Assembly: GCF_029946165.1 (NCBI RefSeq)
Contig: NZ_JAQSDZ010000018.1
Span: 62,001 to 126,000 of the forward strand
DNA from: Methylotenera sp.
Lineage (GTDB): Bacteria > Pseudomonadota > Gammaproteobacteria > Burkholderiales > Methylophilaceae
Length of the DNA: 64,000 nt
Direction of reading: 5' to 3'
Each line of letters opens with the position of its first letter. Position 1 is the first letter of the stretch. Positions 1 through 64,000 of this stretch are shown piece after piece. The position numbers were made by a program, and so were the translations under genes. The notes beneath the pieces are model-generated. The model had not been told where the DNA came from. It did no database searches and was given only the letters and a program-made list of their open reading frames with translations.

Positions 1-1
1 A

Positions 2-265
2 GAAACTTTTGGTGAGGCATGTTCAAAGATTTTATTTTCAAGACTTTCAGACTTGAAAGCAGCTGAAACAATCTACGATGTAGTTGCGGGCAATCCTACT
101 AAAATAAGTAAATCAGAATTTTCAATTGATTTAGATAAAAAGCTAAAATTAATAATTAAAGCTAATCATTCCTCAAATCCACTAACAAATAATACTGAAA
201 TTGATTGGGCGCGGGTTAGCCGAATTAAAATAATAAGCATAACAGAAGGAAACTGCCATGACTGA
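2..265 (+). CDS. HigB/RelE-like toxin, C-terminal part (gene starts before the window)
   Basis: The reading frame is open from base 2 to the TGA at 263-265, so only the C-terminal 87 codons are visible. The visible part resembles the end of HigB-type killer proteins: a segment with paired basic and Leu/Ala residues (RLSDLKAAETIYDV), then a strand and a closing IDWARVSRIKIISI, which in the family usually reads IDWS.VT.I.IIEI followed by a short His/Asp tail. These toxins are ribosome-dependent mRNA interferases (known for the family). The gene overlaps the next start by 8 bp, the usual toxin-before-antitoxin arrangement of higBA. The active-site region and the true start are outside the window, so activity cannot be judged. 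Confidence 0.65.
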   Translation, partial: ETFGEACSKILFSRLSDLKAAETIYDVVAGNPTKISKSEFSIDLDKKLKLIIKANHSSNPLTNNTEIDWARVSRIKIISITEGNCHD

Positions 266-1364
266 AAGTGTTGTATTTAACAATGACTGGATATCTCCGA
301 CTGGGAATACAATTTTAGATATCCTTGAATCAAAAAATATTACCATTAGTGCATTTGCATCTAAAATTGGTTTTAGCATTTCTGAGGCCAACTTATTGAT
401 TCAAAGTGAAGTCGCCTTGACCGATGAATTGGCTGAAATACTTTCTGCAACTATTGGGGCTAGTAAGAGCTTTTGGATAAATAGAGAGTCACAGTTCAGA
501 CAGGATCTCGCTAGACGTCAAGTCGCAAAAATAAACTCAAAAGTAGAATCTGATTGGTTAAAAACTTTACCAATTGATGATTTAGTCATTAAGGGCTGGA
601 TTAGTAATGTAAGCACTACAACAGATAAGATAAGAGCCTGCTTAAAACTTTTTAATGTGGAAAATATTGCTGAATGGACTAAAGCCAGCGAGGAAAAATT
701 AGCTTCATATGCTTTCAAAAAGTCAAATTCTCATAAGCAAGAATTTGGGGCGACTGCAACGTGGCTTATACAAGCAGAAATAATAGCCTCAGAAATAGAA
801 ACAGAAAATTTAGATTTAGAGTTATTTCATAAAAAGTTATCTGACATCAAGGAATTAACTAGAGAGCCAAATCCACAAATTTTTTTACCTAAATTAAGAG
901 AGATTGCTGCTTCTTGTGGAGTAGCGATTGCAGTTGTAAAGACTCCAAAAGGCTGTCGAGCTAGCGGTGCTGCAAAAATAATCAATCCTAACAAAGCAAT
1001 TTTAATCCTTAGTTTCAGATACCTAAGTGATGATCAATTTTGGTTCGCTTTTTTTCATGAGGCTGGCCATTTAATACTTCATGGAAATCAAATAATTTTC
1101 GAGAATGACAATTTATCTGCTCAAGAAACTGAAGCAAATGATTTTGCATATGAAACTTTAATTCCTAAAGAACATCAGGATGAGTTACAAAAAATATCTG
1201 CAAGTCACATAGCAATTATTAGATACTCCAGAAAATTAAATATATCTAGAGGAATAGTTGTAGGTCAACTTCAGAAGAGTGGTAAGTTAAGATTTGGTCA
1301 ATTTAACAACCTTAAAATTAAGTACAATTGGTTTGGTGATTCACCTAACCACGAAATGCAATAA
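258..1364 (+). CDS. HigA-type antitoxin with XRE helix-turn-helix and ImmA/IrrE metallopeptidase domain
   Basis: The 368-residue protein has an N-terminal helix-turn-helix of the HigA/XRE kind (about residues 12-70, with the typical ISAFASKIGFS and LSATIGASKSFWINRE segments). A C-terminal ImmA/IrrE (peptidase M78) domain carries the zinc-binding HEAGH at 267-271 and a following acidic helix TEANDFA near 291. Such proteins repress their own operon and neutralise the partner toxin; in ImmA/IrrE relatives the metallopeptidase cleaves a regulator. The start is ATG 258 with AAGGA upstream, inside the end of the toxin gene, suggesting translational coupling. Its 3' end overlaps the convergent gene by 20 bp. 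Confidence 0.85.
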   Translation: MTESVVFNNDWISPTGNTILDILESKNITISAFASKIGFSISEANLLIQSEVALTDELAEILSATIGASKSFWINRESQFRQDLARRQVAKINSKVESDWLKTLPIDDLVIKGWISNVSTTTDKIRACLKLFNVENIAEWTKASEEKLASYAFKKSNSHKQEFGATATWLIQAEIIASEIETENLDLELFHKKLSDIKELTREPNPQIFLPKLREIAASCGVAIAVVKTPKGCRASGAAKIINPNKAILILSFRYLSDDQFWFAFFHEAGHLILHGNQIIFENDNLSAQETEANDFAYETLIPKEHQDELQKISASHIAIIRYSRKLNISRGIVVGQLQKSGKLRFGQFNNLKIKYNWFGDSPNHEMQ

Positions 1365-2283
1365 AATGACTTGGGCTTTTTTGCCAATTACACATTGAAT
1401 CCTCTAGCACCTGCATTCCAACACCTAAGTACTCATCTAAGCTATTGTTCATTACCTCGAGTTCGCCAGCGCGTAAATTACACAAAACTGAGCCTCCAAA
1501 AAGTAGCTTTGCTCCTCTTAGCGGACCAGTCGCCCCCTTCAAGTAAGTAGAATCAGCTGTAATTGGAACAATATTCAAATTGGACAATGTGGTTAGAAAA
1601 TCAAATTTCCCTGTCCTTGCAAAGGATAGTACTGAACTCATTGAGTTATACATAGCTTGAAATAACTGCTTACTATCGTTACCAACCGAATTATAAAAAA
1701 CCTCTAAAAATGCTTGATGAGATCTTGTTTGCCCAATCCAACTAATATAACTATTAACTACTCTCCATGTAGATCTAGCAGATGTTGGCCTAAGCGTTTC
1801 ATATTTACGATGATTACCAAAATTTCTTGCTACACCATCATTTTTTAAATTGTCATAATTACTTCTAAGCCAATCAGTAAAGTAATTAGGATTTTGACTA
1901 ACCCTTTGCCAGCTCCAACAATATCCTTCACCTAATGCCCAATAAACATCTCTAATCAATTTCCAAGCCGTACGTCCATTCTTTCCAAAATGGGTAGCTA
2001 AAAAAATCAACCAAAATGCCTCATCTAAATTACCAGATTGGGAGTGGTAAACAGCCGCTTTTAATGGATCAAAATCCTCTCTAAACGATGCTTGACTAGC
2101 TGACATAGTCCGGGATTGTATATACTGATAGTATTTAACTCTTCGTATACTATCTATAATTTGAAGCAAAAAAGCGTGTCTATTTTCTTGACTAACTATT
2201 CCCTCCAACAATTGTTTTTCCGCCTCAAAAAGATTAAGAGAATTACTTAATTCTTGATATAAAGGTATATCTCTATTTCTCAT
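1345..2283 (-). CDS. Alpha-glutamyl/putrescinyl-thymine pyrophosphorylase clade 3-like protein
   Basis: 312 residues. I recognise the AGPT-Pplase clade 3 pattern from conserved blocks in order: FDPLKAAVYH (71-80), DEAFWLIFLATHFGKNGRTAW (87-107), RNFGNHRKYE (153-162), SFARTGKFDFL (220-230), YLKGATGPLRGAKLLFGG (247-264) and GVGMQVLEDSMCNWQKSP (287-304). The family has a DNA-glycosylase-like fold and was predicted to attach amino acids or polyamines to hypermodified thymines in phage DNA; clade 3 has no demonstrated activity that I know of. It is the last gene of a four-gene minus-strand operon, its ATG directly abutting the stop of the preceding gene (TAGATG). The neighbouring thymidylate synthase homologue supports a nucleotide or DNA-base role. 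The substrate is unknown. Confidence 0.7.
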   Translation of the reverse strand: MRNRDIPLYQELSNSLNLFEAEKQLLEGIVSQENRHAFLLQIIDSIRRVKYYQYIQSRTMSASQASFREDFDPLKAAVYHSQSGNLDEAFWLIFLATHFGKNGRTAWKLIRDVYWALGEGYCWSWQRVSQNPNYFTDWLRSNYDNLKNDGVARNFGNHRKYETLRPTSARSTWRVVNSYISWIGQTRSHQAFLEVFYNSVGNDSKQLFQAMYNSMSSVLSFARTGKFDFLTTLSNLNIVPITADSTYLKGATGPLRGAKLLFGGSVLCNLRAGELEVMNNSLDEYLGVGMQVLEDSMCNWQKSPSHFIAFRG

Positions 2284-3099
2284 CTATTTGCTTTCTTTAA
2301 ATGATTCAGTAATCCAGTTTTTTATCGACGCCTTAACTTGTGAAGATACTCCAAAGCTACTTTGTAAATTATGATTAAACCCGAGAACAAGTATTTCTCT
2401 ATTTAAGGTTGGGAAGTTGCAGTTGTTAATTTTAGATCTAAACGATACACCATTTACATATTTATTGTTCTTTTGATATAGCGTCCAATCAGACATAGAC
2501 TTAGTTTCATATTGAATATTTGCCAACTTCTGGAAACCATCCACCACACTCTGTCCATTAAGTACGATTAACTTGATGCTAGAGCCGACCAGAACATTCT
2601 CAAGAAATACTTTAGAAAGGCCTAATAGCGAGTTCTTTTTTTCTTTACCGAGCTTTCCCCATTTTTGGTAAGTGGCGTATGGTATCAAATCAAGATGACA
2701 GGCTTTATTTTTATAAAGTGAAAAGCCAGTTCCAGATATTATGTTTTCCATATCTCGAAACCATATATTGTAGGGATTGTTTGAAAAGTAGCTCTCACAA
2801 GAATTTTGTATTAGAGTGAGATGCTCAGATGATGCATCACCCCAATGATTTAAGCCAAGTGAGCTTAGAGTATGAAACCTTCTAGCAATTCCAGAAAGCT
2901 CTCCCCCAAGTGCATCTAAAAATTCTTTATCACTTGGATTTAACCCCATAGTTGCAACAATTGAACTCTTATAGTCTCCAAAAGAAATAATAGGGGATGC
3001 GAATGGAATAATTGATAATTCTTTTACTGACTCATCTGTGAGCTGATATGTTAGCTTCTGGAGCAAACCTTCCCAATTATTTTCATACAAAGAGATCAC
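2284..3099 (-). CDS. Putative uracil-DNA-glycosylase-fold protein of a base-modification operon
   Basis: 271 residues, not assignable to a named family with certainty. The layout recalls the UDG superfamily: a hydrophobic strand followed by GLNPS (52-56, position of the water-activating GQDP/GxNPG motif), a central LDLIPYATYQKWG (136-148), and a strand ending in IVLNGQSVV (178-186). No clear HPSPLS-type motif is visible. In UDGs motif 1 places the catalytic acid; here Ser/Asp (PSD, 55-57) occupy that area. The gene overlaps the upstream thymidylate-synthase-like gene by 17 bp and abuts the downstream AGPT-Pplase-like gene, so the three are probably made together. It could be a glycosylase or a base-recognising transferase; the call is by remote pattern only. 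Confidence 0.45.
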   Translation of the reverse strand: MISLYENNWEGLLQKLTYQLTDESVKELSIIPFASPIISFGDYKSSIVATMGLNPSDKEFLDALGGELSGIARRFHTLSSLGLNHWGDASSEHLTLIQNSCESYFSNNPYNIWFRDMENIISGTGFSLYKNKACHLDLIPYATYQKWGKLGKEKKNSLLGLSKVFLENVLVGSSIKLIVLNGQSVVDGFQKLANIQYETKSMSDWTLYQKNNKYVNGVSFRSKINNCNFPTLNREILVLGFNHNLQSSFGVSSQVKASIKNWITESFKESK

Positions 3100-4072
3100 T
3101 TTGTGTATCTCCTTTTTGTTCTAACTTATCAACTTTCTTCTTCAAATAGGTTAAATAAACATCTGATGACATATTTTTTATATATTTTCGAGCAACCATA
3201 ATACTACCCGCAGTTTTTGTTAGCCTAAATATAATCAGAATCCTAGCAAAATCAGCCCAGTAATTATCAAGCTCATCAAGCACCTTGTCGTCAAAAGGTA
3301 CACCCAGTCTTATGGCTTTTTCAATTTCCAGAAGCTTTTCTATTGAAGTCCAAGGGTTGCCTTCAGGCATTCTAGGCATGGGAACATTTGATTGCCAATC
3401 TTCTGCAATATACTTATGAACGCTTTCAAAATCCGTAGTATATAAATGTAAACTACCTACATAATGTTTATATTGGCCAACTGGAAGTCCTAATGAGCGA
3501 GCCATGATTTCTTGAAACATAGTAAATGCAAAAATATCGTGTGGAAGACCCTTATATGCATCATTTGATCTCATTGTAACGGACAAATGTAGGCGTTCAT
3601 CTCGAATGAGGAACTGGAGTGTGCATGTACATGGGATATCCAGAGAGTTACCAACTAGATCACCAAATCCAAAAACTTGTATAACAGCCTGTCTAGTTGT
3701 TGGTTTCTTACTAAGCAGATTTAAAACTGAAAAAAATTGTCCTTTTCTATCACTCCCAAAAACTCTTGGCCCATACGCTCCATTTAAAGTTTCCCCATCA
3801 TCAGAAAACTTTCGATAGATAGATAAGTAGTACTCTATAAATCCAAGGTCATTAGTACCTGAAAGATACCAAAGCAACTCTCCCAGACAGCTAAATATTG
3901 TACCTTTAATTTCTGTCCGACTTATTCTTGCATTTGGATTGTCAAGTTGAAGAAGTATTCCTGATATTTCATGAGTTTCTCCTTTGGTGGCTTTTATTTT
4001 ACTTCTTGATTTTAATAAAAGTTCAAAAGTTTCCCTCATTAAATCATCTAAAATTTTGGCCTTATTGAACAT
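3083..4072 (-). CDS. Thymidylate synthase homologue, predicted dCMP-type (hydroxy)methylase
   Basis: 329 residues with the thymidylate synthase core: ELLWYLSG (65-72), the catalytic Cys in DIPCTC (Cys148), the phosphate/base-binding MRSNDAYKGLPHDI (Arg168, Asp171) and GSLHLY (His209, Tyr211). Canonical enzymes read GLPFN, where Asn pairs with uracil; here it is GLPHD, Asp179. Asp at this point is the hallmark of T4 dCMP hydroxymethylase and of CMP hydroxymethylase MilA, so a cytosine nucleotide substrate is predicted. The second Arg of the usual RR pair is Gln128 and the His after the Cys is Thr149. It is therefore unlikely to be the host ThyA. It is the second gene of a four-gene operon and overlaps the next gene. 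Confidence 0.8.
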   Translation of the reverse strand: MFNKAKILDDLMRETFELLLKSRSKIKATKGETHEISGILLQLDNPNARISRTEIKGTIFSCLGELLWYLSGTNDLGFIEYYLSIYRKFSDDGETLNGAYGPRVFGSDRKGQFFSVLNLLSKKPTTRQAVIQVFGFGDLVGNSLDIPCTCTLQFLIRDERLHLSVTMRSNDAYKGLPHDIFAFTMFQEIMARSLGLPVGQYKHYVGSLHLYTTDFESVHKYIAEDWQSNVPMPRMPEGNPWTSIEKLLEIEKAIRLGVPFDDKVLDELDNYWADFARILIIFRLTKTAGSIMVARKYIKNMSSDVYLTYLKKKVDKLEQKGDTQSDLFV

Positions 4073-4121
4073 TCATGATGTCTTTATTATTGTGTTCATA
4101 TTGATGGAAACGTAAAATTTA

Positions 4122-4427
4122 CTAAAATAGCATTTCTTGAAATGGCGGAGGCGTCGCAACTCTTGTTTGATCTTGCTCAAATTTAAGAAGCTTAGCGCAT
4201 CTAATAATATCCTTTCTTTCACCTTCTATTGCGCCTAGCTTTAATGCGAAAATGCGAGTTTCAGTTGTGACATCATAATGGGGATAAGATGCATCAGTTT
4301 GAAACCATTCAGGTTTCAAACTAAGGGCTTTTGCAAAAGACTGAAGTTCATCAATTGAATCCGCCACCATATGACACCACTTCCTACCACGCCATTTAAT
4401 TTGAACATTATCAATATATATAGCCAT
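4122..4427 (-). CDS. DUF4031 domain protein
   Basis: 101 residues matching the small DUF4031 family: an N-terminal strand MAIYIDNVQIKW, then CHMVADSIDELQSFA, the conserved WFQTDASYPHYDV (His and Asp likely functional), and a hydrophobic strand-helix end with ALKLGAIE. Function is unknown; as I recall, members are common in phages and other mobile DNA. It is the first gene of the minus-strand module, 49 bp before the thymidylate-synthase-like gene, so probably on the same transcript. A GAGAG ribosome binding site lies shortly before the ATG. The Pro/Phe-rich tail is not part of the conserved domain. Confidence 0.75.
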   Translation of the reverse strand: MAIYIDNVQIKWRGRKWCHMVADSIDELQSFAKALSLKPEWFQTDASYPHYDVTTETRIFALKLGAIEGERKDIIRCAKLLKFEQDQTRVATPPPFQEMLF

Positions 4428-4604
4428 TGATTAACTCTCTTTATTCTTATTCTTAAGTAACTTTAACATATCCATACTTCTAGCCTGCTATATGAGTTCC
4501 AATTCCATTAATTAATATCAAGCATTTTGGCAAGAGCTGCATTATTGATAATTTTACGAAGATCTTGAGTTTAACGGGGAAATTTATTTGCAAAAGATAA
4601 CGTA

Positions 4605-4632
4605 TAGCAGCCTAAAGAATTTAGGCTACTAT
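4605..4632. repeat. Inverted repeat beside tRNA-Lys(CTT)
   Basis: An 8-bp perfect stem (AGCCTAAA 4609-4616, TTTAGGCT 4620-4627, loop GAA) extends outward by ATAG/CTAT after one mismatch. It lies about 60 bp beyond the 3' end of tRNA-Lys(CTT) and may end that transcript, though no clear T-run follows on the minus strand. The surrounding 4428-4688 spacer shows no gene. Confidence 0.5.
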
Positions 4633-4688
4633 GTGGCTACTAGAAAATAAAATGGAAGGCCAATTAAAAGCTAACTTATTGATTTTAT

Positions 4689-4764
4689 TGGTAGGGCGTG
4701 CGAGGATCGAACTCGCGACAAACGGATTAAGAGTCCGCTGCTCTACCAGCTGAGCTAACACCCC
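4689..4764 (-). tRNA. tRNA-Lys (anticodon CTT)
   Basis: The minus strand gives a 76-nt cloverleaf with encoded CCA: acceptor GGGGTGT pairing with ACGCCCT (first pair G-U), D-arm GCTCAGCTGGTAGAGC, anticodon stem GCGGA with loop CTCTTAA (anticodon CTT), and T-arm GCGAG-TTCGATC-CTCGC. It is nearly identical to the tRNA-Lys(TTT) about 140 bp away. Its 3' end faces the A+T-rich accessory segment, the usual orientation for a genomic-island attachment site. Confidence 0.97.
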
Positions 4765-4865
4765 AAATAACTATTAAAACCAGCTGGCATTATACCAAAA
4801 TTAGAAGTTAACTGTTTGCATAAGATATTAATAGCATATCTATTAACAAACCTAATCTGCATAAC

Positions 4866-4896
4866 AAAAAAGCCTAGTCATTTCTGACTAGGCTTT
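4866..4896 (-). terminator. Rho-independent terminator after tRNA-Lys(TTT)
   Basis: On the minus strand a 12-bp perfect stem (AAAGCCTAGTCA / TGACTAGGCTTT) with loop GAAA runs directly into a T-run. It sits just downstream of tRNA-Lys(TTT), so the two tRNA-Lys genes are probably separate transcription units. Confidence 0.85.
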
Positions 4897-4900
4897 GAAT

Positions 4901-4976
4901 TGGTAGGGCGTGCGGGGATCGAACCCACGACAAACGGATTAAAAGTCCGCTGCTCTACCAGCTGAGCTAACGCCCC
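4901..4976 (-). tRNA. tRNA-Lys (anticodon TTT)
   Basis: The minus strand gives a 76-nt cloverleaf with encoded CCA: acceptor GGGGCGT/ACGCCCT, D-arm GCTCAGCTGGTAGAGC, anticodon loop CTTTTAA (anticodon TTT) and a T-arm with TTCGATC. It differs from the neighbouring CTT isoacceptor at only a few positions, consistent with local duplication. An intrinsic terminator follows at once. Confidence 0.97.
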
Positions 4977-5175
4977 ATTGTGAAACTAACTACTTAATGG
5001 GTAATTCTGTGTTTCTGGTATTTCTCAGAGCTACTTTGTTATTAATAAAGCATCACTTACGAAAGGGCGCAATTATGCTAGAAACTTAGTACTTGGTCAA
5101 TGCTAAATTAGCAATTTATGTAAACTTTTTATATTATTAATGAGAACCACGCCATAAACCCCGCCGAATATACGT

Positions 5176-5207
5176 TTAGAGCAAATATCGCATGATATTT
5201 GCTCTAA
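5176..5207. terminator. Perfect 14-bp hairpin 3' of ffh
   Basis: TTAGAGCAAATATC (5176-5189) pairs perfectly with 5194-5207 around a GCAT loop, and outer arms ATACGTT/AACGTAT can pair further. It lies 28 bp beyond the ffh stop codon and is probably its 3'-end hairpin, although no good T-run follows on the minus strand. The rest of the 4977-5235 spacer shows no gene. Confidence 0.45.
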
Positions 5208-5235
5208 TTTCTAACGTATAGTTAACTATTGCTGG

Positions 5236-6600
5236 CTATCGCATGCCGGGCATTTTTCCGCCCATTAAATTTCCCATGCTACGCATCATTTTAGCCATGC
5301 CGCCTTTTGCGAACATTTTCATCATTTTTTGCGTTTCTTCAAACTGTTTGAGCAAACGGTTCACTTCTTGCACTTGCACGCCTGAGCCGTCTGCAATGCG
5401 TTTCTTGCGGGTTGCCTTAATCAGCTCTGGTTTGCGGCGCTCTAGGGGCGTCATGCTGTTAATAATGCCCTCTATGCGGCGAACTGCTTTATCTGCATCG
5501 TCTGGATTCATTTTATTCGCCATACCCGCCATCTGCGCGGGCATTTTATCCATCAGTGCGCCCATGCCACCCATTTTACGCATTTGTGACATTTGAGCCT
5601 TAAAGTCATCCAAATCAAAGTTTTTACCAGATTTAACTTTATCGGCGAGTTTTTGTGCCTCCGCCATGTCGACATTTTTATGCGCTTGTTCAATTAAGCT
5701 CAGCACATCGCCCATGCCCAGTATGCGTGACGCCATACGCTCTGGGTGAAACGGCTCTAGTCCATCTACCTTTTCACTTACACCGACAAATTTAATTGGC
5801 TTGCCCGTTATGTGGCGTACAGATAAAGCAGCACCGCCGCGTGAGTCACCATCCAACTTGGTGAGTATGACACCCGTCAGCGGCAATGTGTCGCCAAAGG
5901 CTTTAGCAGTATTGACGGCATCTTGACCCTGCATGGCATCGACCACAAACAGCGTTTCAATCGGGTTAAGTAATGTGTGTAGCGCTTTAATTTCCGCCAT
6001 CATGGCTTCATCAATACCTAAGCGACCTGCGGTATCGAAAATAATGACATCGTAATATCCGCGCTTAGCGAAATCTAAGGCCGCGGTAGCAATATCTGCT
6101 GGCTTTTGAGTGGCATTGCTGTCAAAGCAATCAACCTCTAATTGCTTGGCCAACGTTTTAAGCTGCTCTATCGCAGCTGGGCGGTATACGTCAGCACTGG
6201 CAAGTAGCACTTTCTTTTTTTGCTCTTTTAGTAATTTTGCAAGCTTGGCTGAAGTGGTAGTTTTACCTGAGCCTTGCAAACCAGCCATCAAAATAATTGC
6301 TGGGGCAACCACTGCTAGATTCAAGCCTACATTTGCCTTACCCATTAACTCAGTAAGTTCGTCATGTACTACCTGAATAACTGCCTGCCCTGGCGTTAGA
6401 CTTTGCAATACCTCTTGACCCTGCGCGCGTAGTTTAACTTGTGCAATAAACTCTTTAACCACAGGCAAGGCAACATCGGCCTCGAGCAGCGCCATACGCA
6501 CTTCACGCATCGCGTCGGTGATGTTTTCTTCTGTGAGCCTAGCTTGACCACGTAAATTTTTGATGACGCCCTGTAGGCGGTCGGTTAGATTTTCTAGCAT
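5236..6600 (-). CDS. ffh: Signal recognition particle protein Ffh
   Basis: 454 residues, normal length. It has the N-terminal helical bundle, a GTPase NG domain with P-loop GLQGSGKTTT (107-116), DTAGR and TKLD motifs, and a Met-rich C-terminal M domain (many GGM/KMM motifs) that binds signal peptides and 4.5S RNA. It works in the cytoplasm with FtsY to deliver inner-membrane proteins to SecYEG. It is divergent from the cytochrome c assembly gene, with an 81-bp spacer holding both promoters. ATG start. Confidence 0.98.
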   Translation of the reverse strand: MLENLTDRLQGVIKNLRGQARLTEENITDAMREVRMALLEADVALPVVKEFIAQVKLRAQGQEVLQSLTPGQAVIQVVHDELTELMGKANVGLNLAVVAPAIILMAGLQGSGKTTTSAKLAKLLKEQKKKVLLASADVYRPAAIEQLKTLAKQLEVDCFDSNATQKPADIATAALDFAKRGYYDVIIFDTAGRLGIDEAMMAEIKALHTLLNPIETLFVVDAMQGQDAVNTAKAFGDTLPLTGVILTKLDGDSRGGAALSVRHITGKPIKFVGVSEKVDGLEPFHPERMASRILGMGDVLSLIEQAHKNVDMAEAQKLADKVKSGKNFDLDDFKAQMSQMRKMGGMGALMDKMPAQMAGMANKMNPDDADKAVRRIEGIINSMTPLERRKPELIKATRKKRIADGSGVQVQEVNRLLKQFEETQKMMKMFAKGGMAKMMRSMGNLMGGKMPGMR

Positions 6601-6681
6601 TGCATTCTCTTACAAATCATTAGATACTCGATTTTACATCAACCTATTATATTTACAGCATATTTGCGCCATAATCACGTT

Positions 6682-7488
6682 ATGCAAAATTTAATTCCAT
6701 ATTTAGTCGTTTTCGTTATTTATATCGCGGTAGCAGCTGACTTTTGGCGCACCGCCAAAACAACAGACAATTCACAATCTCTTAAGCTGCATTCAGCCAT
6801 GATAACGCTAGGATTAATCATTCATGGATGGTTGATCTATCAGGTGATTTTTGAACAATACTTCAATTTAGGTTTCTTTAATATGTTGTCAGCCATTGCT
6901 TGGTTAACTGTATTAATTTACTGGCTAGCTGATTTGAAACATGAGTTAACCAGTTTGCAAGCATTTGTTTTACCACCCGCAGCTGTTTTCGCAGTTTTAC
7001 CAGCTACCAATTCTGTAAGTCATTTCATGCCAGTGGCTGAGTCTCCCTTATTTTTAGCCCATATCGCGATTGCGCTACTGGCCTATAGCCTTTTCACATT
7101 CGCCACATTTCATGCTTTGCTCATGACATTTGCCGAACGTGCTTTGCATAACAAGCCGACCCTATTCAAATTTCCGAGTTTTCCACCATTAATGGTAATG
7201 GAAACTTTGTTATTTAGAATCATTACCTTAGGGTTTATTCTGCTAACGGTTACGCTCATTAGCGGTATTTTATTTTCTGAGCAGATTTTTGGCAAACCAA
7301 TGCAGTTTAATCACAAAACCGTATTTTCAATTGCCAGCTGGATTATTTATGGCGCCCTTTTATATGGGCGTTTCAACTATGGCTGGCGTGGTATGAAAGC
7401 TATCCGCTGGACCTTAACTGGCTTTATGTTGCTAGTACTGGCTTATGTCGGCAGTAAATTCATACTTGAAGTGGTACTTGGTAGATAA
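6682..7488 (+). CDS. CcsA/YpjD-type cytochrome c assembly membrane protein
   Basis: 268 residues from ATG 6682 (MQNLIPYLVVF). The frame is open a little further to a TTG at 6664, but that adds a non-hydrophobic leader and the ATG fits the family better. About eight transmembrane helices are visible, and the C-terminal WIIYGALLYGRFNYGWRGMK segment is typical of the CcsA/ResC family. Relatives handle haem for cytochrome c maturation; members next to ffh in proteobacteria (YpjD) are less well understood. It is divergent from ffh. Confidence 0.85.
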   Translation: MQNLIPYLVVFVIYIAVAADFWRTAKTTDNSQSLKLHSAMITLGLIIHGWLIYQVIFEQYFNLGFFNMLSAIAWLTVLIYWLADLKHELTSLQAFVLPPAAVFAVLPATNSVSHFMPVAESPLFLAHIAIALLAYSLFTFATFHALLMTFAERALHNKPTLFKFPSFPPLMVMETLLFRIITLGFILLTVTLISGILFSEQIFGKPMQFNHKTVFSIASWIIYGALLYGRFNYGWRGMKAIRWTLTGFMLLVLAYVGSKFILEVVLGR

Positions 7489-7503
7489 TATGCTGATTAA
7501 CAA

Positions 7504-8175
7504 CTAGTCACGCAGGCTGATCTCTGGCCAAGCTTGTTCTTTTGCATATGCTGTTAATATCTCGTCTGCATCTACCGCAACTGGGTTGGTCACCAACTGC
7601 ATCAATGGTAAATCATTGTGCGAATCACTGTAAAAATAGCTAACTTCGTAATCGCTTAATTTGCTAGCGCGCGCCTCTAACCACTGATTAAGGCGAATGA
7701 CTTTACCTTCTTTGAAAGTCGGCACGCCAGTTACGCCACCCGTATATTCACCATTCACCATTTCAGGGTCGCTGCCAAGTAAATGTTCAATGCCGTAAGC
7801 TGTGGCGATTGGTTTTGTGACAAAGCTATTGGTGGCGGTAATGATTACGCACAAATCACCTGCGGCTTTATGCTTATCTACCAAGGTTTGCGCTTTCTTT
7901 GTCATCATTGGGCGAATCACTTTATCCATATATTTCACATGCAGTTCATCTAAGAATTTTTTAGAATGCTCTGAAAGTGGCTTTAACTGAAATGCTAAAA
8001 ATTCTGTAATATTCAAGGAGCCATTTTTATAATCTTGATAAAACTGCTCGTTACGATCTTGATGTGTTTTTGCATCAAGCAAACCTTCACTGATTAAAAA
8101 TAAGCTCCAGTTGTAATCGCTATCGCCTGCAAGCAAAGTGTTGTCTAAATCAAATAGTGCTAAATTTTGTTTCAT
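7504..8175 (-). CDS. HAD-superfamily (class IB, SerB-like) phosphatase
   Basis: 223 residues. Motif I FDLDNTLLAGDSD (nucleophile Asp9, acid Asp11) starts the protein, motif II is in CVIITATNSF, and the motif IV region is FYSDSHNDLPLM. The helical cap between motifs I and II marks subclass C1/IB, shared with phosphoserine and histidinol-phosphate phosphatases. The exact substrate cannot be read from the sequence. It lies downstream of the DMT transporter on the same strand, about 55 bp away, and may be co-transcribed. Confidence 0.85.
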   Translation of the reverse strand: MKQNLALFDLDNTLLAGDSDYNWSLFLISEGLLDAKTHQDRNEQFYQDYKNGSLNITEFLAFQLKPLSEHSKKFLDELHVKYMDKVIRPMMTKKAQTLVDKHKAAGDLCVIITATNSFVTKPIATAYGIEHLLGSDPEMVNGEYTGGVTGVPTFKEGKVIRLNQWLEARASKLSDYEVSYFYSDSHNDLPLMQLVTNPVAVDADEILTAYAKEQAWPEISLRD

Positions 8176-8231
8176 ATTTAAGGTCTTTTTTAAAAATCTT
8201 TGTAAATTAAATTTTATAAGCTAAAGGCTAA

Positions 8232-9176
8232 TTAAACTTCTTTGCTAGTTTCCGATTCACTGCTTGCAGAAAGCACTAAGAAAACGCCAACCAGAATAAT
8301 TGCCAGCGCTATATATTCATTGGTAGTGACCTGCTCGTTCGCAAACCAAATACCAACAATGAACGCCACTACAGGGTTAACAAAAGTATTGCTACTCGCC
8401 ACTAAGGTGCGCACTGTTTTAAGTAGATATTGAAAAGCGCTATACGTCACCAAAGAGCCTAACACCACTAAAAATAACATGGCTAACCATGATTTATCAC
8501 TTATGTGATTTGGCCAAGTTTCACCAAAACCTAAACTTAGCGCAAAGGCGATTAACCCACCACATAGCATTTGGCAAGCCGCGCCCATTAAGCCTTGTGG
8601 CATAGGTAAGCGCTTACCCCATACAGAACCAAAAGACCAACTCGCCGCAGCAAACATTAATAACAAGGCACTCGTAATATCGCCTTTAAAACTACCGCCC
8701 AAGTTTAATAACACGATGCCGACAAAGCCGACTGCAATGCCAAGCCATTCCTGACGGGTAATTTTGTGCCCAAAAAATGATGAGAAAATCGCCATCCATA
8801 TAGGCGCAGTGGCAATTGAAAGCGCCGCAACGCTGGAAGATACGGTTAATTGAACATGTGTCACCGTACCATTACCCAACACAGGTAGCAAAAGACCTAT
8901 AACTGCCGCACCACGCCATTGGCCTAAAGTGGGCATTGGGCTACCTAACAAACGCATCACCACAAACAATATTGCACCAGCCAAGGTAAAGCGTAGCCCC
9001 ACCATTAGAAATGGTGGAAAACTTTCAATGGCAAAGCGAATAGCAAGATAAGTTGCACCCCAGAAAAAGTAGGTACAAAAGAGGCTAGATATGATTAATA
9101 AGGTTTGATTTTTATAAGACAAATCGATTTTTTTCAAAATATTCCTACCAATAAATTTGATAGGTGCATATAGCAT
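8232..9176 (-). CDS. DMT-family (EamA/YedA-like) transporter
   Basis: 314 residues if started at ATG 9176; a TTG at 9221 would add 15 residues with no benefit, and a start still further in, near the first hydrophobic helix, is possible. It has ten transmembrane helices in two EamA repeats, the first beginning CTYFFWGATYLAIRFAIESF, as in YedA. Such proteins export metabolites or amino acids across the inner membrane; the substrate is unknown. It sits between leuA and the HAD phosphatase on the same strand. Confidence 0.85.
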   Translation of the reverse strand: MLYAPIKFIGRNILKKIDLSYKNQTLLIISSLFCTYFFWGATYLAIRFAIESFPPFLMVGLRFTLAGAILFVVMRLLGSPMPTLGQWRGAAVIGLLLPVLGNGTVTHVQLTVSSSVAALSIATAPIWMAIFSSFFGHKITRQEWLGIAVGFVGIVLLNLGGSFKGDITSALLLMFAAASWSFGSVWGKRLPMPQGLMGAACQMLCGGLIAFALSLGFGETWPNHISDKSWLAMLFLVVLGSLVTYSAFQYLLKTVRTLVASSNTFVNPVVAFIVGIWFANEQVTTNEYIALAIILVGVFLVLSASSESETSKEV

Positions 9177-9296
9177 GGAAACTTTATTCACGTACTGAAT
9201 GCTAAACCAGAGCAAAGACAAGGCGCTTAACCGTAAACATTACTTATTGATACAGCAAGCGCCTACAACAAACACTATGCTCGTACTAAACCCTCG

Positions 9297-10865
9297 TTAC
9301 AACTGCGGATTAAGTTTCTCAGATTTCGTGTAAAGTTTATTCAAGCCATTTAAATAGGCTTTCGCTGAGGCAATCACAATATCCGTATCGGCGCCCTGCC
9401 CGTTTACAATACGCCCTCCTTTAGCCAAACGAACTGTCACTTCACCTTGCGCATCCGTGCCGCTGGTGATGTTATTAACTGAATATAACTGCAACTCTGC
9501 ACCACTATTCACTATATTTTCAATGGCTTTAAAGGTTGCATCTACAGGGCCGCCACCGTCGGCTTCGGCTTTCTTTTCTGTAGCATTATCTGAAATGGTC
9601 ACAAAAGCATGAGGCACTTCTCCTGTTTGTGAAGTCACTTGTAAGTAAACTAATTTGTAATTTTCTGAGGCCTCTTGAACAAACTCATCGCTCACCAAGG
9701 CGTGCAAGTCTTCATCAAATATTTCTGATTTTTTATCGGCCAAATTTTTAAATCTTGCGAAAGCGGCATTTAAAGCGTCTTCACTGGCCAACTCAATGCC
9801 CAATTCTTTCAAGCGAGTTCTAAAAGCATTTCTGCCAGACAATTTGCCCAAGGTTAATTTATTAGCATTCCAGCCCACATCTTCCGCACGCATAATTTCG
9901 TAAGTCTCGCGGTGCTTCAACACGCCATCTTGATGGATGCCGCTTTCATGGGCAAAGGCATTTGCACCCACAATCGCCTTGTTTGGTTGCACAGGGTAAC
10001 CTGTAATGCTTGAAACCAATTTACTAGCTGCTACGATTTGCGTTGCATCAATACGCGTAGTTAAATTAAAAACATCACTACGGGTTTTAATCGCCATCAC
10101 AACTTCTTCTAAACTGGCGTTGCCCGCGCGCTCACCCAAGCCGTTAATGGTACATTCCACTTGGCGTGCACCATTCATTACTGCGGCCAATGAGTTAGCC
10201 ACAGCCATGCCCAAATCGTTATGGCAATGCGTAGACCACACCACTTTGTCGCTATTTTTCACGCGCTTAATTAATGTTGCCATGCGCTCGCCCCAAGGTG
10301 CGGGGATTGAATAGCCAACTGTATCTGGTACGTTAATAGTCGTTGCACCCGCCTCAATAACCGCATCAAACACGCGTACTAAAAAGTCCATCTCTGAGCG
10401 AACTGCATCTTCGGCTGAAAACTCTACGTCTTTGGTATACTCCAACGCCCATTTAACAGCTTGCACGGCACGCTCGACCACTTGGTCTTCTGTCATGCGC
10501 AATTTGTTTTCCATGTGAATTTTGCTGGTAGCAATAAATGTATGAATGCGGCCACTTGCGGCATGTTTAATCGCTTCGCCTGCACGTCGCACATCATTTT
10601 CACTCGCTCGAGCCAAAGAACAAACCGTTGAGTTTTTAATGATTTTGGCGATTTCAGAAATCGATTCAAAATCACCTGGGCTTGCAGCGGCAAAGCCTGC
10701 TTCAATCACGTTAACTCCCAATTTTTCAAGTTGACGCGCAATACGGATTTTTTCCTCTTTGGTCATTGCGGCGCCTGGGCTTTGTTCGCCATCGCGCAAA
10801 GTGGTGTCAAAAATAATAATTTGATCTTGTTTAGCTACTTGATTCATCGCTGTGTTCATGGTCAT
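9297..10865 (-). CDS. leuA: 2-isopropylmalate synthase
   Basis: 522 residues, the long LeuA form. It catalyses acetyl-CoA plus 2-oxoisovalerate to 2-isopropylmalate, the committed step of leucine synthesis. Visible are [14 protein letters not shown] (metal Asp and catalytic Arg), the [10 protein letters not shown] metal site, [14 protein letters not shown], and a C-terminal allosteric LeuA dimer domain (from about residue 390) that senses leucine. It is downstream of pssA on the same strand after a 360-bp spacer, a linkage common in betaproteobacteria. ATG start; a second ATG follows two codons later. Confidence 0.97.
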
Positions 10866-11225
10866 TACCTATCTTTTATTCTGTTTAATTTTAGCGCTAT
10901 TTAACTCAAATGCATTGAGCACAAATAATAGCATTTCGCTGCGATTATTACGCAACGGCATTTAATACAATGGGGTGTGGGGGTTTAGTTTGCGCGCTAG
11001 CGCAGGTTGTTGCTACGGAGCGCAGCAGTACGTAACGCAAAAAGTTTACGCAATAACAATGCGCTAGCGATAACGCTAGCCGCATAAATAACTGATGAAA
11101 TATGTGAAATAAACATAGTGATAGAAATATAGTATTTTTTACAAAGTTGTGCAAGTGATTAATTTGACTGACTCAAGTTCAAATCACTAGTGTTTTGCGA
11201 AATCCCAAAATACGTAGCTAACGAT
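10866..11225. other. leuA upstream spacer with GCTAGC palindromes
   Basis: No confident gene. The 10991-11085 part contains several short palindromes built around GCGCTAGCGC/GCTAGC and can fold into alternative hairpins. A Leu-rich 68-codon frame runs toward leuA on the minus strand (11154 to 10948) and could be a leader peptide, but its codon use and repeats make this weak. Confidence 0.4.
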
Positions 11226-12035
11226 TTACTCAGGTTTAACTTTCTCAAATTTTTCCATTACCCACATGACGTAACCTGACAACGCATAAGAGGCCATCAC
11301 GAACAACAAGACCTCTGGCGGGCTGTATGAAATCAACACTATCACCAACATAATGGCCAAAATAACAAAAAATGGCACGCTTTCTTTTAGGTTGATGTCT
11401 TTACCACTGTAATAGCGTAAATCACTCACCATAGAAAGGCCAGCAAATATAGTTAAACCCCAAGCCATCCATTTCCATTGCAATACACCAAAGAACACAT
11501 CGCGGCCACTCACGCCGTATTCGTATGAAACCCATACAAAGCCAGCCAGCAACGCAGCTGCGCCAGGGCTTGGTAAGCCTTGAAAATAGCGTTTATCTTG
11601 ATTATCATCTTCTAATTTAGTGTTAAATCTAGCTAATCGCAAGGCAGCACAAGCACAATAAGTAAAAGCCGCAAGCCAGCCCAGTTTACCCAACGGCTTT
11701 AATGCCCATATATATAGAATAAGTGCAGGTGCCACGCCAAAAGACACCATATCTGAAAGGCTATCATATTCTGCACCAAAAGCGCTTTGAGTATTAGTCA
11801 TGCGGGCTACACGACCATCTAGGCCATCTAATACCATCGCTACAAATACCGCAATTGCGGCAAGCTCAAAGTTTCCATTCATGGCCTGCACAATGGCAAA
11901 AAAACCTGAAAACAGTGCAGCGGAAGTAAACAAATTTGGCAATAAATAAATGCCGCGTTGGCGCAATGTGGCGCTATCGCTGTCTCTACGCTTTGTTTTC
12001 TCGCTATATTCAATCTTGTCGTTAGGTTCAGCCAT
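11226..12035 (-). CDS. pssA: CDP-diacylglycerol-serine O-phosphatidyltransferase
   Basis: 269 residues. The CDP-alcohol phosphotransferase signature is complete: Asp73-Gly74, Ala77-Arg78, Gly87, Asp91 and Asp95 (segment DGRVARMTNTQSAFGAEYD). It makes phosphatidylserine from CDP-diacylglycerol and serine at the inner membrane, the first step toward phosphatidylethanolamine. Seven or eight hydrophobic helices follow a charged N-terminus, as in the membrane-bound type II PssA. It lies 53 bp after cdsA, which makes its substrate, so the two form a phospholipid operon with the acyltransferase upstream. Confidence 0.95.
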   Translation of the reverse strand: MAEPNDKIEYSEKTKRRDSDSATLRQRGIYLLPNLFTSAALFSGFFAIVQAMNGNFELAAIAVFVAMVLDGLDGRVARMTNTQSAFGAEYDSLSDMVSFGVAPALILYIWALKPLGKLGWLAAFTYCACAALRLARFNTKLEDDNQDKRYFQGLPSPGAAALLAGFVWVSYEYGVSGRDVFFGVLQWKWMAWGLTIFAGLSMVSDLRYYSGKDINLKESVPFFVILAIMLVIVLISYSPPEVLLFVMASYALSGYVMWVMEKFEKVKPE

Positions 12036-12088
12036 GCGTGGAAATCTTCAATAAATTAAGTTGAGTTGTAATAATAAACACTTTTTAC

Positions 12089-13081
12089 TTAAGGCGTAAA
12101 ATAATAACGCACTAAGTGAAAGAAAACTGGCGCAGCAAAACTCACTGAATCCATTCTATCTAACATGCCGCCGTGACCTTCTATCATATTACCCCAATCC
12201 TTAGCACCTAAACTTCGTTTAATGGCAGACATTACTAAGCCGCCCAAAAAGCCCATCGTTACGATAACCGTAGCCATGCCTGCGCTTTGTATTGGTGTAA
12301 ATGGCGTAATCCACCATAAACCAGTTCCGACTAAAATCGTAGATAAACCCCCGCCAATCAGACCTTCCAGCGTCTTATTCGGGCTAACGATAGGTGCAAC
12401 TTTTGTTTTACCAAACAAGTTACCGAAGACATATTGCAACACATCGCTCAATTGAACGATTAGCAAAAAGTAAAACAACAGTAAGGTATTTTGACCTTCA
12501 AAGTTTGTAATTGTTAGCAAAAGCAAGGCGGGTGCATGGCTGATGCAATATATGGCAATCATCACGCCCCATTGAATTTTGGCTGCACGCTCTAAGAAAT
12601 GCTCAGTGTCCTGCGCTAGCACTGAAATTGAAGGCATCAATAAAAAAGCATAAACCGGAATCAGCACACTAAACAAGCCGTACCAATCGGAGTAAATCAA
12701 ATAATAATGTAAAGGTATTAACAGAAAGAAAGCCAACGATAAGGTGCGATGATCGCCTGCGCGCGTTGGTGTAAGTGTCATAAACTCACGCAGTGCAAAA
12801 TACGAAATAAAACCAAATAGAATAATGGTGCCCAACTTGCCTGCCAAAAAGGCTATAACAAGAATTGCCACCATTACCCACCAAGCATTCACCCTAGAAA
12901 CAAGGTTATTAATCAGCTTTAAAGATTTTTCTAACGGGTTATTTTTGGCTAATGTCTTGCGCTTTAGCGCCCAACCAATAATGGAAGCAACAAGCAATAA
13001 TGTAGCTACCGCACTAATAAGCCAATAAAATTTATGTGTTGGGTCTAGCGTTACAAGCGTGTTAGCAAGCTCAGTTAACAT
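12089..13081 (-). CDS. cdsA: Phosphatidate cytidylyltransferase
   Basis: 330 residues, polytopic. The CdsA signature is near the C-terminus: SAIKRSLGAKDWGNMIEGHG leading into HGGMLDRMD (303-311), with the metal-binding Asp residues; SPNKTLEGLIGGG is a second family motif. It converts phosphatidic acid and CTP to CDP-diacylglycerol at the inner membrane. It carries an N-terminal extension of one or two helices compared with the shortest CdsA proteins. It sits between the PlsC-like acyltransferase (27 bp upstream) and pssA, a compact phospholipid-synthesis operon. Confidence 0.95.
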   Translation of the reverse strand: MLTELANTLVTLDPTHKFYWLISAVATLLLVASIIGWALKRKTLAKNNPLEKSLKLINNLVSRVNAWWVMVAILVIAFLAGKLGTIILFGFISYFALREFMTLTPTRAGDHRTLSLAFFLLIPLHYYLIYSDWYGLFSVLIPVYAFLLMPSISVLAQDTEHFLERAAKIQWGVMIAIYCISHAPALLLLTITNFEGQNTLLLFYFLLIVQLSDVLQYVFGNLFGKTKVAPIVSPNKTLEGLIGGGLSTILVGTGLWWITPFTPIQSAGMATVIVTMGFLGGLVMSAIKRSLGAKDWGNMIEGHGGMLDRMDSVSFAAPVFFHLVRYYFTP

Positions 13082-13107
13082 ATTTCTACTCTCATAAATA
13101 ATTTACC

Positions 13108-13713
13108 CTAAATCAAACTCAGTATTGCAGCACGAGCGCGCGTTAAAAATGTCTTTTTATGCTCATCTGCTTGCCATGTAAGAGTGGCACCGAAACGCAC
13201 CGTACAAATTAACGGTACCGGTAAATAACTACCCTTAGGCATGCTGCGATGCAGTGTATCCAAATAAACAGGGATGAGTTTCACCTCAGGAAAGGCCTCT
13301 GCCAAATGATACAAACCACCTTTAAAATCGCTAGGTTCAGCCTGCGCCTTACGAGTGCCTTCTGGAAAAAGAATCAAAGAATCACCCGCTGCAAGTGCGG
13401 CTAGTAGCGGCGCTAATGGATCACTATGGCGCGAAACTTCCCGCTCAATTAACACTGCATTCAGCACTTTTAATGCAATAAATTGTTTAACTTTGCCGCG
13501 CCCCCAGTAATCCTTAGCGGCTACTGGTCTGGTTTTTGCGCGAATATTTGCAGGTAATGCGACCCATAAAGCCAGTGTATCTAAATGACTAGTGTGATTA
13601 GTAAAATAAATACTTTGTGCAAAACTAGGCGCAGCACCCACCCAGCGCGGATGAGCGCCGACTAATAGCCTAACTAAAGCTATCATGGCTAATCGGGTAA
13701 TATTTATGAGCAT
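13108..13713 (-). CDS. 1-acyl-glycerol-3-phosphate acyltransferase family protein (PlsC-like)
   Basis: 201 residues, short for PlsC. The acyltransferase box HTSHLD (His40, Asp45) and FPEGTR (116-121) are intact, so it should transfer an acyl chain to a glycerophospholipid or related acceptor at the membrane. An N-terminal hydrophobic helix is present. Immediate co-orientation with cdsA and pssA supports making phosphatidic acid. The short length leaves room for another acceptor. Confidence 0.85.
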   Translation of the reverse strand: MLINITRLAMIALVRLLVGAHPRWVGAAPSFAQSIYFTNHTSHLDTLALWVALPANIRAKTRPVAAKDYWGRGKVKQFIALKVLNAVLIEREVSRHSDPLAPLLAALAAGDSLILFPEGTRKAQAEPSDFKGGLYHLAEAFPEVKLIPVYLDTLHRSMPKGSYLPVPLICTVRFGATLTWQADEHKKTFLTRARAAILSLI

Positions 13714-13789
13714 ATTGGCTAAGTTAATGAATCAACATTGAATTTTTATAGCTTTTTATTGTGGTTTATTGATACAAAAATGAGTATAG

Positions 13790-14953
<1,164 letters not shown>

Positions 14954-15051
14954 ATAACGCTAGAGTGACGAGTCTGCAATAAATAACAGTCTGTGCTAAA
15001 ATCCGAAGCTAATTTTTACAATATCCAGTTCATTTTTAAAGAGAGTTCAAC

Positions 15052-15369
15052 GTGTTTATTTCAAATGCATACGCAGCAAGCGCTACAACAGGTAGCGATT
15101 TAATGAGTTTTCTTCCACTCGTTGTTATTTTTGTATTGTTTTTCTTCATGATCATTCGTCCGCAAATGAAAGCAGCAAAAGTACAGCGCGAAATGATTAC
15201 CGCTTTGCAAAAAGGTGATGAAGTGGTAACCAGCGGCGGCATTGTAGGCAAAGTGACTAAAGTAACCGAGTCTTTTGTGAGCCTTGAGATTGCCGCTAAT
15301 ACTGAAATTACTGTGCAAAAACAAGCGGTACAAAGCGCTCTACCAAAAGGTACGATTAAGAGCATTTAA
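15052..15369 (+). CDS. yajC: Sec translocon accessory protein YajC
   Basis: 105 residues with one transmembrane helix (about 20-37, LPLVVIFVLFFFMIIRPQMK) and a cytoplasmic basic/beta domain. The start is GTG 15052, preceded by AAAGAGAG. It is a component of the SecDF-YajC holotranslocon complex. It lies between tgt and secD in one operon. Confidence 0.95.
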   Translation: MFISNAYAASATTGSDLMSFLPLVVIFVLFFFMIIRPQMKAAKVQREMITALQKGDEVVTSGGIVGKVTKVTESFVSLEIAANTEITVQKQAVQSALPKGTIKSI

Positions 15370-15424
15370 CCACTACAGATTTAAGCCTTTTTCAACACCA
15401 CAACGTTATTAAATAGAGCTAACT

Positions 15425-17269
15425 ATGAACCGCTATCCAATGTGGAAAAACATCCTTGTTGCAGTCATGATTTTGATTGGGCTGATTTACACGATTCCAA
15501 ATTTCTTTGGTGAATCTCCAGCCGTACAGATCACTCCTGCCAAAAGTACCACCAAGCTTGATTCAGCTTTACTGAGCAAAGTTGAGGATATTTTTAAGCA
15601 AGAGAAAATCGAATACGATGGCGTATATCAAGATGCACGTGGTGTTAAAGCCCGCTTTAATAACACCGATACTCAAATCCGCGCTAAAGATGTGCTTCAA
15701 GCAAATTTAGGCTCTGATTACACAGTTGCGTTAAACTTACTTTCTCGATCACCAGACTGGTTGCGTAGCTTGGGTGCTAAACCTATGTACTTGGGTTTAG
15801 ATTTACGTGGTGGCGTGCACTTTTTAATGCAAGTAGATATGAAAGCCGCATTAAGTAAAGCGGCTGAACGTTTTGTAGGTGATTTCAAAATTGCACTGCG
15901 TAAAGAGCGTATTTCTTACGTTGGCGTATCGCGCGAAGGTGAGACAGTGCAAATTCGTTTTAATAACACGGATGAGTTAACTAAAGCCCGAGCACTGATT
16001 GCAAAAGAATATCCTAACTTAACACTTGAAGAATCAACCATTGGCGAAGAAAAAACTTTAAAGGCTTCACTTAATTTAGTTGAGCAAAAATCAATTCAAG
16101 ATTTTGCTATTAAACAAAATATTCAAACACTACATAATCGTATCAACGAATTAGGGGTAGCGGAACCCATCATTCAACAACAAGGTGCTGACCGCGTAGT
16201 TGTCCAGTTGCCTGGCGTACAAGATACTGCAAAAGCGAAAGAAATTTTAGGTCGTACTGCGACACTAGAAATTCGTATGGTTGATGAAGAAAAAAGCGAT
16301 GCGGCTACATTAGAAAAAGCTGAAAAAGGTCAAGCTCCGATAGGGGACGATGTATTTAAAGATCGTGATGGTCGCGCAGTTTTGGTTAAAAAGAACGTAG
16401 TACTAACTGGTGATTACATTACTGATGCAGGCCCAGGCGTAGATGGTCAATCAGGCAGATCAACCGTTAATGTTACCTTAGATGCTCGCGGTGCACGTAT
16501 TTTTCAGCAAGTGACTCGTGAAAACGTGGGCAAACGCATGGCGATATTGCTAATTGAAAAAGGCAGTACCGAGGTGATTACCGCTCCAACAATTAACGAA
16601 GAAATTGGTGGTGGTCGTGTACAAATTTCAGGTATGGCAAACACACAAGAAGCTACTGACGTTGCCTTACTGCTGCGTGCTGGTGCGCTTGCAGCGCCTA
16701 TGGATATCGTTGAAGAACGTACCGTTGGCCCTAGTATGGGACAAGACAATATCACTCGCGGCATCCATTCAACGCTATGGGGGTTTGCCGCAATTGCAGT
16801 GATGATGATTGTTTACTACTTAGCATTTGGTGCAGTTTCAGTAACAGCGCTAGCGATTAACCTGCTACTTCTGGTTGCGATTTTATCTATGTTACAAGCA
16901 ACCCTTACCCTGCCAGGCTTGGCGGCGATTGCCCTAGCACTTGGTATGGCAATTGATGCTAACGTGTTAATTAACGAACGTATTCGTGAAGAAATGCGTA
17001 ATGGCAACACGCCACAAGCTAGCATTCATGCTGGATACGAGCGCGCATGGGATACCATTTTAGACTCAAACGTAACGACGTTGATTGCAGGTTTGGCCTT
17101 ATTCATGTTTGGTACAGGCCCAATTAAAGGCTTTGCGGTAGTTCACGTGTTGGGTATTTTGACTTCCATGTTTAGTGCTGTGCTGGTATCTCGTGCATTG
17201 GTAAACTTCATTTACGGTTATCGCCGTAAGCTTACCAAGCTGTCAATTGGTCAAATCTACAAAGCTTAA
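15425..17269 (+). CDS. secD: Protein translocase subunit SecD
   Basis: 614 residues, six transmembrane helices: one N-terminal and five in the C-terminal half, separated by a large periplasmic domain. LGLDLRGGVHFLMQ is the family motif of the P1 base, and AIALALGMAIDANVLINERI with its buried Asp belongs to the proton path. SecDF uses the proton-motive force to pull preproteins out of SecYEG. The gene follows yajC by 55 bp and precedes secF by 33 bp. Confidence 0.97.
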   Translation: MNRYPMWKNILVAVMILIGLIYTIPNFFGESPAVQITPAKSTTKLDSALLSKVEDIFKQEKIEYDGVYQDARGVKARFNNTDTQIRAKDVLQANLGSDYTVALNLLSRSPDWLRSLGAKPMYLGLDLRGGVHFLMQVDMKAALSKAAERFVGDFKIALRKERISYVGVSREGETVQIRFNNTDELTKARALIAKEYPNLTLEESTIGEEKTLKASLNLVEQKSIQDFAIKQNIQTLHNRINELGVAEPIIQQQGADRVVVQLPGVQDTAKAKEILGRTATLEIRMVDEEKSDAATLEKAEKGQAPIGDDVFKDRDGRAVLVKKNVVLTGDYITDAGPGVDGQSGRSTVNVTLDARGARIFQQVTRENVGKRMAILLIEKGSTEVITAPTINEEIGGGRVQISGMANTQEATDVALLLRAGALAAPMDIVEERTVGPSMGQDNITRGIHSTLWGFAAIAVMMIVYYLAFGAVSVTALAINLLLLVAILSMLQATLTLPGLAAIALALGMAIDANVLINERIREEMRNGNTPQASIHAGYERAWDTILDSNVTTLIAGLALFMFGTGPIKGFAVVHVLGILTSMFSAVLVSRALVNFIYGYRRKLTKLSIGQIYKA

Positions 17270-17302
17270 GCGCAAACTTTTTAAAAGATTAGAGTAAATA
17301 CT

Positions 17303-18271
17303 ATGGAATTATTTAGAATCAAAAAAGATATTCCCTTTATGAGTTACGGTCGCCTAACGACCGCAATTTCATTAGTGACTTTCATATTGGCCGTTTTATT
17401 TTTAGCCACTCGCGGCTTAAATTTTGGCGTAGATTTCACTGGCGGCACGGTAATGGAAGTGAACTATCCGAAAGCGGCGAATTTGGATAGTGTTCGCAAA
17501 GCGGTAGATAGCATAGGTTTAAAAGAAGCCACAGTACAAAACTTCGGCTCAAGCCATGATGTATTGATTCGCTTACCTGCTAAAGCTGGCGTTTCAGTGG
17601 CTAAACTTTCAGAGGAAGTGAAAACGGCATTAGTAGCAGCAGATGCTACTGCTGAAATTCGCCGTGTAGAAGCTGTGGGCGCTCAAGTGGGTGATGAACT
17701 TTATGAAAACGGTGCGTTAGCACTATTTTTCGTCAGCTTAGGCATCATGCTTTATTTGTGGTTACGTTTTGAATGGCGCTTCGCGGTGGCTGCGATTATC
17801 GCTAACATGCATGACGTGGTGATTATTTTAGGCTTCTTTGCGTTCTTTCAATGGGAATTCAACCTAACGGTATTGGCCGCGATTCTTGCTGTGCTAGGCT
17901 ATTCAGTGAATGAATCAGTCGTGGTGTTTGACCGAGTACGCGAAAACTTCCGCAAAATGCGTAAAGCTAGCGTGGTTCAAGTCATTGATAACGCGATTAC
18001 TCGCACGATGTCACGTACAATTATTACTCACACCATGACACAGACTATGGTTGGCTCAATGCTATTGTTCGGCGGCGAAGTCTTGCATAACTTTGCATTA
18101 GCACTAACAATTGGTATTTTGTTCGGCATTTACTCATCAGTATTGGTTGCTTGCCCAATCGCCATGTGGTTAGGCGTTAATCGTGCCAACTTAATTGGTG
18201 ATGTTGAGAAAAAAGAAGGCGCAAAAAAAGAAGTAGTAGTTGAGCCAGATCCTTCTGAATTCGCATCCTAA
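17303..18271 (+). CDS. secF: Protein translocase subunit SecF
   Basis: 322 residues with six transmembrane helices. The FGVDFTGGTVMEV motif after helix 1 and LGYSVNESVVVFDRVREN in helix 4 are diagnostic. It pairs with SecD to form the PMF-driven motor. The charged C-terminal tail is rich in Lys/Glu. A strong terminator follows. Confidence 0.97.
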   Translation: MELFRIKKDIPFMSYGRLTTAISLVTFILAVLFLATRGLNFGVDFTGGTVMEVNYPKAANLDSVRKAVDSIGLKEATVQNFGSSHDVLIRLPAKAGVSVAKLSEEVKTALVAADATAEIRRVEAVGAQVGDELYENGALALFFVSLGIMLYLWLRFEWRFAVAAIIANMHDVVIILGFFAFFQWEFNLTVLAAILAVLGYSVNESVVVFDRVRENFRKMRKASVVQVIDNAITRTMSRTIITHTMTQTMVGSMLLFGGEVLHNFALALTIGILFGIYSSVLVACPIAMWLGVNRANLIGDVEKKEGAKKEVVVEPDPSEFAS

Positions 18272-18295
18272 GCTTTTTATAAACTTTAAATAAAC

Positions 18296-18327
18296 AATCA
18301 AGTGCAGAAAAATTGCACTTGATTTCT
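18296..18327 (+). terminator. Terminator of the tgt-yajC-secDF operon
   Basis: AATCAAGTGCA (18296-18306) pairs with 18314-18324 around a 7-nt A-rich loop, then TCTTAT. It lies 24 bp after the secF stop. Confidence 0.75.
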
Positions 18328-18387
18328 TATCCCCCCGCCATATACACTCTCTTTTCCCACTCAAAAGACACCCTTTGGTAGATCCCT

Positions 18388-19659
18388 TTGGATAATATTT
18401 CCTTAAGCTCGCAGTTTGGCATTCTAGTATTGCTACTGCTTTGTAGTGCTTTTTTCTCAATTTCAGAAACCAGCCTTATGTCAGTCAACCGTTATCGGAT
18501 GAAGCATTTGGCAAGACAAGGTCATCGTGGCGCACGGCTAGCTAGCGTTTTACTGTCCAAAACGGACAAATTATTAGGCGTCATTCTATTAGGCAATACG
18601 CTTTGTATTGTAGGTTCATCCGCCTTAGAAGTAGTCATCAGTCACAAGTTGTTTGGGGAGGGCGAATATGTGCTTGCAGTGGGCTCACTTGCCATAACAT
18701 TCATCATATTAGTGTTTAGCGAAATATCCCCTAAGGTCATTGCCGCTGCCCATCCTGAAAAATTTGCGTTTGCTTGTAGCTATTTGCTTTATCCTTTGCT
18801 TTGGCTATTTAACCCTATCGTTTCGTTCGTTAATCTTTTTGTTAGGGGCTTTATGTATTTATTGGGCATGAAAGCCAATTTTGCAGAAGTCCATCACGCT
18901 GTCACAACAGAAGAGTTGCGTAGCATTGTGACTGATGCTGGTCACTTCATTCCTAAAAAGCATAGATCGATTTTATTAAACCTCTTCGATTTAGAAAAAA
19001 TTACCGTCGACGATGTGATGACCGCTCATACAATGGTAGAAAGTATTGATTTTGATGCTCCACTAGATCAAATTATGCAGCAGATTTCGAACAGCCAACA
19101 TACGCGCTTACCCGTTCGACAAGGTGAGCAAGAAGAGATTATTGGCATACTGCATCTGCGTAAAGTAATGTCACAGTTGCGTTCGCACCATGAGAGTGAT
19201 GATTTTGATAAAGAAACATTACGCGAAGTGATTACTGAACCTTACTTTGTGCCTTCAGGCACCCCGCTTTATACGCAAATACAACAATTTCAAGAAAAAC
19301 AACAACGCGTAGCGCTGGTGGTAGATGAATATGGTGAATTTAAAGGTTTAGTGACGCTAGAAGATATTTTAGAAGAAATGATAGGCGACTTTACAACGCA
19401 ATCGCCTTCTCGCTTAGGCAGTTACCGCAAAGATGAAGATGGTGGATGGATAGTTGACGGTAGCAGCTCGCTACGCGACCTGAATAAAAAACTAAATCTA
19501 AACCTACCTCTTGAAGGCCCGCGCACGCTTAATGGACTCATTCTAGAGCATTTTGAGGATATTCCAGAATCTAACACCAGTTTTAAAGTTGGTACGCATG
19601 TGATTGAAATCATCCAAACGCAAGACCGCATTGTTAAAAGCGTTAAAATTTACCCTTAA
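18388..19659 (+). CDS. CNNM/CorC-family membrane protein (DUF21, CBS pair, CorC_HlyC domain)
   Basis: 423 residues. An N-terminal DUF21 membrane domain (about 1-190, three or four helices) is followed by two CBS domains (about 205-330, with VDDVMTAHTMV and VALVVDEYGEFKGLVTLEDI) and a C-terminal CorC_HlyC transporter-associated domain. Relatives take part in Mg2+/Co2+ export or homeostasis; older names call them hemolysins. The start TTG 18388 is the first possible codon after an in-frame stop and gives a full first helix; no good Shine-Dalgarno precedes it, so the start is uncertain. Confidence 0.88.
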   Translation: MDNISLSSQFGILVLLLLCSAFFSISETSLMSVNRYRMKHLARQGHRGARLASVLLSKTDKLLGVILLGNTLCIVGSSALEVVISHKLFGEGEYVLAVGSLAITFIILVFSEISPKVIAAAHPEKFAFACSYLLYPLLWLFNPIVSFVNLFVRGFMYLLGMKANFAEVHHAVTTEELRSIVTDAGHFIPKKHRSILLNLFDLEKITVDDVMTAHTMVESIDFDAPLDQIMQQISNSQHTRLPVRQGEQEEIIGILHLRKVMSQLRSHHESDDFDKETLREVITEPYFVPSGTPLYTQIQQFQEKQQRVALVVDEYGEFKGLVTLEDILEEMIGDFTTQSPSRLGSYRKDEDGGWIVDGSSSLRDLNKKLNLNLPLEGPRTLNGLILEHFEDIPESNTSFKVGTHVIEIIQTQDRIVKSVKIYP

Positions 19660-19856
19660 TCCATCTTTTATTTCACTTATCTCTCACTACCCCGCTCAGC
19701 ACTTCTACCAGCTCATCTATTTACATAAATTAATGGCTTGCAATCAGCCCCTATTTAGCATGTTTATTCCATGTAATGAATTTTATTTAATGATTTAAGA
19801 TAACCCTAATGAAATTGGGCTTGAAATTTCTGTGGTTTGGTACAAAATAGATTCAT

Positions 19857-20183
19857 ATGACAAAGCTACAAAAAAGCGCTAACCCCTTTGAAAATGATGT
19901 TGCACTTAAACCTGAGGTGGCAAAGCCAAAGTTGCCGCCAATGTTTAATGTTTTACTGTTAAACGATGACTATACCCCTATGGAATTTGTCGTTGAATGT
20001 ATAGAACGATTTTTTAACAAAAGTCGTGAACAAGCGACGCAAATTATGCTCAAAGTACATACAGAAGGCTTAGCAGTGTGTGGAGTATACACACAAGATA
20101 TTGCAGAAACCAAGATGAACCAAGTTCTTAGCTACGCAAGAGACCAGCAACATCCTTTGCAGTGCGTAACAGAGCCAGCTTAG
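19857..20183 (+). CDS. clpS: ATP-dependent Clp protease adaptor ClpS
   Basis: 108 residues. [20 protein letters not shown] and the following helix are the N-degron-binding core. It delivers N-end-rule substrates to ClpAP. It sits 63 bp before clpA. There is no recognisable Shine-Dalgarno before the ATG, and a TTGAAA/CAAAAT promoter-like pair ends only a few bases upstream, so a leaderless or near-leaderless mRNA is possible. Confidence 0.97.
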
Positions 20184-20246
20184 CATCTACTTTCTAGCAA
20201 GACACTGCAAATTGATTTATGGAATTTAAAATTAGAGGGTTATGAA

Positions 20247-22520
20247 ATGATTGCTCAAGAGTTAGAAGTAAGCCTTCACATGGCATTTATGGACGCTAGA
20301 CAAAAGCGTCATGAGCTCATTACGGTTGAGCATTTGCTACTTGCCATGATTGACAACCCAACCGCAGCCGAAGTGATGCGGGCATGCGGTGCGAAGCTAG
20401 AAGTGCTACGCACCGAACTAAACCAATACATTGAAGAACACACGCCAACTGTGGACGGCCAAGAGGATGTTGATACACAACCTACCTTAGGTTTTCAGCG
20501 CGTGATTCAGCGTGCAATGTTACACGTACAATCTTCTGGTAAAAAAGAAGTGACTGGCGCAAACGTGTTGGTCGCAATTTTTGGTGAAAAAGATTCCCAT
20601 GCGGTATTTTTCTTGCATCAACAAGGCGTAACGCGTTTAGACGTGGTGAATTTCATTTCACATGGCGTATCTAAAATTGGCGAAACTGCTAAACCTGAAG
20701 GCGCAGATACTGAAGTTGATGTTGAGGCTTCGCCGGCTGGCGCGCTTGAAAATTACACACTCAATTTAAATGCACAAGTGGCAGCAGGCAAAATTGACCC
20801 GCTTATTGGCCGTGCACCAGAACTTGAACGTGTTGTACAAACCTTATGCCGTCGCCGTAAAAATAATCCATTATTAGTGGGTGAGGCTGGTGTAGGTAAA
20901 ACTGCGATTGCTGAAGGCTTAGCGCGTCGTATAGTGGAAAAAGATATTCCTGAAGTATTGGCTAATGCCACTGTTTATTCCTTGGATATGGGCGCTTTAC
21001 TCGCTGGGACTAAATACCGTGGCGACTTTGAACAACGCTTAAAAGCAGTCATGAAGCAGCTTGCTGAAAACCCAGATGCGATTTTGTTTATTGACGAAAT
21101 TCATACATTGATTGGCGCAGGTTCAGCCAGCGGCGGCACTTTAGATGCCAGCAACTTGTTAAAACCAGCCTTATCAAATGGTTCGCTCAAGTGCATAGGC
21201 GCAACCACTTACCAAGAGTATCGCGGTATTTTTGAGAAAGACCATGCGCTCTCACGCCGCTTCCAAAAAGTGGATGTGACGGAACCTAGTGTGGCTGAAA
21301 CTATTGAGATTCTAAAAGGCTTGAAATCAAGGTTTGAAGAACATCACAGCGTGAAATATTCTGCTTCTGCATTAACTACAGCCGCAGAGCTTTCTGCTAA
21401 ATACATTAATGACCGTCACTTGCCCGATAAAGCCATTGATGTGATTGATGAAGCTGGCGCTGCGCAACGTATCTTGCCAAAATCTAAACAGAAAAAAGTG
21501 ATTGGTATCAAAGAGATTGAAGATATTATCGCGAAAATTGCGCGTATTCCGCCCAAAAATATTTCTGCGGATGACAGAAGCGCACTTAAAACTTTAGAGC
21601 GCGATTTGAAAGCCGTAGTGTTTGGTCAAGATAAAGCCATTGAAGCACTGACATCAGCCGTTAAAATGGCACGTAGCGGCTTAGGTGGCAATAATAAACC
21701 GGTTGGTAGCTTCTTATTCAGTGGCCCGACTGGCGTGGGTAAAACCGAAGTAGCTAAACAGTTAGCCTATATCATGGGCATTGAGTTGATTCGCTTCGAC
21801 ATGAGTGAATATATGGAACGCCATGCCGTGAGCCGCTTGATTGGTGCTCCTCCTGGCTATGTAGGTTTTGAGCAAGGCGGCTTGATGACCGAGGCGATAA
21901 CTAAGCATCCATATTGCGTATTGTTGCTTGATGAGATTGAAAAAGCACATCCTGATATTTTCAACATTCTGTTGCAAGTGATGGATAACGGCACGCTCAC
22001 TGATAACAACGGTCGCAAAGCTGACTTTAGAAACGTTACGATTATCATGACCACTAATGCTGGTGCTGAGAACTTGTCTAAAGCGAATATTGGCTTTACC
22101 AATGCCAAACAAGCAGGCGATGAGCAAGCAGATATTAAACGCTTATTCTCACCAGAGTTCCGTAACCGTTTAGATGCAACCGTGTCATTTGCTGGCTTAT
22201 CACAAGACATTATCATTCGTGTTGTTGATAAATTCTTAATTCAATTAGAAGACCAATTGCACGACAAAAAAGTAGAAGTGACTTTTAGCGATGCCTTGAA
22301 AGCTTACTTAGGCAAAAAAGGCTTTGATCCATTAATGGGCGCAAGGCCAATGGCTAGATTGATTCAAGATACGATTCGCAAGGCGCTTGCCGACGAATTA
22401 TTGTTTGGAAAACTAGCTAACGGCGGCAGCGTGCATGTGGATATTGACAGCAAAGATGAAGTGAAATTAATCTTTGTTGATGATAAAACACCTTCAGAAA
22501 GTGCGTTAGCCGAAGTTTAG
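20247..22520 (+). CDS. clpA: ATP-dependent Clp protease ATP-binding subunit ClpA
   Basis: 757 residues. It has the N-terminal repeat domain that docks ClpS (about 1-145), AAA+ module 1 with [10 protein letters not shown], and AAA+ module 2 with [10 protein letters not shown] plus a Walker [17 protein letters not shown] in the second module is the IGF loop that docks ClpP. It unfolds substrates for ClpP in the cytoplasm. It follows clpS directly and ends at a strong terminator. clpP is not in this window. Confidence 0.98.
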
Positions 22521-22546
22521 TTTTACTTAACTTTTAGCAAAAAAAT

Positions 22547-22582
22547 AACAGCCAACTTATTCAATATAAGTTGGCTGTTTTT
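22547..22582 (+). terminator. Terminator after clpA, overlapping the end of the convergent GST gene
   Basis: AACAGCCAACTTAT (22547-22560) pairs perfectly with 22566-22579 around TCAAT, then TTTCC; an A-run precedes it, so it can act in both directions. Its right arm and loop encode the last residues of the opposite-strand GST. Confidence 0.85.
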
Positions 22583-23159
22583 CCATGACGCTAATAAACA
22601 ATTCAGATTGAACGAGTCTGTTCAGCCAAAGCTGCAGTTTTGGGTAAGGCGCCATTTCAAACCAAGCAGTATCAACCCCAGCAAACTGCCGAACAAAGGG
22701 GAAAATTGCAATATCGGCCAAGCTAGGCGTTTCGCAAAATAAATAAAGATGTTCAAGCAGCAAATTTTCAAGCTTCAACAAAAAAACTTCACCATCCGCC
22801 CGATGCTCTATCTGCGTTTTACTTGGGTAACGCTCAGGGTATTTGTAAGCATCCAAAGCCTGTTTAAACGCCGTATCATTCTGCGAAATAAGTGCGTCAG
22901 CACCCGCATAAACATTAGCTCCTAGCGCATGCTGCTGCAGTGCCCAATGCATAATATCCAAGCTCTGTTCAATCACGGTGCCATCTTGTAGCACCAATAC
23001 AGGCACGGTGGCTTTAGGTGAAACTTGCAGCATGTGTGCTGGTTTGTCACGTAGTGAAATTTCACGAATCTCAACATTAACTCCAGCCAGCTTAAGTGCC
23101 ATACGCGCACGCATGGCGTAAGGGCAACGGCGGTATGAATATAATATTGGTAGAGCCAT
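22557..23159 (-). CDS. Glutathione S-transferase family protein
   Basis: 200 residues. The N-terminal thioredoxin fold begins YSYRRCPYAMRARMAL, with a CPYA site like glutaredoxin-related GSTs, and has the cis-Pro motif KATVPVL and the GSH-binding EQSLDIMHW. An all-helical C-terminal domain follows. The substrate is not predictable. It is convergent with clpA; the last codons lie in the clpA terminator hairpin. It is downstream of pyrD on the same strand, 24 bp away. Confidence 0.9.
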   Translation of the reverse strand: MALPILYSYRRCPYAMRARMALKLAGVNVEIREISLRDKPAHMLQVSPKATVPVLVLQDGTVIEQSLDIMHWALQQHALGANVYAGADALISQNDTAFKQALDAYKYPERYPSKTQIEHRADGEVFLLKLENLLLEHLYLFCETPSLADIAIFPFVRQFAGVDTAWFEMAPYPKLQLWLNRLVQSELFISVMEKQPTYIE

Positions 23160-23183
23160 TACACTTTTAAATGTTGCAGTAAG

Positions 23184-24200
23184 TTAACCAAGTGTTCTGC
23201 AAATATCATGCACTAGCCTAGGCCCTTTATAAATCAGCCCGCTATACACTTGCACTAGATCTGCCCCCACTGCGATTTTTTCAACCGCATCAGCACCACT
23301 CAAAATGCCACCCACGCCAATAATCGGCAAAGCTCCTTGTAAGCGTTGCGATAATTGCTGAATCACCAACGTTGATTTCTCACGTACTGGCGCACCAGAT
23401 AAACCCCCTGTTTCATCAGCATGTTCCATGCCCTGCACCATTTCGCGAGATAAAGTGGTGTTAGTGGCAATCACGCCGTCGATCTTATGTTGTATCAGCA
23501 AATCAGCAATTTCATTTACTTGTTCAAGCTCTAAATCTGGTGCAATTTTTAAGGTGATAGGCACATACTTGCCATGCTGATCTGCAAGCTTGGTTTGCTC
23601 TAATTTGAGCGTAGCCAGCAACTGAGATAGCGCCTCTTTTTCTTGCAAAGCACGTAAATTTTTTGTGTTTGGTGATGAAATATTCACGGTGATATAACTC
23701 GCATGCGCATAGACTTTACGCATGCAAATCAAATAATCATCCACGGCATTTTCAATCGGCGTATCAAAGTTTTTACCTATATTAATGCCGAGCACGCCTT
23801 TGTATTTAGCGGCCTTAACATTCTCAATTAAGTTATCCACGCCCAAATTATTAAAACCAAAGCGGTTCACAATACCTTGCGCTTCTTTTACCCGAAACAA
23901 ACGTGGCTTAGGGTTACCTGGTTGCGGGCGTGGTGTCACCGTACCCACTTCAATAAAACCAAAGCCTAAGGCTGCCATTCCATCAACCACCGTACCATTT
24001 TTATCCAAACCCGCGGCCAAGCCAACAGGATTAGGGAATGTAAGTCCCATGACTGATCTTGGCTGGCATATAGTCGCCTGATTTAAGCATTGCGTTAACT
24101 GTAATTTGCTCGCTAGCTTTAAGCTCTTAATAGTGAGATCATGCGCGACCTCGGCATCTAAGCAAAACAACAAAGGTTTTGCCATGGCGTATATGTTCAT
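23184..24200 (-). CDS. pyrD: Dihydroorotate dehydrogenase (quinone), class 2
   Basis: 338 residues. It oxidises dihydroorotate to orotate with FMN and passes electrons to the quinone pool. The N-terminal amphipathic helices ([17 protein letters not shown]) that dock it to the membrane mark class 2. FMN and substrate motifs are visible: [30 protein letters not shown] (catalytic Ser) and IGVGGI. ATG start, with an alternative Met at residue 6. Confidence 0.97.
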
Positions 24201-24319
24201 ATTGTGCTTAATCTCATGAATTGATAGGTAAAATTGCTGATATCAGGGAAATCACATTTAGCTAAGCGCTATTATAATTAAAATTACTGAAATGCTAACC
24301 TTAACTTCCCAAGTTACTC

Positions 24320-25525
24320 ATGTTGAATTATAAGAAAGAGATCATCTACCCGCTTCTTGCAGCGTCACTATTAATTAGTGTGGTCATGCTCAGTCTTTTT
24401 TATACGATGTACAATTTGAATAGAATCGAAAAGAATAAAGATTTTATCGACAAGCAACGCTTCAATATTATCACTTTAAGAAGCGCTATATTAGATGCTG
24501 AAACCAGCCAGCGCGGCTATTTAATCACAAATAATGCCACCTTTCTTGAGCATTACAAAGAAAGTAAAATTCAAGCGTATAAAACTATAGATGACCTGAC
24601 TAAAGACGGTCACGAGTTCCCTGCGCTAACACCAATTGTAGAGAAAATTCAGCGACTGTCTGATGACAAATTTAGCATTATAGAAGCTAGCACCTCAGTA
24701 CAATTGAATGCAGGATCTTACGCCTCGCACCTCAGCTTATCTAAAGACCGTGGCAGAGTAGTCATGGATAACATCCGCCTAGCATTGATGAAAGCAGATG
24801 TAATTCTGCTAGAACGTCGAAATGTACTTAATATACACATGCAAACGACCATCCGTGACAGCATCATTGCGGGTGTAACACTGGCGCTAGTGATTTTTGG
24901 TGTTTTATTATTTTCATACTTACATACACTACACCTATTTAAAGTTATTTTATCTAGCTCAAACAAGGTTGATCATCTCAGCCATCAAGCCACCCATGAC
25001 CCACTCACTAATTTATTAAACCGACGTGGATTTGAAAACAAGCTACATCACATTCACGATAATGCCATTATTGAAAAACAGAAATATGCCATTTTCTACA
25101 TGGACTTAGATAATTTTAAAACCGTCAACGACCAATACAGCCATGAAATCGGCGACCAACTTCTCATTACCGTCAGCCAACTATTCCAAAGTTGTTTAAG
25201 GGAACAAGACGCTTTAGCGCGCTTAGGCGGCGATGAATTTACTTTAATCGTGCCAAAATTCAAAGACAAAGACGAGCTAGAAACATTAGCCAACCGACTT
25301 ATCAATGCATTAAAAAACCCGATTCCAGTTGAAAATTCCATGTTATCAGTAGGCGTAAGTATCGGCGTCGCCATTCACCGCTCAGATGCATTCACTCCTA
25401 AAAAGCTCATGATGGCCGCTGACAAAGCGATGTATCACGCCAAAAATTCAGGTAAGAATAAAGTCGTATTCTTAAATAAAGCAGCAGCTCAGAACTACAA
25501 GCCGTTAGATTCCGCACACCACTAA
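24320..25525 (+). CDS. Membrane diguanylate cyclase with CHASE3 sensor
   Basis: 401 residues: transmembrane helix 10-32, a periplasmic four-helix CHASE3-type domain (ETSQRGYLIT at 61-70 is its hallmark), transmembrane helix about 181-203, and a GGDEF domain. The active site GGDEF is intact at 303-307, and the inhibitory I-site REQD (294-297) is exactly five residues before it, so it should make c-di-GMP with product feedback. It is a single-gene unit, divergent from pyrD. Confidence 0.93.
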   Translation: MLNYKKEIIYPLLAASLLISVVMLSLFYTMYNLNRIEKNKDFIDKQRFNIITLRSAILDAETSQRGYLITNNATFLEHYKESKIQAYKTIDDLTKDGHEFPALTPIVEKIQRLSDDKFSIIEASTSVQLNAGSYASHLSLSKDRGRVVMDNIRLALMKADVILLERRNVLNIHMQTTIRDSIIAGVTLALVIFGVLLFSYLHTLHLFKVILSSSNKVDHLSHQATHDPLTNLLNRRGFENKLHHIHDNAIIEKQKYAIFYMDLDNFKTVNDQYSHEIGDQLLITVSQLFQSCLREQDALARLGGDEFTLIVPKFKDKDELETLANRLINALKNPIPVENSMLSVGVSIGVAIHRSDAFTPKKLMMAADKAMYHAKNSGKNKVVFLNKAAAQNYKPLDSAHH

Positions 25526-26394
25526 GAATGACGGAATGTTTAAGATGCACCAAATATCAGCCAACTGAGTAGCGCAAACACTTACTGACATTTCCTAGCA
25601 GGAAAAAATCCAGTGGCTTTTGCAATATTTCGAACTGATTGAACCATGTCGGGGGTAGCCCGACAGCTAGTCACTTTCTTTTAACTGCCTAAAAAGTACC
25701 AGTACTTGGCATGTCCGCCAAGTGCCCGCTGTTACACAGCGACCTTGGCGCCAAAAGTAACCCAAGAAAACGGCACCCCAACACCACTGCCTAAAGGCTT
25801 CCTTGCGCTACTCAACACAAAGGCAGCAATCGGTAACCGTAAAGGTCATCCCCATCATCACGAATTGCTAAAGCAATTGTTCTGATGTGAAAACTAGCTT
25901 ACGCTCAAACAGCCGCTTGCTGAATGCCCCTTTATGTCTGCGTTGCTCAGCGTGGCGTAAAGGGGAAATACAATGAAATGGCGAGGTTTCAGAAATTCAA
26001 ATAAATCCACAACCTCATGATTTTTACCTTAAATCCCATGCTACCGCGCCTGTTCTGCTCAGTTTCATGGGAGCTTTCGGCAAGCGGCTGTTTGAGCGCA
26101 GCGAGTTTCCGATTGCCGCCCATGAAGCTCAGCAGAACAGGAATTAAGCGGGAGGGGGTAGCCTTTTCTTTGGTTTCTTTCTTTTGGCTACGCAAAAGAA
26201 AGAAACTCGCTAGTCGCGCGAAAGCGACATATTCCAATTGAGTATTGCATTTTCCTTAGCTAAATAATGCTCTTAAATAGTGCATATTATTTGATAAATT
26301 ACCATTGACGTACACAATATAAAGGCATAAATTGTAAGCACTACACAAGATATTGATTTACCCAGTGATTTTTTAAATGAAGGAGATTTAGAAA
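25526..26394. repeat. Gene-poor spacer with a composite palindromic repeat element
   Basis: No convincing gene. A 19-bp arm at 25902-25920 recurs inverted and exact at 26080-26098. A 23-bp arm at 26049-26071 recurs inverted at 26119-26141 with two mismatches. TTTCTTTCTTTTG at 26174-26186 forms a perfect 13-bp hairpin with 26193-26205. Short frames on both strands here are by-products of the repeat. The pattern (CAAAAGAAAG..., CGGCACCCC) resembles dispersed intergenic repeats of beta/gammaproteobacteria. Confidence 0.7.
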
Positions 26395-26558
26395 AGCCTA
26401 AGCCATCATGAAATAGCTTAGGCTGGATTAATACAAAGCTCTGAACCTTTGTATTAATAGCTGGTTCTAGGACTGCCAGCGCATTGTACTAACGCGAAAT
26501 CAATGTTACACCATTGATTTCAAAATACAAGCCAATTTGTCCTTAGCTTTTTAAGGAG
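26395..26558 (+). ncRNA. Candidate structured 5' leader: tandem perfect hairpins before a 33-codon gene
   Basis: Successive stem-loops are seen. H1 pairs AGCCTAAGC 26395-26403 with 26416-26424. H2 pairs ATTAATACAAAG 26427-26438 with 26447-26458. A small GCTGG/CCAGC stem lies at 26460-26480. H3 pairs GAAATCAATG 26496-26505 with 26512-26521. H4 pairs CCTTA 26541-26545 with TAAGG 26552-26556. H4 covers the AAGG of the Shine-Dalgarno (26553-26558) of the next gene, so initiation could be switched. No known riboswitch class is recognised. No T-run follows H1-H3, which argues against simple terminators. Confidence 0.55.
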
Positions 26559-26564
26559 ATTACA

Positions 26565-26666
26565 ATGCAAAAAAGCAAAATAATTCCAGTATGCCAATAT
26601 GTAAGAACTCGCTTCGGCAAGTTAGAATATGTTTGCCAACACTGGCGCTCAGCACCTAGTTTCTAG
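26565..26666 (+). CDS. 33-residue peptide with strong ribosome binding site
   Basis: ATG 26565 follows AAGGAG by 6 bases and the frame ends at TAG 26664-26666. The peptide begins MQKSKIIPVCQY, continues with a basic/aromatic core (VRTRFGKLEYVCQHWR) and ends SAPSF. It has two Cys 14 apart, is net basic, and has no signal peptide or transmembrane helix. I do not recognise the family. The strong start, the structured leader before it and the terminator just after it suggest a genuine small gene. It could also be a leader peptide or the coding part of a dual-function RNA. Confidence 0.6.
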   Translation: MQKSKIIPVCQYVRTRFGKLEYVCQHWRSAPSF

Positions 26667-26680
26667 GTAAGTTGAACGAT

Positions 26681-26703
26681 GCGGGCTTAATCAGCCCGCT
26701 TTC
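26681..26703 (+). terminator. Terminator after the 33-codon gene
   Basis: GCGGGCT (26681-26687), loop TAATC, AGCCCGC (26693-26699), then TTTCC. It also touches the stop codon of the convergent molybdopterin oxidoreductase gene and may serve both. Confidence 0.7.
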
Positions 26704-28836
26704 CTACCCCAGCGCCACCTCCACCAAATTATCACTAAACGTAGTCGAATGCCCCATATCCCCAAACTCCGCTGAACTAATACAATTCACCGTACCATTA
26801 TTCAATTGACGCCAATATCCAAGCGTTGCCACAATAATCCCCGCATTCACATCATCCGAAATTCTCGCCAAGCCCTCAAACGCACCTCGGTCATTAAACA
26901 CCTTCACCACATCACCCGCTTTAATATTACGTGCCGTAGCATCTTGCTGATTAATCATGACGAACTGCTCACCCTGCCCCTTAATTTTCTCCGCCACATT
27001 GGCATAGCATGAGTTTAAAAAGCCATGACTTTTAGGCGAAATAATATTCAAAGGATACTTAGCCGCTAATGCTGGGTTGCTGGCTGGCGTTTCGCGCGAT
27101 GCAACGTAATCAGGTAATGGGTCTATATCCTCACCTGGTTGAAAGCCTTCGTACATTTGACGGAAGGGCCCTGCTACAAAGTTTTTAGCGCCTTCTGCAA
27201 TGAAGTGGCATTTACCGCTAGGCGTTGGAAACTCACCTTTGGCATGCCGCGCACGCGTATCTTTATCACCGAAGGCTTTTAGACGTGCGAAACCATGTTG
27301 GCGTAGATAATCTAAATCGATGCCTTCGCAGGTGGGTGAAGCCCAATCCACGTAGTTTTCTAGGCATTCGGTATCGTTCCATTTGAAATTATCATCTTCA
27401 TAGCCCATGCGCTTAGCAAGCTGCCTGAAGATTTCATTATTAGGAAGCGCCTCGCCCGGTGGGTCTATGCATTTTTCATTATAAGTTAAGTATAAATGCC
27501 CCCATGACAGCACCATGTCCTCCATCTCCGCACCCATCGCGGCTGGCAGCACAATATCGGCATAGGCTGCGGTGTCAGACATAAAATGTTCTGCGACCAC
27601 AGTGAATAAATCTTCACGCTCTAAACCTTTAATGATTTTATCGGTTTCGGGCGCTTGGGTAATGGGGTTGGTATTCCATACCATCATCGATTTAATCGGC
27701 GTATTAAGCTTGGTTTCACCAGTAAGTACGCGACCTAACTGTAAATTGTTAACAACTGGCGTGCCTTCCGGGATTAAGTCTGGGCGAGAAATCACATCAA
27801 ACTTATAGGGATGCTCCCATACGGGGAACTGCAAAGCGCCACCACCCACGTGACGCCATGCGCCTATCAATGCGGGTAAGCATGTGACCGCTCGAATGGC
27901 TTGACTACCGCCGTAGCTTCTTTCAAGCGCTACGCCTAAGCGAATCGCCGCTGGTGGCGTGGTGGCATATTCTCGTGCAAATTTACGAATATCATCCGCT
28001 GAAATCCCAGTAATTTCTGCCGCCCATTCTGGCGTACGTGTTTTAGCACGTTCAGCCAGTTCTTTGTAACCCACGGTGTAGTTATCCACGTAATCTTGGT
28101 CAACTAAACCTTCTGCAATAATCACGTGCATCATCGCCATAGCGAGTGCGCCATCTGTGCCAGGTTTTGGCGCAATGTGCCAATCAGCTTCTTTTGCAGT
28201 TTTAGACGCATAAGAATCAACCACCACGACTTTGGCGCCACGCTTTTGCGCCTCGTGAATAATGTGCCAGTGATGTAAATTAGTACTTACTGAGTTACAC
28301 GCCCAAATAACAATATATTTAGAATGGCTAAAACTTTCAGGGTCAACGCCGGCAGTTGGACCAACGGTTAATAACCATGCCGTACAGGAACCTTCACCGC
28401 AAAAAGTGCGTTCGCAAACAGTTGCACCCATGCGGTTAAAAAAGGCATCGCCACCGTTGAGACCATGCACTAATCCTTGATTGCCCAAGTAGCTGTTGGG
28501 CATAATGGCGTGTGGGCCATCGGTGGCGATAATCGCTTTCCATTTACTGGTAATTTCAGTCAGCGCCTCATCCCAAGTAATGCGTTTGAATTGCTTGCTA
28601 CCTTTAGCGCCTGTGCGTTTAAGTGGGTAGAGCAAACGATCTGGGTGATAATGACGTTTTTCGTAATCTTTGAGTTTGACGCATAAACCACCGCGCGTCA
28701 TGGGATGGTCTTTATTGCCTGTGACTGAGATAAGCTTGTTATCTTTAACGGTATAGACCATGCTGCAAGTGTCTGGGCAATCGTGCGGACAACCGCCGTG
28801 AAAGGTTTTAGTTGATACATCTGCTGGTGCGTTCAT
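26704..28836 (-). CDS. Molybdopterin-dependent oxidoreductase with 4Fe-4S cluster
   Basis: 710 residues from ATG 28836, which has GGAGAGA just upstream; an in-frame start at 28866 would add 10 residues with no site. The N-terminal 4Fe-4S motif is Cys16-x3-Cys20-x3-Cys24-x27-Cys52 (GGCPHDCPDTC and GGLCVK). The body is the bis-MGD DMSO-reductase fold, ending in a molydopterin dinucleotide-binding domain (SPKSHGFLNSCYAN...). There is no Tat signal, so it is cytoplasmic. The family includes formate dehydrogenases and other oxidoreductases; no partner subunit lies nearby, so the substrate is open. Confidence 0.85.
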   Translation of the reverse strand: MNAPADVSTKTFHGGCPHDCPDTCSMVYTVKDNKLISVTGNKDHPMTRGGLCVKLKDYEKRHYHPDRLLYPLKRTGAKGSKQFKRITWDEALTEITSKWKAIIATDGPHAIMPNSYLGNQGLVHGLNGGDAFFNRMGATVCERTFCGEGSCTAWLLTVGPTAGVDPESFSHSKYIVIWACNSVSTNLHHWHIIHEAQKRGAKVVVVDSYASKTAKEADWHIAPKPGTDGALAMAMMHVIIAEGLVDQDYVDNYTVGYKELAERAKTRTPEWAAEITGISADDIRKFAREYATTPPAAIRLGVALERSYGGSQAIRAVTCLPALIGAWRHVGGGALQFPVWEHPYKFDVISRPDLIPEGTPVVNNLQLGRVLTGETKLNTPIKSMMVWNTNPITQAPETDKIIKGLEREDLFTVVAEHFMSDTAAYADIVLPAAMGAEMEDMVLSWGHLYLTYNEKCIDPPGEALPNNEIFRQLAKRMGYEDDNFKWNDTECLENYVDWASPTCEGIDLDYLRQHGFARLKAFGDKDTRARHAKGEFPTPSGKCHFIAEGAKNFVAGPFRQMYEGFQPGEDIDPLPDYVASRETPASNPALAAKYPLNIISPKSHGFLNSCYANVAEKIKGQGEQFVMINQQDATARNIKAGDVVKVFNDRGAFEGLARISDDVNAGIIVATLGYWRQLNNGTVNCISSAEFGDMGHSTTFSDNLVEVALG

Positions 28837-28977
28837 ACTTCTCTCCATAAAGATTATGTCAGGCAACTTGCTAAGATTTAATCACTTTTATTTTTGCATT
28901 TCAGTCAATATATACCAACCTGTATAGCAATGCAATGGCATAATTATCAACTAAATAATTAAGTAAACTTTATACAA

Positions 28978-30156
28978 ATGAAAACAAAAAACAATCCATT
29001 GCAATTATTGGGTGGCTTAACGCCAGAGGCATTTCTAGCAGAATATTGGCAAAAAAAACCTTTGCTCATTAAAAATGCCATTCCAAACTTCACGGGCTTA
29101 CTAACGCCTGATGAACTTGCTGGTTTGGCTTGCGAAGACGAGGTGCAATCTCGCATTGTTAAATATAAAAAAGGGAAATGGCTTGCGGACTTTGGTCCAT
29201 TTGATGAAGATGATTTTGCTAACTTAACTGAAAAACCAACGCCTGAAAACAATTGGACTTTACTGGTACAAAGCGTAAACCATCACTTACCCGCAGGCGC
29301 TGCGTTATTGCAGCAGTTCGATTTTATTCCACATGCTAGGCTTGATGACTTAATGGTGAGCTACGCGCCCAATGGCGGCGGCGTAGGCCCGCATTTTGAT
29401 AGTTATGATGTGTTTCTATTGCAAGGTCAAGGCAAGCGCATTTGGCGTATTAGCGAGCAAACGGATTTAAGTTTAGTAGAAGGCGCGCCATTACGTATTT
29501 TGAAAAATTTCGATACTGCGCAAGAGTGGCTAGTTGAAGCTGGCGACCTATTATATTTGCCGCCACATCTCGCACATTGGGGCATTGCGGTCACAGCGGA
29601 TGGCATTGACTGTATGACTTACTCCATAGGCTTTCGCGCCCCAAAAAATCAAGAACTTGCCACAGAGTTTTTAGGTTTTATGCAAGACCAATTGAATCAG
29701 GATAAGCTAGTTTTAGATGGCATTTATGATGATGCTGATTTAAAACTACAAGACCATGCTGCCGAAATCGGCAAAGAAATGATTGTGAAAGTCAGTGAGA
29801 ATTTAAGTAAAATTAAATGGTCAGATCAAGTAATTGCTGACTTTCTAGGGACCTATCTTTCTGAACCTAAAGTTGATGTGATGTTTGAACCGAATAAAAA
29901 AATGTCTATGCGTAACTTTAGTGAGAAACTAGCCAAAGTTGGCATCTCGCTGGATTTAAAAAGCCAAATGCTATTTTCCGCAGATAACTTTTACCTCAAT
30001 GGCGAAGCTAGCAAATGGACTGGCGAGCCAGCAAGCATTCTAACCAAGCTTGCCGACAACCGTCATCTTGAAGCTAGCAATATTCAAGATGCGCCATTGC
30101 TACAACAACTTTATGATTGGTATATTGCTGGTTACCTGAGTTTTGATTATTTATAA
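28978..30156 (+). CDS. RoxA/YcfD-type JmjC ribosomal oxygenase
   Basis: 392 residues. A cupin/JmjC domain carries the iron ligands His139 and Asp141 (GPHFDSYDVF) and His200 (LPPHLAHWG), then a dimerisation region and a C-terminal winged helix, as in E. coli YcfD. YcfD hydroxylates an arginine of ribosomal protein L16 using 2-oxoglutarate and O2. It is divergent from the molybdopterin enzyme and leads a three-gene run. The length matches the family. Confidence 0.92.
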   Translation: MKTKNNPLQLLGGLTPEAFLAEYWQKKPLLIKNAIPNFTGLLTPDELAGLACEDEVQSRIVKYKKGKWLADFGPFDEDDFANLTEKPTPENNWTLLVQSVNHHLPAGAALLQQFDFIPHARLDDLMVSYAPNGGGVGPHFDSYDVFLLQGQGKRIWRISEQTDLSLVEGAPLRILKNFDTAQEWLVEAGDLLYLPPHLAHWGIAVTADGIDCMTYSIGFRAPKNQELATEFLGFMQDQLNQDKLVLDGIYDDADLKLQDHAAEIGKEMIVKVSENLSKIKWSDQVIADFLGTYLSEPKVDVMFEPNKKMSMRNFSEKLAKVGISLDLKSQMLFSADNFYLNGEASKWTGEPASILTKLADNRHLEASNIQDAPLLQQLYDWYIAGYLSFDYL

Positions 30157-30197
30157 GTTATTCAAATTAACTCAGGCAAATTAAGACATTTAAACCT

Positions 30198-30704
30198 ATG
30201 ACGATTAACAATATTAATATCGAGCTCACTCCCGATCAGGTTATAGTCGGCGAACATCTTTACGCTGAAGCCATTAATCTTATTTTAGCCACTGCAGAGC
30301 ACGAACTATTGATTTTTGACCAAGATCTCAGTCATGGAGATTTTGCCAGCAAACAAAAACATGAGTTGTTTCAGCAGTTCTTAAATAAAAGCCCAAGCAA
30401 TCAATTAACGATTGTTTTACAAGACACTGGATTTTTTCAGAATAAATGCCCTCGTTTGCTAGATTTACTCACCATTTACGGACACAAAATGACCGTGTAC
30501 GAAACTAATCAAACGGCAAAACATGCTAAAGACTGTTTCATATTGGCGGATGATAAACATTACGTTAAACGCATTCATATCGACCAAGCCCGCTTTCGAT
30601 ATAGCTTGGATGACCTTGCGACCGCAAGCTTACTCAATACTAGATTTAAAGAGTTGCTTGAAGCTACGCAAGATGTCGTCACTATTTCAAGGCTGGGTTT
30701 ATGA
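30198..30704 (+). CDS. Conserved hypothetical protein downstream of RoxA
   Basis: 168 residues, not a family I can name with certainty. The fold looks alpha/beta: strands LLIFDQDLSHG and LTIVLQDTGFF, an acidic DD-rich strand CFILADDKHYVKR, and a helical end. It recalls PLD-like domains without the HKD motif (the strand-D pattern near residue 45). No signal peptide. It lies 41 bp after roxA and overlaps the next gene by 4 bp (ATGA), so it is probably co-translated with both neighbours. Confidence 0.75.
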   Translation: MTINNINIELTPDQVIVGEHLYAEAINLILATAEHELLIFDQDLSHGDFASKQKHELFQQFLNKSPSNQLTIVLQDTGFFQNKCPRLLDLLTIYGHKMTVYETNQTAKHAKDCFILADDKHYVKRIHIDQARFRYSLDDLATASLLNTRFKELLEATQDVVTISRLGL

Positions 30705-31555
30705 AACTACTTAATTTAGCAACTGGCAAATGCGCTCGAATTCTTTCGCTTGCGAGCTCCTTATTAACGCTCTCATTGTTCTCACTCAATGCATTCGCTG
30801 CAACCGAGTTTAAGATTATTGACTTACAACATCATTTTGCAGAAGATATTCTGCCTATCATTCAACCTCTAGTTGGTAGTGATGGTACGGCAACTGGCAT
30901 GCAAAACCACTTAATCATTCGGGCTAGCCCAGAGAAGATGATAGAAATAGAACAAATGATCTCTACATTGGATGTTGAGCGTGAGAATCTGAAAATTACC
31001 GTAAGCCACCAAAATAATCTCCAAACTAACGATGAAAATTTTGCTGTGAGTGGTCGCAAACGCATAGGTAACGCGACCATAGGCACAAATAGATATCCCA
31101 GAAATACTGCGGATGGCGTTCAGCTTGATATTGAAAACAATCAAAGCAGCATTCGCAAAAACGGCAACCAGTTTATTAATGTGCTGGATGGGGGGAGCGC
31201 GTTTATACGAGTTGGGCAATCTATACCATATACTCAAGAATGGATCACACTCACGCGACGCTATGCAAGCATCCAACGTACCACCGAATTTGTAGACATC
31301 AGCACTGGGTTTTCTGTGCGGCCTCGTAGCATTGGGAATCAAATCGAATTACAAATCACACCAAGAATTGCGCAACTCAACCAAAATAGTTACATAGACT
31401 TTGAGGAGCTCAGTACCATTGTAAGAGTAAATCGTGGTGAATGGCTGGATTTAGGTGGCATCATGCAACAAAAAGATGAAGTGAGTCGAACTATTTTAAG
31501 TAAACAAAATATAGGTCAATCTCAGAGCAATGCATTGTCTATTCGTGTTGAATAG
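30701..31555 (+). CDS. Short secretin/TonB-N0-domain protein (mini-secretin)
   Basis: 284 residues with a Sec signal peptide (hydrophobic SLASSLLTLSLFSLNAFAA, cleavage about residue 33). An N0/N1-like domain follows (FKIIDLQHHFAEDILPIIQP and MIEIEQMISTLDVERENLKI), then a stretch matching the secretin core: GGSAFIRVGQSIPY, TGFSVRPRSIGNQIELQITPRI and STIVRVNRGEWLDLGGI. It is far shorter than true secretins and is not in a secretion or pilus operon. It may form a small outer-membrane assembly or be a remnant. Its start overlaps the preceding stop. Confidence 0.75.
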   Translation: MKLLNLATGKCARILSLASSLLTLSLFSLNAFAATEFKIIDLQHHFAEDILPIIQPLVGSDGTATGMQNHLIIRASPEKMIEIEQMISTLDVERENLKITVSHQNNLQTNDENFAVSGRKRIGNATIGTNRYPRNTADGVQLDIENNQSSIRKNGNQFINVLDGGSAFIRVGQSIPYTQEWITLTRRYASIQRTTEFVDISTGFSVRPRSIGNQIELQITPRIAQLNQNSYIDFEELSTIVRVNRGEWLDLGGIMQQKDEVSRTILSKQNIGQSQSNALSIRVE

Positions 31556-31756
31556 GGAAAAATAGATACAAATTTATTAAATGTTGTGAAAATAATACAT
31601 TTTGTTGGAAATTTTGTCGTTTTCTTATTGAAAGACACTGGTTTTTTAAAAAAAAACTGGTAAAATTTGTGCCACTCGGTATAGCTAATTAGGTAAAACT
31701 TTTAAGCGGTTATCGAAAAAAGTTTTTTAACTAGTTATAAACCTTAAGGAATAAAA

Positions 31757-31984
31757 ATGACACGTTCTATTTTACTTGCTGCATTATTAGCTCTTGCTTT
31801 AACTGCTTGTGGCGAAAAAGCTGCTGAAACTCCATCTGCTGAAGCTGAAGCTGCTGCTGAAGCGGCCGCACCTGCTGCTGCTGAAGCTGCTGCTCCTGAA
31901 GCTGCTGCTGAAGCTGCACCTGCTGCCGCTGAAGCTGCAGCTCCTGCTGCTGCTGAAGCTGCTGCTGCCGAAGCTGCTAAGTAA
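31757..31984 (+). CDS. Small Ala/Glu-repeat lipoprotein
   Basis: 75 residues. The lipoprotein signal MTRSILLAALLALALTAC ends in lipobox LTAC with the acylated Cys18. The mature part is almost only Ala, Glu and Pro in repeats of AAEAAAPAA type. The AAGGAATAAAA ribosome site is good and a strong terminator follows. Such Ala/Glu-rich tails are common in small surface lipoproteins and may be spacers in the periplasm. Repeat DNA of this kind may vary in length between strains. Confidence 0.75.
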   Translation: MTRSILLAALLALALTACGEKAAETPSAEAEAAAEAAAPAAAEAAAPEAAAEAAPAAAEAAAPAAAEAAAAEAAK

Positions 31985-32006
31985 TTAGCTTCTAGTCAGA
32001 AGTGAC

Positions 32007-32033
32007 AAAAGCCGACTTTTAGTCGGCTTTTTT
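32007..32033 (+). terminator. Terminator after the Ala/Glu lipoprotein gene
   Basis: AAAAGCCGAC (32007-32016), loop TTTTA, then GTCGGCTTTTTT. The A-run makes it bidirectional, so it may also serve the convergent metallo-hydrolase gene. Confidence 0.9.
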
Positions 32034-32061
32034 GTGATTATAGTTTCTGTATTTACGCTCT

Positions 32062-32841
32062 TTAGCTCTTAATAATCTCTCGCCAATTAAAACCTTGTAC
32101 CTGATCAGCAATTCCAATCCAATCGTCTTGGCAACCTAATACATTTGCCAAGCTAGATTTAGCAAGTGCTGGTGTATTGTTTTTTGCACTGAGGTGTGCA
32201 GCCAAAATATGCTGTAACTGACTATTATCTAATTTTGATAATAAATTTGCCGAATCTTGATTTTCAAGATGTCCAAAATCACCACCAACACGCTTTTTGA
32301 GCGCCCAGCTATATGGCCCAGATTGCAACATACTGGCATCATGGTTACATTCCAGCACTAGCGCGTTACAACCACTTAATTTTTCAGTGATATGCGGCGT
32401 GGTGCGACCAACATCTGTGAGTACGCCTAACTTGTGGTTACCATCAGAAAATACGCATTGCATTGGTTCACGCGCATCATGCGGCACGGGGTATGGCAGA
32501 ACATGAATATCACCTATAGAGAACTCACTATGGCTATCCACAACATTTAATTGAAGATCATGTTGTGCGGGGATATATCGAGTAGACATTTTGAGTGTGC
32601 CATAAGTGAGCCACACAGGAATTTTGTACTTAGCGGCAAATTTAAACGCGCCGCCAGCGTGGTCATCATGTTCATGGGTAATGACGATGCCAGCCAAATC
32701 ATCTGGTTGTAGATTTAAGCGCGTTAATCTAGCGAGCGTTTCTTTAATACTAAACCCACAATCCAACATGAGTCTAGTTTGATTGATTTCTACGACTAGC
32801 GCATTGCCAGCACTGCCGCTACCCAGCGAAGCAAAGCGCAT
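32062..32841 (-). CDS. Metallo-beta-lactamase-fold hydrolase (YycJ/WalJ-like)
   Basis: 259 residues. It begins MRFASLGSGSAGNALVVE, typical of the YycJ/RNase-Z-like branch. The zinc motif THEHDDHAGG (about 54-63) and later His residues (PYPVPHDA and LECNHD) are intact, and HLSAKNN near the end is the last ligand. Relatives are nucleases or phosphodiesterases of unsettled substrate. It follows bamC on the same strand by 44 bp and probably belongs to the dapA-bamC unit. Confidence 0.88.
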   Translation of the reverse strand: MRFASLGSGSAGNALVVEINQTRLMLDCGFSIKETLARLTRLNLQPDDLAGIVITHEHDDHAGGAFKFAAKYKIPVWLTYGTLKMSTRYIPAQHDLQLNVVDSHSEFSIGDIHVLPYPVPHDAREPMQCVFSDGNHKLGVLTDVGRTTPHITEKLSGCNALVLECNHDASMLQSGPYSWALKKRVGGDFGHLENQDSANLLSKLDNSQLQHILAAHLSAKNNTPALAKSSLANVLGCQDDWIGIADQVQGFNWREIIKS

Positions 32842-32885
32842 CGTCTATTTATCAGAACTTTATCGAGGACAGAATCCTGATAAAG

Positions 32886-34157
32886 CTATTTCAACTGCTC
32901 GTACATTAGCGCAATAATACGGTTAGCTGTAGTCGTTTTAACTCGCCCACCGTCTTTATCCACTACTGTTACCTTAGTACCAGCATTTTCAGCATCAGCT
33001 ACATAAATGCGGTATTGTTTTTCTGGGTTAGTTTTTTGTTTATCATCATTACCCCAGAACTTTAGTTTTTCAACCATACTTTTTTCTTCTTTTGCCTCTT
33101 TAGTAGCCCCTGAAGCTTCTTTTTCATCGTCACCCCAGAACTTCAAGGTTTCGAACAAGCCTTTCTTTTGCTTTGGCGTATCGTCGATATCTACATCAGC
33201 ATAACGTACAAAGAACAAACCATTCGAACGATCCTTATCTTCAATGACAAAACCCACTCTGTCTAAAGCTAAACCGACTCGGCGCCATGCGCGGTCAAAA
33301 GCGTCATTTAAGTTTAATGTTGCGCTACCATCAGGCTCCTTTACCACACTAGCACGTTTTGGTGTGCTAGCTTGCGCCAAAATAGTTTTGGATTTTTGTT
33401 CTTCAACGCCAAGTTTTACCATTAAGCGTCTTAATAATTCGGCATCTAATTCTGCATCTCTGGCATCGGCAGTAGGGGCAGATTTTGCAGATTTTGCATC
33501 AGCTCTATAACCAGTGTCAATTTCACCTAGTTGCGTTTGCACACGATTCTTACCATCATCAGGCGCAGCATTCACTGAACGATGAGTCATGTAGATTTCA
33601 GTGGTATTTGATTCATCACCCCTATCTAAACGTGTACGGAATTTTTTCTTATCCGCTAAACCAGAAAGTCTATCTAGCCATTTATCAAATTTTTCACCCA
33701 TATTGCCTGAATCATCTTTTTTAATGGCGTCCGCATCAATCCATTCAGTTTCCATCACACCAATTTGTGCATCTTCTGAACGCACAGCAAATCCTTGGTC
33801 GGTCCAGAATTCGCGTATTACTGGCCATATTTTTTCAGCAGGTGCGTTGACGACTAACCAACGCTGCGCACCAGCTCTTTCTAATCTCACTCCATCAGGA
33901 TTCGTTAAGACCTTTTCAACCCCCACTTCTTGGCTATCTTGTGCTTGGCTATAAGCTGAATAGCTAGTATTGCCAGGAATAGAATATGCATCACTGACTG
34001 GGCTAGCTGTTAAATCTGGCGGCACTTCTAATGGTTTAGATCTGCTGGCACCCTTATAATCTGACTCGTTATTGATAAATGGAATAGAGTCACAGCCGAC
34101 TAAAGTGGCAGTGAGTAGCAAGTAAATGGCTGTACGCTGGATATGCATTTGTTTCAT
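32886..34157 (-). CDS. bamC: Outer membrane protein assembly factor BamC
   Basis: 423 residues. Lipoprotein signal with LVGC (Cys22), an unstructured N-terminal stretch that in BamC binds BamD, then two helix-grip domains (about 85-195 and 270-420). It is longer than E. coli BamC because the second domain carries an inserted charged loop with two related segments (FETLKFWGDDEKE and VEKLKFWGNDDKQ). It acts in the BAM complex at the outer membrane. It is directly downstream of dapA, the classic order. ATG with AAGAGG upstream. Confidence 0.93.
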   Translation of the reverse strand: MKQMHIQRTAIYLLLTATLVGCDSIPFINNESDYKGASRSKPLEVPPDLTASPVSDAYSIPGNTSYSAYSQAQDSQEVGVEKVLTNPDGVRLERAGAQRWLVVNAPAEKIWPVIREFWTDQGFAVRSEDAQIGVMETEWIDADAIKKDDSGNMGEKFDKWLDRLSGLADKKKFRTRLDRGDESNTTEIYMTHRSVNAAPDDGKNRVQTQLGEIDTGYRADAKSAKSAPTADARDAELDAELLRRLMVKLGVEEQKSKTILAQASTPKRASVVKEPDGSATLNLNDAFDRAWRRVGLALDRVGFVIEDKDRSNGLFFVRYADVDIDDTPKQKKGLFETLKFWGDDEKEASGATKEAKEEKSMVEKLKFWGNDDKQKTNPEKQYRIYVADAENAGTKVTVVDKDGGRVKTTTANRIIALMYEQLK

Positions 34158-34203
34158 TCAGACCTCTTGAGAAAACGATTTTGCTTTATGTAAAAAATAT
34201 TTC

Positions 34204-35097
34204 TTATAAAATACCGGATGGTTTGCTGGCATTGCGTAAAACATCATGATATTGCGCTGACAAATGCACCATAGGTAAGCGAATACCCATTTTAATTAAG
34301 CCCATTTGTGCTAATACCCATTTAACTGGAATAGGGTTAGCCTCAATAAATAATTTTTGATGTAAGGGAAATAGCTTAGCATTAATTTCGCGCGCTGTGA
34401 TTGCATCTCCCGCCACAGCTGCAACACACATTTCGTGCATTAACTTGGGCGCTACGTTACCAGTGACTGTAATCACACCTTTGCCACCAAGCAACATTAA
34501 AGACATCGCTGTAGCATCATCGCCACTTAACACAGCAAAGTCTTTTGGCGCGCGTAAGATTAAATCCGTACCGCGTTCGATGCCACCTGTGGCATCTTTA
34601 ATACCGATAATATTTTTATGCGTCGCTAAACGAATTGTTGTGTCATTGGCAATATCACAGCCCGTGCGACCTGGCACGTTATATAGAATTTGCGGAATAT
34701 CCACGGCATTGGCGATGGCCATAAAATGCTGATATAAGCCTTCTTGCGTGGGTTTGTTGTAGTAAGGCGCAACCAGCAAACATGCATCTACGCCAAGCTC
34801 TTTGGCTTTTTGGGTGAGCTCAATGGCTTCTTTAGTTGAATTTGCACCTGTACCAGCAATGACTGGCACTCGACCATTCACTTGGCTTACTGCCGTTTCT
34901 ATCAGCAAACAGTGTTCATCAAAATCTACCGTAGGTGATTCACCTGTAGTGCCTACAATGACAATACCATCTGTACCTTGATCAATATGATAATCAATCA
35001 ACGCATTCAAAGAAGGTATATCTAAACGCCCGTCTTCGAACATAGGCGTAACGATAGCAACTAGACTACCTTGAGCGACTGAACTACCTTGCAGCAT
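34204..35097 (-). CDS. dapA: 4-hydroxy-tetrahydrodipicolinate synthase
   Basis: 297 residues. It condenses pyruvate with aspartate semialdehyde in lysine/meso-DAP synthesis. The TIM barrel carries GTTGESPT (pyruvate binding), the catalytic Tyr in YNVPGRTG and the Schiff-base Lys in IGIKDATG. It leads the dapA-bamC-metallohydrolase unit and is divergent from rnfA across a 306-bp spacer. Confidence 0.98.
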
Positions 35098-35403
35098 AGC
35101 AAACCTAAACTATTAGTAATTCAGTATTTTAACTTAAAAGTTCAGTAAATAAACAGCTTCTATATGCAAACTTATTTACCCGCTAATTTGCTGATTGCTA
35201 ATAATTATTCCATATCGTTATATCTGTATAATTACTGATGCTTTGTTAATCGCAAAACTTAGCGCTATATTAGTCGTCATATTAGCGACACCGCTGTTTT
35301 AGCAACCGCTTTACGGTGCACGAACAAGGCCTAAACGAGGTATAATTCGCACTCATTTTATTAATACTCAGATTCACTTATTTAGTATTGCACAGAAGCT
35401 CAC
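35098..35403. promoter_or_regulatory. Divergent dapA / rnfA intergenic region
   Basis: No gene seen. It must hold both promoters. A consensus TATAAT at 35341-35346 lies 58 bp before rnfA, but the expected -35 position shows no good TTGACA. Nothing else is recognised. Confidence 0.4.
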
Positions 35404-35997
35404 ATGACTTTTGATTTCCACCATTACATTATGATCTTGATTGGTACAGTGCTTGTAAACAACATTGTACTGGTTAAAATTTTAGGGCTTTGTCCATTTA
35501 TGGGCGTTTCAAAAAAACTTGAAGCGTCAATAGGTATGGCTGGTGCGACCGCATTTGTATTAAGTATAGGCTCCATGACCAGCTGGGGCGTTAATCAGTA
35601 CCTACTTGAACCAAACAATTTGCAGTACCTGCGTACGCTCTCTTTTATTGTCATCATCGCTAGCGTGGTGCAGCTTACCGAAATGATTATGGAAAAAAAT
35701 TTCCCGCCGCTTTATCAGGGCTTGGGTATATTTTTACCTTTAATCACCACCAACTGCGCGGTGCTGGGCATTCCATTATTGAATGCTCAAGCTAGCCATA
35801 GTTTCCTCGAATCTTTACTTTTTGGTTTGGGCGGCGCCATTGGATTTTCACTGGTACTTATTTTATTTGCTTCCATGCGTGAAAGACTGGAAGCAGCGGA
35901 TGTACCGATTGTTTTAAAAGGTTCTGCAATTGCCATGGTAACTGCTGCTTTAATGAGTTTAGCTTTCATGGGTTTTGCTGGGCTAGATAAATATTAG
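35404..35997 (+). CDS. rnfA: Electron transport complex subunit RnfA
   Basis: 197 residues, six transmembrane helices, with the conserved [20 protein letters not shown] and [14 protein letters not shown] segments whose two Cys hold an intramembrane FeS cluster with RnfE. It is part of the Rnf complex, which couples ferredoxin:NAD+ electron transfer to ion movement. It is the first gene of the rnfABCDGE-nth operon. Confidence 0.97.
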
Positions 35998-36047
35998 GTC
36001 AATTAAGCTAAATATCAGTTAAAAACCAAGTACTTAAAAATATCTAC

Positions 36048-36620
36048 ATGTTAATTTCACTTTACATTATGCTTGGCCTTGCTTTGGTGCTCGGCACTTT
36101 ATTAGGCATTGCCGCTTTGCTATTCAAGGTAGAGGGCGACCCGTTGGTCGCGCGTATCGACGCAATTCTGCCACAGACCCAATGCGGACAATGCGGCTAT
36201 CCGGGCTGCAAGCCTTATGCTACCGCAATTGCCGCGGGTGAGGCTGACATTAACCAATGCCCACCAGGCGGTGATGCTGGCGCACATGCATTGGCCGATT
36301 TAATGGGCGTGGAATACAAACCTATTAACGCTGCCAATGGTGTAGAGAAGCCTAAAGCGGTGGCCTTCATTGATGAAGATATCTGTATCGGTTGTACTTT
36401 ATGCATACAAGCTTGTCCTGTAGATGCAATTTTGGGTGCAGCGAAACACATGCACACCATCATCGCATCCGAATGCACTGGTTGTGAATTGTGTGTAGCG
36501 CCTTGCCCAGTGGATTGCATTTCGATGGAACCAATTGCTGAAAATCCTGATAATTGGAAATGGAAATATCCTGTAATACCAATTATAGCCGTGCCTTTTG
36601 GGGCGAATAACGCCAACTAA
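36048..36620 (+). CDS. rnfB: Electron transport complex subunit RnfB
   Basis: 190 residues. One N-terminal membrane helix, then the CGQCGYPGC four-Cys cluster motif, and two ferredoxin motifs [15 protein letters not shown] and [15 protein letters not shown]. It is the probable entry point for electrons from ferredoxin. It is about the length of the E. coli RsxB form, without the longer C-terminal extensions. It follows rnfA by 50 bp. Confidence 0.97.
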
Positions 36621-36669
36621 AACTGCAATCATTAGAAATTAATACCAGAAAATACAAATAAAACTAAGC

Positions 36670-38583
36670 ATGAATGCAATTATCAACTTTGCGAGCAATT
36701 TAATTCGCGGCGTCTCTAGCAATAAAGATGTCTTTAAATTCAATGGTGGCGTGCATCCGCAGGATCATAAAGCGGAGTCAACCACGCTGCCTATCGCCGA
36801 GCTTGCCATTCCGGAACAACTTGTATTACCGTTACGCCAGCATGTAGGCTATATTCCTAAAGTTTTGGTGCAAGTAGGCGACTTTGTCCTAAAAGGTCAA
36901 ATGCTAGCCGAACCAGAAGGTACGGTATCTGCCGCGATTCATGCGCCTACTTCTGGCACGATTTCCGCTATAAGCGAACAAATTATTCCTCATCCATCTG
37001 GTCTGCCTGATATGTGTATCACGCTAACGCCAGATGGCAAAGATACTTGGGCGAAATTACAGCCTTTGGATTGGAGAAATACCGACAAAAAATTATTGGT
37101 TGATAGCCTACGTTCATCGGGCATTGTAGGGCTGGGAGGAGCAACGTTCCCGACGCACATTAAATTGCTTACAAACGGCAAGTCTAACGTACATACTTTA
37201 GTGATTAACGCAGCTGAATGCGAACCTTATATCACTTGTGATGACATGCTGATGCGCGAACGTGCAGACCAAGTGGTCGTAGGCATTGAAATCGTACAGC
37301 ATTTGCTAGGCGCGGAGAAATGCATCATCGGCGTTGAAGATAATAAATCTCAAGCAGCCAGCGCAATGACAAATGCCTGCGTTGGTAAAAGTATGCAAGT
37401 TAAAGTGGTGCCCACGCTTTATCCGAGTGGCGATGCGCGACGTTTGATTCATTTGCTACTTGATATTGAAATTCCGAACGACAAACGCTCGACGGATGTT
37501 GGCATACAGGTATTTAACATTGCTACAGTGTTGGCGATTTATCGCTATTTTGAATTTGGTGAGCCATCTATTAAGCGCATAGTGACGATAACTGGCAATG
37601 TTGCTAAACCGCAAAATTTTGAGGTGTTATTTGGTACTCCACTGCATTCATTGATAGCCGCGGCTGGTGGTGCTAAATCTAATACTACGCATTTCATCAT
37701 GGGCGGCCCAATGATGGGCTTTGATTTACCTAACGAGCAAGTGCCAATTACTAAAGCGGCAAACTGTATTATTGCTGCCGCACCAGATTTATTTGCACCA
37801 CCACCACCAGCTATGCCCTGCATACGTTGTGCGCGTTGTGCAGATGCGTGCCCAGTTAACCTGCAACCGCAAGAGTTGTATTGGTTTTCAAAGGCAGATA
37901 ATTTTGAAAAAGCACGCGACTATAATTTATTTGACTGCATAGAATGTGGCTGCTGCTCTTATGTATGCCCAAGTGATATTCCATTAGTACAATATTATCG
38001 CTATGCAAAAAGTGAAATTATTGCCTTAGATAAAGCCAAAGAAGCCGCCGATTTAGCACGCGAGCGCAATGACTTTAGATTAGCGAGAATTGAACGTGAA
38101 AAATTAGAGCGCGCACAAAAACATGCTGAACGTGCGCAAGCTGGCAAAGCGGAAGCTAAATCGAGTGAACCCTCTTCAGTGGAAACCACTAAAGAGAAGC
38201 CTTTAGAAAATCAGAATGCTGAAGCGAATACCACTGCACCCACTGATAAACAAGCCGCCATTGCCGCAGCGATTGCTCGTGCTAAAGCGCAGAAATTAGC
38301 CTCAGCGAATGCAGTAGAATCGCCAAAACAGAAAGAGGCGCCCACTGAAGTAGAGAAAACGCCAGAGGTAGAAGCCGCAGAACTGAAAGCCAAACAGGAT
38401 AAGCAAGCACTTATCGCCGCTGCGATTGAACGCGCAAAAGCGCAAAAACTAGCGGCTGTTCAAGCTGGCGTAGCACCTAAAAATGTAGAAAACGTAAGTG
38501 CGGCTGTTCAGGCAGAAATTAATGAAACTGATGCAATCCGCGAAAAAGTAAAACTGACTACCGAAACTAAAAAGTCTGAATAA
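36670..38583 (+). CDS. rnfC: Electron transport complex subunit RnfC
   Basis: 637 residues. It has an N-terminal domain with GGVHPQDHK, an NADH/FMN-binding SLBB-type core (GLGGATFPTHIK, INAAECEPYITCDD) and two 4Fe-4S motifs (CIRCARCADACPVN, CIECGCCSYVCPSD). A long Ala/Lys/Glu-rich C-terminal tail from about residue 455 contains a repeated block (QAAIAAAIARAKAQKLAS and QALIAAAIERAKAQKLAA), as in gammaproteobacterial RsxC. It is the NAD(H)-side subunit, at the inner face of the membrane. Confidence 0.97.
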   Translation: MNAIINFASNLIRGVSSNKDVFKFNGGVHPQDHKAESTTLPIAELAIPEQLVLPLRQHVGYIPKVLVQVGDFVLKGQMLAEPEGTVSAAIHAPTSGTISAISEQIIPHPSGLPDMCITLTPDGKDTWAKLQPLDWRNTDKKLLVDSLRSSGIVGLGGATFPTHIKLLTNGKSNVHTLVINAAECEPYITCDDMLMRERADQVVVGIEIVQHLLGAEKCIIGVEDNKSQAASAMTNACVGKSMQVKVVPTLYPSGDARRLIHLLLDIEIPNDKRSTDVGIQVFNIATVLAIYRYFEFGEPSIKRIVTITGNVAKPQNFEVLFGTPLHSLIAAAGGAKSNTTHFIMGGPMMGFDLPNEQVPITKAANCIIAAAPDLFAPPPPAMPCIRCARCADACPVNLQPQELYWFSKADNFEKARDYNLFDCIECGCCSYVCPSDIPLVQYYRYAKSEIIALDKAKEAADLARERNDFRLARIEREKLERAQKHAERAQAGKAEAKSSEPSSVETTKEKPLENQNAEANTTAPTDKQAAIAAAIARAKAQKLASANAVESPKQKEAPTEVEKTPEVEAAELKAKQDKQALIAAAIERAKAQKLAAVQAGVAPKNVENVSAAVQAEINETDAIREKVKLTTETKKSE

Positions 38584-38612
38584 GCAAAAGCCAGAATTAA
38601 TAGGATAATCAT

Positions 38613-39632
38613 TTGAACCGCTCACCCTACATTACCGACTCACCCTCTGTCAGCATGATTATGCTCAAAGTGCTGCTGGCGCTGGTGCCAGGTATTATTG
38701 CCTACACATGGATTTACGGCGGTGGCATTTTAGTGTCAATTACTATTGCGACAAGCACGGCTTTAGTGGCAGAAGCCGTGTTGCTTAAAGTTCGCCAACG
38801 CCCAATTAAACCTTATTTGATGGACATGAGTGCAGTAGTAACTGCATGGTTATTAGCCCTGGCATTGCCACCATTAGCGCCTTGGTGGTTAGTCGTTGTC
38901 GGTACCCTTTTTGCGATTATTGTCGGTAAACAACTATACGGCGGCTTAGGTTACAACCCGTTTAATCCTGCTATGGTCGGCTATGCGGTATTGCTAATTT
39001 CTTTTCCATTGATTATGACTAAGTGGCCAGCACCCTTATTATTAGCAGAACATCCGCTAAGTTTTATGCAGCAGTTGAATTATATCTTTAGCCAAGTGCT
39101 GCCAAATGAGATTAAAGTCGATGCGATAACCTCCGCCACACCGCTTGACTACTTAAAAACGCAATTGATGCTCAAGCATGAAGTGGCAAGCATTACACAA
39201 GCGCCTATATTTGGCCAATTTGGCGCAAAAGGTGGCGAGATTGTAACAGGCGCTTATTTGCTTGGAGGTTTGTACTTAATACAGCAACGCATTATTAGCT
39301 GGCACTTACCGACGGCATTTCTAGGGGCTTTAGCGACCATCTCACTGGCGTTTTATGCCATTAACCCTGCTCATTATGCTGACCCTCTATTTCACTTAAT
39401 GAGCGGCGCCTCTATGCTATGTGCGTTTTTCATTATTACCGATCCAATCAGCGGGCCAACAACCCCGCGTGGCAAGCTCTACTTTGCGGCAGGGGTTGGC
39501 ACACTTACTTATTTAATACGCGTATTCGGTGGTTACCCAGATGGTGTGGCGTTTGCGGTGCTATTAATGAATATGTGCGTTCCATTGATTGATGCACATA
39601 CACAACCTCGCGTCTTTGGTCATAAAAAATAG
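38613..39632 (+). CDS. rnfD: Electron transport complex subunit RnfD
   Basis: 339 residues with about ten transmembrane helices. ITSATPLDYLK holds the Thr (SAT motif) to which FMN is covalently attached, and GGLGYNPFNPAMVG is a family signature. The start is TTG 38613, which gives the expected MNRSPYITD N-terminus. It is 29 bp after rnfC. Confidence 0.96.
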   Translation: MNRSPYITDSPSVSMIMLKVLLALVPGIIAYTWIYGGGILVSITIATSTALVAEAVLLKVRQRPIKPYLMDMSAVVTAWLLALALPPLAPWWLVVVGTLFAIIVGKQLYGGLGYNPFNPAMVGYAVLLISFPLIMTKWPAPLLLAEHPLSFMQQLNYIFSQVLPNEIKVDAITSATPLDYLKTQLMLKHEVASITQAPIFGQFGAKGGEIVTGAYLLGGLYLIQQRIISWHLPTAFLGALATISLAFYAINPAHYADPLFHLMSGASMLCAFFIITDPISGPTTPRGKLYFAAGVGTLTYLIRVFGGYPDGVAFAVLLMNMCVPLIDAHTQPRVFGHKK

Positions 39633-39649
39633 TCTGGGCATAAAACAGT

Positions 39650-40321
39650 ATGCAAGAAACCATCTTTAAACATGCAGTTAAAACCGCCATCACGTTGGTG
39701 GCTTTTGCCTTTGTGGGCACTGCAATGCTTGCTTTTGTATTTGATATTACACGCGCGCCTATCGAAGCAAGCGAAAAAGAAGCACGCTTGGCACTGTTTA
39801 AACAAATATTGCCTGAAGGTACTTACGATAATGATTTATTAAAAGATAGTGTTGAAATTGCGCCTAATACACTATTGGGCAATCATCAACCAACGGTGGC
39901 TAACATTGCAAAACTCAACAACCAAACAGCTGGCGTCATATTAGAAGCAATTGCGCACGATGGCTATGCTGGTGACATTAAGCTACTGATTGCGATTCGT
40001 GCAGATGGCTCAGTCAGCGGAGTGCGCGTATTAACGCATAAAGAAACCCCTGGATTAGGGGATTATATCGACATTGCTCATGGCAACTGGATAAAACTAT
40101 TCGATAATGAATCGGTCAATAACACAGCGGACAACCAATGGCAAGTGAAAAAAGATGGTGGTAAATTTGATTATATGGTCGGTGCAACCATCACACCGCG
40201 CGCAGTTGTGAAAGCTGTTTATAAAGCGTTGCAATTTTATGAGGCGAATAAAACAACACTTTTTGCAGTTGCTAAAATTGAATCAAAAGATCAATTAAAG
40301 ATCATTAAGGATAAGCCATGA
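39650..40321 (+). CDS. rnfG: Electron transport complex subunit RnfG
   Basis: 223 residues. One N-terminal membrane helix, then a periplasmic FMN-binding domain with VGATITPRAVVKAV, whose Thr carries the covalent FMN. HKETPGLGDYID is another family signature. It overlaps rnfE by 4 bp (ATGA). Confidence 0.96.
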   Translation: MQETIFKHAVKTAITLVAFAFVGTAMLAFVFDITRAPIEASEKEARLALFKQILPEGTYDNDLLKDSVEIAPNTLLGNHQPTVANIAKLNNQTAGVILEAIAHDGYAGDIKLLIAIRADGSVSGVRVLTHKETPGLGDYIDIAHGNWIKLFDNESVNNTADNQWQVKKDGGKFDYMVGATITPRAVVKAVYKALQFYEANKTTLFAVAKIESKDQLKIIKDKP

Positions 40322-40998
40322 GCGACCTCTATAAAGAAATCACCATCAATGGTTTATGGAAGCAAAACGCTGGCGTAGTGCAGTTGCTGGGTTTATGCCC
40401 GACCTTAGCCGTGACCACGAGCGCTGTGAATGGAATAAGTTTAGGCTTGGCTACCGCATTAGTCATGGCTGCGTCCAATGGTTCGGTTTCTCCAGTGCGT
40501 AAATTTGTACCTAACGAAATCCGCGTACCAGTTTTTATTTTGGTCATTGCAGCACTCGTAACCGTGATTGATTTATCCATTAACGCCTTTGCCCACCCAT
40601 TGCACAAAGTATTAGGCATCTTTATTCCACTCATTGTAGTGAACTGCATAGTATTGGCTCGGGTTGAATCTTTTGCCGCTAAAAACGCACCTGTGCCATC
40701 AATACTGGATGGTTTTATGATGGGCATTGGCTTGACTTTCGTACTCGGTTTATTAGGAGCTATGCGTGAGTTCGTCGGTAAAGGCACGATATTATCTGGC
40801 TTGGATTTAATATTCAGCACCATGCCTAATCATCTTTACATTCTCCCTGACTACCACGGGCTATTATTAGCCGTGTTGCCACCTGGCGCCTTTTTAGGTT
40901 TAGGTATATTGATTGCGTTACGAAATTGGATTGAAATTAGAAAAGCAGCCAATGTGAGTACTCCTAAGCTCAATCTAAAACCTGCACTTAGCCATTAG
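40318..40998 (+). CDS. rnfE: Electron transport complex subunit RnfE
   Basis: 226 residues, six transmembrane helices, paralogous to RnfA, with NAGVVQLLGLCPTLAV and PLIVVNCIVLAR carrying the cluster Cys residues. It completes the membrane part of Rnf. It is followed 28 bp later by nth. Confidence 0.97.
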   Translation: MSDLYKEITINGLWKQNAGVVQLLGLCPTLAVTTSAVNGISLGLATALVMAASNGSVSPVRKFVPNEIRVPVFILVIAALVTVIDLSINAFAHPLHKVLGIFIPLIVVNCIVLARVESFAAKNAPVPSILDGFMMGIGLTFVLGLLGAMREFVGKGTILSGLDLIFSTMPNHLYILPDYHGLLLAVLPPGAFLGLGILIALRNWIEIRKAANVSTPKLNLKPALSH

Positions 40999-41026
40999 AT
41001 ACACAAGCAATTACTAGCATTAATTT

Positions 41027-41689
41027 ATGAACGAGCAAAAACGCTTTGAAATTTTTAAGCGCCTAAGTGCAGCTATACCGAACCCATCTACTGAACTTAA
41101 ACATAGCTCTACCTTTGAGTTGCTAATTGCGGTGATATTATCTGCTCAGGCGACTGATAAAGGTGTAAATCTTGCCACTGATAAATTGTTCGCCGTTGCC
41201 AATACCCCAGAAAGTATTCTAGCCTTAGGTGTAGATGGCTTAGAGCATTATATTAAAACGATAGGTTTGTATCACGCCAAGGCAAAGAACGTGCTTGCAA
41301 CCTGCCAAATGCTTATTTCACAGCATGCTTCGCAAGTACCAAATAATCGTAAAGCTTTAGAGGCCTTGCCTGGTGTAGGTAGAAAAACGGCCAATGTCCT
41401 TCTAAATACTGCCTTTGGCGAGCCTACCATAGCCGTAGATACGCATTTATTCAGACTGGGGAATCGCATTAAACTGGCAACGGGGAAAACTGTTTTAGAA
41501 GTTGAAATGAAGTATCTAAAAACAATACCTAAAAAATTTATGCACGATGCCCATCATTTACTCATCTTGCATGGGCGCTATGTTTGCACGGCGCGTAAAC
41601 CAAAATGTGCCGAGTGTTGTATTCAAGACTTATGCGAATACGAAGCTAAAGAATATGCTCCTTCATCAGCATATATAATTCAGCCATGA
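41027..41689 (+). CDS. nth: Endonuclease III
   Basis: 220 residues. HhH-GPD fold with LPGVGRKTANVLL; Lys120 and Asp138 (VDTHLFRLGNRI) occupy the same positions as the E. coli catalytic pair. The C-terminal 4Fe-4S cluster motif is C-x6-C-x2-C-x5-C (CTARKPKCAECCIQDLC). It removes oxidised pyrimidines from DNA. It ends the rnf operon, a conserved order, and overlaps the FIST gene by 4 bp. Confidence 0.97.
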   Translation: MNEQKRFEIFKRLSAAIPNPSTELKHSSTFELLIAVILSAQATDKGVNLATDKLFAVANTPESILALGVDGLEHYIKTIGLYHAKAKNVLATCQMLISQHASQVPNNRKALEALPGVGRKTANVLLNTAFGEPTIAVDTHLFRLGNRIKLATGKTVLEVEMKYLKTIPKKFMHDAHHLLILHGRYVCTARKPKCAECCIQDLCEYEAKEYAPSSAYIIQP

Positions 41690-42774
41690 AAGTCGCCACC
41701 AGCCTAGTACTCGGCAATAAAGCCAGCCCTGCTTTGGTGGCTGAAGCCGTTTCCAAAGCAATGCTAAAGGCGGACATTACCGTTGCCTCAAGTGTGTTGC
41801 TACTATTAACTTCTGAATTTGCCGATGACCCACAACCCGCTATTACTGCCGCAGCCAAAGCCGCAAACTGCACGCAGGTGTTTGGCTGCTCAGCCACAGG
41901 GATATTCACAGATGAGGATTGGGTATTAGATTCACCCGCAGCTGCTGTCATGGTGTTTGGGGGTGATGTGAGTATACAAACTGCAAAGCATCATCAGCCA
42001 GAACAAACTTTATTAACCATCAGCGCGCCAAATGCGATTAATAGCACGTGGTTAAATGATGGTAATGCACGTTATGGCGGAATATCTGGTGATGCTGTCG
42101 GGCAAGGGCCTTTCTCGGTCTGGCAAAATGCTAAAGGTGGTAATACAGGTAAAGTCGACGCCTTCATTTCAGGTGTGAAACTAGTAAGCAAAGCCTCTCA
42201 TGGTTTTAAAATACTCACTGAGCCTAAGCAAATTCAGAAAATTAATGATTTTGACATTGCACTGATAGACAATCATTCACCGCTAACCTCATTAAAAAAC
42301 GCGTGGAAGACGCATAGCAAAGGCAATGAACCAATCCCGCTACACTTAATGATGGCCGTTTATGCTGAAGATGCGGAAGCCATTAACCAGGGTGAATTTG
42401 ACCAAACCAACTTAATCAGTATTGATGAAAATACTGGCTGCATTACCTTAGCGCAGCCACTTAACACAGGGCAATTTTTAAGTTGGGGTATACGCGACCA
42501 AGGAGTTGCTGAGGCTGATCTAGTATTAACAACGCAACAATTAACTCAAGCGCTAGGCACGACGCCAACATTTGGGTTATTGTTCTCTTGTTTAGGTCGC
42601 GGACCTTTTTACGATGGCGTAGATCATGACTTAAGAGTGATTGCCCAACAACTACCCAATATGCCCTTGATAGGGTTTTATGGTAACGGTGAGATTGCTA
42701 ATATTGCTGGTAAAAACCAACTTCTGCCATACTCGGCTGTGCTCAGTTTGTTTGCAGAAAACACAGGCTCCTAG
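41686..42774 (+). CDS. FIST-domain sensory protein
   Basis: 362 residues with FIST_N (ending near GCSATGIFTDEDW and the following strands) and FIST_C (from about 225; FGLLFSCLGRGPFYDGVDHD is the typical core). FIST domains are thought to bind small ligands such as amino acids. There is no linked output domain here, so it acts alone or through a partner. The ATG overlaps the nth stop, so it belongs to the same transcript. Confidence 0.88.
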   Translation: MKVATSLVLGNKASPALVAEAVSKAMLKADITVASSVLLLLTSEFADDPQPAITAAAKAANCTQVFGCSATGIFTDEDWVLDSPAAAVMVFGGDVSIQTAKHHQPEQTLLTISAPNAINSTWLNDGNARYGGISGDAVGQGPFSVWQNAKGGNTGKVDAFISGVKLVSKASHGFKILTEPKQIQKINDFDIALIDNHSPLTSLKNAWKTHSKGNEPIPLHLMMAVYAEDAEAINQGEFDQTNLISIDENTGCITLAQPLNTGQFLSWGIRDQGVAEADLVLTTQQLTQALGTTPTFGLLFSCLGRGPFYDGVDHDLRVIAQQLPNMPLIGFYGNGEIANIAGKNQLLPYSAVLSLFAENTGS

Positions 42775-42838
42775 TTTAAGTCTATGCCTATAAATGTAAT
42801 TTATAAAAAGCCTATTTCACAGTCACATTTAAAATTTT

Positions 42839-43282
42839 ATGAGTTTATATAACCCTACCCGCGATCAAGCCCGTCAATTTTTGTTTGATGCTTGGTCCAA
42901 ATTCAAGCAGCAATTAAGCCTGACCGATTTAGAAAAAATCGCGGTAGAAGTCATACAAATGCATCCTGAATATCATGTGATATTGGATTCGCCAGAGCGC
43001 TTCATGCACCAACAATATTTTCCTGAAATGGGCGAGACCAATCCTTTCCTGCATATCACCCTGCACTTGTCCGTGATAGAACAAATTAGCATCAACCAGC
43101 CTATAGGCATCACGCAGATTTATGATAAATTACGTCAGCAACACAACGATACGCATCTTGCGTATCATGACTTAATTGATTGCCTAGCCGAAACCATTTG
43201 GCATTCACAGCGGAATAATCAAGCTTTAGATTCCGAACATTATCTGAAATTGCTCAAACAAAGGTCAGGACTAATGACATGA
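42839..43282 (+). CDS. DUF1841 family protein
   Basis: 147 residues, the usual length of this betaproteobacterial family. It starts with YNPTRDQARQFLFDAW and contains the conserved HPEYH and PFLHITLHLSV motifs, His-rich in a helical protein. Function unknown. Its stop overlaps the next gene's ATG (ATGA), linking it to the sigma factor gene. Confidence 0.88.
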   Translation: MSLYNPTRDQARQFLFDAWSKFKQQLSLTDLEKIAVEVIQMHPEYHVILDSPERFMHQQYFPEMGETNPFLHITLHLSVIEQISINQPIGITQIYDKLRQQHNDTHLAYHDLIDCLAETIWHSQRNNQALDSEHYLKLLKQRSGLMT

Positions 43283-43851
43283 GTGAAAACTTAATGAATA
43301 AAAATGTCAATGACTGGCTAAATGACCATGGCGATTATCTATATCGCTTTGCCTTAGCAAGGCTACGCGACCCTCATCAGGCTGAAGACGCGGTACAAGA
43401 AACCTTGCTAGCTGCGATTAAGAGTAATAGTTTTGAAGGTGATTCATCCGCTAGAACTTGGTTGACGGGCATACTTAAACATAAAATCATTGATTTGCAA
43501 CGTAAACAAATTCGCGAACAACCGCTTTCAGACTTAATAGATTTAGATGCGTCAGACACCAGTATGGATGACTTTTTTGACAAGAGCGGTCATTGGCTGG
43601 ATAAACCTCAAACCCTAGATATGCCAGAAAATGCACTTGAGCAAAAACAATTTCTTAGTATTCTAAGTGGCTGTATAGACAAACTGCCTGCTAAATTAGC
43701 GGCTATTTTTATGATGCGTGATGTGCATGAAGTGGAAAATGAAAATATTTGTAAGGAACTTGATATTACCGCGACCAATGCTTGGGTGATGTTGTATAGA
43801 GCTCGAATGGGGTTAAGGAAATGTTTGGAAATAAATTGGATTACTAGCTAG
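43279..43851 (+). CDS. ECF-type sigma-70 factor
   Basis: 190 residues. Region 2 is seen as YLYRFALARLRDPHQAEDAVQ with HKIIDLQRKQIRE, and region 4 as LPAKLAAIFMMRDVHEVE with a helix-turn-helix (ICKELDITATNAWVMLYRAR). It has no N-terminal region 1. It is followed by an anti-sigma gene and a bufferin-like cluster, which it probably controls in answer to metal stress; related clusters have the same order. Confidence 0.92.
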   Translation: MSENLMNKNVNDWLNDHGDYLYRFALARLRDPHQAEDAVQETLLAAIKSNSFEGDSSARTWLTGILKHKIIDLQRKQIREQPLSDLIDLDASDTSMDDFFDKSGHWLDKPQTLDMPENALEQKQFLSILSGCIDKLPAKLAAIFMMRDVHEVENENICKELDITATNAWVMLYRARMGLRKCLEINWITS

Positions 43852-43869
43852 TCTTATGGATATCATAAA

Positions 43870-44130
43870 ATGAAATTAATGCTTAGCTGTAAACAAGCCA
43901 GCCAGATTATCTCGCAATCATTAGACAACCCATTGTCATGGTCAGACCGCATGAAATTGAAGTTTCATCTTTTGATGTGTGATGCTTGCACTAACTTTAA
44001 TCGGCAATTACGATTAATTAAAAGTTCAATTCGTCGCATGAGACATGAAACTGAAAATGACACCTCTGTACAACTTACTGTAGATGCAAAAGCCAGAATT
44101 AATCAGGCAATTAATTCTAATCATCTTTAA
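43870..44130 (+). CDS. Anti-sigma factor with zinc-finger (ZAS/HC2) domain
   Basis: 86 residues, small and soluble. The motif Cys7 ... His33-x3-Cys37-x2-Cys40 is the zinc-binding anti-sigma (HC2) pattern. There is no transmembrane helix, so it is a cytoplasmic sensor of thiol or metal stress that would hold the upstream sigma factor. It is 18 bp after the sigma gene. Confidence 0.85.
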   Translation: MKLMLSCKQASQIISQSLDNPLSWSDRMKLKFHLLMCDACTNFNRQLRLIKSSIRRMRHETENDTSVQLTVDAKARINQAINSNHL

Positions 44131-44174
44131 ACGCTTATTTTAAGTTTTATCATTTAATTTTTAAAGGAATTATC

Positions 44175-44552
44175 ATGAACAACACACAAAAAACCATCGC
44201 TCTTGCACTTAGCGGCGCATTCGCTTTATCAATCGCAACAACTTCAGTGGCTGCAGCGCAAAATCCATTTGCGGCAAAATCATTATCATCTGGTTATCAA
44301 GTGGCTGAGGCCGATACCAAAATGAAAGATGGCAAATGTAGTACTGGTAAATGTGGGGCCAGCAAAAAATCAGTGAAAAAGACAGAAGCTGACAAAGCAA
44401 AAGAAGGCTCATGCAGTGCTGACAAGATGAAGGACGGCAATTGCAGTGCTGAGATGAAAGCTTCTGCAGAAAAAGCTCATGAGGGTTCTTGTAGCGCTGA
44501 AAAAATGAAAGATGGTAACTGTAGTGCTGAAATGAAAAACAAAGCAAAATAA
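44175..44552 (+). CDS. Bufferin/HvfA-like Cys-repeat peptide (RiPP precursor)
   Basis: 125 residues. Sec signal peptide (about 1-28, ending VAAAQ). The mature part is low-complexity Lys/Glu/Ala with six Cys, at 55, 60, 80, 90, 106 and 116, each in an E/D/T-G-x-C setting (DGKC, TGKC, EGSC, DGNC, EGSC, DGNC). A 19-residue unit starting EGSCSA and ending SAEMK occurs twice (77-95, 103-121). HvfA/bufferin peptides carry EGKCG motifs whose Cys are modified by the DUF692 enzyme and bind copper. The next two genes are such enzymes. AAAGGAATT ribosome site. Confidence 0.85.
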   Translation: MNNTQKTIALALSGAFALSIATTSVAAAQNPFAAKSLSSGYQVAEADTKMKDGKCSTGKCGASKKSVKKTEADKAKEGSCSADKMKDGNCSAEMKASAEKAHEGSCSAEKMKDGNCSAEMKNKAK

Positions 44553-44562
44553 TATTGATTTA

Positions 44563-44601
44563 TTAACTGCTGAAACTTAGTTGTTTCAGCAGTTAATATT
44601 T
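44563..44601 (+). terminator. Terminator or attenuator between the peptide gene and bufB
   Basis: TTAACTGCTGAAAC (44563-44576) pairs perfectly over 14 bp with 44583-44596 around TTAGTT, then TATTTT. It ends at the ATG of the next gene. Partial termination here would keep peptide mRNA in excess over the maturation enzymes. Confidence 0.75.
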
Positions 44602-44602
44602 T

Positions 44603-45466
44603 ATGTTTAATCAATCAATCAACAACAGTATTAACGGCGTGGGCGTGGGGCTAAAGCGCGAGCTTATTCCTCAAATCCAAGCCGCTTTTGGTGATATCTC
44701 CATTGCCAATCTAAATTTCGTTGAAATTGCGCCAGAAAACTGGATAGATATTGGTGGCAAAGCAGCCAAACAACTTGATTGGTTTGCTGAACGCTACCCA
44801 ATTGTTTGCCATGGTTTATGCCTTTCTCTTGGCGGCCTAGCGCCACTCGACACTAAATTCTTAACCCAAGTGAAGCAATTTCTATCGCAATATCATATTC
44901 CGCTTTATACCGAACACTTAAGCTACTCAACTGACGGCTACAAAGGTGAGCAAGGCTATCTATATGACTTGTTACCAATCCCGTTTACTGAAGAAGCCGT
45001 GCACTATGTTGCTAAACGCATACGTCAAACTCAAGATATCCTTGGTCAGCGCATCGCCATAGAAAATGCTTCTTTTTATGTTCAAGCACCGATATCAACG
45101 ATGGATGAATTGACTTTTATTAAAGCCGTGTTGACTGAGGCTGACTGTTTATTACACTTAGACATCAATAATATTTACGTGAATAGCGTTAATTTCGGCT
45201 TTGATGCACATGAATTTTTGCGCGGCATACCAGGCGAACGTATCATTTACGCGCACATGGCGGGGCATTATCAGCAAGCGCCAGACTTATTGATTGATAC
45301 CCATGGCACCGACGTGATAGACCCCGTATGGGCATTACTTGAAGAAGCTTACCAACTGTTTGGCGCATTCCCCACTTGTTTAGAACGCGACAATAATATT
45401 CCACCTTTGCCAGTGCTAATGCGTGAAGTGAACAAAATTGCTGACTATCAACGGCATGCAAAATGA
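44603..45466 (+). CDS. bufB: DUF692 (MbnB/BufB-like) peptide-modifying oxidase
   Basis: 287 residues, TIM-barrel DUF692 family. Metal-binding motifs are intact: HGLCLSLGG, YTEHLSYS, IENASFYV, LLHLDINNIYVN and HMAGH with DTHGTDV. MbnB and its relatives are multinuclear iron oxidases that convert Cys in peptides to oxazolone/thioamide or thiooxazole. It lies directly after the peptide gene's hairpin and overlaps bufC by 4 bp. Confidence 0.9.
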   Translation: MFNQSINNSINGVGVGLKRELIPQIQAAFGDISIANLNFVEIAPENWIDIGGKAAKQLDWFAERYPIVCHGLCLSLGGLAPLDTKFLTQVKQFLSQYHIPLYTEHLSYSTDGYKGEQGYLYDLLPIPFTEEAVHYVAKRIRQTQDILGQRIAIENASFYVQAPISTMDELTFIKAVLTEADCLLHLDINNIYVNSVNFGFDAHEFLRGIPGERIIYAHMAGHYQQAPDLLIDTHGTDVIDPVWALLEEAYQLFGAFPTCLERDNNIPPLPVLMREVNKIADYQRHAK

Positions 45467-46224
45467 CAACTAAAGACCTGCTTAGTTTTCAGCATTACCA
45501 ACTAGCATTCACTTCGCATATCCGTGACCCACTCAATCAACCTAGGCCAAAAAATGTAAAAGCCAATGGCATGGATGTGTATAAAGAGATTGTATTCAAC
45601 AACCTCTTTGAATCAGTTTCAGCTTGTTTTCCTGTCGCGCAAAAGGTCATCGGCAAGCGTGGATGGCACAAGTTAATCCGCGGGTTCTTTAGTGATCACT
45701 CTTCAGCTACACCCATTTTTAGAAAGATTCCCGAAGAGTTCCTTGCGTACTTGTCTAAAGTTAACGCAGTTACGCCAGAAAGTTTCCCGGTTTATTTAAT
45801 TAGCCTTTGTCATTACGAATGGGTTGAGTTGCTTGTTTCAACGATGAAGGAAGAAATAGATCAACGTAATATCAATGCAATAGGTGATTTACGGTTGAGT
45901 CAGCCTGCATTTGCACAGACAATGCAGCTACTCAATTACGAATATGCTGTGCAAAAAATATCGCCACGCTATAAGCCAAAAGACAAAGTGAACTCACAAC
46001 TTTTAGTCTTTAGAAATACAAACTTTGAAGTGAAGTTTATAGAGCTTAATACCATTACGTACAGGTTAATAGAATTACTAAAGCAAGATAAGCTGAATTG
46101 TGAGCAAGCACTCACTGTGCTTGCGAGAGAGATGAATCCAGCCGAAACTGAAAGTATTATTCAGTTTGGCTTAGATATATTGGAAGATTTAAGAAGCCAA
46201 GGTGTGATTCTAGGTGTGTATTGA
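45463..46224 (+). CDS. bufC: DUF2063 (HvfC/BufC-like) partner protein
   Basis: 253 residues. The N-terminal DUF2063 domain (LSFQHYQLAFTSHIRDP and YKEIVFNNLFESVSACFPV) is the peptide-recognition part known from MbnC/BufC-type partners; the C-terminal part is a PqqD/winged-helix-like region. It works with DUF692 on the precursor peptide. Overlap with bufB suggests a 1:1 complex. Confidence 0.88.
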   Translation: MTTKDLLSFQHYQLAFTSHIRDPLNQPRPKNVKANGMDVYKEIVFNNLFESVSACFPVAQKVIGKRGWHKLIRGFFSDHSSATPIFRKIPEEFLAYLSKVNAVTPESFPVYLISLCHYEWVELLVSTMKEEIDQRNINAIGDLRLSQPAFAQTMQLLNYEYAVQKISPRYKPKDKVNSQLLVFRNTNFEVKFIELNTITYRLIELLKQDKLNCEQALTVLAREMNPAETESIIQFGLDILEDLRSQGVILGVY

Positions 46225-46265
46225 AATAGTTGAGACTTATAATTAACTAAAATGTAAAAGCCTAA

Positions 46266-46463
46266 CTAATCAAAGCTCACTTGCTGCATCTGCCTTTCTT
46301 CAAGCGTCACCAGCAAGTCTTTTTGCGCTGCTTGTCCCATATCCCACCAAGCTTTAATTTCATCGATAGTGCGGTAGCAGCCATGACACAAACCACTTTC
46401 CTCATCCATTGCACAAACGCCAATACACGGTGATTTCACTTCTGCTTGTATATTATCAGACAT
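46266..46463 (-). CDS. DUF1289 small Cys-rich protein
   Basis: 65 residues with the family's four-Cys pattern SPCIGVCAMD...GLCHGCYR, probably a small zinc or FeS site, then TIDEIKAWWDM. Function unknown. It is downstream of secA on the same strand, after a 67-bp gap. Confidence 0.85.
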   Translation of the reverse strand: MSDNIQAEVKSPCIGVCAMDEESGLCHGCYRTIDEIKAWWDMGQAAQKDLLVTLEERQMQQVSFD

Positions 46464-46497
46464 AAATTTAACGCTTTTCAGTATTTTGAGTGGCTGT

Positions 46498-46527
46498 GAT
46501 TAACTTAACTTTGATTAACTTAACTTT
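46498..46527. repeat. Two tandem 15-bp direct repeats between secA and the DUF1289 gene
   Basis: GATTAACTTAACTTT occurs twice without a gap (46498-46512 and 46513-46527), just beyond the secA stop codon. Confidence 0.85.
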
Positions 46528-46530
46528 TAA

Positions 46531-49254
46531 TTAACTCAGTATGCCATGACATTGTTTATATTTTTTGCCAGATCCGCATGGGCATGGGTCATTACGGCCG
46601 ACTTTCACCCCATCGCGAATAACTGGCTGACCGCTAGCTAATTGGGCTTCATTGTCGTCTGAATTTGCTAAAGCTTCGTCATAATCAGCGTGCTGATAAT
46701 GTACGTTTTCTAATTCCACTGGGTTTTCTACCGCCTCAACATCAGCCTCAGTTTTCACTTGAACAAGCATAGTCACTTTGGTAACTTCGCTCTTCACTGT
46801 ATTGAGTAAACCTTCAAATAACTCAAATGCTTCACGCTTATACTCTTGCTTAGGATTTTTTTGGGCATATGAGCGCAAATGAATACCTTGACGTAAATGG
46901 TCTAGTGCAGCCAAATGCTCACGCCAATGATTATCCAAGCTTTGTAACATCACAGAACGCTCAAATTGACGCATTACATCTGGGCTTGCCTGTTGCTCTT
47001 TCTCAACGTAGGCGCTATTTGCTGTTTCAATTACGCGCTCACGTAGAGTTTCTTCATGCAAATCTGGGTTTTCTTCCAGCATTTTTTGTAAAGGAATATC
47101 TAAATTTGCCTCTGCTTTTAGTTCACGCTCTAGACTTGGAATATCCCATTGTTCTTCAACGCTATTCGGTGGAATGTGGGTTGCAATCAAGCTGGTAAGC
47201 ACGTCTTCACGCATCGCTTTAATGGTGTCAGCAACGTCAGCTGCTTCTAATAACTCATTACGTTGCTCGTAAATCACTTTACGCTGATCATTGGCCACAT
47301 CATCGTACTCAAGCAATTGCTTACGAATATCAAAGTTACGACCTTCAACTTTACGCTGTGCATTTTCAATCGCACGCGTGACCCACGGATGCTCAATGGC
47401 TTCGCCCTCAGGCATATTGAGTTTTTCCATAATCGCTGAAACGCGATCAGAAGCGAAAATGCGTAGTAATTGATCTTCTAATGAAAGGTAAAAACGACTT
47501 GAACCCGCATCCCCTTGACGACCAGAACGACCACGCAACTGATTATCTACACGACGTGACTCATGACGCTCAGTACCTGCAATATGTAAGCCGCCAGCAG
47601 CCAAAACCGCTTCGTGGCGTTGTTGCCATTCTGCTTTAAGTTGCGCTATTCGAGTTTCTTTTTCAGAATCGCTAATCGCTGCATCGTGCTTAACTGCTTC
47701 TATGTCAGCCTCAGGATTGCCGCCTAAAACAATATCGGTACCGCGACCAGCCATATTAGTGGCAATCGTAATCACACCAGCACGACCAGCTTGGGCAATA
47801 ATATGCGCCTCACGCTCATGTTGTTTCGCATTTAACACTTGGTGTTCTAACTTTTCAGCATTCAATAACTTAGAAATCAGCTCTGAGTTTTCAATAGAAG
47901 TTGTACCTACCAGCACGGGTTGACCGCGACTTTGGCAGTCTTTAATGTCTAAAATAACCGCAGCATATTTCTCTTGCGCGGTACGATATACTTTATCCAT
48001 ATTGTCTTTACGCAACATAGGGCGGTGCGTTGGAATTACCACTGTTTCTAACGCATAAATCTGATTAAATTCATAAGCTTCTGTATCCGCAGTACCTGTC
48101 ATACCAGAGAGTTTGGTATACATACGGAAGTAGTTTTGGAATGTGATAGAAGCCAGCGTCTGGTTTTCTTTTTGAATTTCAACGCCTTCTTTTGCTTCAA
48201 CCGCTTGATGCAAGCCATCTGACCAGCGACGACCTGGCATCATACGGCCATTGATTTCATCCACAATCGTAATTTCACCATCACGGACAACATAATGTTG
48301 ATCTCTATGATAAAGGTTACGCGCACGCAATGATGCATATAAATGATGGACTAAAGTAATGTTAGAAGCTTCATACAAACTTGAACCTTCGGCGAGCAAA
48401 CCAGCTTCTGTCAGAAGGTTTTCAGCGTGCTCATGACCTTCTTCAGACATGACGACATTTTGGCCTTTTTCATCTACCCAGAAATCGCCAGCGCCCTCTT
48501 CTTCAGTTTGTGCAACTAGTTTAGCTGCAACCACATTAATTTGATTGTAAAGCGCAATACTGTCATCAGCTTGACCTGAGATAATCAGCGGTGTGCGTGC
48601 TTCATCGATTAAAATCGAATCAACTTCATCAATCAAGGCATAGCTTAAACCGCGTTGAACCCGATCTTCACTTCTGTGCACCATGTTATCGCGCAGATAG
48701 TCAAAACCGTACTCATTGTTAGTTCCGTAAGTGATATCCGCCGCATAAGCTGCGCGCTTTAAGTCCGTTGGCATTTGCGATAAATTGATGCCGATTGAAA
48801 GACCTACAAAGTTGTAAAGCTTGCCCATCCACTCGGCATCCCGCTTAGCCAGATAGTCATTCACCGTCACTACATGAACGCCCTTACCCGCTAATGCATT
48901 GAGATAAACTGGCAATGTCGCACATAAAGTTTTACCTTCACCAGTACGCATCTCGCCGATTTTGCCTGCATTAAGCACCATGCCGCCTATCATTTGCACA
49001 TCAAAATGACGCATACCGAGCGCACGTTTACCACCCTCACGCACCACGGCAAACGCTTCTGGCATTAATTGGTCTAAAGTCTCACCTTTGGCATAACGCT
49101 GCTTAAACTCCTCAGTTTTAGCTTTTAAAGCCTCATCTGATAAAGCTTGCATGGCAGGCTCTAGCGCATTAATTTGCTGTACTTTTTGCGCGTACTGCTT
49201 AACCAACCTGTCGTTACGGCTACCAAATAATTTTTTGAACAACGTAGATATCAT
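46531..49254 (-). CDS. secA: Protein translocase ATPase SecA
   Basis: 907 residues, normal for the family. It has nucleotide-binding domain 1 with MRTGEGKTL (Walker A) and [11 protein letters not shown] (Walker B), the preprotein crosslinking domain, NBD2 ([14 protein letters not shown]), helical scaffold and wing domains, and the C-terminal zinc site [17 protein letters not shown] that binds SecB and lipid. It drives post-translational export through SecYEG. ATG 49254. Confidence 0.98.
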
Positions 49255-49407
49255 GAAATGAGTGACTTTCGACTTGAGAGGATAATTGCTTTTTTAATGA
49301 AGGATATTTTTTGTAAGCTGCACAGCAAAGTGCAATTTCTTTATTTTAGTTTTAAGATACTTTGTTAACAGTTAACTGCGTCATATATGGGGCTTATTCT
49401 TATAAAT

Positions 49408-50367
49408 TCAATTGCTAGCTTTAAGATATTTTCTAGGATCCAGCGCATTACCATTTAACCTAATTTCATAATGTAAATGCGCCCCTGTAGAGCGCCCTGT
49501 ACTTCCTACCAATGCTACAATCTGGCCTTTTTCAACACGACTACCAACTTTAACCATAAGTTTTGAAGCATGGGCATAACGGGTTTCTAAACCAGACCCA
49601 TGATCAACTTTGACAATGTTACCATAATCTGATGTACGTTCTGCAGTTGTGACCATTCCCCCTGCTGCCGCATAGATAGGAGTACCCACTTCTGCGGAGA
49701 AATCTAAGCCTTCGTGAAAAGCTTTATTGCCATTGAATGGATCGATACGCCAGCCATAGCTTGACGAATTAAATACCGCATTCACAGGGCTTCTGTTTGG
49801 TAACATGTCCTTTAAAACGCCCTGTTGTAATAATTTCGCTTCTATATCGCTTAGATATTCTGTATCAAAATCAATCTTAGCCATAGTTTCGGTAATTTTT
49901 TGTTGTAAATCTAACTCAGTTATTGGTGCATTAAGCACCAACGGCCCTCCGCGGCTAGCAGGGTCAGCTTTACTATTCTTAGAGTTTGAATTATTGGAGT
50001 TTGAGCTATTGGTGTCTAGATTATGGCTTATGGGTATTATTTTTTCTAATGCAGGCTTTTTTTCACCCGCCATTTTAGCAAGGCGTTCACTTTGCGCATC
50101 TAGGCGCATAATACGTGCCTGCAACTCGCCTAGTTGTAGCGCATAGGCATCTAAATGTTTTTGTGGATTATTAATGCCTAACGCAAGCTTAAGTTTTGAG
50201 GGGATCAATGATTTATCCCCTTGTTGCGTTGCAGGCTCCTGTGGCACAATCAGGAATAGCATGATCAATACTGGTAACGATATCAGTAACAGCGCTAACA
50301 AGCCTACATGTAGCGTTGATAGCGTTTTTGCTTTCGCCATGTTATTTGAGACAAAAATGATATTCAT
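49408..50367 (-). CDS. M23-family peptidase (LytM-type murein hydrolase or activator)
   Basis: 319 residues from ATG 50367; a GTG-like start 18 bases earlier and an ATG at 50340 are alternatives. One N-terminal membrane anchor (LLALLLISLPVLIMLFLIV), a coiled-coil-like stretch, an Asn/Ser-rich linker (about 120-140) and a C-terminal LytM domain. The zinc ligands are all present: FHEGLDFSAEV (His, Asp), RYAHASKL and GAHLHYEIR (HxH), so it should be an active endopeptidase of peptidoglycan. It is adjacent to secA and divergent from dciA. Confidence 0.9.
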   Translation of the reverse strand: MNIIFVSNNMAKAKTLSTLHVGLLALLLISLPVLIMLFLIVPQEPATQQGDKSLIPSKLKLALGINNPQKHLDAYALQLGELQARIMRLDAQSERLAKMAGEKKPALEKIIPISHNLDTNSSNSNNSNSKNSKADPASRGGPLVLNAPITELDLQQKITETMAKIDFDTEYLSDIEAKLLQQGVLKDMLPNRSPVNAVFNSSSYGWRIDPFNGNKAFHEGLDFSAEVGTPIYAAAGGMVTTAERTSDYGNIVKVDHGSGLETRYAHASKLMVKVGSRVEKGQIVALVGSTGRSTGAHLHYEIRLNGNALDPRKYLKASN

Positions 50368-50408
50368 AGCAGCCCTAATTACCACTCCAGTGACTCGTAC
50401 CGATCATA

Positions 50409-50825
50409 ATGCGTCAGTTTAACTCTTTACTTAAACAACCCGAGCTAATTGCTTTAAATGCGCGCAACTTAGAGGCTCAAGCTGCACAAGAAATCTGGAA
50501 AGCGGTTGCGCCTGATAATTTGGCCCAATTCAGCCATGCAAGCAGCATTAAAAATAAACAATTTAATTTATTTGCTGACAACAATGCAGTTGCTGCAAAA
50601 ATTAAACTTTTTATACCTAGCCTATTGATTAAGCTAGAAAACCAAGGGTGTGAAGTTACTTCAATTCAGGTAAAAGTGCAAGTAAAATCTACCCCGCCTC
50701 CTAAAGCAAAACGCATTAAGAAGCTGAGTTCGCATGCGGCAACAGAGCTAAATCAACTCTCAGAAAAGCTATCTGGCACCCCGCTTGGTGAGGCGCTAGC
50801 CAGATTAGCTACAAAAGCTAAGTGA
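50409..50825 (+). CDS. DciA-like (DUF721) helicase loader
   Basis: 138 residues. The N-terminal KH-like DUF721 domain is seen as ALNARNLEAQAAQEIWKAV ... LFADNNAVAAKIKLFIPSLL and VTSIQVKVQV, followed by a basic tail. DciA loads DnaB in bacteria that lack DnaC/DnaI. A position near secA and an M23 peptidase is typical for DciA genes in proteobacteria. It is a monocistronic plus-strand unit. Confidence 0.8.
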   Translation: MRQFNSLLKQPELIALNARNLEAQAAQEIWKAVAPDNLAQFSHASSIKNKQFNLFADNNAVAAKIKLFIPSLLIKLENQGCEVTSIQVKVQVKSTPPPKAKRIKKLSSHAATELNQLSEKLSGTPLGEALARLATKAK

Positions 50826-51125
50826 AAGTTTAATCACCCAGTTTCTAGAATTTTCCCCGCCCCTTTCCCATCTCTAAATAGCCAAAAAATCGTCTTAAAT
50901 CTATAGGTTGTTAGCCGCGCTTAATAGTGCAATAATGGCCCGTTGTTACAAATTATTTACATTATTTAAATGTCACTTGATTGAAGTAAATTGCAGCATC
51001 AGTTTTGGTAAGGTTTTTGGCACTTAGTCTTAAATTTGTATTTGTTTTATTTTTAACATTTTAAATTTAGTTTTTAAATATTGTTTTAAGTTAGCGATTT
51101 ATAAAAATTTAGATAGGGAGAAGTC
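50826..51125. promoter_or_regulatory. Upstream region of hppA
   Basis: No gene seen. It is A+T-rich with long T-runs. The hppA ribosome site AGGGAGAAG is at the end. No confident promoter is recognised. Confidence 0.4.
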
Positions 51126-53159
51126 ATGTCAGCACCACTAATGATTGCCGTCGGTGCCGCTATTCTAGCGGTGTTATACGGTGTAGTAATGAGTAAATGG
51201 ATTAGTAATTTACCAGCAGGCAATGCGCGTATGCAAGAAATCGCAAGCGCAATTCAACAGGGGGCAGCGGCATATTTAGCTCGCCAATATAAAACCATCA
51301 CTATCGTCGGCATTATTCTAGCCATTTTAATTGGCGTATTTCTTAATATCACCACGGCTATTGGCTTTGTTATCGGTGCTTTTTTATCTGGTGCCTGCGG
51401 CTTCATCGGCATGAACGTGTCAGTAAAAGCTAATGTGCGCACAGCACAAGCCGCGACTGGCGGAATTGCACCTGCACTAGATGTAGCATTTAAAGGCGGC
51501 GCAATCACAGGTATGTTGGTAGTTGGTTTAGGCTTACTTGGCGTGGCAGGCTTCTACTGGTATTTGGGTGGCGAAGCTGCAACAGACCTGAATCCGCTCA
51601 TTGGTTTAGCTTTTGGCTCATCACTTATCTCCATATTTGCACGGCTTGGTGGAGGTATATTTACCAAGGGCGCTGATGTGGGCGCGGATTTAGTGGGAAA
51701 AGTGGAAGCAGGTATTCCAGAAGACGATCCGCGTAACCCAGCAGTGATTGCGGATAACGTGGGTGATAACGTGGGCGATTGCGCAGGCATGGCCGCCGAT
51801 TTGTTTGAAACTTATGCAGTGACCTTAATCGCGACTATGGTGTTAGGCAGCCTACTACTCAGTAACGCTGGCGCCAATGGCACGCTCTACCCTTTGATGC
51901 TCGCGGCTGTTTCTATTGTGGCTTCTATCATTGGTTGCTTCTTTGTTAAAGCCTCACCTGGTATGAAAAATGTAATGCCAGCTTTATATAAAGGCTTAGC
52001 CGTAGCGGGCACTTTATCTTTGACTGCATTTTACTTTGTAACAATGAAAATGTTCCCTGAAGGCTTAATGGCTGGCGATTTAGCTATCTCTGCAAATCAA
52101 TTATTTGGTGCTTGTGCAGTAGGTTTAGTCCTCACCGCCGCGTTAGTGTGGATTACCGAATATTACACTGGTACTGATTACGCGCCGGTTAAACACATTG
52201 CACAGTCTTCAACAACTGGTCACGCGACAAACATCATTGCGGGTATTGGTGTTTCCATGAAGTCTACTGCTTGGCCAGTACTTTCAGTTTGCGTGGCGAT
52301 TTTTGTGTCACATTATTTAGGTGGCTTATACGGCATCGCAATTGCGGCAACTTCCATGCTCAGCATGGCAGGTATTGTTGTAGCGTTAGACGCTTATGGC
52401 CCAATCACCGACAATGCAGGTGGCATTGCTGAAATGGCTGGCCTACCTCCAGAAGTGCGTGATGTGACTGACCCCTTAGATGCGGTTGGCAATACGACCA
52501 AAGCCGTGACTAAAGGTTATGCAATCGGCTCTGCTGGCTTAGCAGCATTGGTGTTGTTTGCAGATTACACGCACAAACTACAAGGTTCAGGCATAGACGT
52601 TAAGTTTGACCTAAGCGACCCAATGGTGATTATTGGCTTGTTTATTGGTGGTTTAATCCCGTTTTTGTTCGCTGCGATGGCGATGGAAGCCGTTGGCCGC
52701 GCAGCGGGTGCTGTGGTTGAAGAAGTACGCCGCCAGTTCCGCGAAATCAAGGGCATTATGGAAGGCACAGCTAAACCAGAATACGGCAAAGCCGTAGATA
52801 TGCTCACCACTGCCGCGATTAAAGAAATGATGATTCCATCCCTCTTACCAGTCGCTGTACCAGTGGCTGTTGGTCTATTGCTTGGCCCTGTTGCATTAGG
52901 TGGTCTATTAATGGGTACAATTGTGACAGGGCTATTCGTTGCGATTTCAATGTGTACTGGCGGCGGTGCTTGGGATAATGCCAAGAAATACATCGAAGAT
53001 GGCAACCACGGCGGCAAAGGTTCAGAAGCACATAAAGCGGCTGTGACTGGCGACACTGTTGGCGACCCTTACAAAGATACAGCTGGCCCGGCAATAAATC
53101 CGTTGATTAAAATCATCAATATTGTGGCTTTATTAATTGTGCCATTGCTACATATGTAA
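51126..53159 (+). CDS. hppA: Membrane-bound proton-pumping pyrophosphatase (K+-independent)
   Basis: 677 residues with about 16 transmembrane helices. The catalytic loop [19 protein letters not shown] and the repeated [19 protein letters not shown] are intact. It hydrolyses PPi and pumps H+. The K+-dependence switch is GNTTKA with Lys459; Lys here (rather than Ala) marks the K+-independent class. A soluble PPase lies 1 kb away. A strong terminator follows. Confidence 0.97.
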
Positions 53160-53195
53160 GTTAATTAACTGTAGTCAATAAAATCATTGATTAAT

Positions 53196-53222
53196 AAAAA
53201 GGCGGCTTCGGTCGCCTTTTTA
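53196..53222 (+). terminator. Terminator after hppA
   Basis: AAAAAGGCG (53196-53204) pairs with CGCCTTTTT (53213-53221) and has a TTCG tetraloop. Confidence 0.9.
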
Positions 53223-53307
53223 ATAGACTACGATAAAATGGCTAATCGATAGCATTGAATGAAAGATGATGCACATAACGTCATCACCGTTAAATTAGGA
53301 AAACTAC

Positions 53308-54000
53308 TTGAGACATTCTGAATATCATCGCTCACATCATATTGGCTGGCTACGAGCCGCAGTATTGGGCGCCAATGACGGCATAATTTCAACCTCTAGC
53401 TTGATCATTGGCATTGCGACAGCGCATGCCACGCACCAAAATATTTTACTCACAGGGATGGCTGGTTTGGTTTCTGGTGCTATGTCGATGGCTGCTGGCG
53501 AATATGTTTCTGTGAGTTCTCAATCGGATACTGAGACAGCCGATTTAGGGCGCGAGCGAGATGAGCTAGCGACTCAACCTGAACATGAGTTAGAAGAACT
53601 CACTAGCATCTACATTCACCGCGGTTTAACACCTGAGCTTGCCAAGCAGGTGTCGAAGCAACTCACAGCACATGATGCACTGGCTGCGCACGCTAGAGAT
53701 GAGCTGGGGATTATAGATACGATGAATGCACGCCCAATACAAGCCGCCCTAGCTTCTGCAGCTACATTTGCAGTTGGCGCTGCATTACCTCTATTCATCG
53801 CATTTATTGTTTCTACAGCTAATATCGTGCCTTTTGTTGCGTTGACATCACTGGTATTTCTGGCTTTACTTGGTGGCTTGGCGGCAAAAGTTGGGGGCGC
53901 GAATGTTTGGATAGGCACCGGACGCGTCGCCTTTTGGGGTGCGTTGGCAATGGCCGCGACGGCTGGCGTTGGCAGCTTGTTTGGCGTTGCGGTAGCTTAA
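53308..54000 (+). CDS. VIT/CCC1-family metal transporter
   Basis: 230 residues. The VIT1 pattern is clear: HHIGWLRAAVLGANDGIIST in helix 1 (conserved Asp), SGAMSMAAGEYVSVSSQSD in helix 2, then a cytoplasmic acidic helical domain (Glu-rich, 70-130) that binds metal, and three more helices. Relatives move Fe2+ or Mn2+; no ferritin-like domain is fused. The start is TTG 53308 with AGGA upstream. Confidence 0.9.
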   Translation: MRHSEYHRSHHIGWLRAAVLGANDGIISTSSLIIGIATAHATHQNILLTGMAGLVSGAMSMAAGEYVSVSSQSDTETADLGRERDELATQPEHELEELTSIYIHRGLTPELAKQVSKQLTAHDALAAHARDELGIIDTMNARPIQAALASAATFAVGAALPLFIAFIVSTANIVPFVALTSLVFLALLGGLAAKVGGANVWIGTGRVAFWGALAMAATAGVGSLFGVAVA

Positions 54001-54023
54001 TTTGTAATAAATTTAGCTAATAA

Positions 54024-54047
54024 AAAAGGCAGCTCTCGCTGCCTTTT
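54024..54047 (+). terminator. Terminator after the VIT-family gene
   Basis: AAAAGGCAGC (54024-54033), loop TCTC, GCTGCCTTTT (54038-54047). It is bidirectional in form and may also serve ppa on the opposite strand. Confidence 0.85.
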
Positions 54048-54110
54048 AATTTACTTAAAAACGTAAATCTTACATAAAACCCAAGTCAAACTTAAAACCT
54101 AGCTCAGACC

Positions 54111-54659
54111 TTAAAATGCTGGTTTAACCATCGCGCTATTGTAATTAGCTACGCCTTCAAGAATCTCTTTTTTCGCTTGGTCAATATCGCCCCAACCGTT
54201 GATTTTCACCCATTTGCCTTTATCTAAATCTTTGTAGTGTTCAAAGAAGTGTGAAATCATATTCAAACGCCAATCTGACACATCGGTATGTGCTTTCAAG
54301 TGGCCATACAAACCGCAAACTTTTTCAACTGGCACGGCTAGGACTTTAGCGTCTAAACCAGCTTCATCTTCCATCAATAACACACCTAATGGACGGCAAC
54401 GCACAACCACACCAGGAATTAATGGTACAGGCGTCATCACTAATACATCTACAGGGTCACCATCATCAGCAAGCGTATGCGGCACATAGCCGTAATTGGT
54501 GGGGTATTGCATGGCTGTACCCATAAAACGGTCTACAAAAATCGCGCCGCTGTCTTTATCAACTTCATACTTAACTGGATCACCTTGCATTGGAATTTCA
54601 ATGATAACATTGAAATCATTTGGTACATCTTTGCCGGTTGGCACATCATTTAGCGACAT
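54111..54659 (-). CDS. ppa: Soluble inorganic pyrophosphatase (family I)
   Basis: 182 residues. Family I signature [10 protein letters not shown] with the metal-binding Asp residues; [18 protein letters not shown] precedes it. It hydrolyses PPi in the cytoplasm. AGGAAAAAG lies before ATG 54659. It is close to the membrane PPase but on the other strand. Confidence 0.97.
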
Positions 54660-54759
54660 TGCTTTTTCCTAGATAATTAAATGTATTGGTTAATTCTGAG
54701 ATCTAATTTTGAGCCGCAATTATAGCAAGCAGAATGCCCATCGTATCAAAGGCTTGTAA

Positions 54760-55041
54760 CTAAATTATGACTTTAGCCTGCTCTCGACAGCTTTGAATGA
54801 TTTCTTTAGGAATGAAGAATAACGCGATATACAACAAAAGTGGGATGATAACGACATCATCTAGCTGGCCTAATATCGGGATAAAATCAGGAATCAAATC
54901 AAATGGCAATAACAAATACCCAATGGCTAGCCACAAGCACACTTTGGCAGGCAATGGCGTTTGGGGGTGTTTAAGCACTAAGCGATAAACCTCAAACTCC
55001 TGTTTGAGGTGTTTAGTTAAGGACTTTAGTTTTTCAAACAT
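54760..55041 (-). CDS. YkvA/DUF1232 family membrane protein
   Basis: 93 residues. The DUF1232 core is LPAKVCLWLAIGYLLLPFDL followed by IPDFIPILGQLDDVVII, forming two short membrane helices. Function unknown. It is 18 bp after purC and probably on its transcript. Confidence 0.88.
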   Translation of the reverse strand: MFEKLKSLTKHLKQEFEVYRLVLKHPQTPLPAKVCLWLAIGYLLLPFDLIPDFIPILGQLDDVVIIPLLLYIALFFIPKEIIQSCREQAKVII

Positions 55042-55059
55042 TTATTATTGTTTAACTTC

Positions 55060-55962
55060 TTAGTCAGCAACTAGTGGATGACCCGTTAAGCGCTCAAAGG
55101 CTTCCATATATTTTTCACTGGTTTTTTGTGCAACATCTGCTGGCAATGCTGGGGCTGGTGCAACTTTATTCCAACCAGTACTTTCCAACCAATCACGCAC
55201 AAATTGCTTATCATAGCTTGGTGGATTGCTTCCAACAGCGTAACTATCAGCAGGCCAAAAACGTGAGGAATCTGGCGTTAACACTTCATCCATCACATGC
55301 AATACACCATTTGCATCCAAACCAAACTCGAACTTAGTATCGGCAATAATAATGCCGCGAGTAAGTGCATATTCCGCTGCTTGTTGATAGAGCGCAATGG
55401 CAACTTTTGCAACTTGCTCCGCCATATCTTGACCAATCAAATCTGCACATTGTTGCAAGCTAATGTTTTCATCATGCTCACCCACCGCCGCTTTGCTGGA
55501 TGGCGTAAAAATTGGCTTAGGCAATTTAGAAGCTTCTTGCAAGCCAGCAGGCAATTCAATACCACAAACGGTACCTTTAGCTTTGTATTCTTTCCAGCCG
55601 CTTCCTACTAAATAACCTCGCACAATCGCTTCGATAGGCAAAGCTTTTAACTTTTTCACAACAACCGCACGAGAGCCAAGCTGCGCTTGCTCTGCAGGAC
55701 TTCTCACCACAGACTTTGGGTCAATGCCTGTTAAATGATTTGGCACAACATTTTTAAGTTTCTCAAACCAAAAATTAGCCATCTGCGTCAGCATTGCACC
55801 TTTATTGGCAATGCCTGTCGGCAATATCACATCAAAAGCTGAGAGGCGGTCTGTGCTGACTAACAACATGGTATTAGCATCTATATCATAAATATCACGC
55901 ACTTTGCCTTGGTGGATACGTTTAAGGCTTTGGATGGAGGTTTCTAATAAAGGTTTGTTCAT
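55060..55962 (-). CDS. purC: Phosphoribosylaminoimidazole-succinocarboxamide synthase
   Basis: 300 residues, the long form typical of betaproteobacteria. It adds aspartate to CAIR in purine synthesis. Visible: GKVRDIYDID (ATP-binding Lys), TDRLSAFDVILPTGI, IEAIVRGYLVGSGWKEY, IIADTKFEFG and LTPDSSRFW. It is followed on the same strand by the DUF1232 gene. Confidence 0.97.
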   Translation of the reverse strand: MNKPLLETSIQSLKRIHQGKVRDIYDIDANTMLLVSTDRLSAFDVILPTGIANKGAMLTQMANFWFEKLKNVVPNHLTGIDPKSVVRSPAEQAQLGSRAVVVKKLKALPIEAIVRGYLVGSGWKEYKAKGTVCGIELPAGLQEASKLPKPIFTPSSKAAVGEHDENISLQQCADLIGQDMAEQVAKVAIALYQQAAEYALTRGIIIADTKFEFGLDANGVLHVMDEVLTPDSSRFWPADSYAVGSNPPSYDKQFVRDWLESTGWNKVAPAPALPADVAQKTSEKYMEAFERLTGHPLVAD

Positions 55963-56151
55963 ATGGATTTGTTTATATGGTTTATTGATACGGCTTATTG
56001 TTAAAGTCGAGCTAAGTCATGCTGATAAAAATACAATTATCCTATTATAAACTTTATCTATGTAGACCTGAGTGATGAATTGATTAATTCAACCGATTCG
56101 TTTTGCTGAAAGTGCCTGATATTTAACAAGCCATTCATCTCGTCAACGCAA

Positions 56152-57591
56152 TTATTGGCCTTGCTTATTCTCACCAATTTTCACTATTTTGAGTGTATTT
56201 GTCCCACCCGGGCTACCAATCGGTTCACCAAATGTAAGCAGAACTGTATCGCCCAACTCAACCGCTTTTTGCTGCAGTAAGACTTGCTCCATTTCCTGAA
56301 GAATTTCGTCCCTATTTTTAGTGCCTTGCTCTATAGGAAATGGATACACTCCGCGATGCAAAGTCAGCTTTCTACGCGCGTATTTATCTGGTGAAAGCGC
56401 ATAAATCGGCATCTCCGAATCTGCGCGAGATAGCCATTGTGCAGCATTCCCTGACTGCGTAAGTGCAGCAATGGCTTTCACTTTTAAGTGCTGCGCGGTA
56501 TAAATCGCAGCCGCAGCTATCGCTTCATCAGTCTTAAGAAAGACTTGTTCAACTCTTCGCGCATGAGGTTGTATGTAATACTCTTTTTCAGCTTCCATCA
56601 CCACGCGATGCACCGCTTGCACACTTTCTAAAGGATACTGTCCTGCCGCCGTTTCAGCCGACAGCATGATCGCATCAGTGCCATCTAAAACGGCATTAGC
56701 CACATCAGAAACTTCAGCGCGCGTTGGAATTGGGCTGTTAATCATAGACTCCATCATTTGCGTGGCGGTAATCACCAATTTATTTTGCTCACGCGCCATG
56801 CGTATCATGCGTTTCTGCAAGCCTGGAATAGCCGCATCGCCGACTTCCACGCCCAAGTCACCACGCGCGACCATAATCGCATCTGAGGCGTCAATGATAG
56901 ACTCTAAATTATCAATCGCTTCAGCACGCTCAATTTTGGCAATAATGTTAGCCTTACCGCCAGCTTGTTGCACTAATACGCGAGCAAGCTCCACATCTAA
57001 CGCTGTTCTAGGAAAGGACAAGGCAACATAATCCGCCTCTAATGCAACGGCGGTTAGAATATCTTCACGATCTTTTTCTGTAAGCGCTTCAGCCGACAAA
57101 CCACCGCCAAGGCGATTGATGCCTTTATTATTGCTTAATACACCGCCATTCATCACTAAGCAATGAATCTGATTACCTTTTACTCTATCTACTTGCATGG
57201 TGATACGGCCATCGTCTAGCAGCAAAATAACGCCTTCCACAACTTCTTGCGGTAATGTTTTGTAATCCAAACCAACATGATCTTGATTACCTAATTGGCA
57301 ATCAGAATCAAGAATAAAAATGTCACCAGTTTTTAAAGTGATTTTGCCCAGCTCAAACTTGCCAATACGTATTTTGGGGCCTTGCAAATCACACAGAACG
57401 CCAATAGGGCGGTTCAACTTTAAGGCAATGGAACGCACCATTTCTGCCCGATTAATATGTTCTTCCGCGCTTCCATGCGAGAAGTTTAATCTCACTACGT
57501 TAACACCAGCCATAATCATGCGCGCCAACATTTCCTCACTATTGGAGGATGGGCCTAGTGTTGCAACAATTTTTGTTTTACGTAATGTCAA
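56152..57591 (-). CDS. pyk: Pyruvate kinase
   Basis: 479 residues. It makes pyruvate and ATP from phosphoenolpyruvate. RKTKIVATLGPSS, VNVVRLNFSHG, the catalytic IIAKIERAEAIDN and MVARGDLGVEV are visible, and the C-terminal allosteric domain is present. The start is TTG 57591 (MTLRKTKIV), with AAGG about 10 bases before. It lies downstream of pgk but has its own start after the pgk terminator. Confidence 0.97.
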   Translation of the reverse strand: MTLRKTKIVATLGPSSNSEEMLARMIMAGVNVVRLNFSHGSAEEHINRAEMVRSIALKLNRPIGVLCDLQGPKIRIGKFELGKITLKTGDIFILDSDCQLGNQDHVGLDYKTLPQEVVEGVILLLDDGRITMQVDRVKGNQIHCLVMNGGVLSNNKGINRLGGGLSAEALTEKDREDILTAVALEADYVALSFPRTALDVELARVLVQQAGGKANIIAKIERAEAIDNLESIIDASDAIMVARGDLGVEVGDAAIPGLQKRMIRMAREQNKLVITATQMMESMINSPIPTRAEVSDVANAVLDGTDAIMLSAETAAGQYPLESVQAVHRVVMEAEKEYYIQPHARRVEQVFLKTDEAIAAAAIYTAQHLKVKAIAALTQSGNAAQWLSRADSEMPIYALSPDKYARRKLTLHRGVYPFPIEQGTKNRDEILQEMEQVLLQQKAVELGDTVLLTFGEPIGSPGGTNTLKIVKIGENKQGQ

Positions 57592-57644
57592 AGTAATGCC
57601 TTTTTAACTCTTTATAACTACAAGTATAAGCTTAAATTTCAAAT

Positions 57645-57671
57645 AAAAATGGGGCTTATCGCCCCATTTTT
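57645..57671 (-). terminator. Terminator after pgk
   Basis: On the minus strand AAAAATGGGGC, a 5-nt loop, GCCCCATTTTT. It lies between pgk and pyk, so pyk probably has its own promoter. Confidence 0.88.
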
Positions 57672-57690
57672 GTATAACTACTATGAGAAG

Positions 57691-58872
57691 TTAAGCTGAG
57701 GCTCTCTGCTCAAGTATCTCAACGGCTGGTAATTTTTTACCTTCTAAAAACTCTAAAAATGCACCACCCGCGGTTGAAATATAATCGACTTTATCTTCGA
57801 TGCCATATTTCTGTATGGCAGCAATCGTGTCACCGCCACCAGCCAAGGTAAAGGCTTTAGTATTGGCAATCGCATGGGCAATTGTCTTTGTACCTTCACC
57901 AAATTGGTCAAACTCAAATACACCAACTGGGCCATTCCAAACCACAGTACCAGCATTTTTAATAATCTCTGCTATTTCATTAGCAGATTTTGCGCCAATA
58001 TCAAAAATCATATCGTCGACAGCGACATCAGCCACGTCTTTCTTAATGGCAGGCTCATTTGCATCAAATTTCTTACCGCAAACAACATCTACTGCTATAG
58101 GCACCGCCGCTCCCCTTTGGTTCATTTTGTCCATTAAGGTGCGGGCGACTGGTACTAAATCATCTTCACAAAGTGATTTACCTACTTCATTCCCTGCGGC
58201 TTTCAAAAAGGTATTGGCGATACCACCACCCACCACCATTTGATCGACTTTTTCTGACAAACTCTCAAGCACAGTCAACTTAGTTGAAACTTTACTTCCG
58301 CCGACAATCGCGACCATAGGGCGCGCTGGACTAAGCAGGGCTTTTGTTAGGGCATCTAACTCATTCACTAATAAAATACCTGCGGCAGCGACAGGTGCGA
58401 ACTTTGCCACGCCATGCGTTGAAGCTTCTGCACGATGCGCTGTACCGAATGCATCCATTACAAAGATGTCACAAAGTTTGGCATATTTTTGTGACAATTC
58501 GTCGTTGCTTTTTTTCTCACCTTTATTGAATCGGCAGTTTTCTAATACTACTAATTCACCGGCAGCGACTTCAAAGCCACCCTCTACCCAATCTTTAACT
58601 AAACGTATAGGTTTTCCTAGTTTGGCAGAAATTACATCAACCACTGGTTTTAATGAATTTTCTTCTGAAAAAACACCTTCTTCAGGACGACCTAAATGCG
58701 ATGTCACCATCACTTTTGCACCCGCTTTAAGTGCATATTCAATCGTTGCCATCGATGCTGAAATGCGAGCGTCAGAGCTAACTTTGCCATCGGCGACTGG
58801 TACATTTAAATCCGCACGTATTAAAACGCGCTTACCATTTAAATCTAAATCCGTCATTTTAATTACATTCAT
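57691..58872 (-). CDS. pgk: Phosphoglycerate kinase
   Basis: 393 residues from ATG 58872, which has GAGGAG 9 bases upstream; an in-frame ATG at 58896 would add 8 residues of which the site itself is part. Motifs: [35 protein letters not shown] and [10 protein letters not shown]. It transfers phosphate between 1,3-bisphosphoglycerate and ADP. It is part of the gap-(small gene)-pgk-pyk row. Confidence 0.97.
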
Positions 58873-58940
58873 TCTCTGAAACTCCTCAATATCCATCTAT
58901 AACACTGGCAATATATCCACGCACACTATTTTTACTGCTC

Positions 58941-59177
58941 TTACGACTTTATCCAGTAAAACTCGATTTTATCTTTATCGCCCATGGCTTTTTCTATAAT
59001 CGCGGCTAAATCCAAATCAGCACCACGTGCCTTCAATGTTTCCAAGGCATCCCGATTTACCCAATACTCTTGGTCATCTTTATGCTCTTCGGTTAATTCA
59101 TCATTCAAAAACTTTAATTGGGCGTAGCTAATCTGACCTAACCAACGATTAGTGCTTTTATCTTTCAGCGTAATCAT
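58941..59177 (-). CDS. Small conserved-looking protein between gap and pgk
   Basis: 78 residues, not recognised. It is acidic and soluble, predicted strand-helix-strand: ITLKDKSTNRWLGQIS, a helix LKFLNDELTEEHKDDQEYW, then DALETLKARGADLDLAAIIEKAM and a closing strand IEFYWIKS. No Cys or His cluster and no membrane segment. It is in line with gap and pgk (gaps of 80 and 68 bp), so may be co-expressed with glycolytic genes. GGAAATAG precedes the ATG. Confidence 0.7.
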   Translation of the reverse strand: MITLKDKSTNRWLGQISYAQLKFLNDELTEEHKDDQEYWVNRDALETLKARGADLDLAAIIEKAMGDKDKIEFYWIKS

Positions 59178-59257
59178 CTATTTCCTTACTTTTAAAATTT
59201 GGAATCAAATCGAAATAGGCTGAAATCAGCCCATTCAAATGACACAACTTACACCAG

Positions 59258-60277
<1,020 letters not shown>

Positions 60278-60346
60278 TCAATAATCGCCATGTAAACGAA
60301 AAGCAAAATGATTAAATGACGTAAAGAAATACTAATCTCATAAACA

Positions 60347-60378
60347 AATAGGGCACCTCACAAGTGAGGTGCCCTATT
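60347..60378 (-). terminator. Hairpin terminator between tkt and gap
   Basis: AATAGGGCACCTCAC (60347-60361) pairs perfectly over 15 bp with 60364-60378, with only 2 bases between. The minus-strand tail (TTTGTTTATG) is only partly T-rich, so some read-through to gap is likely. Confidence 0.75.
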
Positions 60379-60427
60379 AAACTAAGCAGCTAGTTAACTA
60401 CAGCGCTTAAAATTAAAGCACCTTAAA

Positions 60428-62410
60428 TTACAGTACTGATTTTACCGTTGCAACAACATTTTCAACTGTGAAGCCGAAATGTTTCATTAACACGCCACCA
60501 GGAGCTGATTCACCGAATGTATCGATACCAACAACAGCACCTTCTAAACCTACATATTTACGCCAGAAGTCAGTTACACCAGCTTCAACAGCCACGCGTT
60601 TAACACCTGGAGTTAATACGCTGTCTTTGTAAGCTTTATCTTGACGGTCAAATACGTTAGTTGATGGCATTGAAACTACGCGTACTTTAGTACCAGCAGC
60701 GTTCAATTCAGCAGCTGCTTTAACCGCTAATTCAAGTTCAGAACCGTTAGCGATAATGATAACTTGTGCGCCAGCAACATCAGACAATACATAACCACCT
60801 TTGCGCATTAAATCAAATTGTGCAGCATCATGTTTCATGCCTGCAACGTTTTGACGGCTTAATACTAAGCTAGATGGACCATCTTTACGCTCAACCGCAG
60901 CAACCCAAGACACAGCAGTCTCTGTTGAGTTACCTGGACGCCATACATCCATGTTTGGAATCAAGCGTAAACCAGCAGTATTTTCGATTGGTTGATGTGT
61001 AGGACCATCTTCACCTTGACCGATAGAGTCATGTGTTAACACAGCAATGGTGCGTTGTTTCATCAATGCAGCCATACGCAATGCGCTCTTCGCGTAGTCA
61101 GAGAACATATGGAATGTACCGCCGAATGGTACTAAACCACCGTGTAATGCCATACCGTTCATGATTGCAAACATACCGAATTCACGTACGCCGTATGAGA
61201 TGTAGTTACCTGGTTTTTTAGCATCAACGTGAACAAAGCTAGCAGTTGAAGTTAAGTTTGAACCAGTTAAGTCAGCAGAACCACCTAAGAATTCTGGTAA
61301 CAATGGCGCTAATGCACCGATAACGTTTTGTGAAGCTTTACGTGTTGCAACGCCTTCTGCTTTTTCGTTTGTAGAAGCGATAATTGCATCAGTTGCTTCT
61401 TTCCAGTTAGCTGGTAAGTCACCTGACATGCGGCGTGTGTATTCAGCAGCTTCAGTTGGGAATGCTTTTGCGTATGCAGCAAATTTATCATTCCATGAAG
61501 ATTCAGCAGCAGCGCCTTTAGCAGTTGCATCCCAACCAGCGTATACATCAGCTGGGATTACGAATGGCTCGTGGTTCCAACCAATGTTTGCACGTGTAGC
61601 AGCAACTTCTTCTAAACCTAATGCAGAACCGTGGCAGTCGTGTGAACCACATTTGTTTGGTGAACCCATACCAATAACAGTTTTACAGCAGATCAATGAT
61701 GGTTTGTCTGTTACTTTTTTAGCAGCTTCAATTGCAGCGCCGATTGCAGCAACATCATGACCATCTACTGACTGAACGTGCCAGCCATATGATTCAAAAC
61801 GTTTAGCTGTATCGTCTGTGTACCAACCTTCAATGTGACCATCGATAGAAATACCGTTGTCATCCCAGAATGCTGTTAATTTACCTAAGCCCCATGTACC
61901 AGCTAAAGCACAAGCTTCGTGAGAAACGCCTTCCATCATACAACCGTCGCCTAAGAACACGTATGTGCTATGGTCAACAATGTCGTGGCCGGGTTTGTTG
62001 AATTGGTTAGCTAATAACTTTTCAGCCATTGCGAAACCAACCCCGTTTGCAATACCCTGGCCTAATGGACCTGTTGTTGTTTCAACGCCAGGAGCATAGC
62101 CGTATTCTGGGTGACCAGCACATTTTGAATGCAATTGACGGAATGTTTTTAGTTCGTCGATTGGCAATGCATAACCTGTTAGGTGTAGCAATGAGTAAAT
62201 CAGCATTGAACCGTGGCCGTTAGAAAGCACGAAGCGATCACGATTTGTCCAGCTTGGATTCTTTGGATTATGGCTTAGATGGTTATTCCATAGTTCTTCT
62301 GCAATTTCTGCCATGCCCATAGGCGCACCTGGGTGACCAGAGTTTGCCTTTTGTACCGCATCCATAGATAACGCACGGATGGCGTTGGCTAGGTCTTTAC
62401 GTGTTGCCAT
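60428..62410 (-). CDS. tkt: Transketolase
   Basis: 660 residues. The thiamine-diphosphate motif [13 protein letters not shown] and NNG-like DDNGISIDG are clear, with [18 protein letters not shown] at the start and [15 protein letters not shown] in the Pyr domain. It moves two-carbon units in the pentose phosphate or ribulose-monophosphate pathway. A strong AGGGAGAAA ribosome site precedes ATG 62410. Codon choice is biased toward few codons, as expected for high expression. Confidence 0.98.
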
Positions 62411-62784
62411 AGATTTCTCCCTAATGATTAACTTGTAGTTTTACGATTCGAATCTGACTAACTAACTACTTGAACTACACTGCAAGTCTTATACAAACTC
62501 GAATAAAACCCTGATTGAATTCTTTAAAAAATCAGCGCAATACACTGCTTTTTGGTAAAAGTGAAATTATTGCTTAATTACCCTTTTTCGGCAAGGGCTT
62601 AGGTTGTATTTGACGCGTAGATAATAATATTTATTTAGCATTTCACTAAATTGAATATTTATTGATTGCATAAATTACAGCCAAAAAAATAAAGCCAGCG
62701 GGTAAGCTGGCTTTATAAATTGAAAGTCGTTTTAGAAAATTAAACCATCAATTTGATGACTCATCTTTGATATACAAAACTTAA
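62411..62784. promoter_or_regulatory. tkt upstream region
   Basis: No gene seen. It contains the tkt ribosome site and presumably its promoter, and the terminator of the EF-hand gene at 62683-62714. Confidence 0.5.
62683..62714 (-). terminator. Terminator after the EF-hand protein gene
   Basis: On the minus strand AAAGCCAGC, loop TTACCC, GCTGGCTTTATTTTTTT: a 9-bp perfect stem with a T-run. Confidence 0.9.
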
Positions 62785-63261
62785 CTACAAAAGTTTAGCC
62801 GCCCATTCTTGCGCACTAATCTCTTTATCACCTGATGTATCTTTATGTGTAAAAATGGTTTGATGGAAAGCTAAAAACTCCTCTCTTGTGACCTTATGGT
62901 CGCCATCAGTATCCATCGCTCCCATCATTTTCATGGACCGTAACTCTCGGCTATAACCGCCTGTTGCAAGATCAAGTTTAGACTGTTTAGCTGGTCCAGC
63001 CCATTCTTTAGCATCAACTGAACCATCTTTGTCTTTATCAAGCTCGTCGAAAATGCTGTTGTAATAAGTATCCGATTCAGTAGCTGTTACCATGTGATTG
63101 CCATCAGCATCCAACATTTTCATCATGCCCATTTTGCTAAACTCACGTGCATAACCGCCTGTACCCAACATTGCATCTGCAGCAAAAGCTGGTGCTGATA
63201 GAACGCCTGCTGAAAGTAATGTCACTGCCACTAATACCACGTTTTTAATTTGAATGTTCAT
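62785..63261 (-). CDS. Exported EF-hand calcium-binding protein
   Basis: 158 residues. Sec signal peptide (about 1-28, ending APAFAA). Four EF-hand-like loops: DADGNHMVTATE, DKDKDGSVDAKE, DTDGDHKVTREE and DTSGDKEISAQE. They form two similar halves, each preceded by GGY(A/S)RE(F/L)..M, so the gene looks like an internal duplication. Likely binds Ca2+ in the periplasm; role unknown. AAGGAGATATC precedes the ATG and a terminator follows. Confidence 0.85.
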   Translation of the reverse strand: MNIQIKNVVLVAVTLLSAGVLSAPAFAADAMLGTGGYAREFSKMGMMKMLDADGNHMVTATESDTYYNSIFDELDKDKDGSVDAKEWAGPAKQSKLDLATGGYSRELRSMKMMGAMDTDGDHKVTREEFLAFHQTIFTHKDTSGDKEISAQEWAAKLL

Positions 63262-63503
63262 CTTGATATCTCCTTAATAGTGCATATTTAATAAAGTAAT
63301 TTTTGCCGGCAAAGCTTAGTCTTCATGCATATCAAATTCCTTACAAATCATTATTTTAAAAATATCAAAATATTTAATATATTCAACAAATACAGAGTGT
63401 TAGATTGAATATATTTTTTTTAATTACAAGTAGATTTTTATTTAATATTTCCAGTAACGTAACAATTACGCTTAAATTCTGCATATTGTTTTAAACTATA
63501 TCC

Positions 63504-64000
63504 ATGAAATATATTCACCGTTTACTTACATTTACCATAGCAACAATGTTGTTATCAGCATTGTTCGTCACACAATGCATCGCCAAGCAAAATGACAGCA
63601 ATGTTTTACTTGCGCAGGTTTATCAGCGTGGCATAGATGTAAGACAGTATTTAGTAAGTGAAAAGTACGATGGCGTAAGGGCGGTGTGGGATGGCAACAA
63701 ACTTCATACGCGCACAGGTCGCGTAATTGCCGCGCCAACGTGGTTCACCAAAGGCTTACCCACAACTCAACTGGATGGCGAGTTGTGGCTTGGTCATGGC
63801 AAATTTGATGCACTTTCTGGCGCGGTGAGAAAAGACGTGCCGATTGACGAAGAATGGCACGGAGTTAGCTATATGGTATTCGAACTACCAAACGCAACAG
63901 GCACGTTTAACGAGCGCGCTAAACGCATTGTGAAAATCGTCAAACAAGCCAATATTCCACAGTTAAAAGCAGTTAAGCAATATCGAATAAATGATGAGGC
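63504..64000 (+). CDS. ATP-dependent DNA ligase with signal peptide (Lig E-like), 5' part
   Basis: The first 165 codons are in the window; the gene runs off the right edge. Residues 1-27 form a Sec-type signal peptide (MKYIHRLLTFTIATMLLSAL then FVTQCIA). The adenylation motif KYDG has the nucleophile Lys54 (SEKYDGVRAVWDG), and LDGELWLG and VFELP are later nucleotidyltransferase motifs. Such small periplasmic ligases are known in betaproteobacteria and Neisseria/Haemophilus, where a role in uptake or extracellular DNA has been suggested. No strong Shine-Dalgarno is visible. Confidence 0.88.
   Translation, partial: MKYIHRLLTFTIATMLLSALFVTQCIAKQNDSNVLLAQVYQRGIDVRQYLVSEKYDGVRAVWDGNKLHTRTGRVIAAPTWFTKGLPTTQLDGELWLGHGKFDALSGAVRKDVPIDEEWHGVSYMVFELPNATGTFNERAKRIVKIVKQANIPQLKAVKQYRINDE

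Follow-up and report, generated by a model that had tools for sequence, protein, structure and literature searches.

A four-gene core found in the window (the whole stretch of Methylotenera sp. DNA analysed, 64,000 nucleotides in length) may represent one mobile two-arm system, probably anti-phage, in which cytosine hypermodification would be joined to an abortive protease toxin; we give equal weight to this reading and to its contrary. The core comprises a thymidylate synthase (TS)-like protein, an aGPT-Pplase clade 3 protein (aGPT3), an ImmA/IrrE protein and a HigB-fold partner, covers about 3.4 kb and was complete in 89 of 98 distinct loci. The pairing of these genes in nearly all sampled relatives suggests, at the level of sequence, a single two-part and probably anti-phage system.

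Organisation of the locus

The sequence-only reading had described a modification-like operon of four genes (DUF4031, TS-like, UDG-like and aGPT-Pplase clade 3) in an accessory segment. The existence and placement of these genes were confirmed, and they turned out to be part of a bigger unit. The features are as follows (window coordinates; C18 is the contig):

1..265, plus strand: HigB-fold small protein, 110 aa; residues 24-110 lie inside the window and the whole gene is C18:61933-62265
258..1364, plus strand: ImmA/IrrE protein, 368 aa, with the HEAGH zinc-peptidase motif (PF06114 5.8e-10)
1345..1364: 20 bp shared tail-to-tail by the ImmA and aGPT genes, from the ORF coordinates
1345..2283, minus strand: aGPT-Pplase clade 3 / amino acid:DNA transferase-like protein, 312 aa (PF18746 1.1e-102, PF18724 5.5e-70)
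2284..3099, minus strand: optional UDG-fold protein (predicted fold) of 271 aa, with GTG as start codon
3083..4072, minus strand: TS-like predicted dCMP 5-hydroxymethylase, 329 aa (C148, T149, S169, D179, R127; MilA is the best PDB match)
4122..4427, minus strand: DUF4031 protein of 101 aa, the first gene where present (PF13223 1.1e-22)
4687..4734: attR, 48 bp, within the 3' part of tRNA-Lys and repeating attL (C18:57584-57631) perfectly in direct orientation
4689-4764: tRNA-Lys(CTT)

Promoter-like and terminator-like sites were not more frequent than in shuffled sequence. The four genes sit on a 9.1-kb integrated element, flanked by the perfect 48-bp attachment repeats and carrying an integrase (PF00589 1.9e-16). 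In the relative G539 the site is unoccupied: the tRNA-Lys and the right flank are uninterrupted and left-flank sequence is found 78 bp beyond, the approximately 1.07 kb adjoining attL being absent too. The element is thus site-specific, integrative and satellite-like, as integrase, direct att repeats and an unoccupied site in a relative are all present. No structural phage genes were recognised between the att sites, where a 225-aa protein and the HigB-like protein have no Pfam match. The Pfam matches and the predicted UDG fold support a base- or nucleotide-modification-like operon, and the repeats and the unoccupied site support its placing in an accessory mobile segment.

Conserved core and distribution

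Loci were collected through their resemblance to aGPT, with the 80 best of 209 matches in genome contigs retained, and remote aGPT3 proteins could therefore differ. In 95 of 96 loci the aGPT and ImmA operons run towards each other, with a median distance of 1 bp between stops; the stop-to-stop gap lies within ±50 bp in 88 of the 95 convergent loci and the coding regions overlap in 41. In one outlier, G074, the initial 10 kb of the contig contain no TS and no ImmA. As to the four genes first seen as one set, the TS-like and aGPT genes are constant, whereas the UDG-like gene (32/98 loci, none seen in the other 66) and DUF4031 (27/98 by examination of locus DNA, window included) are optional. The toxin-antitoxin pair had been seen as standing beside the operon; the adjacency holds, but the pair is not a mere neighbour, given the core of four and its convergent order.

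In a phylogenetic tree of ImmA proteins (91 aGPT-linked and 54 aGPT-free rows), the aGPT-linked ones form one clade (SH-aLRT 100), and distances correlate, which is correlated divergence. The pairing has one origin within the sample. That the toxin-antitoxin and modification genes are neighbours by chance was rejected on account of the conserved gene order and the single ImmA clade.

Flanking ORFs were collected mechanically (333), and further partners were sought in 150 of the 162 that lay nearest and did not exceed 700 aa; these matched 101 Pfam and 289 PADLOC families, the 25 commonest being listed. No constant fifth partner outside the core was seen among these 150 proteins and 25 families; the most often matched families are not constant, with at most 4/150 proteins each. 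None of the 289 PADLOC families was matched by more than three proteins, a raw tally of families and not of distinct proteins, which speaks neither for nor against a defence-island context. HTH_3 was matched in 3/150. Across the loci, neither a separate repressor gene nor a nucleotide kinase was seen as a constant part of the unit.

Going by record titles, the sampled loci belong to Pseudomonadota, Acidobacteriota, Bacteroidota, Chloroflexota, Planctomycetota and Myxococcota, with one Verrucomicrobiota locus whose sequence ends before ImmA; further occurrences are on Leptospira and Arthrobacter plasmids. The set is carried on an integrated element, plasmids and IMG/VR contigs; it is widely spread among phyla but rare within each (4/398 genomes of the phylum). 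No aGPT3 was found in phage records, and a search of E. coli by DNA similarity, which diverged copies could escape, gave no match.

The modification arm

The TS-like protein has MilA CMP 5-hydroxymethylase as its best PDB match (1.1e-43), the best thymidylate synthase scoring 2.2e-22. Across the system proteins, C148 is kept in 95/95, D179 in 94/95, S169 in 95/95 and R127 in 91/94 (Lys in three); the sole protein without Asp at position 179 is that of L033, whose TS is split over two ORFs. The host ThyA has Asn where the system protein has Asp, and an Asn-bearing, uracil-type TS-family hydroxymethylase was not found at the locus. The TS-like protein carries the catalytic Cys, the cytosine Asp and the deoxy-type Ser and Arg of a dCMP hydroxymethylase, and these residues point to a cytosine nucleotide as substrate, not thymine or uracil. 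The conserved Asp is shared with MilA and with T4 dCMP hydroxymethylase. However, Ser and mostly Arg replace Ala176 and Lys133 of MilA, so that dCMP rather than CMP is the predicted substrate, and the protein belongs to a bacterial toxin-linked operon instead of an antibiotic cluster or a lytic phage. Phages with a 5hmdC carbamoyltransferase (PMC8670742) also combine a dCMP-type TS with a transferase decorating 5hmdC; their transferase is a carbamoyltransferase and not aGPT, and they come from metagenomic contigs of phages rather than from a toxin-linked element.

The aGPT protein matches aGPT-Pplase clade 3 (PF18746) with 343.7 bits against a cut-off of 25, residues 34-312 aligning with profile positions 2-279, and also the ADDT family (PF18724) with 236.1 bits against 26.2. 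Thymine hypermodification in phages is carried out by aGPT-Pplase/ADDT proteins together with a dUMP hydroxymethylase and a 5-hmdU DNA kinase, and the known ADDT chemistry uses the pyrophosphate made by the kinase. The locus has in common with that pathway an aGPT-Pplase/ADDT-family protein and a TS-family hydroxymethylase. On the other hand, the window TS-like protein bears the Asp/Thr cytosine signature, whereas that of phage M6 reads Asn near this place (by eye), and the kinase (HMUDK, PF18723), matched in phage M6 as positive control (1.4e-57), gave no match in the genome of the window. The reaction of aGPT3 is uncertain because this kinase was not found there. In 14 further aGPT3 genomes or records, seven of them plasmid records without chromosomes, PF18723 gave one match, in G587, outside its 14.9-kb aGPT locus. 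The aGPT profile had no match in 50,000 bases of phage M6. Owing to the Asp/Thr signature and the lack of an HMUDK match, a thymine product is not favoured.

Profile searches agreed with the families first assigned to the aGPT and DUF4031 proteins. For the UDG-like protein, 30 homologues gave no Pfam match to a UDG family at E values of 0.1 or below, and the best PDB sequence match was a glutathione S-transferase (E 0.18). The call from sequence was dropped and the fold had to be predicted, the model giving the 271-aa protein a UDG fold. A single-sequence search found no UDG-like protein in viral contigs; the viral loci reached through aGPT (L097-L099 and L101) do carry one.

The toxin arm and related systems

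ImmA/IrrE proteins are stress sensors that often cleave repressors, as ImmA does with ImmR in ICEBs1. In the window protein the N-terminal part resembles, by eye, an HTH of the HigA/Xre type, although Pfam matched no HTH family there, and residues 91-352 match PADLOC PD-Lambda-2_B (PDLC03982, 5.2e-23). The HExxH motif is kept in 95 of 96 members, and several plasmid relatives are annotated as 'HigA family addiction module antitoxin'. The 110-aa partner had no HigB match by profile or sequence similarity; an AF2 model gave it a HigB fold. The 54 aGPT-free rows of the tree are HigB-ImmA pairs too; in general, then, the toxin arm can do without the mark.

PD-lambda-2, which came from a functional selection in E. 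coli, consists of a HigB-like A, an Xre-peptidase B and a P4-antitoxin-like C; toxicity lies in the peptidase component, and C is needed for defence. As in PD-lambda-2, the gene with the predicted HigB fold, a candidate counterpart of component A, stands immediately upstream of the ImmA/IrrE gene and overlaps it, and the ImmA protein matches component B (its HTH part by eye). By analogy, the ImmA/IrrE protein is presumed to be the toxic effector. In contrast to PD-lambda-2, no constant third gene was seen beside the core in locus and flank scans, the pair stands tail-to-tail with TS and aGPT3, and its ImmA forms a clade apart from the sampled aGPT-free proteins. Besides, DefensePredictor (PMC13092281, Fig. 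6F) lists aGPT-Pplase as a predicted, unvalidated defence domain, with HTH and UDG among the abbreviations of the legend, and its validated systems include ones with a 5hmdU kinase or thymidylate synthase. This aGPT-Pplase system may be identical to that of the window, as far as the legend and main text tell; the latter has no occurrence of 'ImmA', and the passages considered mention neither a convergent HigB/ImmA arm nor a cytosine signature, and earlier neighbourhood accounts may exist elsewhere.

Proposed mechanism and alternatives

According to its residues, the TS-like enzyme would put a hydroxymethyl group on dCMP, and aGPT3, judging from its family, would replace or cap it with an amine (amino acid or polyamine) at nucleotide or DNA level; where present, the UDG-fold protein could excise or proofread the modified base. 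The HTH-ImmA/IrrE zinc protease would be the toxic part, as in PD-lambda-2, presumably kept in check by the HigB-fold partner. The cytosine-derived mark would act as a 'self' or 'undisturbed' signal, and its destruction or dilution by infection would free the protease and arrest growth before phage production. That a hypermodified deoxycytidine self-signal is read by the protease toxin, making a new immunity class of modification-gated proteolytic abortive systems, is doubtful; such a system would have a logic like that of restriction-modification, with a protease in place of the nuclease.

The mark might not have to be in DNA. TS-like and aGPT3 could produce an aminated hydroxymethyl-dCMP as free nucleotide, a ligand activating ImmA when phage replication raises dCMP, which is possible if rather improbable. 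Incorporation into DNA is indeed not assured, because the constant genes include no nucleotide kinase and the genome no HMUDK; most loci (66/98) show no UDG-fold gene acting on DNA, and stress sensing is a known role of ImmA/IrrE proteins. However, aGPT3 also matches ADDT, a family DNA-acting by name, and the UDG-fold partner of the remaining loci gives a hint that the modified base is in DNA.

The two arms could also be linked through mobile DNA alone, HigB-ImmA being an addiction module while the modification shields element or plasmid DNA from host restriction. The carriage on an integrated element, plasmids and IMG/VR contigs and the HigB-ImmA pairs without aGPT agree with this; yet co-residence leaves unexplained the fixed tail-to-tail order across phyla and the one ImmA clade, and the commonest flanking families are not constant. 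We regard this reading as unlikely. Even less probable is that ImmA-HigB is mainly a regulator, its HTH-peptidase repressing or de-repressing the modification operon, with the modification arm as effector by way of a toxic nucleotide or a lesion in phage DNA. Repressor cleavage is common in the family and the convergent overlap could couple both transcripts, but in PD-lambda-2, the nearest tested relative, toxicity is in the peptidase component itself, and the unit has no constant separate repressor gene in the scans.

Implications

We know of no cell with cytosine hypermodification of the kind proposed, and aGPT/ADDT chemistry has so far, to our knowledge, been tied to thymine. If the two-arm reading is true, a cytosine branch would be added to this chemistry, the scattered aGPT-Pplase3 genes would gain a partner and a purpose, and the clonable core would offer a tractable case of nucleotide or DNA modification coupled to a proteolytic toxin-antitoxin module.

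The mobile element and its insertion site

The segment carrying the gene set is a delimited mobile element in a genome of 2.94 Mb. The window starts within its contig (C18), and the stretch of C18 reaching upstream of it (L003) holds the first four of the following features:

Upstream of the window: tyrosine integrase (PF00589, 1.9e-16)
Upstream of the window: 225-aa protein, no assignment
Upstream of the window: HTH_17 protein
Upstream of the window: phage GPA replication protein (PF05840, 6.7e-85)
1..265 (+): HigB-like protein, HigB-fold partner of ImmA
258..1364 (+): ImmA/IrrE zinc-peptidase protein (ImmA), presumed toxic effector
1345..2283 (-): aGPT-Pplase3
2284..3099 (-): UDG-like protein (optional)
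3083..4072 (-): TS-like enzyme
4122..4427 (-): DUF4031 protein (optional)

A perfect direct repeat of 48 bp is found at C18:57584-57631 (attL) and at 4687-4734 of the window (attR), 9,103 bp apart, the latter copy being within the 3' part of tRNA-Lys(CTT). In G539, a related genome, no interruption is seen across the tRNA-Lys pair and right flank, and the left flank (to C18:56507) picks up 78 bp past the att copy; the element is therefore absent there. The G+C content is 37.4% in the element and 41.7% and 42.4% in its surroundings. The sequence-only reading had described an accessory segment with no visible phage, which agrees with the integrase, the att repeats and the empty site in G539; from one repeat to the other, no gene for a phage structural protein was recognised. 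Another ~1.07 kb directly outside attL is also absent at the G539 site and may be a separate insertion; the gene located there (C18:56795-57511, L003:10795-11511) has a C-terminus resembling that of PEP-CTERM proteins.

In genome G554, a different stretch of ~9 kb (L249:3105-12178, G554:C1:2577104-2586177) lies between the neighbouring tRNA-Lys and a 48-bp copy of its end, and contains its own integrase-like ORF (L249:11042-12103) and, by eye, a possible NTPase (4354-5682). This points to the tRNA-Lys pair as a hotspot of integration within the genus.

Distribution and gene content

aGPT-Pplase3 is scarce: with the window's own genome included, 4 genomes out of 398 in the phylum and 1 out of 187 in the family carry it, as do 8 plasmid records; none of 50,697 phage records does. 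Loci were collected from assembled genome contigs (best 80 of 209 relatives), viral contigs (27 relatives giving 26 loci, plus one from another search), plasmids (7 regions standing for the 8 records) and genome searches; clustering at 90% identity reduced the 118 loci with aGPT to 98, whose genes were named with profiles built from those same loci. The record title gives the phylum for 74 of them: Pseudomonadota (56), Acidobacteriota (8), Bacteroidota (5), Chloroflexota (2), and Verrucomicrobiota, Planctomycetota and Myxococcota with one locus each. The 24 without a phylum by title include one Leptospira and one Arthrobacter plasmid. In the Leptospira plasmid, aGPT (L012:6947-7880) is split into two ORFs next to seemingly intact neighbours, which may reflect either decay of this copy or an error in sequencing.

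The actual unit exceeds the set of DUF4031, TS-like, UDG-like and AGPT genes proposed from the sequence. Tabulation of the 98 neighbourhoods, window counted, upheld the TS-like gene beside aGPT (95 loci), but UDG-like (32) and DUF4031 (27) are present only in a minority. The toxin-antitoxin pair, which had been placed beside the set, is indeed adjacent but belongs to the unit: ImmA is present in 96 loci, HigB-like in 91, and the full core (aGPT, TS-like, ImmA and HigB-like) in 89. Five of the nine remaining loci are at the edge of the available sequence (L027, L064, L081, L101, L122); as for the rest, L030 (Chryseolinea) has no TS by the profile test, two Rhizobiaceae plasmids (L015, L016) have no HigB-like ORF, and L008 (genome G074) has aGPT alone, of divergent sequence. 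This lone aGPT-Pplase3 (L234:1651-2559) shares 29% identity with that of the window, and neither TS-like nor ImmA nor HigB-like accompanies it over the initial 10 kb of the contig; clade 3 thus extends beyond the system.

Of 333 flanking ORFs collected, 162 were nearest to the core and 150 were scanned. No constant neighbour was found among these 150 proteins, some of which are mobile or defence genes (4 integrases, and matches to type II and III methyltransferases, SIR2 and AbiEii).

Convergent layout and co-evolution

Of the 96 loci having both aGPT and ImmA, 95 have them in convergent orientation; the sole exception is L043 (Sorangium), where HigB-ImmA and aGPT point the same way. The median stop-to-stop distance is 1 bp; it is at most 50 bp in 88 of the 95 loci, and the genes overlap in 41. 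In the 82 loci where all four core genes are nearly full-length, pairwise distances are correlated for aGPT-ImmA (0.761), TS-ImmA (0.684), aGPT-TS (0.667), ImmA-HigB (0.549), aGPT-HigB (0.499) and TS-HigB (0.468), values reached in 0 of 2000 permutations for each of the six pairs and to which shared species history may contribute.

HigB-ImmA pairs without aGPT do occur. A quick tree was built with 145 ImmA proteins (164 before near copies were dropped), 91 aGPT-linked and 54 aGPT-free; the window's ImmA is unusual in composition and sits on a long branch in it. A branch with an SH-aLRT of 100 separates the aGPT-linked proteins from the aGPT-free ones, and only one change is needed; thus, within the sample, the pairing arose once and has been retained since. 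The aGPT-free proteins were drawn from 80 viral-contig relatives (the best among 103) and from loci, each with ~1.5 kb of flank, kept from the search of 398 phylum genomes; an aGPT-free protein belonging to the linked clade could therefore exist outside this sample. Four loci (L206-L209) encode proteins related to the system's ImmA (443-446 bits) with no aGPT or TS within the ~1.5 kb flank; in L206 and L208 a long ORF (483 and 525 aa, respectively) follows on the same strand.

The putative modification arm

The nearest PDB entry to the TS-like enzyme is MilA, a CMP 5-hydroxymethylase (1.1e-43), the best thymidylate synthase being at 2.2e-22. According to PMC5175136, the residue at MilA position 186 is Asp in cytosine enzymes and Asn in uracil enzymes, and Lys133/Ala176 mark ribose-preferring enzymes whereas Arg/Ser mark deoxyribose ones. 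In PMC8670742, the two positions ranked highest for telling the TS proteins encoded on modified-cytosine contigs apart from other TS proteins are 177 and 147 in E. coli numbering. The nucleophile Cys, the Ser and a Thr at the 147-equivalent are present in all 95 TS-like proteins, and Asp at the 177-equivalent in 94 (exception L033); the host ThyA has Asn and His at the 177- and 147-equivalents. Although MilA is the closest PDB relative, the TS-like proteins have the deoxy-type Ser in place of Ala176 and mostly Arg in place of Lys133; among the 94 proteins that have a residue at the latter position, it is Arg in 91 and Lys in 3. The predicted reaction is the conversion of dCMP to 5-hydroxymethyl-dCMP.

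The analogy with hypermodified thymines drawn in the sequence-only reading is at odds with these cytosine-type residues and with the search for the kinase of the thymine pathway (HMUDK, PF18723), which has no match in the window's genome. Across 15 genomes or records, the kinase is present in phage M6, which served as positive control, and in a single genome of Paraburkholderia, where it lies away from the aGPT locus. The remaining 13 gave no match; seven of these are plasmid records that do not include the host chromosome. The Paraburkholderia protein (L252, G587:C1:2099901-2100737), a strong HMUDK_hel match (2.9e-113) in the genome carrying the aGPT/ImmA locus L047, may be part of another modification system. 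As the kinase was not found, aGPT3 would here use either a different activated group or a nucleotide as substrate.

Proposed function

An aGPT-Pplase system is listed by DefensePredictor (PMC13092281) as a predicted, unvalidated defence, and validated systems reported in that work include thymidylate synthase or 5hmdU kinase domains. The portions of the literature searched gave no description of a coupled TS/aGPT and HigB/ImmA system.

Two functionally joined arms are well supported by the gene layout, and the cytosine chemistry of the modification arm is supported by the TS-like residues. The defence role, and above all the sign of the signal between mark and toxin, is an inference. We favour a two-arm defence as the probable mode of action: a mark derived from cytosine would hold the ImmA toxin silent, and infection would lead to loss of the mark and release of the toxin.
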